Assembly (NCBI RefSeq): GCF_963576615.1
Contig: NC_088714.1
Coordinates: 1,302,001-1,366,000 of the forward strand
Source: Watersipora subatra
Lineage: Eukaryota; Bryozoa; Gymnolaemata; Cheilostomatida; Watersiporidae
DNA length: 64,000 nt
Direction: 5' to 3'
Every line of letters begins with the position of its first letter. Position 1 is the first letter of the stretch. A model generated the notes under the pieces. That model worked only from the letters and a program-made list of their open reading frames with translations, was not told the DNA's origin and made no database searches. Positions 1 through 64,000 of the stretch are shown here, one piece after another. A program made the translations under genes and the position numbers.

Positions 1-224
1 CGTGTCATATGGAAACTGTATATTGTTTTTTAAACGAGTAGAACATACAATGTAAAAACTTACACACTAAAATGAGGTTAGAAGTTGTCCCTACCATTTT
101 TAAAAAGAAATGCGTGTCTGCCATTTTATTTTAGTGAAAGTTTGTCTAAACGGATACACTGCTAATTGCCTAGCTGATGAGTTTAGGGAGGATTTGACAT
201 TTTTTACTTACTTCTCCTTCAAAC

Positions 225-410
225 CCTCCGTAAAGGTTGGTTTGCAATAAAATTCACATTACAGTTATTTGGTATCAAAAGATTCACCATGTTTCACTCT
301 GCTATGCTGTACGTGCAAAATATGTGGAAATGTGATTACAAGCTCTTAAAAGTTCAAAAACGAACAGTTAATCGCCGACATCACGAAACTGCTGTAGATT
401 AGAACAAAAA
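225..410 (+). mobile_element. Partial copy of a TIR element family (one arm only)
   Basis: This stretch closely matches the left arm of the full element at 46794-47682; both share the segment CACATTACAGTTATTTGGTA and the flanking sequence. Only one arm is present and no inverted partner is seen nearby, so it is a truncated or solo-arm copy. Positions 1-224, to its left, show no gene or repeat that I can support. Confidence 0.7.
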
Positions 411-566
411 ACCACAATTCTTAGCCAAAATGAAGACATTGTATGGAAGACATTTATTTGTAGCACACGGAGTTGGCTTTTCTTCAGGATATTCAGATAT
501 CCTTGGAATGAAATGTTCTTCCTCGACCATTCCCTTAGTCACCAGCTGTTGAAATCTTTCTACTTT
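411..566 (-). CDS. Candidate further exon of the DUF229-like gene, 3' end unclear
   Basis: On the minus strand an acceptor ending CCCTTTAG is followed at 566 by an open frame of about 50 codons. It is rich in Glu, Pro and Lys, with two Cys (PTPCATNKC) and the run LPYNVFIL near its end. Its phase (0) matches the donor of the preceding DUF229-like exon at 2064. No convincing donor was found before the stop near 399, and a TIR-element fragment abuts this end, so the exon may be truncated or may not be used. Composition looks coding, but assignment to the DUF229-like gene is inference from phase and order only. Confidence 0.35.
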
Positions 567-1520
567 CTAAAGGGTATTCAAGGACAACATAGGTATGTAC
601 TCGCTGGAAGGGTGCTATTATACGCTTATATAAAGGGTATTCAAGGATAACATAGGTATGTACTTGCTGGAAGGGTGCTATTATTCGCTTATATAAAGGG
701 AATTCAAGGGTAACATAGGTACATGTATGTACTTGCTGGAAGGGTGCTATTATACGCTTATATAAAGGGTATTCAAGGATAACATAGGTATGTACTTGCT
801 GGAAGGGTGTTATTATACGCTTATATAAAGGGTATTCAAGAATAACATAGGTATGTGCTTGCTGGAAGGGTGCTATTATACGCTTATATAAGGGAATTCA
901 AGAATAACATAGGTATGTGCTTGCTGGAAGGGTGCTATTATACGCTTATATAAAGGGAATTCAAGGTTAACATAGGTATGTACTTGCTGGAAGGGTGCTA
1001 TTATACACTTATATAAAGGGAATTCAAGGATAACATAGGTATGTACTTGCTGGAAGGGTGCTATTATACGCTTATATAAAGGGAATTCAAGGATAACATA
1101 GGTATGTACTTGCTGGAACGGTGCTATTATACGCTTATATAAAGGGTATTCAAGGATAACATAGGTATGTACTTGCTGGAAGGGTGCTATTATACGCTTA
1201 TATAAAGGGAATTCAAGGTTAACATAGGTATGTACTTGCTGGAAGATGCTATTATACACTTATATAAAGGGAATTCAAGGATAACATAGGTATGTACTTG
1301 CTGGAAGGGTGCTATTATACGCTTATATAAAGGGTATTCAAGGTTAACATAAGTATGTACTTGCTGGAAGGGTGCTATTATACGCTTATATAATGGGAAT
1401 TCAAGGTTAACATAGGTATGTACTTGCTGGAAGGGTGCTATTATACGCTTATATAAAGGGTATTCAAGGATAACATAGGTATGTACTTGATGGAAGGGTG
1501 CTATTATACGCTTATATAAA
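567..1520. repeat. 63-bp minisatellite, about 15 copies
   Basis: A 63-bp unit is repeated head to tail from about 567 to 1520 with a few point changes and short indels. Each unit contains GGTATGTACTTGCTGG and CGCTTATATAAAGGG. Because 63 is a multiple of three, the array produces long open frames on the minus strand; these are repeat artefacts, not genes. The array ends directly at the acceptor of the candidate exon at 566. Positions 1521-2063 hold AT-rich unique sequence in which I see nothing else. Confidence 0.95.
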
Positions 1521-2063
1521 TAGTCTCAAAATGCATTTCATTGTCATACAATGAGATTATAAAAATGTATTCAAAATCTTGTACATGTTAGACTTTCATG
1601 AAAGTTTACACTTAATATAATCTTTGGGCAGACAAACTACAGACTTTATATTGTTTTTAAGAAGTTTTTCTGATTCCAAATGTAATTCCGATGTGTTAGT
1701 TTAATTCCTTCATACTTCAAGTTATAAAGTTTCCTGTATAACATCTGGTGTTATCAAACTTTGGCAGATAGATTTCCAATCGTGTCACATTATCTATTAT
1801 AAACGTGTGCAATGCATTCGTATGCTTTGCTTTTGTGTTTTTACAACAAATATTAAAGTTTTTTGGTCTTTTAAAAAAGTTTTAATGACTGGAAAATAGC
1901 AAATTTTACATATTTTACCCAAAAAAATGTTAATATTTTTTACTTTTCCAATCAATAATATTTGGCGCTATTCACTGAACATGGTTTCAGTCTATGCTAA
2001 TATGAGCTTAACCATAACCGTATTACAATATGATGTTGACAAATATGGCAGTTGTCTGCTCAC

Positions 2064-3725
2064 CGATGTGGTCTGTCCTGTCATCAGATTCTTCTCACTA
2101 GTGCAGCTCAGTTTAAAGAAGTCTCCAGATAAATCACCTGGGAAGGAAGAAGTATGAGAAATGAGGAGAGGAGAATCGTATTCCACTTCGCTGTCCATCC
2201 CAGCAGGTCGTGTTATTCTTTGTAAAAGACAACTCCAGCCATCAGCTACTCTGATCTCTCCATCACTGTTAAAGTAAAAGTAAAGTAAGGTAAAAGCTAA
2301 AACACTGAACAATCAGTCCCTTGAGTATTGCAACCAATCCTTACAACGACAGAGACTAGGAACTGAAGCTAAATAGAAGTCGTAGGCGTGCACTCGCTGA
2401 TAACAACTAAAGTATTTTTGAATCAATGATTTAAACCTGCTTTGTACGCTCAGCTAAGCTTTCACGTGACAAACTCGCAGCAATTTATACAAAGAGAATG
2501 GCAACGGTTGAGCGTGTCTGTCTCTATTTTGCCGAAGGAATCAGAAATGCAATGACGAGAAAAGGAGGAGAGAAACAAAACGTGTTAGTGAAAAGGAAGT
2601 TCTCAGGCTATCAGCAGGACTCTATGTTTATTAAAGTGTATGCTAGCAGGTTTACTAGTCTGCTAGAAGTACTAAACAAACTACTGGTCTACTAGTGCTC
2701 AAGGGTGTCTGCAAGATGCACAGATGCATAGTTCACTTTTAACACTTTCGCTTTGAACCAACTCAACATAAAAGTCAGTTCACATGTCTATGAGCTTCAA
2801 TAGAACCATGTGATCAGGTGAGTTTAAACTAGCACGTGTATCTAGCTGCTTCAACATAGATAACTGCTAGCAAAACTAAGGAAATTCAATAGAGCATAGC
2901 TACTAGCACCTTTGTTACTGCTTTACACATCTATGGGCTCGAACAGAGTTTAGTCTAAGGTCAGCTCATATGTTTGAAGGTTCAGTAATGCTTGACTACT
3001 AGGCCTCTGTCTCTTACCTGTAACCACATTGAGATTTTTTGTTGCACCTAAGAGGTGGAAGGCGGGTGAATGCTTTTGCAATCGTATCATTCTTCAGTGA
3101 ATACATTGGATGGTCACATTGTTGGTGGCTTGGCTCATCAGCGTCTGAACCATCTAGCCCGAGAACTCCTGGAACAGTTGGTAAAAGTATTCCTGTTACT
3201 GGCAGCCTCTACTTAACGAGCCGCATCTTTCATAAACATTTGTTTATCCTTAGACTTGCTACCAGCATGAAACAGACAGCAATTTAATCTCTCACTATAG
3301 TTACCCATAAACTTGTCACATTTGCCTCCCTTGCAAGGAACTGGGGCTATCAGAGGTTGATTTTGCTTGAGCAGTCTTTCCTGTAAGAAGTGCCAACATA
3401 CTGGAGACGTGCAGAAAATGACAACATTTACAGAAGGTTTTGGGTTTTCAATATCATAGATGATAACATCCAAACTGAAAATACTTCCTACCTAACAAAA
3501 AGCTTACAAAAAAGATAAAAGATTTTCTATTCAACTCTTACTAACCTTGCGCCATTTATCTATCAGATGCCTCTGCTTAAAGCCTGAAGCAGGATCTGCG
3601 TGTGATGGGGGGTAGTCTGACACCTGCGTCGTAATATTTAATGTAAAGAGAACTAAAGCTGTGCTACATAGCAGAGTGAAGAACAGTCGAATCCTGTTTC
3701 GAAAGCAGAATAATTTTTCTGGCAT
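2064..3725 (-). CDS. DUF229-like (sulfatase-related) type II membrane protein, 5' part
   Basis: Four exons on the minus strand: 3725-3546, 3491-3305, 3192-3018 and 2265-2064, together 248 codons in consistent phase, with GT-AG at each junction (the last donor GTGAGC lies at 2063). The protein starts MPEKLFCF, has a basic stretch and then one membrane segment at about residues 13-30, giving a type II signal-anchor topology with a lumenal or extracellular domain. The Cys spacing, the run LQRITRP followed by EVEYDS, and a DFFKLSC motif in exon 4 resemble the N-terminal domain of metazoan DUF229 proteins, which precedes a sulfatase-like fold. That assignment is from memory of the family, not from a search. 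The catalytic half would lie beyond the left edge. The exact exon 2 donor could also lie a few bases further on (TATA|GTGAGA), which keeps phase. Alternative: another Golgi lumenal enzyme. Confidence 0.55.
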
Positions 3726-6075
3726 CTTGGCAGACTTTGAGGGTGCATCAATTTGTAAAAACTGTCAAGTACATAGATGTAAGTTAGCACTAGATGTTTG
3801 ATACTATACTATGACATGTACTTTTTATGTCTATGAATTACAAGCAATGGATTGCTTTGAGCCGATTGGTCTCACATCCTTTTGTGTGAAAGAGAATAGA
3901 TTGCATATATCATAGACCTGCACACCGATACATCTGACATCGACACTTTTGCTGTCACACAGTATGGAGAGACTTGAACTGCACATATTGAAGACAAGCT
4001 AACACCAACCTTAGATTCAGTAAAATTGATTCACAACTTCTCTCTTAGGTCTCACTCCGTTAGGAACATCTACTTGAACAGTAAAACTCGTGGAAGCCGG
4101 TGCTCTTCTATAGATAGCACTAAAGTGCTAATGAGAAGGAAGAACTGTAATCACTGACGGCTGAAGGCTCAACTAGCCACCCCTCTATTGATAGTCAACA
4201 AAATCTGTTTTGTCAGTTTAGTAGCGATAATGTGACCTTTGTACATTGACCTTTGCTTGTGTCAGTAAGTCATAACATCTTAGCTACTGTAGCATGACTA
4301 ATGACATGACAGTATGTATCTGTTGTGTTTGCTACTATTTTTATGCGCGCAAGTACAATATACAAGTACATGTATATACGTATATATATATATATGTGTA
4401 TGTGTACAACATACTCATGTACCTAATTGCTTAAAGCATGTCAACTAATAAACTGTCTAGGAGTTGCATTAAAACGTGTTAAAATGTTACTAGCTAATAC
4501 GATCGCTTGGAAATGCTAGATTCCCCAGTCATTGCGTGCTCAACAGCGTGTGCATAACAACATACATGTTCACCAAGGTTACCTACAACTATCACAAAAT
4601 TCATCGATTAATTTCTCTTTGCCAGAGTTGTTGAACTGAAAACGTTTTATATTGTTATACACTTATACAATACAAAAAAGGTAAAAATATCCTTTTTTTA
4701 GTAACCTGTAGTACCTTTAGTACTGTTAGTTTCACTATAGCTGTACTAGCTGGCAAATGCATGTATGAAAAGTTGTTTATAAATTAAGATTATATTGTTA
4801 TGCACATTTACATCGTTGAAATTGCTTTAAAGTGCAGGTATTTGACATAAATGTTTTAAAAGCAATGTTTTTCGAGTGTGGTGGGTCACTAGAATGCACA
4901 CTTTTTTAACGCACACACTTTCATAGTTTAATTAAAGGTATTGAAAGAAAGAGACCAATCGGATACCTACAAAATTGTTAGAAACCAAATAAAGAAAACA
5001 AACCAATAGTTTACTAATTATTGCCAGTTTTGGTGAAGGATAAGATAGTGAAACTGAATGCCTTAGTACCTAACTTTTTTTTGTGTTTCACGGAGACCCA
5101 TTTAGATGTCCCAGTCAGGGAAGGAGAGCAGCTTGAATCCAGATTTGTTGATATTTATTGAAAAATGTCTGAAGACTTGAAGGAGGTTTGATTAGAGGTT
5201 CTAATAAGGTCTTTATTCAGTATTAAAGGATGTGAAGGACCTCCTGATTGTTCCTATAAAATTTGTGGTTGTTTGTCATCTTAAATAACAATTGGTGAAT
5301 GCTGACATTATGGTGGTTTGCATATAATTATATCCGATCTAATATTTCACACTTGGCAATGGACCCCTCGCATGAGTTACTGTCAACGTTTTCACAAATA
5401 TATCTAAATATATACGATGCATCACAGGATATTTTAGCCTGATATTGACTAGCTGAAGGTGTGGTTAACAGCGGCAGCAATAGAAAAAGTCTCTGCTAGA
5501 ATTTTATTAATTGTTTTAATGAATTTGGTTTTCGTCAAGTAATTTCCAATTTTTCTTACATAAAGAGTAACACATTTGATGGAATTTCCGTAAACTCTTT
5601 AGTAATAAATCGAGAGTTATGTAACCATGACATGCTTGAGAAAGATCTCAATTTTCCTTTTAAATGCATAGATAACAAGAGGGCAATAGAAACAATCAAG
5701 TTGTATAATATAGCAGATACAGATAGAATTATATGGATTTTAGAAAAAACCGAGAAACCAATCAGGAACGAGTTATAACAAATACAGTGTGTGGAATGCA
5801 TTCATACATATCATGCCCAGAGTAATGATATGTAGCTGCCAACCATCACCGTCAAGATGAGGAGAAAAAGGGAACCCTACTAGTTCCATGAAAATGCCGA
5901 AAAACTAGTCCATAAAAAAGGCACATGTACAAAAGATACAAGATGTCAGGGCAGGAATTTCATCTTCAGGAGTGTAAACTTTGGAGGAAATTAAAAAGGA
6001 TGCATATTAAACTACATCATGACTACATCAACAATCGTCATTCTAGTAAATGCACAACAAATACTAATAAAATCT
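3726..6075. other. Intergenic, no gene seen
   Basis: AT-rich unique sequence upstream of the DUF229-like gene. It contains a short alternating TA/TG tract near 4370-4410. No exon with usable splice sites and no TIR pair was recognised. A promoter for the minus-strand gene would lie just right of 3725, but no clear TATA box was found. Confidence 0.5.
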
Positions 6076-6662
6076 TTAGAATAGCAGCAACCAATCAGTG
6101 CAGCCTTTAAAGTAGCAGTGACCAATCCGTGCTGACTTTACAATAGCAGTGACCAATCCGTGCTGACTTTACAATAGCAGTGACCAATCTGTGCTGACTT
6201 TACAATAGCAGTGACCAATATGTGCTGATGTTAGAATAGCAGTGACCAATCTGTGCTGACTTTAGAATAGCAGTGACCAATATGTGCTGACTTTAGAATG
6301 GCAGTGACCAATCTGTGCTGACTTTACAATAGCAGTGACCAATATGGGCTGACTTTAGAATGGCAGTGACCAATCTGTGCTGACTTTACAATAGCAGTGA
6401 CCAATATGTGCTGATGTTAGAATAGCAGTGACCAATATGTGCTGATGTTAGAATAGCAGTGACCAATCTGTGCTGATGTTAGAATAGCAGTGACCAATAT
6501 GTGCTGACTTTAGAATGGCAGTGACCAATCTGCGCTGACTTTACAATAGCAGTGACCAATATGTGCTGACTTTAGAATGGCAGTGACCAATATGTGCTGA
6601 CTTTAGAATAGCAGTGACCAATATGTGCTGACTTTAGAATAGCAGTGACCAATCTGTGCTGA
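6076..6662. repeat. 31-bp minisatellite carrying a CCAAT in every unit, about 19 copies
   Basis: The unit is about 31 bp (AGCAGTGACCAATCTGTGCT plus TGACTTTAGAAT) and repeats from about 6076 to 6662. Variants differ at CTG/ATG after CCAAT, at GACTTT/GATGTT and at ACAAT/AGAAT. The central GACCAAT occurs in every copy. No open gene overlaps it. Confidence 0.95.
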
Positions 6663-6949
6663 TTTAATAAGAACCAAAAGAAATCGCAAATGAGTTAAAA
6701 CAATATTTTAATTGTATTTAATTCTATTCATACCAATATTCCCTTTTTTGATCATTTTTACTCCAAGGTCACTAAAAATAGAGGTAACAAGTTACTATGT
6801 TTATTGAAATTAGTAAAGGTACCTGGTTCAGATGGCTTCAGGAGAATAGATCTCTGTTTGGTCATTGACAAAGGGTCCTCAATCTTACCCGTCAGTATTC
6901 AGTATTCTATGGTAATTTGTAGGCTTCTCACGAGTTGTAAAGGGGCGTA

Positions 6950-7690
6950 AAGGAGTGTAAAGGGGTAGGGGTAAATGTACCATTTCTTAAATCAGGTAGC
7001 AGACAGTCAGATGTCAACTACGAACATGTGTCATTGACATGCGTTTATTCCCACATGCTTGAACATGTTATCTCACATAGTCTGAGCTCCAAGTTGAATG
7101 ATACTTTGGTACCACAACAACATGGTTTCAGGAAAGAACTGACTCGCACTGGCCAAGTTTTGAACACTACTCATTCATAATGAGAGAAGTTGACACATTA
7201 TACTCGGAGTCTGCAATATAAATCAAACAATGTAGTTTTAAATATGGCGGATGTCAAACATTCAGGGGTTATTATATAATGAGCAAGTTTAATAAAATCA
7301 AGCTTGTTGCCAAAAGCATTCAGAGGCTGTTAAGACTCTTGGAATGCTAAAATGAAATCTTTGTTGAGCACCGCTAAAAATAAAATTGATAGCGTATTGA
7401 AAATGAAATTCGCTGTCAAATTGTGGAACTCAGGTGCAGGCGAATTTAAACAACTGTTTAAGATGGTCCAGAACAAAGAAGCTTGTTTTATAAGTGATCG
7501 AAAGGGAAGAGACGGGATGTAGTAAATTTGCGTTAAAATTTATGACCAAGTCTTTCCACCATTAAAGCGAAAGGACAACACCTTATTAAATGTTGGTGGC
7601 ACTGAGAAGGGCCGAAGGGAGGATGAGAGCAAAGCTAAATCTATACTAACGAGTCAATCAGGGCTTATTCGTCCAACTCGAAAATTAAAA
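6950..7690 (+). pseudogene. Decayed LINE (non-LTR retrotransposon) reverse transcriptase fragment
   Basis: In one plus-strand frame around 6985-7185 the translation holds recognisable reverse-transcriptase landmarks of Jockey/CR1-type LINEs: a block ending EHVSLTCV, then MLEHVISH, then PQQHGFRKE, in the expected order and spacing. Around 7305-7350 another frame gives HSEAVKTLGMLK, matching the C-terminal region of the same protein class. Stops and frameshifts break it throughout, so it is a fossil. The ends are not defined; 7700-9660 shows no further gene. Confidence 0.7.
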
Positions 7691-8084
7691 TTATGACGTG
7701 TTCAACGGCTAACTAAGACGCTTGCTGGAATAAATACAAGCTAAAATGCACCAGCTAAAACAATTATAAGGCATCCTTTACCTTGAATTTATTATCAACT
7801 CTTTTTCCGTATTATTAATGTATTACAAAAATTTAGCAAAATTTTTACATCATGTATTTATTTGTAAATAGTGTTTGTTGTTTTGAAAATTAACTGCCGT
7901 TTTGACCTACAAATTTCAACTACTTGTAATCACCAATCATATATTGAGTTTGCTTCTGCTTGCTATATAAACAGTTGTCCCTGCATTGGAGGAGCAGTCG
8001 GAATTCGGCTAGTATGGTAAAACATACTGTGATATCATAATAAATTTATTCAAGTATAGCACATTTTCTTTTGTAACTTAGACA

Positions 8085-8275
8085 GCTTGGTTTGAAGGGT
8101 GTGCTAGTTTATATACAGTCTGCTATCAACTGTGATATATAGAGTCCGTAATATTGACTCTAGCTGGGGTTGTGCTGGTATATATACCGCCTGTTATCGG
8201 CTGTAATAACGAGTCTGATTTATCAGCTCCTGTTGAGGTTGCACTGATATACACAGTCTGCTATTGGTTGTTCGG
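8085..8275. repeat. Degenerate ~72-bp tandem repeat, about 3 copies
   Basis: Three diverged copies of a unit containing TATATACAGTCTGCTATC or similar, followed by an AGTC-rich part, are visible by eye. The match is imperfect and the borders are approximate. It appears to be an old tandem duplication in intergenic DNA. Confidence 0.5.
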
Positions 8276-9661
8276 TAGCAAGTTGGTATTGACAGCTTTT
8301 ACACTAATAGTATCAAAAATTTAGGTAAATAGGAGGTGCCTAGGCTACCATAACCAAGCATCAGTTCCTGCTTTGTATGGTTCGGAGGTTGCCCTGATTT
8401 TACTTCAGGAGTTACTCAAGAGAAAGAGCAATTGTCCCTTGCATCTCTAAAAGCGTGTAAACAAATGCAGAAATTGAAAAATTTACATACTATTGTAAAA
8501 TTAAGCCACCATTTTTAAAGAGTTGAAAGATTTTATTAACATATTTTAAAGACAACTGTCCACAAACATTGGCACAAGCCAGGGTAAAGTCCATAGCTAT
8601 CTCTACCAATCTGGACACATACTTGAATATTTTTATACTGAGAACCAACCATTATTCATCTTAGAGTCAGCAATTTTTAACAATTGTTGAATCTAAGGTT
8701 TTTGACAATTGCTGATGGTGTACTCTTCCGACTCAGGATGGACTACAGGTTCTATTTTAATTTTTACACTTAGGCAAAGAGGAGAAATTCAAAGTAATGA
8801 AAGAATATAAAAACGTTTACTTTGCACATTGTATTACGGTTAAAAACATTAATGAATGATCAATATGTTAAATATTTGGTGTATCAATAATTGAAGAAGT
8901 GGCCAGAAGTACGTCTTCATAGATGCATAAACAGGTAGCTACCCTTTTTAACATGGCGGACTATGCGATTTAGGGGCAGTACTTCGGTGCTTTCTAGCTA
9001 AAAATATTTTTATGATCGTACAAATTCATTAAAAGTTTGTCGTTAAGTCAAGGTCAAGAAAACGCCGTTACCAGGAGACTTGAACTTATTGAGATTTTTA
9101 TTAGGTTTGTGTTCAAACATGTTCGCTTCCTTTCACATTGTTTTATGCTTGCAAATTGTATTGTGGAAAATACTTTAAGCAAATCTGCTTCTCGTAGTAA
9201 AAAAAATATTTGGTAGACAAATATTCGTATTAACTTCGAAAGTTAATCGTGTAAAGCAGACGAGTCGAAGTTTCTTATGCTCGCTAATGCACATAAACCT
9301 TAGCACATTTATTTCACATCCAAAATAAAAACCATACAGTGAAATTTTAAAAATGAAACGTCTTTAATGATATCTCCCGTTTAGCCTTTTAGTTGATTTG
9401 TGCTTATTAGTTTTTAGACGTTAGATGAACGGTAAGAGAATAATAGATAATACGTATTTACGAAACCATTTTGAATATTCTATGTCATGTGCTAAAATTA
9501 TTGGAAAATGATTTGATTTTTTATAAACTAAATGAGTGCTTGGTGTTGCATGGGCTTTAATAAAAGTTTTTGCACAAGAAAATTGTTTTAATCAACATGT
9601 ACAACATTAATCATTGTAACTTTTAAATGAAGATGTTTGCTTATTTCTGTGTGTGTCTGGC

Positions 9662-10778
9662 TAGAGGTGGAACGAGACACGAGACGTCTCGAGTATCGAC
9701 CTGTCCCGTCTCGTATCGGTCTCGTCTCGACTTAATTATTGCCAAACTCGAGACAGGAAATAGAACTAAAGCGCCTGCGCCCAGTTGTTAAAACATGGCT
9801 TCTTGCGGTAGCAACAACTCCATATATTGTAATGGATTGCGGGCAACTGCCTTTAAAGTTACACCCGGTCCGTTACTACCTGTTGCTATTGATTATGTTG
9901 TCTACAGTCTAATCATGTAGTCCGGACAACGGCCCTGTTATATTTTAGTTCGGTTCTGTGTCCTTAAAACAGATACCGGGTCGTATCTAATTACTCTTCG
10001 GATAATCCAATTTAATAAATAACGGGTAAAATGTCTGTATTTTATCGTATCGCGTGTAAACACCAACCGCCCTTAATAAAGTTCGGGCCTCTTTTACGTA
10101 TATACTACCAATCGCGGGTAAAACTTGTCCGGACACGGAGAAACGAACGAAAGGCCGTGTCGACCATAGTCCGTGTTCGGTTAACAATAACGTTTTGTTA
10201 GCTCAATATAAGAATATACATGTGCATGTATACAGTAATTAATATAATTTCATGACTACAATTTAAATATAATTCACATACTACAGTTAATACACAAACA
10301 AAACTTAACATTAATGAAACGATAAGAATGAAAGTGTTATCGTGTGTTCTTTTAGTTGCGGTATTTCTTTGTAGAGCGACGGCTATCGGTTTCATTACAC
10401 ATTACATTAAAAAGTAAGAACTATTCAATAGATAGTAAAAATATACATGTACAAAGCAATATGTTTATAATAATTATGATCAATCAAGCTCAAAATTCTT
10501 AGAATATATAACTTCGGTATTTTAGAGCTGTTTGTGTCACTTTTGTTTACAAAAACTACATGCATATCACTATTAAATTGTTGTATTTAAATCGTTTACA
10601 CCAGGTGAAAATTCAATTTAAAAATAGTTTTAATTTTATATATACCAAGTAGCTAGTACTTGTGTAGTGAAATCATCACCAAATGCTCATTATTTTACTG
10701 TCTCGAGTCTCGAATTTTTACAAGACAGTGTCTCGAGTCTCGTCTCGAACTTGAAAAACCTGTCTCGTTCCACCTCTA
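9662..10778. mobile_element. Non-autonomous TIR element, TAGAGGTGGAACGAGAC ends
   Basis: The sequence TAGAGGTGGAACGAGACA at the left is matched by its reverse complement ending at 10778. Inside both ends are clusters of GTCTCGAG-type palindromes. The 1117-bp interior has no ORF of transposase size. The GAGGTGG core recalls hAT-type termini, but no 8-bp target duplication was seen, so the superfamily is uncertain. The interior is otherwise AT-rich and unremarkable. Confidence 0.75.
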
Positions 10779-11122
10779 ACTTCACCTCACTTCTAGAAGC
10801 GCAGGTGGCTAAATCAACGAAATCATTTTGAAGGAGTTGTCACTTAACCGCTCGCATCATTCGCAATTGTCGACACCTGCTTAAACAGGTTTACGCCAAT
10901 CACAGATTTTACGTACATGCATAGTCATAGAGTAGAGGTAGAGCTACGCGTATACTTCTATGGGCTAATATTACACCGCGGAATTTTCTGTCGATATTAT
11001 TATCATCTTGCAAGCTTTAAGGAATCTACACATGAAGTTGTAGAGAAATAATGATACGTGTTTTAATGTGTCGATGTTTATTACAAAAATCAACACATTA
11101 AAATGCGTTTCTATTATTTTGG

Positions 11123-11193
11123 CCTACTTTCGACTAATATTAATGTGTCGATGCTTATAATAGGCATCGACACATTAATTAGTCGGAAGTAGG
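11123..11193. repeat. Long imperfect hairpin
   Basis: Arms of about 30 bases pair around a 9-base loop: CGACTAATATTAATGTGTCG on the left, and CGACACATTAATTAGTCG on the right. A related weaker inverted pair (AATGTGTCGATG and CAACACATT) lies just upstream at 11057-11105. It may be a small MITE or the remnant of one. Confidence 0.7.
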
Positions 11194-11199
11194 TCACAT

Positions 11200-14100
11200 T
11201 AATAGGTCTAAATGATATGACTGTCAATGGTAGAAAAATTTTGCATATTTTTTGATCGATTCGTGATTAATAAAAGTTTGTGTTATGGCAGCGCAGGGCT
11301 AAAGTGGGCGTGCGTTAAAGCGTTTGAAGTTGAAATATAGACTGTGCGGGTAATATTAATAACCAACGTAATGTACAACGGCATTTCGTTTTGTGGATCA
11401 AGTCGCTTCAGTCTTTCTCCAAGGTGAAATCGTGTTTATCTTGTTAGAAAGGTAGAGTAATTTTTAAATCACAAGCTCACGTAGCACGACGAAGGTGAAC
11501 TATTAGTTACTTATTGCTCTAACTGGTTTAGTTTGAACACACTTACAATATATATTTTATTCATATGTTGAGGAGTCATTTCTATGTAGAGAAAATGTGC
11601 GACTTTTCCAAACTGAGTCTGGACAATGGCCAGTCAAGGCCTCGTTCGGATTTAGCCTTCTGGTTTCAGTCGTTCAGCATATAATGAATTGTCGTTAATT
11701 GTTAATAATATTATTGTAATATTATGTTAATGATACATATCATGCAGTTGTACTATGTGGGTGTACCATTTCCATAATACTGTTGTGGAGGTCAGCGCTG
11801 ACTAGCCACTTGCAAGTGGGTTCTGCTTACAAGTTGTCTTATACCGAATGAGTAATAGCTCTCATGCACAACCGTATTTGTTGCAAGCAAGGTGACGGGT
11901 GAATGAGTATGTCTCTTTATTTACACAAGCTTTATAAGCATGAAAAGAGTTACACCTCAAACAGTTATTTTTGTAAATGTAAAAATGTTAAGATAAATAT
12001 ATGTTTACACAAAGCTGCACAAAAGTAGGTTAAGCTTACCACGCTGTTCTTAATGAAGATTAAGAACCTAATTCTCAGTTGTTAGCTTTGTCATCCATAG
12101 TCTGTATCGCTTGCTCTGTGTTCTTTGTTCTCATCTCACTCGGGTATCTTCTCTTGTAGCATATTCCTACCCTTCCTGTTAAACACTTGTTCACAGCGCC
12201 GTATATACGGAGTTATATGATAGTCCATTAGCTTTCCACGAAAGCTGGCGTGCGTATTACTTCGCTAATCCCAGAATAGCTTGATGCATATGGCTATTAG
12301 AAATAGCTGAGCTTAGCAAATCCATTACAATACATTCTGCGAAAAAATTGTTGCGGTGGAATACAAGATAAATTAAGATAAGGCTAGGCAAAAGACTTTA
12401 GCTTTAGTAATCAAAGTTAAAACATAATCAGTGACGTTTATTTACAACAGAAAACAACTTATTCTAGGAAAATATGAGTGTTAATAAACAGCATGCCCTA
12501 ATTGCTTGGTCATCTGTCGCTCTGTATCATTGCACAATCGACTGCCAAATACACTTTCAATAAAATACAATACTTAGCTAGATACGTATACCTTTTTGTC
12601 TAGACTAGTAAAGAATACGGAGAAGGATTCGGATGTCTTTAGTAGATAATTATTTAAAAAGTTCACCTTTTGCATAATTGTTGTTGAACTGCTGGAACTG
12701 ATAGGATTCGTGCACTTTAAGAAAACTTTTTATACATAGACGTGGATTGTGTTTTACATTTTCATAGCTAGGATGTGAATATGTGGAAATTGGGAGCCAA
12801 TAGTAATCTAATACTGGCCTTCTATGTAAGGCTGATCTTAGAAACACTTGAGAAAACACTTTTACACGGGTGGTTTCATACAATCCAATAATATGAAACA
12901 AGAATCTGCATAGTTCTAATAGTTTTTCTTTGGCTTATGGCTTCACAAACTTACATCGGGATTTTGTCAGGAGAGGCATCACTGATCTATCAACGCTCTT
13001 ACCAAGCTTCCACTCATTCAGACAAATCTGATTGAGATAGAGTCTGACGAATTGCTTTTCTCAGTTATTAGAAGAGTTTGAGAGCAAACCAAAGACAGAT
13101 TTTAGGTGAATCGTATTGAAAGTGTGTGCTAGCAGTGATAACTGTTATGCAGTTTAGCCAAGGTAATTTAACACTCGATTAGTGAAAGAGGGTTTGATGA
13201 TTAAATGAGGTGTGATCGCAGCAAAGTCTGTGTATTCAAAGAATGATTACGAAGCAGGCAATGATGCTATTTCAATCCGGAGAAGTTTCCTTGTGAATTA
13301 CCAGTTATAAATCGGGTTTTGTGGTTGTCAACTCTTGTAGTTGAAAGCCATCATGATTGGCATTGTGCTATCACTTTGTTTTTTGTATTCAAAGCTTCAG
13401 TAGAACTTATCTAAGATAATCCAATATTACTCTAACAAGCAAAATGTATTGGAGGCAAAAATCGACTTGCGATCACCTCTGCATACAAATCTTTTGACCT
13501 TTTTTTTAATAAAATTTGAGTAAATATTTGTCTCAATATCCGAAGCAACATCTAACACGCGCCATCCAAATTTAAAAAAAACAACAGTTTCATAACTAAC
13601 AGTAAAAATTTATATAATAAAAAATTGTAAAACATTCAAAATCGAGATAACTTCTAAAGTGATATATTATTGCTCTTATCTATTGTTACCACGCGTGGTC
13701 GCTACTCCTCGGTGTTTACAGGCATTATGATTGGTTGATCACAATTGTTATTGTTAGCCAGGCATAGTGACTAGGCGTGCTTAGTAACAGTTGTTAGTAT
13801 TGCGCAATCTGATCTGTTATGATTGGTCAGTTATAGATTATATGAAATAGTGAAGCAATTATTTATAAAAGTATATTTGAGCATGAAGACCTTATAAAGC
13901 AATAATATTGGTCATTTGGGGTCAAATGTTAGTGCTGCTGTTTGTCTTCTCCCTGACTAGGTTATTATACGCAAGTGCCGGCATCTTGATTGCACTTTCT
14001 AGGAATATTAATCTACGAAGTGTGATTGTTTTCTTTTTCTACTGTTCTTAAATCCATTGTTATAAAGGAGCAGAAAATAATTAAGCTCGCTCAGTGTGTT

Positions 14101-17100
14101 TTGATGATTTTGTGTCTGTGTAGCATTATTATGGCACAGTTAATTTGTATGAAGTTTTATTGGTAATCATGTACTCTAGTCAAACCAAAACTTGGCTGAG
14201 CTATTGCTCATCGGTGTATAACATGAAGCATTATAATACTAGACTATATGATATTGTATATTTAATAATATATATATATTATTTTATATATGATATATAT
14301 ATATTTACATATATAATGTATTATATACGTAAATAAAAGATGTAAACGAATATTTGTTTTTCTATTGAATTTTGTATGCTCAACTCTTACGTATATGTGA
14401 TACGGTACAGCATTGCTGTATATTGCAGTTTTACAGCGGTAAAAACATTATTTTTAAATGCATTAGCGATATGGTCTGGCTGGATTGGCATTTATGTATA
14501 ATATTTCCCCTTATTGTAATTGCAGCTTGACTTGACCTTCATCCATCAGCTTTTGTCTGACAGGAAGTTTAACTTATAAGGTTAGTCTGGTGTCGAAGGT
14601 GGTAATTCATCAGGTATATATGGTAATGTTACACTATTGGTGTGAAGTCACATTTTTGCTAGAGAACAAGCTTCTTACTCTTTTGGTGTGTTGTGCCTCT
14701 GTTTGATGCTTTCAGATTCCTTGCGCGTATTACTTTGGGGTGTAAAAATGGTTGATCATTGAATGGGGTGAGGCAAAGGTATTTCTTACAAATGGCTTTT
14801 AACTGTTTTATTGACACATTAATCCCTTTATCAATTGAAAAATTAGCCATGGACAAATCCAATCAAAAGGTTTCACCCAACGCACTAATAATACAGCAAG
14901 CAATCGGTTATCAAATTCTATAAATATTAACTACATGAAGAGATTTTGGGTTATGATTTTAATGATGCCTTGAGGAGCAATGCGTACTTATTGTTATTCG
15001 ACTCCGTTATCAACCATCATTGTCTACCCCAATCATCGCAAATACTACTACTACTACTACGCAAATACTACGTATTCATGAGATTGATTTCGAAGCAGAC
15101 ACTATTTAGTAATTATAAACAAAAGGTCACTATACTAACTATTCTACAATTGTTAAGGGTATGCAATTAGAACTTGAATGCCATTTGTATGCCCCATAGA
15201 GAAATACCCTATGTATATACCCCTCATACATGCCTCGTATACATGCCCTATATACATACCCCATGTGTAGGGATTCTGAAAGCACCCTTGACCAGCTGGG
15301 ACTATCAGCCATTCGAATATGGCAGCTGCTAGGGCGAGATTCATATCGCTTCATCTCTCACAGCTTGCGGGAGGGATTGCGGTAACTGATTTTCTGGTGC
15401 AATGATTTTCGCTTGGCAGTCGGAGTGGAGGTTCAGTATTAACGAGATAAAGAAACTGTAAAGTTACTCTCTGAACAGTATCTGGACTGCCGGGTCATAT
15501 TCTACAGCGAAAGTTACATGGCGCTCTTAACAACAACTAGCGGTCATGGCTGCTGATTGTGCGGTATATTTATTGGTACTACAACTCTTTGCCTTGCTCT
15601 GCATAAGTGCTAGTAGAGTATTGCTATTTCCTTTTATTTCAGACAACACTAACATTGGTTGCAGTTGCATATTATGCTCTAATTTGAGCTCTCTGTCACG
15701 CAATTGCATCGCTTAGAGAATTCTCCATCAGGTATTCAAAGATTAATTAGCGTTTGGTATCAGTTAGTTTTATGGTAGTTTTTGATTTTACTCTGAGATT
15801 CTACATCACTTTCTTGCTGTTGTTGATAACTTCTTAACTGTGATTCCGCTGTTGTGGGCGATTGCAAACAGGGTTGGATAACTCCAGCATGCTTCAACCT
15901 TTGGTGAACGCATTATGACAATTTCTGGGGAGACTTGACTCTGATGCCGCAAGACCAACTGCTCCGGTAGCTGGGTGTTTTAACGCGGTATGCGTAGTTA
16001 TCCCTGCTTAAAACTTCACAGTTTTTAGCAGGGATTCCAGTTTTCAGCACTCGTCTTTGCATATGGCTGATTGTTAATGCTTTGACTGTACATTCTTCCT
16101 ATTTTAGTCATTAAGCTACAACTGCTTTCTCTAATACGATATTAGCAAGTTTGACAGCCAGAGCGGGAGAATGTTACACAGTAAGTCCATTCATTGGCGG
16201 TCCTTTCGCCCATTACACTTACAACTTTTTACCTAACTATCTCCGCAAGCCAGCAAAGTCAAACTGATAAACTGATACTGTATTGTTGCTAGGTCATTTA
16301 TCAACACGAGATTGCCTTGTCATACCAAACATTGTGGAATGCTAAAATAGTAAAAGTAGGTCAGATCTTGACTACCTATATATTCCTTTTTTCATTGAAT
16401 TTTACTCTGAGAATGAATAAAATGGCTCCGTTATATATTTTACAGCATAGGTTGGTACATTATTGTTTATAATTTGGTACACTGATATTTATCATCTTTC
16501 GCACCATTAGTCTCCGTCCATCCTATTTGAGGGTTCTATAAAAGAGTAGTGTCATAATACATCGTGTATCACTACCAGACTTGTGTATCACTACCAGACT
16601 TGTGTGTGTCTTCAATGCCTAAGAACATGGAATAGAGAGCGCAGGGCTTTGAGAAAGCTTTATCTGTGGGAGTTTAAGTCTTTTTCATTTGTTTGTGTTT
16701 CATTCAGTGTCATCATAACTATATCATTGCCAAACATAACTAATCGGCACTTCATGAATAAACTAAAAAAATATGCTGTTACATTGATAATGTCGAGTAG
16801 AATTTTCTGAATTGGATAAAATGTAGTTAGGAAGTAGTTTGCGTAACACCGAAATAGAACTTAATATGTTCAGGCATGAGCCCTTCTTGTGTCCTTCTTG
16901 TGTCTGCTCATTTAGTGTTAGGAGTTCAGAATCGCTCATAAATGAACAGACGAACATGTGCCCATACACTTGCCATCAGGAATACCGTGTCTCTATTTTG
17001 CATGCGCAAGTTTTCCCTCTCTTGCGTTTTTGCCGTGCTTAAGCGCTGCCACTAGGCTTGTTCCATTGTTAGGAGTGTTTGTTGTAAACATTTTACTTGA

Positions 17101-17339
17101 AAAAGTAGGTCGACATGAATGACACTTATCACTTCTTCTGGCAACCCAATGAGCCATGCAGATAGTTATCTGTTGTAAACAAACACTCTTAAGCCTTGAG
17201 TATTATATTGTTAGACAAGAGTGTAGCTACACGCAGTTTGCCATAACTGTAGCCACTGACAGTTTGTTACGCTTGTCACGTTTACCGCAGGTTGTAGCTG
17301 TTTCATTTCGAGCTGTCACTCCCGACTCAAACTCCTGAA
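11200..17339. other. Intergenic, no gene seen
   Basis: About 6 kb upstream of the desaturase gene. It includes an AT-rich palindromic tract (14240-14335, TATATAT-rich) and a short CCC/TATA degenerate repeat (15183-15265). ORFs here are short and lack family motifs or splice partners. No TIR pair or LINE fragment was recognised. Confidence 0.45.
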
Positions 17340-20300
17340 ATGGCATCTGAAGCAGGGCGCGAGGTGAGAGACGACTTCGAATGGACATACACGCAGCAAC
17401 CTCACATCAGTCGTCGACAGGAAATGCTCGGTTGGTTCATACTTCCGAAAAATATAGCTATCAAATTTCAGTCTTACTCTGGTTGGAGTATTCATTCATT
17501 TATTACAAATACTATGAGAGGTCATTAGACTATTAACAGTGAGATCCTCACCTGGCTTTTTCTAGTCCTATTGTCTTCATCTATGTACTGCGAGCTAATC
17601 TACAAAGGCTTGTGAATTATGAACACTTTCTATGTTCTCAAATATTTATGCGTGTGTGCTAAGGTGCGTTGTAGATGTCAAGGTTTGTAGGTAGATCTCA
17701 ATAGAGTTCATATAGATATTAACCTCTATGTACCTTATTTTCATAGCTATGTTCACATAGACATGAACATTTATATACATACATATAAAAATTCATGAAA
17801 ATGCCAAAGTTTCTGTACATACCGATGTTTTTGGTCAATGTTTCTGTACGTATCGATGTTTCTGTACGTATCGATGTTTCTATACATATCGATGTTTCTG
17901 TACAGATTTGGGAAAAGACGACCTGTTTAGTCCTAAAAGAACAATTAAAATCTAAATCTAACAAATAGTGTCAAGGTCAAAGAAATATGGATGAAGAAGA
18001 GTTGTGCAATGCACTGTGTCGATCATATTTTATCAAGATGTTGAGAGGATTGACAGGTTATTAAAGCCAAACCAGTTGATTGCAAAACAGTGAAACAATG
18101 AAGTTGCCATTGCAACAATAGAGTGAATCTCAGCTTTCATCTTTTAGCAAAATATCCACAAATCAAGGAGCTGTATGGACCAGACCCCAAACTGAAATGG
18201 ACCGTGCTCACGATGGTGCTCACCCAGATCTTTATGTGTTACTTGGTACAGGACGCCTCTTGGTTCACCATCTTTGTGCTTGGCTACTGCTTCGGAGGCA
18301 TTATCAATCACTCGATGACGCTTGCCATCCATGAAATATCCCATCACATCGCATTCGGCGTCTCAAGGCCTAAGGCTAATAAAGCCCTCGCCATCTTTGG
18401 CAACATGATTGTTGGTGTCCCGACTGCCATCACATTTAAACGCTATCACATAGACCACCACCGCCACCTCGGTTAGTCACATTAGCTCTACTTGTTGCAT
18501 GATGAAGGCATGAAACAAGCAAGAGAAGACTACTACTGCTTAAGATTGTGAATAAAGCCGCATGTTCAGTCGATTTGATCAGCTCACCAACTGATTAACT
18601 TTTAATGTTTTTTTCTTTGACTATACTTAATGTTTGTTACATTAAATATAGTCAAATATTAGATAAATATTAAATATTCATTTTAATTTAAGTGTAAATA
18701 TTACAATGCAAATTTCTTTACTCAGACCAGAACTGAAGTTTTAACATTTCTTGCGAGTTTAACAACAACATTTATGTTGAGTGTTGCTTGAGTTTCTTGA
18801 GAAGGTTTGTTTCAAGTTATTTAGTCATTTATTCAACCGTTATTTTGGTAAAAAATTGCAAACACAACAGCTGTTCATAAGTACTTTTCATGGAAGTTAA
18901 GTGAATTGTATCTGTGATGACTTGAAACACGTCGCTATCGTACCTAAATTAACTAGCCCATCAGTATGAGGAGATCTTCAGCTGTACATTAATCTTAAAA
19001 AGCAGAAAAACCAAAAAGCACACAACCTTTTTTTTTCACATGAAGTGACTCACTTGTTCACCTTTTCGATGTGATCGAACCTGTATCTCACTTGTTAAGT
19101 GCTCCAGAACAAATAGAGCATTCCAATCTGGGTGATGTAATGACAGTAATTATTTCTTCTATGCAGCGGTAATTTCAGCAAGCCAAGCATCAAATTATCC
19201 TATTACAAGTTGTATAAGTGATGACTGATTCACACAGTTCTAACAGTGGAGTGAATGTTTCTTTTACTTTTCAGCATCAGACGACTTTGATGTGGACGTT
19301 CCGACTGCCCTTGAAGCACAGCTGTTCAAGTATCCAATTGGAAAGTGCATTTGGATGTCGCTTCAGCCTTTTTTTTACGGCATACGGCCTCTTCTGGTGC
19401 AGCCCAAGCCTATTACTTTTGATGAGGTATTTGATTCTAAAATTTATGCATTTATTCTTTACTTTATGTAGATATTCTCCTAGTCACGTCAAATCGGAGG
19501 TAAAGTGGATCAAACACTTCTTTAGGGTATAGGCAGTTGTGTCAATGCACACCTCCTTTTTTAGAGTATAAGCAGTTTTGTCAATGCACACCTCATTTTT
19601 TAGGGTATAGGCAATTGTGTCAATGCACACCTTTTTTAGGGTATAGGCAGTTGGGTCAATACTTACCTTCTTCTTTTTTAGGGTATAGGCAGTTGTGTCA
19701 ATGCATACCTTTCACAATCACTGCTAAATCACAGGTTAATGACATGAGGAAGAGTTTGTAAAATTACCGGGCCTTTTGTTGCAACGAATACCAGTATTAT
19801 AGATTAAACCGTAACTGTCACGTACAACTTTTATCCTATTTACTAGGTAAATCAGACACACTGATGCCGATTTTGTACTCAAAATAAAGTTTGGTCTACT
19901 AACCTTCAAAGTCATTAAGGCTTTTTTAAAGCGTTTCAATATCCGTCTCGAAAACAACACAATCGGCATTACAAGCTCCGCCCATAAATATGTGACGAAA
20001 CCTAGCTTTTTCAGGAACGGAAGTTAGGGATGTTTAGTCCGATTTAGAATAATAAAGACGGGTGTCTTAAAACTCACTGTAAAATTTGTACATCGATGTT
20101 GTGTGATTTAACGTGTGACGTGTAACATCACATGTGCTGGCCTCACGGCTCTTATTATGGTAAATTCAGCAATATAAGCAAGCTTAAGTTACTAGCTTAA
20201 GTTACTCAAATTAGCGAATTTGTTAATTTTGTTATTGAATAATTAGTCAACTTAGCCACTGGCAACTGCATTACCTGCTACCGTTCGTAAGCTGTTTTTA

Positions 20301-23300
20301 TTACCCATACAATGCCGGGCATTCAGTAGTTTTTATATACATGTATTTAACATTATAAAAGCGTTCGCATAAACAAGTTGCCTTAATGTTACTTCTAATT
20401 AGTGAAAGCATAATAACAATGTGCTAAAAATTTATAAAATGCATTTAGCAGCCGAGGAAAGCATACAATGTTGTGTATGGAGAACAGGAATCTATCTAAA
20501 ACAAAACTATAATTAATAACGGAGGCGAGATGAAAAAAGCAGTGCAGATTGATTATAAGTACAGTTTCCCGCATCCGGTGGACTTCTTTACACAAAAGCC
20601 TCTTTGCATATGCACTCCTGTCAACTACTATTTTGACAGCCAAGCACTGAAAAATGCTGTTTCTACACGCAGGGGATCAGGTGAAACTGAGTGTACTTTT
20701 AACAAGTTACTCTATTGCGATAGAATCGAGCCATATCAACCTACCAGCATTCACGATAGGGTTTATATGTTTGTCATTTAGAGGTGCCTGTCACACCATG
20801 CAAGATTTGTCCAAGATTTGTCCAATAAGTGGTTTAGTTGGAGATATTCTTCTGTATACGTGCAAATGACTGATAGAGTTGTGTTGATTGTATCCACTGT
20901 TGTATGATTAGGTATCCACTGTTGTATGATAAGATGTCATCAGATGTTTTTGTCTGCAGGTGGTAAACATGGTGGTCGGGTTTAGCTTTGATGTCATCAT
21001 CATCCTAGTATTTGGGTGGAAGTCCTTTATATATCTGCTAGGAGGCTCTCTGATTGCCATGGGTGAGTGGACTGGACGTACAATTCTATTTGTTCTGTAC
21101 TAGTGTATCAGTGCTTATGTTTATGACTGTGATATGTTTATGACTGTGATATGTTTATGACTGTGATATGTTTATGACTGTGATATGTTTATGACTGTGA
21201 TATGTTTATGACTGTGATATGTTTATGACTGTGATATGTTTATGACTGTGATATGTTTATGGCTGTCATATGTTTATGACTGTCATATGTTTATGACTGT
21301 GATATGTTTATGACTGATATGTTTATGACTGTGGTATGTTTATGACTGTCATATGTTTATGACTGTGATATGTTTATGACTGTCATATGTTTATGACTGT
21401 CATATGTTTATGACTGTGATATGTTTATGGTTGTCATATGTTTATGACTGTCATATGTTTATGACTGTGATATGTTTATGACTGATATGTTTATGACTGT
21501 GGTATGTTTATGACTGTCATATGTTTATGACTGTGATATGTTTATGACTGTGATATGTTTATGACTGTGATATGTTTATGACTGTGATATGTTTATGACT
21601 GTCATATGTTTATGACTGTGATATGTTTATGACTGTGATATGTTTATGACTGTGATATGTTTATGACTGTGATATGTTTATGACTGTGATATGTTTATGA
21701 CTGTGATATGTTTATGACTGTCATATGTTTATGACTGTCATATGTTTATGACTGTCATATGTTTATGACTGTGATATGTTTATGACTGATATGTTTATGA
21801 CTGTGATATGTTTATGACTGTGATATGTTTATGACTGTGATATGTTTATGACTGTGATATGTTTATGACTGTCATACGTTTATGACTGTCATACGTTTAT
21901 GACTGTGATATGTTTATGACTGTGATATGTTTATGACTGTGATATGTTTATGACTGTCATATGTTTATGACTGTGATATGTTTATGACTGTGATATGTTT
22001 ATGACTGTGATATGTTTATGACTGTGATATGTTTATGACTGTGATATGTTTATGACTGTGATATGTTTATGACTGTGATATGTTTATGATTGTGATATGT
22101 TTATGATTGTGATATGTTTATGACTGTGATATGTTTATGACTGTCATATGTTTATGATTGTGATATGTTTATGACTGTGATATGTTTATGACTGTGATAT
22201 GTTTATGATTGTCATATGTTTATGGCTGTCATATGTTTATGACTGTCATATGTTTATGATTGTGATATGTTTATGACTGTCATATGTTTATGACTGTCAT
22301 ATGTTTATGACTGTCATATGTTTATGACTGTCATATGTTTATGACTGTCATATGTTTATGACTGTCATATGTTTATGACTGTCATATGTTTATGACTGTC
22401 ATATGTTTATGACTGTCATATGTTTATGGCTGTCATATGTTTATGACTGTCATATGTGTTCCACAGGCATTCACCCTATAGCTGCTCATTTTATATCTGA
22501 GCACTACATGTTCAAGCATGGCTATGAAACCTACTCATACTATGGACCACTCAACCTTATCACCTTCAATGTAGGATACCATAACGAGCACCACGATTTT
22601 CCATACATAGCTGGAAGTCGTCTCCCCGAGGTTTGTCAATTCAATAACGTGTACCATCTATTAGTGTTAGAATGAAACCATAAGCCACTCATAGCCACTG
22701 CATTGTCCTGTGCTATGGCAAGTTGTTATACTGAACATATACAGTGGACGCTCCTATAATGTATACATCTTAAAACGTAAATCCCAGATTACATAAATGA
22801 TTTATGTGAATTTCTTGTTTCGTACTACATGAAAAATTCCGTATAACGTGAATCCGGGTGTGATCTCAAATTTGATTTGAATGGTAACTTATCTCGTCGC
22901 ACTTGCGAGAGAAGCAACGATGAGCGTATAGCATTATATATATTATATATACAAGTTCCTTGACATTCGAATTCGTTGTGATAGATCTTCAGATGTGTCA
23001 ACAAAACAGAGAATAGCTAGCTGTGCAACTGTTCATAAATACAAAGGCGATTGATTGGTGCAAGTGTTACAGCGTCGGTCCACAATCTGAATGTCTCGAG
23101 TTGGAGTATCGTCGAAAGTCCTCTGTTATCCTAACCTTGCCCCCTGGATAGAAATAGACAATGAACAGGTAGTACTGCTTTTTTAGTAAAAATATTTTGT
23201 CGTTTTTTTGCTTTATTGTAGACATAAAATATTTGTCATTAGTTTTACTTTGCAGAATAGAAAAAAATTTGTCTGTCTGAAAAATTACTTTGTTGTTTAG

Positions 23301-25658
23301 AAAAAATAAAACAAATTATTGCAAATGAATGTCGAATATGTGCGCTCCCTATCAACCTCTTGTAAAATTACCATAATCATGGTCTATAAAACCAGTGAGA
23401 TTTATCAGAAAAAGGAGAAAAGTTGTTGATGCAAGCCAATAATACTGCAGTTATGGTACAACCCACAAAAGTTAAATCAAGTTTTTTCATTTTGTATGGC
23501 CAGAGAGGTGAGTTTGAAAAGATCTTGGAACGAATTAGGCAATTTACATGTATTTTACTGTTCTTATAAGTTAAAATCCCTATATTGTAAACAGTCCTGG
23601 AACGGACTATTTACGTTGTAGGAGCGCCTACTGCATATATGTTTTGGCTGTATGCGTAGATCATACCTTCAGCCATGTTGTCATCTGACAGCCTGCTTAT
23701 AGAGTGTCACAACTAAATGCCTTTTGCTACCCTTGAAAGATTTTTTAGAATTCATTTTTCCGTCTACTGACAATATCTTTTTGGTCTTAGAAGCTTTAAA
23801 GCAATGCAGATGTCTGGTTCATACACCTTGTTTGTACCGAGTGTAATAATTGATGTACTAGGCATGTCTGTCATATGATGCTATGGGAATGTTAGGCTTG
23901 CTGAAACTTTTCCAAACTTTGTTGAGGCAATGCAAACATTGATAACATCAAACAGTGCCTGCTGCCAGGGTTGTATTACGCTCATTCAAAATGAATTTTA
24001 AGCATTTTGATGTAGAATAACGAATATCATAGCGTGTCAAGTTTTCCTAAACAGTCTGACCACAGTTTTCTACCACCGTTCCTTTTAAACTATTTGGAAA
24101 GCGATTTCTTTTAATTTTAAAATTATTTTTCCCATTACAAATTATGTAAATAATTTTTTTTTGCTCCAAGACTAGAAACCGTTTTTTTTAGCATTTTTAC
24201 ATTATTCTATCTCAATTGTATATTGAGAAGAGAGCAGGTGATAGAGTGCATTGAATGTCTCATAAATAATTTGTAAAGATTGTTAAGCGGGGAAATCCAT
24301 TGCCATATCTGCAGAAACTTGTATTCCAATTTTGTTTTCTTAGATTTTTAGTGTAAAACTTTAACTATGATGAAAATGAATAATATAACACTGCGCAAAC
24401 ATACAGCCAGGTCGTGGAGTTTTCTCGACTTATCTCAGGAATGTTCGAATTTCAAACTGTTTTTCTTCATTTGAGGAGAGAAAAATCTCAAACATTTTGT
24501 GCGAGCTCCAATTTGTTAGAGATCTGAGAGATCTGAGACATTCAACTGTCAACATTTAATATCAACTGTTTTCATAATCCATTGATACTTGAGTGATTCC
24601 ACAAATAGTTTGGATGCTGGGTGCTATCAGTGAAGGAGTCCTTCTGGGATACCATAAATTTCCTGAAAATCTTTTCTCATCATATCTCACACGAATATAC
24701 ACATGTCATTGAATACTACTGTCCGCGACTATTTTTTTATTCTCCGAGGTCATACCCACAGTCTACATGAAGCAAAAATGAGGTCTGGTGGTGGGAAAAG
24801 ATTAACTCCTAAGATCTTTCCCTCTTTTCACTAAGGTATTCGCTGTCTTCCTGATGCAGATTTGGAGTTGTGCACACATTGAGTTACCGTACCATAAGTG
24901 TTTCAATGGACATTCACATTTTACATGTTGCAGATTAATGCGGTCGCTTTCTTGAAAACTATGGACTTCTACGCCAGAGTTCATAGCGGCGTATTAGGAA
25001 CTGCTCAAATCAAAATAAGAACGAATGAAGTGTAAAATATGTTTAAACTAGAATAGTTGGAGCGGTCGTAAAATTTGCGAGTAAAAAACTCGCAGATTTT
25101 TGCAATTTCCGTCTTGCGAATTAACCGTGCCATGGAAACATAGTGATAGTCCTCATCTATTTGAATTCTGTTGTAATGCCAAGGCTAAAGAGAGGCAAGA
25201 AGGCTACACATTTCCCCCATATATGTACATGTGACCAAAACATCCTAATGGTATACATACCCAGTCTGAACAGCATTTTGTGTGAGCAAGTCCAACAGTG
25301 TAATATGCATATTTCGTCACTACAAAATCTTTCATAAGGCAGCAATGTCATTATTGTGAACTTTCATGTTAGCGTTAACCATAGACCGATTAACTATACA
25401 GTATAGTTAATAGGTCTATGGCGTTATCACTGAAACAATGACTTGCATTCCTTTTAGCTGCGAAAGATAGCTCCGGAATACTATGAGAACATTCCCTATC
25501 ACACATCATGGCTCAGGGTCTTGTACGACTTCATCTTTGACCCTGACATTTCTCTTTATTGCCGCATTAAACGCAAGTCCCTGCCCAGATCCGTGAACAC
25601 AAGCAAACCAGTGATCGATGGGATAAACAATAACAATGAAGCGAAGAAAGACAATTGA
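17340..25658 (+). CDS. DEGS1: Sphingolipid delta-4 desaturase (dihydroceramide desaturase)
   Basis: Six exons: 17340-17430, 18148-18471, 19275-19426, 20960-21062, 22467-22630 and 25458-25658, total 1035 nt and 344 aa, with all phases consistent and GT-AG introns. The start MASEAGRE is followed by [12 protein letters not shown], the family's N-terminal signature. The three His boxes of membrane fatty-acyl desaturases are HEISHH (about 92-97), HIDHH (131-135) and HNEHH (262-266). Several hydrophobic segments flank them, as expected for an ER membrane protein that introduces the 4,5-trans double bond of ceramide. The C-terminus runs about 20 residues beyond the vertebrate length and is polar. 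Gly2, myristoylated in vertebrate DEGS1, is absent. Intron 4 holds a 1.3-kb minisatellite and introns 3 and 5 hold TIR elements. The symbol denotes the DEGS family; an exact paralogue assignment is not claimed. Confidence 0.96.
17808..17900. repeat. 19-bp tandem repeat in DEGS intron 1, about 4-5 copies
   Basis: The unit GATGTTTCTGTACGTATC repeats with minor changes (TACATA for TACGTA, TATACATATC). It lies in intron 1 of the desaturase gene, about 250 bp before exon 2. Confidence 0.85.
19515..19715. repeat. Short tandem repeat in DEGS intron 3, about 5-6 copies
   Basis: Units contain AGGGTATAGGCAGTTGTGTC followed by AATGCACACCT and a T-rich spacer of variable length. The array starts about 90 bp after the exon 3 donor. 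Confidence 0.85.
19804..20085. mobile_element. Half copy of the fold-back element in DEGS intron 3
   Basis: About 280 bp matches the left arm of the element at 27994-28795 in the same orientation: it starts TTAAACCGTAACTG and includes GCCCATAAATATGTGA and GGAACGGAAGTTAGG. The second arm is missing, so this is a solo arm or a deletion derivative. Confidence 0.8.
21115..22457. repeat. 17-bp minisatellite, about 79 copies, in DEGS intron 4
   Basis: The 17-bp unit ATGTTTATGACTGTGAT alternates with a variant ending TGTCAT. Occasional 14-bp units (loss of TGTG or similar near 21310, 21480 and 21787) and GGC/GGT changes mark larger duplicated blocks, for example near 21250-21350 and 21415-21520, spaced about 167 bp. 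The array fills almost all of intron 4 and ends 9 bp before exon 5 at 22467, so it forms most of the branch-point and pyrimidine region of that intron. Confidence 0.97.
22742..23633. mobile_element. Non-autonomous pogo/Tigger-like TIR element in DEGS intron 5
   Basis: The left end CAGTGGACGCTCCTATAATG is matched by the reverse complement of the right end (GGAGCGCCTACTG). The preceding TA fits a Tc1/pogo-type TA target, though the right TA has decayed to CA. CAGT...CTCC...TATAA ends are typical of pogo/Tigger elements. The 892-bp interior has no long ORF. A second, interrupted copy lies at 50723-51990 and shares the internal block around TTAGGCAATTTA. Confidence 0.75.
25379..25421. repeat. Near-perfect palindrome before DEGS exon 6
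   Basis: CCATAGACCGATTAACTATA pairs with TATAGTTAATAGGTCTATGG, giving a 43-base hairpin with one mismatch pair. It ends 36 bp before exon 6, where branch-point sequences normally lie. Confidence 0.9.
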
Positions 25659-25941
25659 CATGTATATCCATGTGGCAGTGGTACTTTCTGTCATACCCAA
25701 ATCTAGCTATTAGTCTTTTCTCACCTATTTCTTCCTTTTCTATCTCAGAGTGCTTTATCTACAGATTTTCTATTAGTCAGTTCCATGCTGTTGTGGTGCT
25801 GTGCTCAATTGTATTTTTATAGCAATATTAAAAATTGTACTTTCTTATTATAATCATTCCATTTGTGATGTTAGTTTCAATCTTGTATCAATACATTTAT
25901 CAGTGAATTACAACTCGAAAGCAGATCACCAAAATACAATG

Positions 25942-25947
25942 TTTATT
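25942..25947 (-). terminator. Candidate poly(A) signal for the HIF-alpha gene
   Basis: AATAAA on the minus strand, about 450 bp beyond the proposed HIF stop codon at 26395. If used together with the DEGS signal at 26154, the two transcripts would overlap by about 200 bp. Confidence 0.35.
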
Positions 25948-26153
25948 CCCATATATCCGCTAATAGTTTTTTGGGATAGATAATGTTCACACAACCATAA
26001 GTGATTGAGAATATATGATATAATATAAAAGGAAAGATCTGTACAAACACTAGCATAAAATACAAAACTGGATGTAGAATACTAGAACCCCTGCCAGAGT
26101 ATTACACGATATGATTTATAAATTTAGCATTTGCTGCATATCTTCGAGTAGAT

Positions 26154-26159
26154 AATAAA
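26154..26159 (+). terminator. Candidate poly(A) signal for DEGS
   Basis: AATAAA lies about 500 bp after the desaturase stop, the first clear hexamer I see on that strand. Use is inferred. Confidence 0.4.
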
Positions 26160-26394
26160 TACAATGAACGATAAGATAAGGACTAGTTAGCTTGTTTGTC
26201 ACGGGCTAAGTACTATTTGGTTCACCAAGTGGCAGAACATTCTTTCAGAATGCTAAGCGTCACCATATTCATACGAGATGCCTAGATATATCATAGATGT
26301 GTTGCAGGTTTTCAAAAACCCATAGAATATAGAGTACATACGTAGATGCAAATATTAGTAATTAATGTAAAATGAACATATAGCAAGATGTTTG

Positions 26395-27874
26395 CTAGGT
26401 CTGTTGTAGAAGGTGCAGCAGTAAGGACGAGTCAGCTACCTTCGGTGTCGCTCTCTTATCATTCTCTACAAAACATAGCAGACATGCCAACAAAACATAG
26501 CAGACATGCCAACCTTCCTTTGAAGATGAAATAGAACAAGAGTGGGCAAATTTATCTAGGTCTTATATTCGCGTCAGATGGCATTTTAAATTAATTCCAT
26601 AATCAACTTGAATGTCTGCTCAGGCAGTATGTTTCAAGAGAGTGGAGGTAGCAGAGCATCAGCATGAGACAACCATTGCATCTGGTTGAGAAGGTCATTA
26701 CATCTAATTGCTGTCAATTCATAGTCCTAACATGTCTTACAACCGATGAATAACACCCTTATAAGTTCCAGCTGAAACTACCATAATCTATTGACTCTGC
26801 AAGACAGCTACAAACAGGCACCTACATACTTTATTGACTCCTCAAGACAGCTACAAGCAGGTACCTACATACTTTATTGACTCCTCAAGACAGCTACAAG
26901 CAGGTACCTACATACTTTATTGTTTTTTCATTACTGACAACAAATGCCAATTCTGCTTCAAGCTCAGTGCTCTAAATAATAGATGAATGGAGACATTTAA
27001 GTCTCATTTAAGACATTTAAGACTTTAATTCTTAAAGTAAGTGTAGTTACGTTCTGTAACAAATAGGACTCGAAAGTACTGGACTTGTGCTGTACAAATC
27101 TTTCAGTCGTTCACAGAACTTAGGCTACAAAATGGTGTAAAAAGATATTTTTTATATGATTATATCAGGTTAACGATCCGTTGCCATACGCATATGTTAC
27201 AAAGATGCATTTGATGAGGATAATTTATACACTCTCTAATGTATTACACAGCTATTGCAGCATTGTTAAGACAGAGCAAAGGTGTATGCTGTAATATAAG
27301 GTGGATGCTGTAATAAAACCTCGCAATCACAAACATCCAAGAGTGCCAGTTTTCTCTTAATGCAGTAAAAAGGTTCTATGTTAAAACAAAAATTTGATCG
27401 CTATGGAGAAAGACTAGACCCGAGGAAAAGAGAAGAAGTCACACTTGAATGATCAAAAGGCACGATAAACCAATCCTCATTTCCGTTTTATTTATTGATC
27501 TGTTGGCAGTCGAGACTGCATGGAGCAGCTGATACCTTACAGTGAACACTTTACACTCTTCTCATACTGACAGTGCGACAATTACTTGTCTTATCTCGGG
27601 TCAAAAACAAAGTGGAGGCATTACTAGCTGTTACTAACTGTTACTGTTACAAGCATTACTAGCTGACTCGACTAACAAGCCAACGCTTTGCTAGATGTAG
27701 CAGCGTGGCCATGAAACTTACTATGAGCTGGATGGGCATTTTTTTGAAGCAAAGGCTGGTATTTAGTCGGAGAACTAGACTGGCACATGACAGGGCTGAC
27801 TGAAAACCATCCAGCTCCGCTGTTACTGGCGACTTTGGCTCCATTCAGTGATAGCGAATTGTTGTTCCCACCAT
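26395..27874 (-). CDS. HIF1A: HIF-alpha proposed last two exons (27874-27722, 26465-26395)
   Basis: The first is Asn/Ser-rich (GGNNNSLSLNGAK) and ends HPAH with donor A|GTAAGT. The second starts after TTTTGTAG and ends the frame with SSLLLHLLQQT and a TAG stop. The leucine-rich tail loosely recalls the end of the HIF transactivation domain (LLRALDQ), but the conserved Cys-Glu-Val-Asn site hydroxylated by FIH is not seen. Phase agreement is the main support. A gene ending at the in-frame stop soon after 27722 is the alternative. Confidence 0.5.
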
Positions 27875-30800
27875 CTAAAATACAAGCTTCATATGATTCA
27901 CAGTTACGACTGTTCAGTTTTTTTTGTACAACTATCCTGGGTAGTATATGGAGTGTACATGTTGCTCTGCTAACGATTGCAATGGCTTTTAACTTAAACC
28001 ATAACTGACACGTACAACTTGTATCGTATTTCCTAGGTTAACCAGACACGCTAATTCCGATTTTGTACTCAAAATAAAGATTAGTCGACTAACTTTCAAA
28101 GTCATGAAGACTTTTTAAAGCGTTTCAATATCCGTCTCAAAAACAACACGATCGGCACAACAAGCTCTGCCCATAAATATGTGATGTAGTCTAGCTTTTT
28201 AGGAACGGAAGTTAGGAATGTTTAGTCCGATTTAAAATGATAGAGATGAGTGTGTTAAAACCCATTATTATCCAAATCCAGCCTTCAAAATAATCTCAGT
28301 CTTTTATGAAACGTAGATAAACTATTTAAAATTGCTCGTAGCCTGTTACAGAATGTTTAATAGGCTGAATGTCGAGAAAAATGAGCTCAAAAAAGTGTGA
28401 TTTTATTAAAAGCTAGCGTTGTTATCGCACTTTTTTGAGCCCATTTTTGAATATGCAATGTTAAATAGCTTATCTACCTTTCAGAAAAAACAGATTATTT
28501 TGAAGGCTGAATTTAGATAATAATGGGTTTTAAGACGCCTATCTCTATCATTTTAAATCGGACTAAACATTCCCGATTTCCATTCTTAAAAAGCTAGCGT
28601 ATGTCACATATTTATGGGCGGAGCTTGTTGGGCCGATCGTGTTGTTTTCGAGACCGATATTAAAACGCTGTAAAAAAGCCTTCATTACTCTGAAAGTTAG
28701 TGGACCAATCTTTATTCTGAGTACAAAATCGGAATCAGCGTGCCTGATTTACCTAGAAAATACGATAAAAGTTGTACGTGACAGTTATAGTTTAAGCGAC
28801 ACCAATGTCCCCAATTCAACGTTAAAAATTGAAAATTAAAGGTGAGATTAATTCAATCAAAATTAATTTTAAAAATTCAATTGAAACTTATGAAAAAGTC
28901 ATCAATTATGGATATGTTGATCATAGCAGTTAGAAATAAATCTGTTTAGGCATTTGTGTGTTTAGTAAATTCTATTATTACAAGAACATAAACATGAAAA
29001 ATCATTCATAATAGTAGCAAAGGATGACCAACATTACAGAAGAATACAGCGGCCACCATTCGGGTTGCACAATGCTTGGCTATCATTACTGATTGTATAG
29101 CTTCTGCTAGTCAACGCGAGGTTCAAAAAATTTTCACATTTGTCCTTTACTCTAAAGCGACTCCATAAAGTGAAGCCTGAAGCCTATCTAGTACTTGACA
29201 ATTTATATCCCATATCATGAGGCCTCATACTTGTTTAGCTAGTAGATATAAACCAGATGTTTAGTGAAGGCCATAAATAAAAATATAGGCAGGCAGTTGT
29301 CCAATTGGGAAAAATGAAAAGAAAATACCATTTAGTGGAATGGAAGTCATCTGCTGGCTTGACGATTGCTTCCCGTTCTCCCAGCTGTTCCAGAGACCTT
29401 TGTCAGGGGGTTTACTGGCTGCCAAGTAATTGCTTGAGTTTGGACTTATACAGTTAGCCTAAACGAGAAGTTAAGGCAATACTGTAGTTGGGTTGCAGAT
29501 CGATCGTCTTTGCAAAAGGTTTCAAACGAGATCATATGAACTTACTAATGATCTTTGAGTGCCACATTTGTCATTCGTAATCTTTACTCGTCCCAAATGG
29601 TACGCTGCACTGGCGGCGTCACACGTGTCAGGTTCCCTTTGCATCTTTACTTGGAGTGACTCAAGGCTGAGAAAAGAGAAATCTTAATGTAGCATAAGGT
29701 AGAGAGCTGTGATATTAGTAGCCTATGGACATTGGCAACGTGTGACCCATGTCCCATTTTTTAACTTTTGGTAACTAGTGATAAGAGTTTTAACACAGAA
29801 GTTGTCATTGATGAATGCCACATCTCAAGTATATCGTCGTTAGCTTGCATGTCATAGGGTCATCTATTAGCTTACTCATATAATTCGGTAACCTTCCGCT
29901 TGCGTCTGGCATACTCGTATTGAGGGCCTTGAGACGAAACATATTTATGTTGGTTTCTGCATGGGACGCGTGCGCCATCTCTTCCTGAAGGCACATTGCG
30001 CATAATGAATGGAGGCCTACCTGCTATCGACTGGCTGGTAGGAGGAGAGACTTCAGCTGTAGAATAGATGAAGTTAAATATTACTGGAGTTGTTTTCAAC
30101 TTTAAATAAGTTCGTGCCAAAAGAAAACCCCAAATATGTTAGATCCTGTTACAACGTTATAACAGATTGCCCAAGAATGCTAGTGTGTGAATGTTACAGG
30201 AGATGAAGAAATGATATTTGTAACATTTCCTTTTTAGCAACTTCACTTTGGACAAAAGTCTGACATAAGCAAGATGAGTAAAGACTAATGACACAGCTAG
30301 CAACGAATGATAGTCACTATGTTTCCGTGGGGCGCAAGTTTGAGTCAATCCGCAAGTTAATCGCATCATGGAAACAGTATAATACCGCAAGCTAAGCAGG
30401 TTTTGCGATTCGCAAAACTTTATCAAATCCATCATGCTTACGAATGATGGAAACAGCATTTGCGAATAATATGCATTAAAATATCGCTGGCTATTCCATT
30501 ATAAAAATTTTCAAGCTTCAGTCGTCTTTATTTCGATTTGAGCAGCCTGGATGAGCTGATGTTCCAAACTAGAGTCATTAATTAGGTTAATACTTGACCT
30601 ATGGGGTCAAGCGTTGGTGTTAAATACACATGCATCGTGCAGATGTTTAGTGAAACGCTCGCTCGAGTGCAAAGTAACTCAACTTGCGCACAGCCCCAAA
30701 TGCGTGATACGCATGGAAACAGTGATAAATGAGCTGTGGTGTGATAAGAAGGACCAACCATCCGTGAACACGAGTCTCTCTTGGCACTGCTCCTCGAGGT

Positions 30801-33800
30801 CAGCCAAAGAACTTAGAGAAGAATGCATGGATTTGTTGTAACAGTCACGCCCTCTTTCGGTGTAGGAAAGCTCGGCGAGATCAGATATAAGGTCCCCGGT
30901 GTCACCGTCGGACAACCACGGCGGAGAGTCAGCAGGAGTGCAGTTGTCTGACTCAACAGCAGGACTGATTGAGCTTGGAGAGGAGTTAGCAGGACTGTAC
31001 AGGGAATCGTTTTTGCTACAATGCACCGATAAGAAATGATGCCAAAAAGCCTTATTAGGTAAAAATAAGGAGCGGGAAACAGAACGTGATGCAAACTAAA
31101 TTTGAGACATAAACAAGATGAGTGGACTAGAAGCTAAAACAAGATAAATGATAGCATTAAGTAAATGTCTACTTATAGCAAAGGCTATAAGTAGACATGT
31201 ATAAGGGAGACACATAGGAACAAGGAACAACTGTTGTTCTTATGTTGGACATAGGAACAACAGGAGAACAAGAAAAGGAAACAGAGCGGAAATAAAAGAT
31301 GCAAATGACAGAAAAAAGGGTAAAACTACAAAATCCATAAACCAACAGCTAGAGAAAAGAGATAAATGGAACTTAGTCCGCTGTCCATATGATGGACAAC
31401 ATACCGACATTTGATGGATCGTATTAAAATGTAGAGCTACACTATTTATTAGTTGATTGATGATGATTCACAAGATCGATCCTTTTTAACATAATCCTTT
31501 ACATCTCATTCTGCCCATTGATGAATGTCTATGTCTATGTAATAGCTTTAGCAGTCACACCACGGTCATGTCAAATTCAGTAGCATGAATTGTATACTTA
31601 TTAGTTCATCGCTTTTAGTATTATCGTTTTTTAAAACATTTCATTATTAAAAATACTTCCTGTCCATAAATTTTCTCCCATAATCATTGTTGCATCGCTT
31701 GAGCTAATTTGTGTAGCAATCTGTTGGCTTTTTAAAGTCGACTTTCTTCCATGACCAATGTTTTCTCAACAATATTGAGTTTTTAAATTGTATCGCTACA
31801 ATTGCATCAATCGAATTTCTAATGATCTATACTATATTGTTACCTATCTTCTATTTAATCGACTTTTTGATGATCAAATTTGTGTCCCAGGATAGTAACT
31901 CATTGGAGCTTTGGTGCCGCTATTGGTGACAATAACTTCAATATGGAAGAGAATATAAGAGGGCAAAATTGAAGTTATGAGAAACATAACTGTGAGAAGT
32001 TCAATATCAACACAAAGACGGCAATGCAAAACTATGGCAAACGAATAGATTATAGCACTGTATGAACCTTCTCATTGCCAACTAGGTGATACATTCCATT
32101 TGCCCTCGAAACACTGAAAGTCCAGAATCAATCAAATATACGCTGACAAGTTATTTATTTACATATAGTCCCTGGCTTCATAGCGCTATGGATATTTGCG
32201 GCAGATCAATCCTGTGCAGGTGTGGATGCCGTGCTTTCTCGCTATGGTTGACTAGCTCAAAGAGAAAATGATGAAGCTAACTGCAGTTTTGAAATAAGCT
32301 GTAACATTAATTATACTATCACAGTTTTAAATGCCGAGTGTTGACAACTTGTGACGCGTGTAGACTTGTGTCGCAAGCCAAATCACACGCTAATGTCTAG
32401 TTTTCCTCAAGCTAATTGACCATTCTTGTCTTATAATGCGTGGATATTTACCGATATGAGCCAATGTTGTCACCTTTCTGGTCGCCATCTTTGGAACCGA
32501 AGCCATCGATGGACACATCCAAATAATCCTCCATGGGAATGTAGGGAGCTCGCAGAAAGAAGTCCTACAAAGGGGTTTCAGATTAAGTGCTCTATACACT
32601 ACTCCTTCAACACACTCTACTGAAACGGTCAAGGCTGCCGCAAACAATTGTTTTGGAAAAACCTTTTTATGCATATCCTGAGCAGTACAGCTATGTTGCA
32701 TGCGCCATAAGCTGAGATAACAAATCAAAGGATATAAGTTTTAGTTTACATAGCTATGAGCTCACCATTTCGTCAGCTTCCGAACGATCAACAAACGGTC
32801 CTCTGTTCATATCGACAGACTGGTTGTCAAGGGCTTCGACTAGCTCCTCCAATACTAACCAAAATAAGAATAAACATTAACGCAACAATTGCAACAGGAT
32901 GACAGGGTCAGATTAGTGTGGCTTTCATTAGTGTGTCTCACTAAGGAGTTGAAATGCTGAGTTAAATGAGTCGACGGCGCAGTCAAGGAGCCTAGTTAAT
33001 GAAACTAGTCATACCTGAATCCGTTGATCCCTTAGTCACAGTAGGAGTAAATTCGCCTCCGAGGCAGTTGGCAGTACAGTCCTCTCCGAATATGGACTCC
33101 GTGTCACGCTGCAGACATAAAAGGGCCCACATATTTAAATAAAAATTAAACGGAATTTATTATTGTGCTAGTAAAGTTGGTAGAGAAAAGCAAGCCAGGC
33201 AGTTCAATTTAGAGTTGAACATTTCAAATGAGAATTTTTGAAGGTGTAAAGAGAAATAGCAAGACAGCCGATATTTTTTACAGAGTTTCACAAGCCTATT
33301 ATTATATAGAAACGATTAGTTTTATCGCAAATACAAGAATTTCAGCTAACTGCTCAAAATATGTAAACTATTAAAATAAGTTTTTGTAGACATTTTTTTT
33401 CATTAAAGAAAATCGCTTTTTTCTTGAAAGAATAGAGCGATTTGAACAGTTTATAGAATAGCAATAGAATGTTCCGCTGCTAATTTAAAACATTACGGGT
33501 TCTGCATTTGAATTATACTAAATGAATAATCCATGCTTAAATTGCGCAATGATTTCAGAAATGCCTTGCAACTGCAGCTTCTGCCAGTAACTGAATGGGG
33601 AGATACTAAGTTTCCCAACGCATATCACACAAGTACATATAATTGATGTGCTAATAGTATACTTCACTAAAAACAAGTTTGACGATTTATTGTGGACAAC
33701 ACTGAATGATTCATGGACTTGTAAAGAGAAACTGTGAAAATTGGCTTCGATAAATCCAACATGCAAGTACAACTTCTACTTCTAATATCGCTTAGAGTAG

Positions 33801-36800
33801 CACCTCTACTTGCAAGGAAATCATTGATAAATAATAATTAGTAATTGGGGTTTATGATAAGTTAATAATAGTTTTTAAACCGACATATCCTAAACGACAT
33901 ATCCTAAACGGGTTTGTTCAATCAAAACTCACTATTATATTGCTTACAAATGATTGTGGACGCTGCCAAAACTATCGCGTTGGAAATAGCTTACAATACA
34001 TTTAATTTGAGAAATAGGCAAAAACACTAATTGTGATCACCACATGACAGGCATTTTACCGGATTATGATAAGCTTTTACATTCTAATGTTTTTTGTTGT
34101 TGTTATTGCTACACAATGGCCTGCAAGCGGATAACCTGGAGTCAACAAACATGCCTCAACTTTTAAAATGCAAGTAAAATATCAGTTAGAAAGGGAGGCT
34201 ATGTGTTAATTGGTTCTTTAACAAAAATTGAATTATGAATCGAAGTGATTATCGATGATATTGAAAAATTAGAGTTCAGTTAAATCGATATTTGTGGAGA
34301 AAAGGTTTGGTATAAAAGAGAACTTAATGACTTTTACCAGTCATTTAAATTGAATTCTCTAGGGGGGGGGGGGTTTACCATAATTAGCTCTCATAGCTAG
34401 CTTCATAAACTATCAAACCTTTCACTTCTAGTTGCACTCTAAAACCAAGAATGAATGTTCTTATAACTACAATGTCTGCCAAGCGTTAGTAATGGCCAAA
34501 TGAGACTCAGAATGTCTAATTTATTTCATCTATATTATATCTGAGATTTTATATCAGCTAGTTTCATATAAATTTGCCACAATTACTACATTTGCCACAA
34601 CTACTATTATACCTCTCGTGTATAGGCCTACTCGCTATACTATTATACCTCTTGTGTATAGGCCTACTCGCTATACTATTATACCTCTTGTGTATAGGCC
34701 TACTCGCTATACTATTATACCTCTTGTGTATAGGCCTACTCGCTATACTATTATACCTCTTGTGTATAGGCCTACTCGCTATACTATTATACCTCTTGTG
34801 TATAGGCCTACTCGCTATACTATTATACCTCTTGTGTATAGGCCTACTCGCTATACTATTTAGTAGCCAACTACTATTATACATAAAGAAAACCTACCAT
34901 AATATCGAGGCAGGATGGACTGTCCTCCACCGGATCCATGAAGACGCTACTAGTTGAGTTGAAGATATCATCAAACCCGTATGTTTCATCTGTAAGGGTT
35001 GGACTTTCTCCTAAAGAAATGCCGGCAATAGTGAAAGAGAAAGTACAGTCAAACAAAAGTTTGTAAACTTTATACAAACATTTATACAAGCAACAAATTA
35101 TCTGTACAACACTTATACAAACAATAAATGATCTGTACAAAATTTATATAAACAATATGTATGCATTTCGATGAAGGCTTAAAATCGCCTCACCATATCA
35201 CAAGGTGATACTATTCACATGGTGTGCAAACTGGCACATAGAGCAGGCAATACATCTATAACGAAATATCCTTAGAGCATCTTTCAGTATACAAGAACAT
35301 CAAATCTTTTAAAGCCAAAAGTTATATGCTGTTGATACTTTCAACTCGGCAATATAAAATTCAACAATTTAAAGACTGTCACTTTAGAATATTATTCATC
35401 CTAATGTTATTAGTATCCTTCTTATTGTAAGAGTCGTATGCCCTTGACATTTAATGATATAAGAGAATACACCATTGTAGGTTACAACATATGGTGTGGT
35501 TATATCTATAGCTATTGAGAATGCTAGGTGGCAATCAAAAATGCCCAGTAAAAGCTCTCATAAACCAACTTATAAGCATTTCAAGCACTGGTAGAAGTGA
35601 AGTGGGAACTGAACATGATAGCAGCGCTACTATCATGCGACAATTTAAATGGCTGCTGAGGCTCAATAGTCTCCCTAGTACTCTAGTAATAAAGGTGTAG
35701 GTACAAGAGGTGATATAGATAGTGACAAAGTCTACGCATTTCACAAGTTTATTTTAATCATCAGCGATTTCCTTGAGAGGCTATTTAAATTAAATGTTGA
35801 CTGACTGCGTGAAACAAAACAAAGCATTTATCAACACTAGTAAAGTGATGTGCGAACGGGTTTCTATGTTCTATAATGATTTCATCACATCACAGCAAAG
35901 GTCAAAAGTTGCCAAGTTCATGAAATTTTTCTTTCCACACAATTGCTGAACAGTAACAAGGCCACAACTAGTTCTTGACTTGAAGGGCTGGCCAGGGCTT
36001 TAAATAACCAGAGAGTTAAATAGTTTGGCGGGCTTGTCGATAGAGTGGTAGCACAGTGGTAGCTATGCCAACTGGAAAGGCAACCAAAAGGCTACAATGC
36101 TGTTACAGTGTGCTTTCCTCATGTCCAAAGACTTGCCAAAAACAATTTTTTATATTGATCCAATAATCTTCGTGAAGGCAAATATTACAACCAATACAAT
36201 TATGGGTGCAATGTTGCCGAACTCAATTTTTTACATACACATTGTCAAGAAATAGAATTTTATTGCAGGTCGCTGTGTATCACAATGAACACTACTATTA
36301 CATCACTAGTTTATTAGCGCAAAAACAGCAAAGTTTGCTATTACTTGAATTTTTTTATCAAACTAGTAGAGAAAAACAGAACACGCAGGATCTACCATAT
36401 TAAACTGCACTATGAATATAGAAACAGCCTATGTTTTAATTAATTCTATATGTATACACGAAGAAGGGCATAAAACAGAAACAGTAATGCCCTCTAGGCA
36501 GCATTCAAGCAGAGCGATTGCGATAAGGCCGGAATGACAGAGACCTGTCTAAAATTAGTTCCGAGTTTTCTGACGTATATTTAGATCAAAGATAAAAATG
36601 TGAGAGTTAACGGCGTATAGTTTTTAAAGTCCAAGAGTTACCACCACTGTTTATCTTGCCATTTCATACTAACAACATATTTACTGCGTGTAATTAGACT
36701 TCATGATTAATGAGAAGCGAAGAGTTGTGAACCCTTCTCTGGTCTCTTACACTCAGCTCTATATACTCTATACGCTCAGATGGTTGTTTAGGTTTCAAAA

Positions 36801-39800
36801 CCTTCCACTACCACTCTCCACTCTCAGTAACAAACGAATCCACAAAACTCCACAGTATCTGTTAAAGCGTATATCAACATTCTGAGATGTCACAAAAATT
36901 GAAAGGCTGTTGCTAAAATTGTTGCTGTTCAAAGAATTCTAATGTAAATTATTTCTTTAAAATGGCAAAAAAATTGAAAAATAGTTACGCTGCCGAGAGG
37001 TACGCTGCCGTTGTTTCCCAGCAACAGCATTCAGCGATTAGAGCAATCAGAATGCCATAAAAGGCAATTAACTCCACAAAGTTATTCTGTCCGTTTTGTA
37101 AATTTCAAATCAAAACTGAGACTCTTTCTACCCACCAGTAGCTGCAGTATGTTTAATCGCATCACAGAAGTTGTGCTGCACTTTTTCGGCTTTGACAATG
37201 ACTTGAGGTTGGTCGATCGTACTCTCCTCACTCTGCACACCGGCCAAGATAACACCAGATTGCACTGGCTGACTGCAAGTATAAAGGATACCATCAAAGG
37301 TCTACAAACCGCCATCCTGATAAAAATTTTTATAGTGCTAGCTGAAAATGCTCAGACAGTTATGGCTATTGAGAGAAATTCATTGGTGTTGAGGAGAATG
37401 GGCCTTTTACCTGATAACATGATGCACGCATATCGTGTGCAACGGCTTTCCTGTTTTACAATCCAAAGTGATGGAGGCCTCTGTATAAACATTCATTTCT
37501 CCTCCACCATTTATTAAGAACCTGTATGGATCTGTCATAACGTGCTCCTTGCTAGACACTGTGAGAATAATAATAGAATTCGTAACCATTGCTATTCTCA
37601 GAGACTCAGAACAGCAATGATTATAGCAATGGTTACTAACTGGGATCACGATACGCCCTGGCAATCACAGCAGACACGTGCCAACGCTTCACGTGTTACC
37701 CCATTAACGAACTCAACTCAAGGCACTCCACCCCTTTATCAAATGCTCATTGTATGAAACATCAAGCTTCGTCTATTAAATGGAGGTTGAAATGAGCTAT
37801 CAAAACCAACATAGCGCTAGCCTGAAAACACTCATGTTTTGCAGTAAAGAAACAGAGCAACCCTGCTCAGCTCGGCACAAATGATGAAGGCAGAAGCATA
37901 TGAAAGCATTGAAGACGCGTCTTGAAACACTCCTCCTTCAACGCTCTGTGAAATACAGGAAACTTAACAAATATGAAAATCGCTGTTCCTGTTATTTACA
38001 CTCTGCAACTTTCATTGCAACGTTTACAATAAGCATTCTACAGTTAAGTAAACATTTTTAATAATTTCACCTTTACAACATTTTTTTATTCAGAATTGAT
38101 ATGGAAACTCCTCATGGAAACTTAGTCAATTACAGCAGTTGCATGGACCACTAGTGAGGCACCCTAAATACCAGTTGCATGGACCACTAGAGAGGCACCC
38201 TAAATACCAGTTGCACGGACCACTCGAGAGGCACCCTAAACACGAGGAACCCGCGTGAATGACAGGAGTTGTCCATACATATTAGTAACAAAACTATTCA
38301 TATGGTAAGTTGTAGGTAGGTATGCTTTCAACCTACTTCTCTATGGAATAAAAGGTTAATTAGCCCTGTTATTCTCAATTGTTATACACTACACTGCACT
38401 GCCATGAAGTCTCTCCAATTAAACGTGATTCACATTTTGTGGTACGCTTGACAGTGAAATTTATGTCCAATTGTTGTTGAAGCATGCAACAAATATAATT
38501 TTCTTAGGTGAGTAAGTCTGCGAAAAGTTATTTGTAGTTTTATTCCAGTTGTTGTTAATTCACTGTGCTGAACAGAAATTTGTATGTCCATAAAACACCG
38601 AGTATTCAATAGCATATTAATGTTAGACGTTCTCAAAATGAAAAATATGTATTGCCACTCCATTTTCTACTTCAAACTATCGAAGGTTAAGCCTGCTTCT
38701 TTTACCTGAGGCACTTTGCCATTTATGGTCAAAAACACACACCTAACATACTTGTTCTCAATATCAATTCTATAGTATTATTGCTTCTTATAACAAGTGC
38801 TTCTTATAACAAGTGCTTGCTATAACAAGTGCTTCTTATAACAAGTGCTTGCTATAACAAGTGCCTGCTATAATAAGTGCTTGCTATAACAAGTGCTTGC
38901 TATACCCTACAGGATGAATTTATTCGCGGAGTTATATTTCGCGAAAATTGTCTTTTCATGCGTATTCGCGGATGAATTTATTCGCGGCTGAAAACTGCCA
39001 CTCTCTAGGAAAAGTTAACTCTATTGCGGCTAGTAATAGATATTCCTACGCATGCGCACATCGCGTGTTCCGTTTTATATTTAGCTTACAATTGCGGGGC
39101 GGTAAATTTTTGCTGCGTCCAGAGGTTTTCACGAATATTCATCGCTTTGGAGGCCTTTGATAAGCCAACAACTTGTGGTAAGTAATGATTTTTTTTTACA
39201 TTTACTAAATTAGTTAAATTTTACTTTGGTTCTTCGGTAAAACGCAATACTGATTTTTTTCCATACCTACTGCTTCATTATTTGTTTTAGTGTGAGAGAG
39301 AGATTTTTCATCATACACCGAAGAACAATGATTGCAAGGGTGGTAGATGTCATTCTTAGAAGATCACCAATCATTCAGGGAGGTCTGGAAATTGAGGTTG
39401 AAGTGACCGCAGCTACTTACGAGAAGAATATATCTGTTTTTAAAAAAGGAACGAAGACGCCTTTACGAGCACAAATCTTTGGCCAACCGGCAGAACTTTG
39501 CAATAGTAAGCCACGAGAAGGGTTCTGATGATAACTTCCTTACCAGCCATGTAGTAGCGAGAGAATCGCCTTCAACACATACCCAAGACAGTGACAGAGC
39601 TGCTATTACCAAAATAACTAGTCAGAAAGCACCATTACACGCTAGTATTCACATATCAAGAGTACCAGTTTAATTTCCTTGCTAGACAACCGCCATATGG
39701 ACTAAACTGTTTATATTTACTCCATTCATCTTTTGTAAAATTTTATTCGTATTTGAAACATTTTATTTGTACACTCAAGTTTGTAATAGATTATAATATA

Positions 39801-42800
39801 TCTATACATGAAATAAAATATAGAATTTAATCATGTTTGCTACAGCGATATCAAGAAGTTGTTATCGATGAAGAGGTCTAGGTTGACTCGTTGCCTCTCT
39901 GCCAATATTCCTGCCTTGATGAATATTATTACTACTTGTCTCTAGTTTTCGTAGTCAATCTGCAATAAACACAAAAAAGAAAAAATATTAACGAGTGTTG
40001 AGAAAGTACAAAAACAATAGCTGAAGTATTTGATGAGAGAGATCAGTTTTTAAACAAAAGAATTAACTAATGCAGTTGATTATGGAAAAACGTATCTGCA
40101 CTGCAAATCAAATACATACCATAATGTTCAGAATCATGATCGTCCTTGACTTCGGTATTAGAAATTGATGGAGTTGATTCTAATGTAAAAAAGACTAGGA
40201 GAGCTTTTTTGCTATGCTGAAGCCATGCCGAATAACTTGTAAAAACCTTGAATAATTTTGTAAAGTTTGACGCAATAGCAATAAAGCTCGAAGGCTGGCG
40301 ATGATTTTAAAGAAGTTTTGGAACTCGGCTACGTTTAGTACTTCGGCCTCGCGGCTATTTTCGCGATGACGTCATTCTGCATATCGTGTGACAACCTCGA
40401 ATAATTTTGTAAATAAATGTGATGCATTGCCAATGGTGTTAGCTCAAAGCTCAGGCAATGATTTTAAAAATGTTTTGGAACTCAATTACGTTTAGTATTT
40501 ACATTAAAAACTAGGCTAGCGACTAGTTTTTAAATTTGATGCAGTAGTTATTCTCTCTTGTGATTAAAAATAGAACTAATTATTCACTGAATTTAATAAT
40601 TCGCGGGATTGACTGTTCGCGAAATCGCGAATTTTTATGACCAACGAATATTTTCATCCTGTAGGGTAACAAGTGCTTGCTATAACAAGTGCTTGCTATA
40701 ACAAGTGCTTGCTATAACAAGTGTTTGCTATAACAAGTGCTTGCTATAACAAGTGCTTGCTATAACAAGTGCTTGCTATAACAAGTGCTTGCTATAACAA
40801 GTGCTTCCCCAAGTATTAAAAAAATGAAATATTTAGTTATATGAGAAGTTTTGTGCGAAGTAACTTGTGATACTCTTCTGCGCTACATGCAAATTCATAT
40901 ACTCGACTATGAAAGTAATATCTCGTGCATATCTGACAGTGAAAATACAGAATGTTAATCAAGTTTTCTAAAGAAGAAATCATGAATTTATAGTTAGATG
41001 ATAGAATCTTTAGCGCGTTATCCAATTTTTTTATTGCAACTTGAAAATAATTTTACTCAGGTCTCCAACAGATTGCAATTTCTAACATTTTGTCTGAGTT
41101 TAACAGTGAAATAATTTATGTTGACCACTACATAAGTATCCTAAAAAGAGATACGATTTTCAAAGGTAAGTATGCGGCGAGTTGCCTAAGTGTTTAGTCC
41201 AGCAATATATCAGTTATAGTAAGTAACAGTCTACTTGTAGTAAGTTTTCACTAAGCTTAGATGTGCCGCACTTAAACATGCTGAATAAACTAGTGCCGCA
41301 CTTAAACATGCTGAATAAACTAGTGCCGCACTTAAACATGCTGAATAAACTAGTGCCGCACTTAAACATGCTGAATAAACTAGTGCCGCACTTAAACATG
41401 CTGAATAAACTAGCCCATTTAACCATTTGGTGCACAAAGCCTCAAAACTTGAGTTTTAATTTTTTTTCAACTTTGAAACTGCATTCAGTTCTATTTGAAC
41501 CTTATGTTCAGTTCTATTTGAACCTTATGTTCAGTTCTATTTGAACCTTATGTTCAGTTCTATTTGAACCTTATGTTCAGTTCTATTTGAACCTTATGTT
41601 CAGTTCTATTTGAACCTTATGTTCAGTTCTATTTGAACCTTATGTTCAGTTCTATCTGAACCTTATGTTCAGTTCTATTTGAACCTTATGTTGTGAACAA
41701 ACAATTTTGTGGCATATTTCATTTTGTAAGATGTATCACAGTTTCAATAACTGTACGATATGATTACCGACGACAGTGTTATAAGTTAGAACATTTATCA
41801 AACCTTTACCAAGCTCGCATGTGATTCCTTCAGTACGTGTGCACTAAAGCACTCAGCATGAGTTGAACGAATGCCCATTGTTGTACCATTGCGCGTGAGT
41901 TTTATAACACGCATAGCTAGCAAAAGGCAATGCCTCTCACAAAAATGGCTTTGCATCTGTGAATCTACACACAAAACTATATATGAAATTAGAGAAAAAC
42001 TAGTTCAGCTTACATCAGCAACTAGTCGATCTTTCCTTGAAATGACCTCTAGCTGCTGCCGTGCGCTTGACTGATTACATGGAATTTTTAATTGTTCCAC
42101 CGTGACATCACAAGCAGCTATCCAAGGAAATGTGCCTTTTTGATGAGATTGGACTTATAACTTAATGCACTGAGTCAAAATATTGGTTATATAAATACAC
42201 ACCGTTCTACATAGCAAAAAAGTTCAAGTTACACCATGTTAATTACAGAATCTGCTTCCAACACCAGAAACCAACAAAGTGCATCACTTTTTTTCTCACG
42301 CGGTGAAAATTGCGGAGCAATCCAAACTGTGTTGTCCAGCAATCGATATAAAGAGATTAAATGGCACGTACGTTATGACGACTCCCTAGTAGAACACAGC
42401 TACCATTTACCCTCTAGAAATTTTTAATTGCTTGTTTAAAGGTGAACTTACACAAAATTTAAATAAATTTTATCAGAAAGAATCAGTATTTTTCTACCAT
42501 TTGCTATTGATTTTTTGATGTTTGAGGTGATCTGACTGCCAGGGCAGTTCAAGAATAAAATGAACAAAAATCGCAGTTCAAACGCTCAGATAAAAAAGTG
42601 CAAAATGACGTCACTAGTTGCTATCGGCTATCGCATTCAAGATGACGAATTAAGCAACTCTATTCTGTCCGCCTCTATTCTGTCCGCCTCTGCAACTATA
42701 AACATCATAATCACAGACTCACTTAATCTGAGATCAAGTTTCACCTGAGATCAAGTTTTGTTGATTTTAATCTTGACAGTCAGATCAACTCAAACATCAA

Positions 42801-45800
42801 AAACAATCACAAATGATGGAAAAATACTGATACTTTCTGATAAAATCTACTAAAACTTTGAGAAGTTCATTTTTAATGTAAAGTGATAAATATAAAGGAA
42901 CACAACTCACGTGCTTTAAAACTCGCAACAACAGACTTTATGTCTGCAGGATGTACAAAGTCATAGAAAGATCTTCCTTCTAGATAAGACTTGGAATAGT
43001 GGGTCAGATCTGAGGTTCTGTAAAAGTAGTATCAGACGATGAGTGGACATACACACATATATACAGACATACATATCTGGAACAGTGGGTCAGATCTGAG
43101 GTTCTGTAATAGTAGTATCAGCCGATGAGTGGACATACACACATATATACAGACATACATATCTGGAATAGTGGGTCAGATCTGAGGTTCTGTAATAGGA
43201 GTATCAGCCGATGAGTGGACATACACACATATATACAGACATACATATCTGGAACAGTGGGTCAGATCTGAGGTTCTGTAATAGGAGTATCAGCCGATGA
43301 GTGGACATACACACATATATACAGACATACATATCTGGAACAGTGGGTCAGATCTGAGGTTCTGTAATAGGAGTATCAGCCAATGAGTGGACATACACAC
43401 ATATATACAGACAAACATATCTGGAATAGTGGGTCAGATCTGAGGTTCTGTAATAGTAGTATCAGCCGATGAGTGGACATACACACATATATACAGACAT
43501 ACATATCTGGAACAGTGGGTCAGATCTGAGGTTCTGTAATAGGAGTATCAGCCGATGAGTGGACATACACACATATATACAGACATACATATCTGGAACA
43601 GTGGGTCAGATCTGAGGTTCTGTAATAGGAGTATCAGCCAATGAGTGGACATACACACATATATACAGACAAACATATCTGGAATAGTGGGTCAGATCTG
43701 AGGTTCTGTAATAGTAGTATCAGCCGATGAGTGGACATACACACATATATACAGACATACGTATCTGGAACAGTGGGTCAGATCTGAGGTTCTGTAATAG
43801 GAGTATCAGCCGATGAGTGGACATACACACATATATACAGACATACATATCTGGAACAGTGGGTCAGATCTGAGGTTCTGTAATAGGAGTATCATCCGAT
43901 GAGTGGACATACACACATATATACAGACATACATATCTGGAACAGTGGGTCAGATCTGAGGTTCTGTAATAGGAGTATCAGCCGATGAGTGGACATACAC
44001 ACATATATACAGACATACATATCTGGAACAGTGGGTCAGATCTGAGGTTCTGTAATAGGAGTATCAGCTGGTGAGTGGACATACAGAGAGATCAGAGCCA
44101 TTGGGATTGATAAAAGGAATTACAAACCGAGTTTCATACAGTCAAAAAATCAGCTGGTAAACAAATTGCACAATATTGTTGACATCATACCAAAGAAAAA
44201 GTACATTCACTAACTAGGATATCGTTGAGCACATTTCACATGTTGATTTATCTGGGTGGTGTATAGCTGTTGCTTTATGATGTCAGCCACTTTTAAGATA
44301 ATCTATATTTAAGACTTTAGTAGTAGCCTATATAGTTGCAAACTAAAATTACACTAAGATAATTTTTACTATGGTAAACTGATATAAATGGTCACACTAA
44401 CAACTACAGCATCTGATCTTGAATACAAACTAGATGCCGTAAAATTTTTATTTGAACACCATGGCGCTGTATTTTTCATTCATTTCCCTATAGTGGCGTT
44501 TTATTAGAGGTGACATTCAAATAGAGGGTGGCGCTGTATTTTTTGACCAGCTCATCAGAATTTTAGAAAGATAAATTTAACTCTTCTACGGCGAAGCGAT
44601 GCCAATGCCCGCTACATTTTGCACTCTCCTTCGGGCAGAGCAACATTAATGCCATCAGCTACAGCATGTTTGTTAAACCGTCTTTCATATACGTCAAAGT
44701 ATCAGACCGAGTTCAACAAGAAACTACTTTGATTAAAGCATAGCCAGATACAGTAATTGTTTCAATGGTGTCGCTTTTAACGTTTTAAAGATAAAACCTG
44801 AAGAGTATTCTTTTGTTCATCGGAACGCTTTAAAAATTTCAGGTTAAATCGTAAACCACATTATAAACAAATCTGAAAACAATGGATCGGATTGAGATCT
44901 TAGTGACTTCGAATCAGAGGGTAGTTCTGATGACTGTTACGATTGATCTTCTCAGGTACACTGTCACTAGAACAATCAATCTTCTCAGGTACAGGCACAC
45001 TGTCACTAGAACAATGGCAATCACTACAGCAATAACGAAAGAATTATTTGTGATTTATGTAACCGAGTCGCTATTAGTACCATTTTGGGGACACTTTTCT
45101 ACTGATCACTTTCTATTATCAGTTCGTAAAGATCAAAGAATGTCAAAATGGAGGTCAATTGAAGGTGGCTTTCAATTAAAGGGCGGTGCCGCATTTTTTA
45201 ACTCTTCTTCTAGAGTGGCGTTCTATTAGAGGTGGACTCAAATAAAGGTTGCCTTCAAATAGAGGTTTTACGGTATATTTGAATATTAACATTCTCATTC
45301 AACCTTAGTGAAAACGATTCTCTGAAGAATAGATGCCATAACAGTACTTCCTTCAAAAGGTCAAATTTCTTATTTTCGCAAAAGAATACGTTTTATAGCA
45401 TTACTTTAAAGATAAATAAATAAACATAGAGATTTAATACATTGTGCTATGTTCTTACCTCAGTCTAGTTAAACCTATTATGGGCCTATGTGGCTTACAG
45501 CCTCGAATGCCATTTGAAAACTTTCCATCATGTTTTTTACTTCACAATGTCACCATTTGTGGCTTCATTTATCCACAACTCCTGATAGTATGTAGGACTT
45601 TATATACTTTATATGAGGAATACACAGAACAGCAGCTGTTCATCTCAGCACTCAGCCACTAATTTTAACATCATAAAGGGATGTTAAATGAGTGACACAC
45701 ATGAATAACATGCCGATGAGCTATTCACACAGTGAAAGACGACACTGTAGCGCAATGAGTTTAAACTTGTTCTGTATCACAACAAAGTGGGACCGTCATT

Positions 45801-48800
45801 TTTCGAATAGCCATAAACCATGATTGCAAATAAAAAAACTAACAAACAAATTTCGCTAAAAACTACCTTTTAAATCAGACAAAAATAGCACAGCTCCTTG
45901 TGTTACTTCCATAGCCATCATAAGGCTCATTAAATTCAAGTATCAGATAGAGACCCATAAAACAGAGTGATGTTGATGGCTAATCATGATGTAGCTGTCA
46001 ACACTTGGAATAGACAAGTCCTCTATTGGGTTACATTTCCATGCAATCTTGTGGTTACTTGTATGCTCAACTAGTCATTTGTTGCTTAGCAATTTCACAA
46101 GCTGTCAGGATTAACATCGCGCAAAGGTGGCATTTCCATAAATAGTCGTTTTAAGGCCAAAATAAAGAGTGTGATATTTTGAGTATAAGCAATGAAACAC
46201 TTTGTAACGTTATGACTATTTATACAAATATCCCCTACAATATTACAGATAACGAGCCCATAAAAACGTTAACATTTTCATTTTCAACAGCTACTCAAAA
46301 CCAGAAATGTGTGGTTTGAACAAACTCCATTGGGGTTCAAAAAGATCATATGATACCATGGGCATGACATGAGATCATTTGTTAGAACTACATGTGATGA
46401 ATCTGAGCTCATGCAACTGCTAAAAGACAAAAACTGGAATTACAAAGAAAGTTTGTAGGATGATGACTGATGCCGTTCTCTTTATGACAGTAAGAAATGA
46501 CAATCTGACATGAAGGATGGCCATGCATAGAGGCTATGCGTATGGAGTACATATATAGCGCTTGCTATTCAATTGTGTACCTTTCTCAGTTACAGTAGTT
46601 TTTTCCTTGGGGCAGCCTACATTTACAATGAACAATTGATGTGTCAATAAATGTTGTGGCCTGAGATCTTTATGGATACTTGATTGTTTGTAGGCTACAA
46701 TATCTAGATCAATTGCTTTATTAGATTCATTTGTGGGTACTTCTCATGCGGCTGACATATCATTGAAAGAATCATGTAGAGGAGAGCCCCCTAACTTTAA
46801 AGGTTGACTTGCAACAAAATTCACATTACAGTTATTTGGTATCAAAAGATTCACCAAGTCTTACTCTGTTGTGTTGTAAGTGCCGAATATGTGGAAATGT
46901 GATTACAAGCTCTGAAAAGCTCAAAAACGCAAAGCCGCCGTAGATTGGAATCTCTTTATTTCGATGACGTAGCCACGAAATTTGGTTATCGTCTTGTCAC
47001 GTATGTTCTCACGTGAATTGAAAGGCCAATACAAAGCTCAATATAAAACTTATCGTAGTACTAGTTTATGACAAACACTTCGGGTTTTACCGAAGACCCC
47101 GTATCAAATATAGATGCTCGCTACTTTACAGTTTTATTTCGGCCTGGTCTAATCGGCAAGTCGTAATCTGATCATGTGACTCAATACTTCGCAAACAATT
47201 TCTGCAGCACTTTTCAATTATCACAGGTGACCAACAGGCTCGTCATGATTATCAGACAATGATATGTACTCCTTCAAGCTAAGGCTAAAAAATTAAACGA
47301 ATTTTTACGGTAAGTTATAAGATATCACTGCTAAAAGTGACAGCATTACGATGACGATAAAACAGACGCGTAAGAACAATAGACGTAGTTTTATTGAATG
47401 CGTAAAGTATATTTGTGAAAATATTTCGACAAATAAGGTTGCAAGAAAGTGTAAACAGAAACCATCTCTCACAACTACATCACATTTGAGCCGTTTTGGA
47501 AAGGGAATTCAAACTACGGCGGTCTCGTGTGGCTGCGATTTTCTGTTCGTTTTTGAGCTTTTAAGAGCTTGTAATCACCTTTCCACATATTTTGCACCTA
47601 CAACACAACAGAGTAAGACATGGTAAATCTTTTCATATCAAATAACGGTAATGTGAATTTTGTTGCAAGTCAACCTTTAAGGATACTTCAAAGACTATAT
47701 TCAAGACTAGCCAGTTTTTGATACATTAATATCAAAAACTGTTGTAATCGCCGAAAGGGCATGCAGGATGTCTAGAACTACTCCAGTTTGATTTTCAGTT
47801 CATAGATGACAAGCATGTCAGTAGACAATATTAACAAAGATGCTATTGCATCAAAACAACAAAACAAAACAAATAAAAAGTGATATGGCAGTAAATAGCT
47901 GACTAGCAGCAAGTATAGGCGCTTCCTTGCGGCTAGACTTTTAGTTATGCCAGCTATACATCTCAAACAGCCAATATCACGTGCAAACAAAAGATTGTCG
48001 TTTGTAATACCCTGGCGATTGCAAACATACCGGTAGCCGAGGTCTAATATTGTGGTATTTCAGACAGCTAGGTGAATTCTAGGGAACAGGGTGACATTTT
48101 ATTTTACCATCACTAATGCACTTCGGTATCTTAATGTATGCACACGCACAAGCCTATGGCGCTGAGAAGATAAAGAGATAAATTTAGCGAAAAGAGGTAT
48201 CTGGTAGCCAGGGTAGAGGTCAATAAGCCAATATGACAATATGGATGAATATTAAGAAATAATAACCATAAAGGCTAAAGCTATCAACATTCCATGAGTG
48301 TTTTGATCAGATTCTTTTTAAAACTTATGCTACCCCTGTTAGTGCTTGTAACCCCTGTTAGTACTTGCTAATAACCCCTGTTAGTACTTGCTAATAACCC
48401 CTGTTAGTACTTGCTAATAACCCCTGTTAGTACTTGCTAATAACCCCTGTTAGCGCTTGTAACACCTGTTAGTACTTGCCGATGACCCTTTGTTAATTTG
48501 AGCATGAGACAGATGAGTTGTTGGACTGACATTATCAGTAGAACGACACAAATAAAGTTAACATAAAATATAACCTATAAGTTTACTACGGTGTCTGATA
48601 TGTTCTAAAGATGTTTGGCCAGTCTTAGTTCTGAAGACAATTTCATAATGATGATAATTTGTGTTGCAAAATGCTGCACTTGTCAGCTTCTTGTATTCAG
48701 ACCCAGCCAATAGGGTAACAGCCTATAGGGTGGCTGTTACCCATCCAATAGAGTAATCCTCCCAACAGCATGCATACGAATCTGTGCAGACAATTGGTAT

Positions 48801-51800
48801 TTGCGTTGAAAAAATATTAAATTTTACTGGCTTAATTGAGCTTATGAAAATACGATTCGATTCGCAGCGAAAATGGGCAGAAAGTTTCATTTGTCACAGC
48901 AAATTGCATGCCGGTGGTACTTTTTGTTTTATCTAGCACTTGTGTGTCCGGGTCATTGCGAAGGTGAGCAGTACTCTTGAACAATGGTAATTATTAATCA
49001 CGGCACCAATAACAAATATAATTTTTTGCAAATGATTCTTGCGTAACAGCTCTTGGCCACTTAACTTATCACTTTTTATAACTAGATGCAAGAGCAGAAC
49101 ATGGGCAGTCAATATTATCTACAGAGCAAAGTACACTCAAACGCACTTGTGGCCATTGATGCATGCAAAAAGTCCGGTGAATAGGACCATACCCTTATGC
49201 CATATCAAAGAAATTAATAGAAGAAAAATGTACGGTGAGAATTAGAAAAGCAACATTGAGTATGGCAAAGATATTGGTTGGTGAGATTAAGGTTTGTTGG
49301 CAAGTGTTAGAATTGCGCAATACCACTCATTAGATCTGCCAGATATAAATTAAAGCTTGCGTGCTGTGTCCAAACTCGTCACGACTCAATGGAATCACTC
49401 AATCACTCAAACTATAGTCCTGTCTTATACGTCGCTCGCGCACGCCCGCATGCTGCAGACTGTTCCTTTTCTACTAATTTACGATTCGAATAAGAGGCCA
49501 GTTGTTCTATGAACACTAAAGTAGAAGGTCAGTTGCAAGGTGAAAGATGACACTAAGGGCATCAGAAACTAGATCCATTTGGCATTCATCTATTGGCCAT
49601 ATCCACTTTCTGAGGGCATTGCTAAACGTATGCTATGTCTTATACGTAATGAGGCAGCTGCCGAGGGTGTACAAATAGATGGACATATGCGGAATAGCCC
49701 CACCCCCTGCCCTATTTTGAGAAAGAAGGCCATGACGGCCATGCAAGATTTTGCTAGCAGTCTATGTATTCCTAAACATTATTAACTATTCAAGGCAAGT
49801 CATTTAAATCTTCTTTACAGAAGATGAGCAGTCAATAGTGAAATAAGCACTGGGCACTGGAGCATATGCCTACCATCAAGTGTTTTCATCAAAAGGAAAA
49901 AAAGGCGATGTGTGGTGATTAATCTGACATTTGAAAATAAATTTGAAATAAAAATGGCTTGAGCTTGAAGCTAATGTAATGGAACAACGGGAGACGACCT
50001 TTCTGTCAAACACAGACTAGTTGCTTACTACTCTATCAAAGAACACAAGCATAATTATAGCTTTAGCATTGACGTATTTTATCACTACGTAGAGTCGAGG
50101 CTTCTTATCAGTGGTCTCATTTGACCTTCATACTTGACTTGGTCGACATATGCTGACTTGCCCTCAGCGCTATTCAATGTTGAAAAAAGACACTTACTGC
50201 GAGTCACTGTCTGTCACTCTCATATCAAGGGAGTGTTGGCTGGTGAAAGTCATACTGTCCAAAGGCAGTTTACCCGGAGACGGATAGTCGAGTGGAGTTG
50301 CTGTAAGCACCAAATACTCGGGTATACCGCTGTTTCCCGGCTTCACATCTGCCATCAGTCTTTTACCGCAAAATCTCAGCGTCTGCAAAAACCAAATTGC
50401 AAAACTACTGAGACTAATACCCTGACAGTGTTGAGTATCGAGCGTCGTGAGAGATCGTCATGAGTGCCAATAAAGCATAGAGAATAAGTATATACCCAAT
50501 AATTCTAAAATCCTGGAAGATGAATGCCTGGTGGTGTCGCGCTGGTGGCAAATCTGAATGTCACAGGTTCAAATCTTGTGCAAAGCAATCTTTTTTCCTA
50601 ATCTGCAACTTAATCCATCCTAATCTGCAACTGTGGCTTCAGACAGACATGGCTTCTCTTACAGTAAACATTATCAAAGGTTGAGGATGATCGAAGTCGC
50701 TCCTAGATATCTATGATAACTACAGTAGATGTTCCTTTTAAGCAAATTCCACTTAACGTAAAGAATCTATGTAAAGTGTTGGATTCATATTACGTAAAAT
50801 ATTCTATATAACGCAAAGTGTCATATCGGTACAAGTTCTCAAATTCAATTTGAATAACGAAAGTCTCATTGTTAGCCTTAAAAATATCTTCTGTTCTTTT
50901 GAAGAGAAAACGACATATAGGGGTATCTCTATTATATGTACTGATACCCTGGTAGTCTGGTGTGCCGTGAGATATTGTCATATGTCCCGATAAAGCACAG
51001 AATATAGAGGTATCTCTATTATATGTACTGATACCCTGGTAGTCTGGTGTGCCGTGAGATATTGTCATATGTCCCGATAAAGCACAGAATATAGGGGTAT
51101 CTCTATTATATGTACTGATACCCTGGTAGTCTGGTGTGCCGTGAGATATTGTCATATGTCCCGATAAAGCACAGAATATAGGGGTATCTCTATTATATGT
51201 ACTGATACCCTGGTAGTCTGGTGTGCCGTGAGATATTGTCATGTCTCGATAAAGCACAGAATATAGGGGTATCTCTATTATATGTACTGATACCCTGGTA
51301 GTCTGGTGTGCCGTGAGATATTGTCATATGTCCCGATAAAGCACAGAATATAGGGGTATCTCTATTATATGTACTGATACCCTGGTAGTCTGGTGTGCCG
51401 TGAGATATTGTCATATGTCCCGATAAAGCACAGAAAAATAAGTAGCCGCGCAATTATTTAGAAATACTAAAATACAAAGCTAAATGTCCTGAGTTCGAGT
51501 CTCGTTGAAATCAATCTTTTACTCCAACCTCTAACGCTAGATTTTAAAATGGGAGACAAACAGACACCGCTTTTATTATAAAGATATATCTTTATTTTAC
51601 TCTATTATACATTACAATGTCTAATATGTATATAGTATATATATATAGTATATGTGTAATATTGTATATTAGACATGTACAATATTTTCAGTTTTTTTTG
51701 CACCATAGACTTTCCTGTCTAGAAAAAATTGTGAAAGAAAGTGAAAAAATTGCTTTAAATTGACATTGAAGGTCTGAGCTTGCCTAAACGTAATGTAAAT

Positions 51801-54800
51801 AACCGTAATCATGGACCCTAAAAAACTAAGCGAACATTATACGAAAAAAGAAAAAGGTTGTAGATACAAACCAATAATACCAATTACTGTAGTCACTAAA
51901 TGAAAAATTAAATTTTTCTCTTTTTGACAGGCCAAAGGAGTGAGTTTGGGAAGGTCTTGGAAAAAATTAGGCAATTTATATGTACTTTATATGTACCGTA
52001 AAACTGTTGAACCCCATGACACTGTAATTTATATGTACCGTAAAACTGTTGAACCCCATGATAATTTATATGTACCGTAAAACTGTTGAACCCCATGACA
52101 ATCTATATGTACCGTAAAACTGTTGAACCCCATGACACTGTATTTTATATGTACCGTAAAATTGTTGAACCCCATGACAATTTATATGTACCGTAAAACT
52201 GTTGAACCCCATGACAATTTATATGTACCGTAAAACTGTTGAACCCCATGATAATTTATATGTACCGTAAAACTGTTGAACCCCATGACACTGTAATTTA
52301 TATGTACCGTAAAACTGTTGAACCCCATGACAATTTATATGTACCGTAAAACTGTTGAACCCCATGACAATCTATATGTACCGTAAAACTGTTGAACCCC
52401 ATGACACTGTATTTTATATGTACCGTAAAATTGTTGAACCCCATGACAATTTATATGTACCGTAAAACTGTTGAACCCCATGACAATTTATATGTACCGT
52501 AAAACTGTTGAACCCCATGATACTGTATTTTATGTACCGTAAAACTGTTGAACCCCATGACACTGTATTTTATATGTAACATAAAACTGTTGAACCCCAT
52601 GACAATTTATATGTACCGTAAAACTGTTGAACCCCAAGACAATCTATATGTACCGTAAAACTGTTGAACCCCATGACACTGTATTTTTTAACCCTTCCCT
52701 ATAGTGGGGTTTTATTAGAGGTGACGTTTAAGAAGAGGGTGGAGCTGTATTTTCTGACTAGCTCACCAGAATTTTGGGAAGATAAATTTAACTCTTTTAC
52801 GGGCAAAGCGATGCCAATGTCGCCTATATTTTACACTCTCCTACAGGCGGAGCGACATTAATGCCATCAGCCTATCAGCCTCACGTTTGCTAAACCGTCT
52901 TTCAAATATGTCGAAGTACCAGGCTGAGTTAAACAAGAAACTACTTTTACTAAAAGTATTAGCCAGATGTCGTTATTAATTATTTTGATGGTCTCGCTTT
53001 CAAAGTTTGTAAAGAAAAAAACAGTAGAGCTTCGGAGTTGGAAAACGAACAAATTGTGATATGCCATTACAAAGGATGCTATTACGTCATACGGTGTTCC
53101 TCAAGAGTATTCTCATCATTCATCAAAATGCTTTAAAGTCTTCAGTTGAGTTTGTAAACCACATTATGGACGAATCTGAAAACAATGGGCTGGATTTAGA
53201 CCTCAGTGACTTCGAATCAGAGTGTAGTTCTGATGATTATAACAATCGATCTTCTCAGGTAAAGCCTCCTCAGGTAAAACCATGGGAACCACTAATAGTA
53301 GTATGGCTGTCCATCGAAGTCGACGATGATCTGCATCTTAGCGATGCCCGGTTGTGTCAAGCAGTATGGTAGAGAAGAGGTGACCCTATTCTCAGTGTCT
53401 ACCACTTCTGGAACTGTAAGATTAACCTGAAGGGATGCATTTCACAACACGTCCAGTCTGATAGAGCCAGGTAGCTATTTCACTTGCCCGATGTGTAAAG
53501 GACAGAGGTGGATCTTCAACGTGTCCACATCGTCAGTGTGGTACACAGGGCCACCAAGTTATGATCTAGATTCGAAAGACCCGGCAATTTAGGACTAAAA
53601 GCTTGCTGAGAGCTTTTTGTCAGATCGGCATTAAGCAGGACTCAAACCGCCAACCCTATGGTTGTTATTGATGTAACGTTATTAGTATTATTATAATTAT
53701 TGCAAGTATTGTTGTAGTATTAGTAATTTTTTAATTATTAGTACTATTTTGTGGACACTCTTCTACTGATCATTTTTTATTATGGATTTGTAAATATCAA
53801 AGAATGTGAAAGTTAAATAGAAGTGGTGTTCAATTAAAGGGTGACGCTGTATTTTTCAACCTTTCTCCCTTTCAACCTCTCTTTTTCGGGAATCCCGAGC
53901 AATACTAATTTTGTGAGGAATTTAATGCTCCACAGTTGACTTGACAGTAAAAAACAAATATAATTAATTCAAGTTCGCAGTTCTTCCCAGACCCGCGATA
54001 GTCATCATAGATTCTTAGCATAATATGCAGCAATAGCGACAAAAACTGTATTTAACCATGTAGCTGAATGCAGTACTAAAAAACATACGTCATTATTCAG
54101 CCATCTTCACTTGTGATATGGGTCGCGGTCACAGAAACCATGGTTAAGTCGCAAATCACGAAGTTGAGTTATCCGACTTTGAAGTTGCACTAACTGAATT
54201 TATAATATTGGTAACGATTTTTGTAACACGTGCATCTGGACCAATCAAAGAGTGATCTTTCTGAATCTGAAGTCAGTTTAGCCAATAGAAGTCTTTAACC
54301 CTCGGAAAAACCCCCTTAAAACCGTTGCTATGCTAAACAGGAAGTACTGAAAAATGGCGTTCGATAAATATAATCGTTTTCTTTTTGCCGATTTTAAAAA
54401 TAACTTTGACATTTTGGACACTTATAATGAGTACTTTGGTATTCCAACTGATGTCAAAAGCAGTGAAAGTAAAGGGAATTACGATGATATTTTCCTAACA
54501 ATTCTTACAAGCTTATTACAATATTTAATTGTAAGAATAATTATTCGATTTTATAAGATTGTTTTCAGATTTAATTTTAAGAACAATCATTCGAGTTTAC
54601 AAGATCGAAGTATATAGTGATCGATGGTGTGCAATATGTTACTGTTGTTATTTTTCTAAAGATTTTGTTGATGATTTGGCTGTGCCCAATATCGCGATAC
54701 TGCCAAGCCGTTTTTAATATCTGCAAAATTAAGTAATACGTTTTTTTTTATAAATATAAAGCTATTTCTATGACAACCAGCTAAAATTTGTTTAGATTTT

Positions 54801-57800
54801 TAAATTCAGCATAATCTTTTGAATATAAATACAGAAATCTAGATAAATATCACAACTTCTTGATATTTGTTGCTATGACGTTTTGAAATGTAAACAAAAT
54901 TATGCATTGGTTTTCGTTTCTCAAACTTTACCGCCAGTTTTCTCGGAACTATGTTTTCGCAATAATGGTAAACGTGCATTCAGTTTTTTGACCATAGAAT
55001 CTGCTGTAATTAAGCTAGAATCCAAATTTTTTTGCAAAATAGCTGTGAGAAATTTCTCCTTCTGCCAGTGTAGATAACTCTAAATCTTATAATCTTGACT
55101 TAACCATGGTTTCTGTGATCATGACACATATATAGAATCTTGCTAGAAAGACGACTAACCTGTTGATCAATAGCTAGTTAATGACAATTATACAAATACG
55201 GATTTATATGTAGTAGTAATGCAACTAAGAGTGAACAATGCTAAAAGTATCGCTATTAAAAGCAATCATTTGCATTATTTCTAAAGTTGATTTGTCTAGA
55301 CCTTCAACAGCTTGCAAAAAAAACAGATTTAACGATGAACTGAAGCATAAATGAGCCAAATATGCAACTAACTTTATACGCAGAAGATTTGAAGTTGTGT
55401 CCTCTAGCTCGAGGAGAAAGCTGAGACTTGAACCTGATGCTGAAACTGAGAATTGGGCTGCTGGATTTAAGCACCTGCTCAAGTTCGTCACAGTCCCCAG
55501 GATGCACAAAGGTCTCAAGGCTTCTGCCTATCACGTCATACTGAAAATTCACAGATGGCACTTTTAGTATCAACCTACGAATGCAGCAGACATCCTAAAT
55601 TCCTTCACTAACATTGCAGTCAGATCCAATCACGACCAGTTACTGGTGCCTCTGAGAGTTTGAACATTTCAACCATAACAACTATAAAAAACACGTCCTT
55701 AATTACCACAAGCAATTCAGCTTCAAAGAAACCAAAATATCCAGGTTAATCCTCTGATAATTTGTTAGTTGAAAAACAATTTTAATGGCAATCCATCAAG
55801 ATATTCACTGCTGAAAGATCCGCATTGTAAGTTTACTGGGCACGTCTCCATATCAGACTGTTGACAGATGATTAACCGTTCTACCAACTTCACGTCTAGA
55901 CTGTTTTCCTCTCACCAGATGCTTTCACGGTTTGATCTAACACCTCTCACACTTTTCCCATCTTTCATGTCTTAAACCGCCCTTTCTCTAATCCCGCAGA
56001 TGCAGCACCTCCCGCCCCTATTCCATTGTATACTTCACCTCTTCCTCTCTTATTCCACTATTATTATTACAGCCCTGCTCCATTTATCAACACACAGATC
56101 CTCTACCTCCTGTAGTTTGACTAACACCGTACCCTTGTTACTATTATCATATGATATACTAAATTTCTTAAAACTGTCATTTGTCTTTTTATAGTGAATA
56201 TCCCTTTAATGTAGCATATCAAGTATCTCTTACTTCTTCACCGAACAATATCTTTGGCTATATCGAAAAATAATAGAACAAATCACTAGCCCATACCTCG
56301 CATAGACCAAGAAGCTGTTTGACATTGCTGGTCACATATATCACGTCCCCTGCTGGAGCTATGATAAGTAAAAACCCGTGAAGGAGATCGGCTGCCTCTC
56401 CAGCAGCGAGCTCAGAATTCCCATCGCTGTCGCTTGATGAGAGACAAACATCTGCAAAGCATGCAAAAATGATGAAATTGAGATAGCTACAATACAGTGC
56501 TTTCCATGGTGATAGGTTGGAAAAACAAAGCATCATAGTGACAAAAATATGAATAGTTAACCCTTTCGCGGGCAGAGCGACGTTTTTTTCGCTTCCCGAT
56601 ACGGCTGCTAATGGGCAGTGCGACGTTTTTGTCGTTTCGGTAACGTATTTTATTATTGCAGTTTCTGGTTAGCTAAATGCCGTTTTTTGTTTACTTTTTT
56701 TACCAATAGCAAGCTACGATATAGTAGTTTCGGTTAGCCTCAAAAATTGACTTTAAGGTTGAAAAAAAATGATCGTTTTTAGCAGTGATGAATAAATAAA
56801 CTTTCGAAAAAATTAGAAAATTGTTCTAAATAATTTATCAACTTTTATTTTTCTTGGTTCGGTTTTAGCTTTTATTTACCAAATTTTTTGAGAGTTTGAA
56901 TTTAGTTTACCGTCATGGCGACTTCTAAAAGAACCTCCCGAGATTATTCTAATAAAGCAAGTACTAGTACCGAAATTACTAAGAGATTCAGAGCCGACAG
57001 TGACTTTTTAGATTTAGTAGCAAGAGATGACAGTGAATCAGGTTCGGATTATGATTGGAATGACTTTACATCTGGAGGTGACAGTGATGAAGAGGCTGGT
57101 AGCAGCAATGATGAGGATGTGAGTAGGAGTGATGCCAGTGCCTTGAAGAATATAACCAACATAAACAGAGATGAATCTCCTACAATTCAGCAGTTTATAG
57201 CAGTGACAGGCCCAGTATTTACTCCAGTAGATGCTCAACCAGTAGAGTATTTTGAAAAGTTTTTTGAGCCTGTCAATCCAGGAAGTACATCTTTGTGGGA
57301 GCTCTTTGTTACACGAATAAGTACATGGTGCAAAGATTGTGATGTGGGCCTTTGTAAAGGAGAATGCTTTCGAAAATATCATTCGTAAATAGACAATCAT
57401 TATGAAAAGCATATATTTTATGTTATACATTTTTATTCGTTTATAATATATATATATGCCTATGGACAAATACATGTATACATATGCACCTTTAAACATA
57501 GATATATGCACATAATAACACACAGAAAAGTGTATGAACCTTTTAAAAAAAGTTGATTTTTTGGAAAATTAATTCGCCCATGGGGGTCTGATTTAGTTTT
57601 GAAAATTCGCCCGCGAAAGGGTTAACCAGACATTCCCAAGTTTTCAGTTCTGGCATCAGCATATCTGATGAGATTGATTACGTGGTGCCTCACTTTCTCC
57701 GCATTAGTGCATCACGAATTATCACCTCACGGATGCAAAGCTGGCAAAGAAAACCTTCACTAAATATTTAGGGGTATTGAATTTTGTCACAAGAAATAAA

Positions 57801-60800
57801 TTGGCACACATACAGCTTCCTCTAACAAACTGCCCGTTCACTTTAATATTAAAAACTAACCAACACAACAGTAAACAAAATGAATGTTAGTACATGAGCT
57901 ACATGAATCACTTAAATGAAGAAAGAACTCTGATGATGTACAAATGCATCTACTGATGCCTTCATCAAGGTAAACATACCATCATATATAGGTAATACAC
58001 GTGGATATGTTTGTCAATTCATATACCGTGATTTAATTCATTCTATGATTGACAATTAGCAAAAACTTGGAGGTAGAACATTTTAGATGTCATACAATTT
58101 ACACGGTAACAACATGGAAGCAAATGCATAGTTTTCATGTATAACCACAAAACGATTTCTTAATCAAACGTGAAAACATTTTACTAACCTGAAATAATGA
58201 AAGAAAACACTATAAAATTCCTTGATAATTACAAGTGATTATAACATAATTCATTTACTAGGGGGAAAAAATCCTTGGCTCTCAACAGACGATATGATAC
58301 TGCTTCGCACATTTATATTAGAACTGAATTTGTTTTTAAAATTTTTCAAAACTTTTTCAGCTCACACTAAAATCTCTTCTAAAAAACTTGACATTTTTTT
58401 TATGAAAAACAATTAAAGGTAATGAAGACAACGCTTGAGACGAGTGACCATGTTTTCTATAGTCTATAAAAAAAAACAACCGAAAATGTAGATGACACGG
58501 CGAACAAAGGTAAAGCAATATTTAATATATTTGGCATGATGGACTCACTGGCTAATAAGTGGCGTGAGCGAATGTAGTTTATGCAAAGACGAATGATGCT
58601 TGTCTTGTCTAATGCTCCCTTCACATTGTCTGCCACAGGCAGTATGTCTATAATGTCACTGAAAACTTCACCCTCTTTACCTCTTCGACTTCGGGCAGCT
58701 TCTTTAGATTTTTCCTTCCGAACTTGTCTTCTATGTTCAGACTGTACCCTGCATCAATAATATAATGCTACTCATGACTGAGTGGAAGAAACCACCGACT
58801 ATCATAAGTGCATAACTTTGCAACTTTGGTGGGATAGATCAAATAGTCTCTAAACACACACTATGGGCTAACCAGGTGCCCGTGAACACGGTAGAATACT
58901 AACACTAACTTTTGAATAAAGCAAATTAAGATGCTCAAGCTTTAGGCAAAATATTGCAAGTAAAAGTTCCTGTGAATACTATTTGACCAACTATTGTAAA
59001 ACAAATAACATTATAATGGAACATAAAATTTTTATTTCAACTTTCTTATGATATCGTTTAGCATAACTAGAAGAATTCGGTTAAAATAGCACTTTGTATA
59101 ACTATAGTGAACCTGGTACATTGTAAACACATTGCCAAAATGAAACAAAAATTGTTTTTAAGTTTATTTACATTATGGGAAATGTATTAGATAAAAATAG
59201 TGGGATATGTTCCTGAGAACCATATGTATTGATATGGTATTTGGCGAGTAAATATTAGCAAAAAGGATATGTTAAAAAAAATCTCTTCATTAACAACAAC
59301 TCCAAAACGTTTTATTGCTGGAACAAAAGAGATAAAAATGAAGTTCAGTTTCATATTATCTTTTGAAAGTAAAGCTGTGAGCGGATTACATGACATAAAC
59401 CCTCTGTTAGTCTAAACTCAGTTTTTTTCTTATTGAATATTCAAAACTTGTTACATTCACTTTTAAAACATTTCAAATTTCACTTTCAAATTTACATCCT
59501 GATGGGAGACGACATCCCCATCATAAGATTTAAGAAATGAACTCACTTGGCTTTTCATCTCTGTTTTTCATGTACAAAATCAAAAATTTATAGCCTCATC
59601 TAAGAATTTATTATTGATACTCATAATGAATAGTTGCCAAAATGTTTTTCACCCAAAATAAAATAACAAGTCACATGCTAAAGCATGCTAGAGGTCTCAG
59701 AATCAATTTGGTATGAAAGTTATTTCATTCCATTCTAGTGCAATCTGACAACAAATTTGGATATAAATTCAATATATAAAAAGATTCAGAGCAACTGTTA
59801 ACTATTATACATGCAAACTATACAATTAACTATTATATAACTACTATACAATTAACCAGCAAACATTTGCACTGAATTGCAAAGATTTTTGTGCATTTAT
59901 AAATACTTTTAGGTGAAAAGCCTAGAATCGACCTGTCAAAAGGGAGCTCAGCTGTCCCTGGTGAAATTTCGTGCACAACTTTTTTGAAAGTCACATCATC
60001 ACACCCTCAAGGAACCTGTATTCTGCATAGTTAATGACATGTTTAAACTCTTTATAAATGATTATAATACTGTGATACGACCTGCACCACCTGTATGGCT
60101 GACGTCACATAGCAAAGTTACACTAAGCAATATGCTATCATCATGTTCTCATTGATGCCATTTTAAACAACACTTGTTATTTATTATCAAAGACTTTTTT
60201 GCCAAAGTGCCACAGATTCAATATAACAAAAAAATTTCTGATCTCACCATGAGGAAGCCAAGCTAGTGGTATATACCAACAGACAAAGGTCTGTTAAAAA
60301 TGCATATTCCTGGACCAATGAAATTAATACATAAACAATGTTTTTACAAATCCTGCATTTGACCATTTTGATGAACCAAAGAAGTATTTTAACATCAAGA
60401 GTTTGATTCCCGACAGTGAACAGGCATTGTCGTTGGCACCTTGTTGTAAGGGATTTTCAAAGAGTAGCAACGATAGAGTACTCATGGCTAAGCTCATAAA
60501 AATTAAATCAATAGCATTGAAAGTTCTTGAGCGTTTTTTAGCCCAACCAGAGGATGCCGACAAATTGTTACTGGTACCTTCTCAACTCTCCAAAAATACC
60601 ATTGCAGTACTTCACTGCATGCAGGTGTATGATTTGACTAGCAAAACATAATTTCTTGTAATTTGATCAAAAAACTAAAATATAAAACCATGATCTATAT
60701 CTAACAAGCCACTATTTGTAAGATAGTAAAAGCGATGTCCGTCTTGAGACGTTTAGACACAAGCGATAATTCCAACAAACCAATATAGGCCTATAGGTGG

Positions 60801-60959
60801 TCTGACTGATGAACTTGTCGTATGGAATTTCAGCTATACCTTTTATCCACAGACTTTTGTCGCATTATGGTTTTCCTACCGCAGTGAAGTTGTTTAGGCG
60901 TACGAAACAGTAGAAAAAATGTATAACCGAACTTTTTACGCTCTCCTTTCGCTTTTCAT
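26395..60959 (-). CDS. HIF1A: Hypoxia-inducible factor alpha subunit (bHLH-PAS), 18-exon gene
   Basis: Minus-strand exons: 60959-60940 (tentative), 58748-58549, 56451-56297, 55540-55373, 50382-50198, 43017-42911, 37558-37411, 37272-37136, 35010-34898, 33108-33015, 32854-32766, 32564-32452, 31015-30759, 30056-29876, 29666-29546, 29458-29329, 27874-27722 and 26465-26395. All junctions keep phase and sum to 2442 nt (813 aa; human HIF1A is 826). Domain order: bHLH (about 14-72), PAS-A (about 90-181), PAS-B (about 205-335), acidic Ser/Thr-rich linker, oxygen-dependent degron with APYIPMED (about 478-485) and a basic motif ARRKRK (about 645-650). The family forms heterodimers with ARNT and activates hypoxia genes; prolyl hydroxylation of the degron leads to VHL-mediated destruction. 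The degron together with RKEKSKEAARSRR separates HIF from SIM and NPAS. Least certain are the first exon and the last two. The symbol denotes the HIF-alpha family. Confidence 0.92.
26471..26915. repeat. Short direct repeats beside the last HIF exon
   Basis: Two adjacent copies of a 23-bp unit (ACAAAACATAGCAGACATGC) lie at 26471-26515, directly upstream of the proposed last HIF exon. Three copies of a ~43-bp unit containing CAAGACAGCTACAAGCAGG occupy about 26790-26915. Confidence 0.8.
27994..28795. mobile_element. Fold-back TIR element (~800 bp) in a HIF intron
   Basis: The whole element is nearly one inverted repeat: about 300 bp from TTAAACCATAACTGACACGT at the left is mirrored up to 28795. 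The centre holds a second palindrome (GAGCTCAAAAAAGTG and CACTTTTTTGAGC). It has no transposase ORF. It lies about 120 bp from the acceptor of the exon at 27874. A half copy sits in DEGS intron 3. Confidence 0.9.
29329..30056 (-). CDS. HIF1A: HIF-alpha C-terminal exons with basic nuclear-localisation motif
   Basis: Exons 30056-29876, 29666-29546 and 29458-29329. The first ends EYARRKRKVTELY, which parallels NAQRKRKMEHD of human HIF1A, a known part of its C-terminal nuclear-localisation signal. The other two have no recognisable domain; they were included because acceptors, donors and phases (2, 0, 1) interlock. Confidence 0.75.
30759..35010 (-). CDS. HIF1A: HIF-alpha linker exons around the degron
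   Basis: Exons 35010-34898, 33108-33015, 32854-32766 and 31015-30759, with the degron exon between the last two; a further linker exon lies at 37272-37136. They encode low-complexity acidic and Ser/Thr/Pro-rich sequence, for example TYGFDDIFNSTSS, PVEDSPSCLDIM, LEELVEALDN and SPANSSPSSISPAVES. This is normal for the region between PAS-B and the C-terminus of HIF. No second LxxLAP-type site is seen, so only the C-terminal degron is retained. The donor at 30759 (G|GTTGGT) is unusual but is the same form used by DEGS exon 1. Confidence 0.85.
31165..31198. repeat. Perfect 15-bp hairpin
   Basis: ATGTCTACTTATAGC and GCTATAAGTAGACAT flank a 4-base loop (AAAG). It is intronic in HIF, about 150 bp upstream of the exon at 31015 in the gene's direction. 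Confidence 0.9.
32452..32564 (-). CDS. HIF1A: HIF-alpha oxygen-dependent degron exon
   Basis: Acceptor CCTTTGTAG, donor CG|GTAAAT. It opens with DFFLRAPYIPMEDYLDVS, which aligns with human DLEMLAPYIPMDDDFQL around the hydroxylated Pro564; the model proline is about residue 479. The APYIPM core is intact. The residue just before Ala is Arg instead of Leu, with Leu one place earlier. Acidic residues follow, as in the family. This is the strongest single piece of evidence that the gene is an oxygen-regulated HIF and not another bHLH-PAS factor. Confidence 0.92.
34595..34862. repeat. 36-bp minisatellite, about 7 copies, beside a HIF donor
   Basis: The unit CTATTATACCTCTTGTGTAT plus AGGCCTACTCGCTATA is repeated almost without change. 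The period is a multiple of three, so it is open in several frames on both strands; these ORFs are artefacts. In HIF orientation the array starts about 35 bp after the donor of the exon ending at 34898. Confidence 0.95.
37411..50382 (-). CDS. HIF1A: HIF-alpha PAS-B exons (50382-50198, 43017-42911, 37558-37411)
   Basis: The first exon carries KLPLDSMTFTSQHSLDMR, matching EIPLDSKTFLSRHSLDMK of human HIF1A, and the spacing to the next conserved Tyr is identical. The second encodes YLEGRSFYDFVHPAD. The third encodes DPYRFLINGGGEMNVYTEAS and ICVHHVI. In the third, the Trp usually found in GGYVWVETQAT is replaced by Asn (EMNVYTEAS). Introns are long (about 7.2 and 5.4 kb) and full of repeats; the second exon's acceptor is the template of the 86-bp array. 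Confidence 0.93.
38135..38240. repeat. ~36-bp tandem repeat, 3 copies
   Basis: The unit contains CCAGTTGCATGGACCACTAG and GAGGCACCCTAAATA; it is intronic in HIF. Confidence 0.85.
38795..38904. repeat. 16-bp minisatellite, left part (continues at 40667-40806)
   Basis: The unit ATAACAAGTGCTTGCT repeats on both sides of the TIR element at 38905-40666. The two parts were one array before that insertion. Confidence 0.95.
38905..40666. mobile_element. TIR element (1762 bp) inserted into the 16-bp array, TA target duplication
   Basis: The left end CCCTACAGGATGAATTTATT is matched by the reverse complement of the right end (CATCCTGTAGGG). Subterminal TTCGCG motifs occur at both ends. It is flanked by TA on both sides; the neighbouring array units show the empty site as GCTATAACAAG with a single TA. 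Inside are an unidentified 78-codon ORF at 39292-39528 preceded by a good acceptor (TGTTTTAG), an upstream donor near 39175 (GTAAGT), an AATAAA near 39815, and a diverged internal duplication (about 40215-40330 and 40385-40500). No transposase domain was recognised. Confidence 0.9.
41262..41413. repeat. 30-bp minisatellite, 5 copies
   Basis: The unit GTGCCGCACTTAAACATGCT plus GAATAAACTA repeats perfectly in its central copies. It is open in three frames as an artefact. Confidence 0.95.
41472..41695. repeat. 23-bp minisatellite, about 9 copies
   Basis: The unit TTCAGTTCTATTTGAACCTT plus ATG repeats with one visible substitution (TATCTG near 41655). It is intronic in HIF, just after the 30-bp array. 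Confidence 0.95.
42991..44075 (-). repeat. 86-bp minisatellite built on a HIF splice acceptor, about 12 units
   Basis: Read on the minus strand, each unit contains CTCCTATTACAG followed by AACCTCAGATCTGACCCAC, then a TATG/TGTG-rich part. The ACAG plus the next ~26 bases equal the acceptor and first bases of the HIF PAS-B exon at 43017. The last, genuine copy runs on into coding sequence. Units are nearly identical, differing at GTA/GGA, ATAG/ACAG and CCGATG/CCAATG, which suggests recent expansion. Confidence 0.95.
44433..45275. mobile_element. TIR element, family with TRCCGTAAAA ends
   Basis: The left end TGCCGTAAAATTTTTATTTG and the right end (reverse complement TACCGTAAAACCTCTATTTG) form the TIR. 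Subterminal repeats resemble GTGGCGTTTTATTAGAGGTG. The interior near 44880 has decayed coding sequence homologous to the acidic segment at 53167 in the other copy (DLSDFESECSSDD there). The transposase class is not recognised. Confidence 0.8.
46794..47682. mobile_element. TIR element with ~190-bp inverted ends
   Basis: AAAGGTTGACTTGCAACAAA at the left is mirrored at the right end (TTTGTTGCAAGTCAACCTTT), and similarity between the arms continues inward for about 190 bp. The 91-codon ORF at 47351-47626 overlaps the right arm and is not convincing. A single-arm relative is at 225-410. Confidence 0.88.
48330..48480. repeat. 23-bp minisatellite, about 6 copies
   Basis: The unit ACCCCTGTTAGTACTTGCTA plus ATA repeats, with shorter TTGTA variants at the two edges. 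It is intronic in HIF. Confidence 0.93.
50528..50600 (+). repeat. Possible tRNA-derived SINE head
   Basis: GGTGGTGTCGCGCTGGTGGC followed about 20 bp later by AGGTTCAAATCTTGTGC resembles RNA polymerase III A and B boxes. The cloverleaf does not fold convincingly, so it is not called a tRNA. A second B-box-like GAGTTCGAGTC lies near 51492, and a reverse one near 53640. Confidence 0.3.
50723..51990. mobile_element. Second pogo/Tigger-like element copy, interrupted by tandem repeats
   Basis: It starts CAGTAGATGTTCC after a TA and shares blocks with the copy at 22742-23633: AAATTCAATTTGAAT-like sequence near 50845, CCGTAATCATGG near 51802, and a block ending TTAGGCAATTTA near 51970. An 86-bp array at 50921-51435 lies inside it, and the right end is lost where the 52000-52685 array begins. 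Confidence 0.7.
50921..51435. repeat. 86-bp minisatellite, 6 copies
   Basis: The unit starts GGGTATCTCTATTATATGTA and ends CGATAAAGCACAGAATATA. One copy near 51240 has lost about 5 bases (CATGTCTCGA). It is unrelated in sequence to the other 86-bp array at 42991-44075. Long minus-strand ORFs here are repeat artefacts. Confidence 0.95.
51985..52685. repeat. ~37-42-bp array, 18 copies, derived from a TIR
   Basis: The core TACCGTAAAACTGTTGAACC plus CCATGA is followed by a variable tail (CAATTTATATG, TAATTTATATG, CAATCTATATG or CACTGTATTTTATATG). Tail order repeats with a period of seven units (~275 bp), marked by the rare AAATTGTTG unit near 52158 and 52433, so there is higher-order structure. 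The unit aligns with the terminus of the TRCCGTAAAA element, and the last unit runs into such an element. Confidence 0.95.
52686..53885. mobile_element. Second TRCCGTAAAA-family element copy
   Basis: From ATAGTGGGGTTTTATTAGAG onward it parallels 44490-45275, including the GATAAATTTAACTCTT and ATGCCATCAGC blocks. An open stretch at 53167-53290 encodes an acidic segment (DLSDFESECSSDD) whose counterpart in the other copy is broken. The right part carries an extra insertion. The reverse-strand B-box-like sequence near 53640 suggests a SINE fragment within it. Confidence 0.7.
54120..55127. mobile_element. TIR element with TCACAGAAACCATGGTTAAG ends
   Basis: TCACAGAAACCATGGTTAAG at the left (from 54128) is mirrored at the right as GACTTAACCATGGTTTCTGT; the TIR extends to about 31 bp with mismatches. 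ATAT-type flanks on both sides could be a short target duplication. It contains the 87-codon ORF at 54354-54617. Confidence 0.8.
54354..54617 (+). CDS. Unidentified ORF inside a TIR element (87 aa)
   Basis: It starts MAFDKYNRFLFADF, is acidic in the middle (SSESKGNYDDI), then has a hydrophobic stretch and a Phe/Arg/Asn-rich end. I do not recognise a domain. Its start follows AAAA at a sensible position inside the element. It may be a remnant N-terminus of a transposase or accessory protein, or chance. Confidence 0.3.
   Translation: MAFDKYNRFLFADFKNNFDILDTYNEYFGIPTDVKSSESKGNYDDIFLTILTSLLQYLIVRIIIRFYKIVFRFNFKNNHSSLQDRSI
55373..56451 (-). CDS. HIF1A: HIF-alpha PAS-A exons (56451-56297 and 55540-55373)
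   Basis: The first exon begins with a Ser/Asp/Glu-rich stretch and then LLHGFLLIIAPAGDVIYVTS, the PAS core opening. The second has IGRSLETFVHPGD, then SFSIRFKSQLSPRARG and NFKSSAYK, which aligns with the HIF block SFFLRMKC...SATWK. The junction lies inside the PAS fold at LGLCE|YDVIG. PAS-A supports dimerisation with ARNT. Confidence 0.95.
56561..57621 (+). mobile_element. Internally deleted piggyBac transposon in a HIF intron
   Basis: TTAA flanks at 56557-56560 and 57622-57625 bracket a 1061-bp element with inverted ends CCCTTTCGCGGGC and GCCCGCGAAAGGG, the CCC...GGG and TTAA hallmark of piggyBac. A near-duplicated subterminal segment (GGGCAGAGCGACG and GGGCAGTGCGACG) lies at the left. Its size is about half of an autonomous copy. 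It is inserted between the bHLH and PAS-A exons of HIF. Confidence 0.95.
56915..57388 (+). CDS. piggyBac transposase remnant: N-terminus joined to C-terminal Cys-rich domain (157 aa)
   Basis: One uninterrupted frame begins MATSKRTSRDYSNKAS, continues with a typical acidic Asp/Glu/Ser N-terminal region, then FEKFFEP and a short link, and ends WCKDCDVGLCKGECFRKYHS. That ending is the C-terminal Cys/His DNA-binding finger of piggyBac transposases. The catalytic DDD core between them is missing, yet the frame is kept open. Such a protein could bind element ends but not cut. Whether it is made is unknown. Confidence 0.85.
   Translation: MATSKRTSRDYSNKASTSTEITKRFRADSDFLDLVARDDSESGSDYDWNDFTSGGDSDEEAGSSNDEDVSRSDASALKNITNINRDESPTIQQFIAVTGPVFTPVDAQPVEYFEKFFEPVNPGSTSLWELFVTRISTWCKDCDVGLCKGECFRKYHS
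58549..58748 (-). CDS. HIF1A: HIF-alpha bHLH exon
   Basis: Acceptor TGATGCAG, donor A|GTGAGT. It encodes the basic region RKEKSKEAARSRRGKEGEVF, helix 1 (DIIDILPV), a loop, and helix 2 (LDKTSIIRLCINYIRSRHLL). The conserved Arg/Glu/Arg DNA-contact residues of the class are present. GKEGEVF is closer to HIF (SKESEVF) than to NPAS or SIM at the same place. Confidence 0.95.
60334..60651 (+). CDS. Unidentified open frame of about 105 codons
   Basis: The plus-strand frame is open from just after an in-frame stop near 60331 and ends in TAA at 60651. It has protein-like composition (FDHFDEPKKYFNIKSLIPDS, SIALKVLERFLAQPED). There is no clear start in the first 20 codons and no recognisable domain. It lies opposite HIF intron 1. 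It may be a retroposed or transposon fragment. Confidence 0.25.
   Translation, partial: NNVFTNPAFDHFDEPKKYFNIKSLIPDSEQALSLAPCCKGFSKSSNDRVLMAKLIKIKSIALKVLERFLAQPEDADKLLLVPSQLSKNTIAVLHCMQVYDLTSKT
60940..60959 (-). CDS. HIF1A: HIF-alpha candidate first coding exon (20 nt)
   Basis: ATG followed by codons for KSERR and a split codon, then a donor GC|GTAAAA. Phase 2 matches the bHLH exon at 58748, giving an N-terminus MKSERRA before VQSEHRRQ. This fits the short, basic N-terminus of HIF proteins. The donor is moderate and the exon is tiny, so another upstream start is possible. Confidence 0.4.
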
Positions 60960-61312
60960 AGCCGAGTGTACAAATCCAGCGACGTACACCGACTTGCAAG
61001 TGATTTACCCAATCGTAGAGACATTGAACAACCTATTTTATAAATTTGTAAGCAAGTAATACGTTAGCAGGTTAGCAGGTTAAAGTTAATAATAAATATA
61101 TTTACGTACAAAATTATATTAGGACTATTTAGTAAGTTTTACAGTTTTGCAACATAGTCGAGCGTAACATTTATAAAAGTTAGAAGCGATGCCATTGATA
61201 CACGTTGAACGCTAAAAACTGGGCAATAACATGTGATGTTCACGTGACCGATCGTTTGACATTTTTACTTGGCCTTACTTCTCTTTTGACTGTGGCTACT
61301 ATAAGTCCGAAT
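60960..61312 (+). promoter_or_regulatory. Shared upstream region of HIF and cathepsin B; TATA box and CLEAR-like site
   Basis: TATAAAA at 61172-61178 lies about 135 bp before the cathepsin B ATG. TTCACGTGAC at 61239-61248 matches 9 of 10 bases of the CLEAR motif (GTCACGTGAC) bound by TFEB/MITF factors at lysosomal genes; ACGTG is also a hypoxia-response core. Two minimal upstream frames overlap it: ATGTGA at 61231 and ATG TTC ACG TGA at 61236. No TATA box was seen on the HIF side. Confidence 0.45.
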
Positions 61313-63760
61313 ATGAGATCTTTATTGGCGATAATATTTCTTTTGGGAGTGAGTAGTGCTTTTAAGTATTATCCAAATCACCAGCCATTATCTGCCGAGC
61401 TTGAATATTACATCAATCATGAAATCAAAACGACTTGGACCGCAGGAAAAAACTTTCAAGCTCATGGAATGACCACATCTGGATTGAAACGTATGTGTGG
61501 TGTTATCGAAGAACCCAACGGTTTCAAGCTCCCATATAAAGACTTTGAGGAAGTAAACGAAGGAGATTTACCGGAAGAGTTCGACTCTCGTACTCAGTGG
61601 CCCAATTGTTCAAGTATTACGTAAGTATTGTTACACGTAAGTTGTATTCTCGCTCAAAGGTTTGAAACAGTCAAAACAAACCGTTTGCTTATATTACCAT
61701 TTTTGTAATTTTGATTTATCAAGCAAGGAAAACAACAATCATCTGTTTAGACGCACAAATATCGATACAGTGTCCACTCTATTAAATTTTACATGAAATT
61801 GTGGGCATTTCTTTGCAGAACTATCCGAGATCAGGGTAATTGTGGATCTTGCTGGGCATTTGGGGCTGTAGAAGCAATATCGGACAGAATTTGCATTCAT
61901 AGCAATGGTATGAACCAGCCCAGCATTTCTGCTGAAAATCTGCTAACCTGCTGTTGGACTTGCGGAATGGGCTGCAACGGTAAGCAAACTTAATTGTTTT
62001 CATTATTCATATTATTATTAATTATTAGTATCATTCAAATAATATGAATATGAAAACAGCGATATGCATTACTGGGCAGCGAGTCGATGATTCTGTGATG
62101 TGTCCTTTTCGGTGTAAAGCCACTTACTAAGTTGGTGTTTTTTATGGTGAGATTGTTGTTCCTGTTGTTCAGGTGGTTATCCACAGTCTGCTTGGAGCTG
62201 GTGGAAAAGAGATGGCCTGGTTACTGGAGGAGCTTATGGCACTAACAAGGTTTGATGACATGAAATATTGCTTAATGAGTCGAATGAACTGTCACATTAC
62301 AAGTAAAAGTTGTAAACAAACAAAAATGCTTGGCCTGGTCAGACTTTGTTTTGGCCAATGACTACAACAGACCATAGAGCTATCTGCTCATGGAGTTGCA
62401 TTATGTTTGCTATATCAAAATTATGCTAAGCATTGTAAAAATTCTAAAACATATAAACAATTATCAATACTGTCGCAATTTTTTTTATTCAATTGTCTAC
62501 CAACATTCAAGTAATTATGAAACCAGTTTAAAGGCAGAACATCATCAGTAAAAGAGTGAATTTTCCAGATAAATATTCATGCAATTTGTATATTTCTATA
62601 CAAATATAGGCTATCCGAAAGTCTCGGTCATCAAGTTTTATTGATGTTATTAGTTATATTAGTTAATACTATACATGCATGTGTCTATTCTGCCTTTAAA
62701 ATCATCCATCTATAGAACGTAAATGTAAGTACTGGTTGCGGACAACGATTACCAATTTGAAAAGCAATCAGTTTAATGACCTACACAAATGTTGTGGTAA
62801 TGTTATTATACATGGTGTCCAGATGAGCTGCAAGATGAGACAACCAAAAGAAACCCTGTACATTTGTTGAATGTGAACATAACTTCTCAAACAGCTCATA
62901 ATTTGTGCTTGGAGTTTGAGTGGGGTCCAACCAGACTGTTCATTCTTTATTGTTAATGGGCTCGGACCACACTAAATGTTGCATACCTCCTGTTTCACAT
63001 TGTTTTATTTATTCTGGCTGCTGACTGGACTCTGCAAGAAGTTGAACATTCCTTGGTTTTTTTGGTATTTTAATGGAGCACCATGAATAGAATCGTCGTA
63101 TTGGCCTATAGTTCTACACTTTCACATGAGAGATAAAACATTGAAAGTTGGTTATAAACAAGGTGATTGTCACCTCTTATCCGGCGTATTCTCTTATCAT
63201 GTGGTGTAGGCGCGTCGAGGCCAGGTGATGCTTATCTTCCCTTTCTGTCTAGGCAAGCCATGGTCAAAATTTTACATAGCGTCGCATGACCACAGCTTCG
63301 GCTCAAAGGTCCTTTGATAACAGACAAGCCATTATTTGGGCCTCTGCTGCCTACAAAGGTGATCCGGTTATTTTGTAGTTTGTTACCGGCTGTACTCACC
63401 TTTGTCCTTTGATAGTGAAGGTGTACCTAGTTTTCATGATGAATATCATACACTTTTGCACATACCAGCAACAGTATCACATGACTTTCTCGGATAGCGA
63501 TGTCTCACTCAATTGTTTTCAACTCTACTCGTCATATCGTTAATTTTAATTTTTGTTGACCTTCTGATCTATAATTCATACTAGCAGGCGCTGTGGCCAC
63601 TGATTCATGTTTGTTCTTGATTCACTTGAAGGGCTGCCAGCCATATGCCATCAAACCTTGTGAGCATCATGTGAACGGAACAAGGCAGCCATGCAGCGGG
63701 GATGAGCATACTCCTAAATGCACAAAAGAGTGTGAATCATCTTATTCCAAGTCCTATAAG
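61313..63760 (+). CDS. CTSB: Cathepsin B (papain-family lysosomal cysteine protease), 5' part
   Basis: Exons 61313-61620, 61819-61979, 62173-62249 and 63632-63760, 225 codons, phases consistent; the gene runs off the right edge. Residues 1-17 are a signal peptide ([17 protein letters not shown]). The propeptide holds TTWTAGKNF and the GLKRMCG block typical of cathepsin B. The mature enzyme should start near [14 protein letters not shown] (about 86). [20 protein letters not shown] carries the oxyanion Gln108 and nucleophile Cys114. The occluding loop [13 protein letters not shown] keeps the His-His pair that gives dipeptidyl-carboxypeptidase activity. Catalytic His and Asn lie beyond the window. 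The upstream in-frame extension to 61205 has no ATG, so 61313 is chosen. Position and length match human CTSB closely. Confidence 0.97.
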
Positions 63761-64000
63761 GTTAGTGTTCATTCGAGTTTCGCTATTGAGGATAAGGAGG
63801 TGTGCGTATTACCCCTGATCAAAATGCTTACCGCTGCAAGGTTTCTTGACCTTGACCTTCATACAGTGGACAAGACCTAAGACGAGCTAAGATTATTAAC
63901 ATCAGCTATCATTTCTAGTCATGCCGCTGTATTCCGCTTTCAGATGTGTGCTCGATGAATCACTGTTGTTGTTAGTTTTGAACAATACATGTTGTTCAGA

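Follow-up and report, generated by a model that had tools for sequence, protein, structure and literature searches.

What follows for a gene when a minisatellite multiplies one of its splice sites? The window analysed here, a 64-kb stretch of DNA, contains an 86-bp minisatellite (42992..44085, minus strand; located by TRF and by the register of its acceptors) that spans the intron–exon boundary of a PAS-B exon of a HIF-alpha gene. Among the boundary-spanning repeats called mirages it is a clear-cut case, set in an important regulatory gene: 12 near-identical acceptors precede the real one. Such an array would suit experiments on how the spliceosome chooses among near-equal acceptors, and it bears on whether mirages seed new introns, new exons or length-dependent differences in expression. 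If splicing across it is normal, the choice must be made by something besides the acceptor's own sequence; if the host is not a lancelet, the case would extend mirages to another animal group.

The array and the exon boundary it spans

TRF assigned the array a period of 86, 12.7 copies, 97% matches and 0% indels (score 2062). When the register is anchored on the acceptor, 13 copies follow one another on the minus strand at a spacing of exactly 86 nt, from 44049 down to 43017. The 13th acceptor, at 43017, is the real one of the PAS-B exon and the remaining 12 are decoys, whose first exon-copy bases lie at 44049 − 86k for k = 0..11 (43103..44049, minus strand). A preliminary description of this locus had claimed that each unit copies the acceptor together with about 26 exon bases, setting about 12 decoys ahead of the true site, and the exact 86-nt spacing of 12 decoys confirms that claim. 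The array overlaps the exon (43017-42911) by 26 nt. The copied exon part comprises positions +1 to +26, among which +21 is the sole variable position, and the units leave the exon sequence at +27.

The acceptor is copied, as that description had it, but not letter for letter. All 12 decoys read TATTACAG|AACCTCAGATCTGACCCACT, whereas the true acceptor is TTTTACAG, followed by the same 20 exon bases as in the decoys. All 13 copies share the hexamer TTACAG (12 of 12 decoys have it) and the initial 20 bases of the exon without a difference. Upstream of the decoy acceptors, branch-point-like CTGAT and CTCAT motifs each occur in 11 of the 12; at 43963 and 43017, where the spacing was verified, they lie 15 and 23 nt away. 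The units also contain GT donors, but weak ones. A GTATGT 31 nt on had been ascribed to every unit; it stands at +31 in 10 of the 12 decoy units, and the copies at 43705 and 43447 carry GTTTGT instead. A second GTATGT, at +51, is found in 12 of 12.

Three minus-strand exons join in frame around the boundary: an upstream PAS-B exon of 185 nt (50382-50198), which ends in phase 2 at the donor GCA|GTAAGT; the PAS-B exon of 107 nt (43017-42911), with acceptor CTTTTACAG and donor CAC|GTGAGT at 42910, called from HIF1A/EPAS1 alignment, frame and donor score; and a downstream PAS-B exon of 148 nt (37558-37411). The 5′ end of the upstream exon, 50382, lies outside the alignment and was set by acceptor score together with the call in the preliminary description. 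The array sits at the end of the 7180-nt intron (43018..50197, minus strand) that separates the first two exons. The joined product matches HIF1A (4zpr_B) with an E value of 1.3e-21, gap-free over the 43017 junction, and the three displayed alignments (HIF1A chains 4zpr_B and 9ofu_A, EPAS1 chain 9of0_A) are all without a gap there. HIF3A is also among the 33 sequences matched by the joined product. A piece joined from the bHLH and PAS-A frames matches Pfam bHLH_HIF1A over the bHLH part (1.8e-15). We identify the gene as HIF-alpha and 43017 as its true acceptor, and the identity first proposed for the exon, a HIF PAS-B exon, is borne out. An APYIPMED peptide at ~32549 resembles the prolyl-hydroxylation degron. 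An 86-nt piece of the exon has one match in the genome.

Splice signals within the array

All acceptor and donor scores reported here rest on matrices of a metazoan consensus, untrained on this species. At 2.74, the 97th percentile among AGs in the window, the true acceptor has the best score of the 13. The decoys score 0.55 to 2.38 (89th to 96th percentile), with seven of the 12 at 2.38. Five other HIF acceptors taken as real score 0.95 to 4.06, so that by these matrices the decoys fall within the score range of real acceptors; a sixth candidate, at 50348, was dropped (score −4.93). Of the 378 AGs scored in the intron, the true one included, 11 that lie outside the array equal or exceed the true acceptor. 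Lowering the bar to the score of the seven best decoys admits 15 other intron AGs (one inside the array), and lowering it to the score that all 12 decoys reach admits 57 (13 inside the array). Judged by AG score, the intron appears already crowded with decoys.

Donors show a wider spread. The exon donor at 42910 scores 4.92 (99.4th percentile), and the four real HIF donors range from 2.1 to 4.9 (97th to 99.4th percentile of GTs in the window). Unit donors score about −1.0 at +31, −0.27 at +47 and −2.47 at +51, and those above −4 fall between the 78th and 91st percentiles of window GTs. According to these matrices, the units thus display the decoy-exon trait of a usable acceptor combined with a weak donor.

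The true acceptor is barely better than its copies, and therefore something else must help it. The simplest help would come from its being the acceptor nearest to the good donor at 42910. The nearest decoys could share that donor, however: used with it, the decoy at 43103 (score 0.55) would give a 193-nt exon and that at 43189 (2.38) a 279-nt exon. A good donor alone therefore fails to single out the true acceptor. Masking of the decoys by RNA structure was considered and finds no support: shuffled sequence folds as well as one unit does (z 0.59), and the predicted accessibility of TTACAG is low everywhere, at 0.003–0.162 in the 12 decoys and 0.12 at the true site, with a regional median of 0.042.

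We then derived the reading frames that use of the decoys would produce. Read-through from a decoy acceptor into the exon leads to a premature stop in 12 of 12 cases. The preliminary description had suggested frame-shifting micro-exons; one of 31 nt would indeed break the frame, and one to six of them gave a premature stop in each case tried. The same outcome is predicted for one to three micro-exons of 47 nt and for skipping of the 107-nt PAS-B exon. A 51-nt form, missing from the preliminary description, is delimited by the donor TGT|GTATGT, the weakest of the three unit donors. It leaves the frame open for one to four copies and would insert 17 residues per copy, TSDLTHCSRYVCLYICV-like, into PAS-B. 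RNAs bearing premature stops would presumably be removed by decay.

Origin of the array and its described relatives

Each unit runs from TGTATGTCCACTCA, the point at which the 5′ edge of the array meets other intron sequence, via the acceptor to exon position +26, and is completed by ~24 nt of TG/TA-rich filler. The 11 interior copies (copies 2-12) differ from their own consensus at 0-3 positions; for the two edge copies the numbers are 19 and 5. In copies 5-6 and 8-9, variants at −53, −21, −10 and +21 come back every three units, a pattern suggesting that a three-unit block (copies 5-7 / 8-10) reflects one recent multi-unit duplication. Because such a block appears to have been duplicated inside the array, variation of array length between individuals is plausible.

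A series of events probably produced this arrangement. A segment of ~62 bp, made up of the intron end (TGTATGTCC...TTACAG) and the first 26 nt of the PAS-B exon, would have been duplicated in tandem, with the ~24 nt of filler arising at the duplication joint. Unequal exchange or slippage would then have multiplied the resulting 86-bp unit until 12 copies preceded the exon, and the interior copies would have been homogenised. We infer both this mechanism and the age of the expansion. A dispersed repeat or introner was considered as the source of the unit and set aside: at least 13 matches to the unit were found in the 784-Mb genome, all in the array and with no second genomic place among them, these counts being lower bounds and the absence of a match no proof of rarity.

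Variable columns among copies 2-12 number 0 of 6 in the acceptor hexamer, 1 of 27 in the exon copy, 2 of 24 in the filler and 3 of 29 in the other intron sequence. This variation gives no sign of selection keeping or purging the decoy acceptors in those copies, with numbers too small to decide. Two private changes of the true copy, −19 G to T and −7 A to T, add pyrimidines, which may be a faint hint of selection. Read on the minus strand, the filler supplies 12 copies of UGUAUAUA across the array, a sequence that fits the Pumilio motif. Beside it lies a UG-rich run such as CELF or TDP-43 bind.

Tandem repeats across intron–exon boundaries have been described in amphioxus as mirages, at Adh3 and at the globin genes BflGb6 and BflGb9, with homogenised interior units, length instability and, at Adh3, somatic instability; RT-PCR is reported to suggest undisturbed splicing, and the repeats were proposed to create introns (PMC3087553). 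Another report presents PGBD5 as a further amphioxus mirage, cites troponin C and likewise states that splicing is not disturbed (PMC3902484). The HIF array has repeats across the exon–intron boundary, splice signals inside the units, and a uniform interior with divergent edges. It shares with the amphioxus mirages, as described, a unit of minisatellite size and edges left out of homogenisation; in BflGb6 the unit also combines intron end and exon start. The array differs from the reported amphioxus cases in its HIF-alpha gene and its perfectly regular 86-bp period, and its 12 decoys compare with 6 and 3 units in the two BflGb6 haplotypes reported. By analogy, then, the HIF array belongs to a kind already described, the mirages. 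A literature search over titles and abstract openings returned no mirage in a HIF gene and none by that name outside amphioxus, the HIF-specific part comprising 15 of 429 papers.

Other systems share parts of this arrangement. In human ABCA7, the length of an intron-18 VNTR of 25-bp units is reported to correlate with exon 19 skipping, and a cryptic donor allows retention of one unit with a shift of frame, an event unchanged by VNTR size (PMC5954066). There, as here, a VNTR lies beside an exon and a cryptic splice signal lies within the unit, but the ABCA7 report concerns a cryptic donor and measured skipping, whereas the HIF array would act on the acceptor side. Decoy exons of OGT, SF3B1 and ARGLU1 are described as having weak 5′ sites, being bound but rarely spliced, and promoting intron retention; mutating the weak decoy 5′ sites of OGT led to constitutive splicing (PMC12017769). 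The HIF units resemble these decoys, as reported, in combining acceptors, weak donors and premature stops within a long intron. Unlike the HIF array, however, those decoys are not described as tandem copies of the downstream exon, and those of OGT were tested experimentally. Genes in human segmental duplications are reported to carry variable internal tandem repeats at exon–intron boundaries, with novel introns in some genes (PMC2812944). Minisatellite expansion at such a boundary is common to both, but the human cases are described as recent primate paralogues with transcript support, whereas the HIF exon has one place in the genome. The minisatellite CeRep25B of C. elegans has been linked to regions of alternative splicing (PMC4039745). 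Its association is likewise with splicing regulation, but the link runs through short regulatory motifs that are enriched in the vicinity of alternative exons, and the abstract of that report makes no mention of boundary copying.

Taken together, the array is a minisatellite mirage of the splice boundary, probably young and length-variable, and most likely neutral for the greater part and of little effect. Use of the true acceptor would be kept by its score, the best of the 13, and by its being nearest to the strong donor at 42910, and occasional use of a decoy would yield mostly premature-stop transcripts that are then removed. We infer this near-neutrality, and with it the reason why the true acceptor should win. 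Other observations count against it: the decoy acceptors are undegraded (seven of the 12 at 2.38, against 2.74 for the true site); the nearest of them could pair with the strong 42910 donor into exons of ordinary size; and the ABCA7 VNTR, also intronic and next to a splice site, is reported to alter splicing with its length. An active role could take the form of a brake, in which U2AF and U2 occupy the 12 good acceptors and pair unproductively with the weak donors, delaying removal of the 7.2-kb intron so that nuclear detention scales with copy number. The layout does resemble that of described decoy exons, combining good 3′ sites with weak 5′ sites in a long intron and giving premature stops on inclusion, and OGT decoys are reported to be bound by U2AF at their 3′ sites, with decoys found in longer retained introns (PMC12017769). 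Yet the 11 other AGs of the intron that equal or exceed the true site, the reportedly normal splicing of amphioxus mirages and the lack of a selection signal on the array (on small numbers) make such a brake unlikely. The broader proposal of the preliminary description, that the array could tune HIF splicing, is unsupported on similar grounds: the unit donors are weak, rival AGs lie elsewhere in the intron and published relatives are reported to be spliced normally. We regard as a long shot the elaboration in which a hypermutable array of 12 decoys forms a heritable, perhaps somatically variable, rheostat, more units recruiting more U2AF and U2, prolonging detention and lowering full-length HIF.

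The units might otherwise serve as micro-exons or alternative acceptors, giving mostly poison isoforms together with an in-frame 51-nt form in PAS-B. The premature stops predicted in nearly all forms, the open frame of one to four 51-nt exons and the reach of the strong 42910 donor to the nearest decoys would fit such use. Against this, the unit donors are poor (−0.27 to −2.47, versus 2.1 to 4.9 for the four real HIF donors), two of the 12 units have no GTATGT at +31, chained 51-nt exons would require introns of 35 nt, and a 51-nt insertion would fall inside a folded domain; we think this use quite improbable. Finally, the copy number could be wholly or partly a product of assembly, as near-identical units make an array liable to collapse or over-expansion and at least four units exactly match the query unit. 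The variants, however, follow a consistent three-unit pattern along the array and the contig is 66 Mb long, and we judge an assembly product to be very improbable indeed.

Repeats and other features of the surrounding sequence

Minisatellites abound in this genome. Arrays at least 100 bp long make up 10.4% of the window (15 arrays in 64 kb) and 10.5% of a sample from the same chromosome (31 arrays in 200 kb, taken as 10-kb stretches at 20 evenly spaced points). Stretch L017 of that sample is all satellite; over the remaining 19 array cover is 5.8%, by which measure the window is rather dense. Circular shifts were used to examine whether arrays are enriched at exon edges, and such enrichment is unsupported, with 1 of 12 edges observed in an array against 1.26 expected (P(≥1) = 0.59). 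Of 14 edges, the 12 used leave out the 3′ ends of the PAS-A exons, whose positions were unplaced, and the test excludes unmodelled HIF exons and the cathepsin exons; the edges of a candidate HIF exon were entered as 35012/34899 and should read ~35010/34898, with the count unaffected. Arrays are common here, and therefore one that touches an exon edge is unremarkable. The copying of the exon start is far beyond chance; the fall of an exon edge within some array is not.

Outside the window, a genome search for COX1 (PF00115) gave no match, and the last contig, a supposed mitochondrial one of 17,566 bases, showed no tRNA and no recognisable mitochondrial gene within its first 10,000 bases. Several further features lie in the window. 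A 160-codon open frame on the plus strand (56906-57385) has a weak match to zf-Tnp_2 (21.4 bits, cut-off 24) and is perhaps a remnant of a piggyBac-type transposon, in a HIF intron and on the opposite strand. Beyond the HIF bHLH exon, also opposite to the HIF strand, the start of a cathepsin B-like gene (~61300-64000, plus strand) is indicated by a Propeptide_C1 match. Two separate arrays within one HIF intron (38789-38904 and 40667-40806) have a common 16-bp consensus unit, in rotated form (TAACAAGTGCTTGCTA). A further array, of 36 bp × 7.2 (34602-34860, minus strand), starts ~38 nt past the end of the candidate HIF exon (~35010-34898, minus strand; donor ATG|GTAGGT). It has no exon sequence inside, and its repeated GAG|GTATAA may form a row of cryptic donors.
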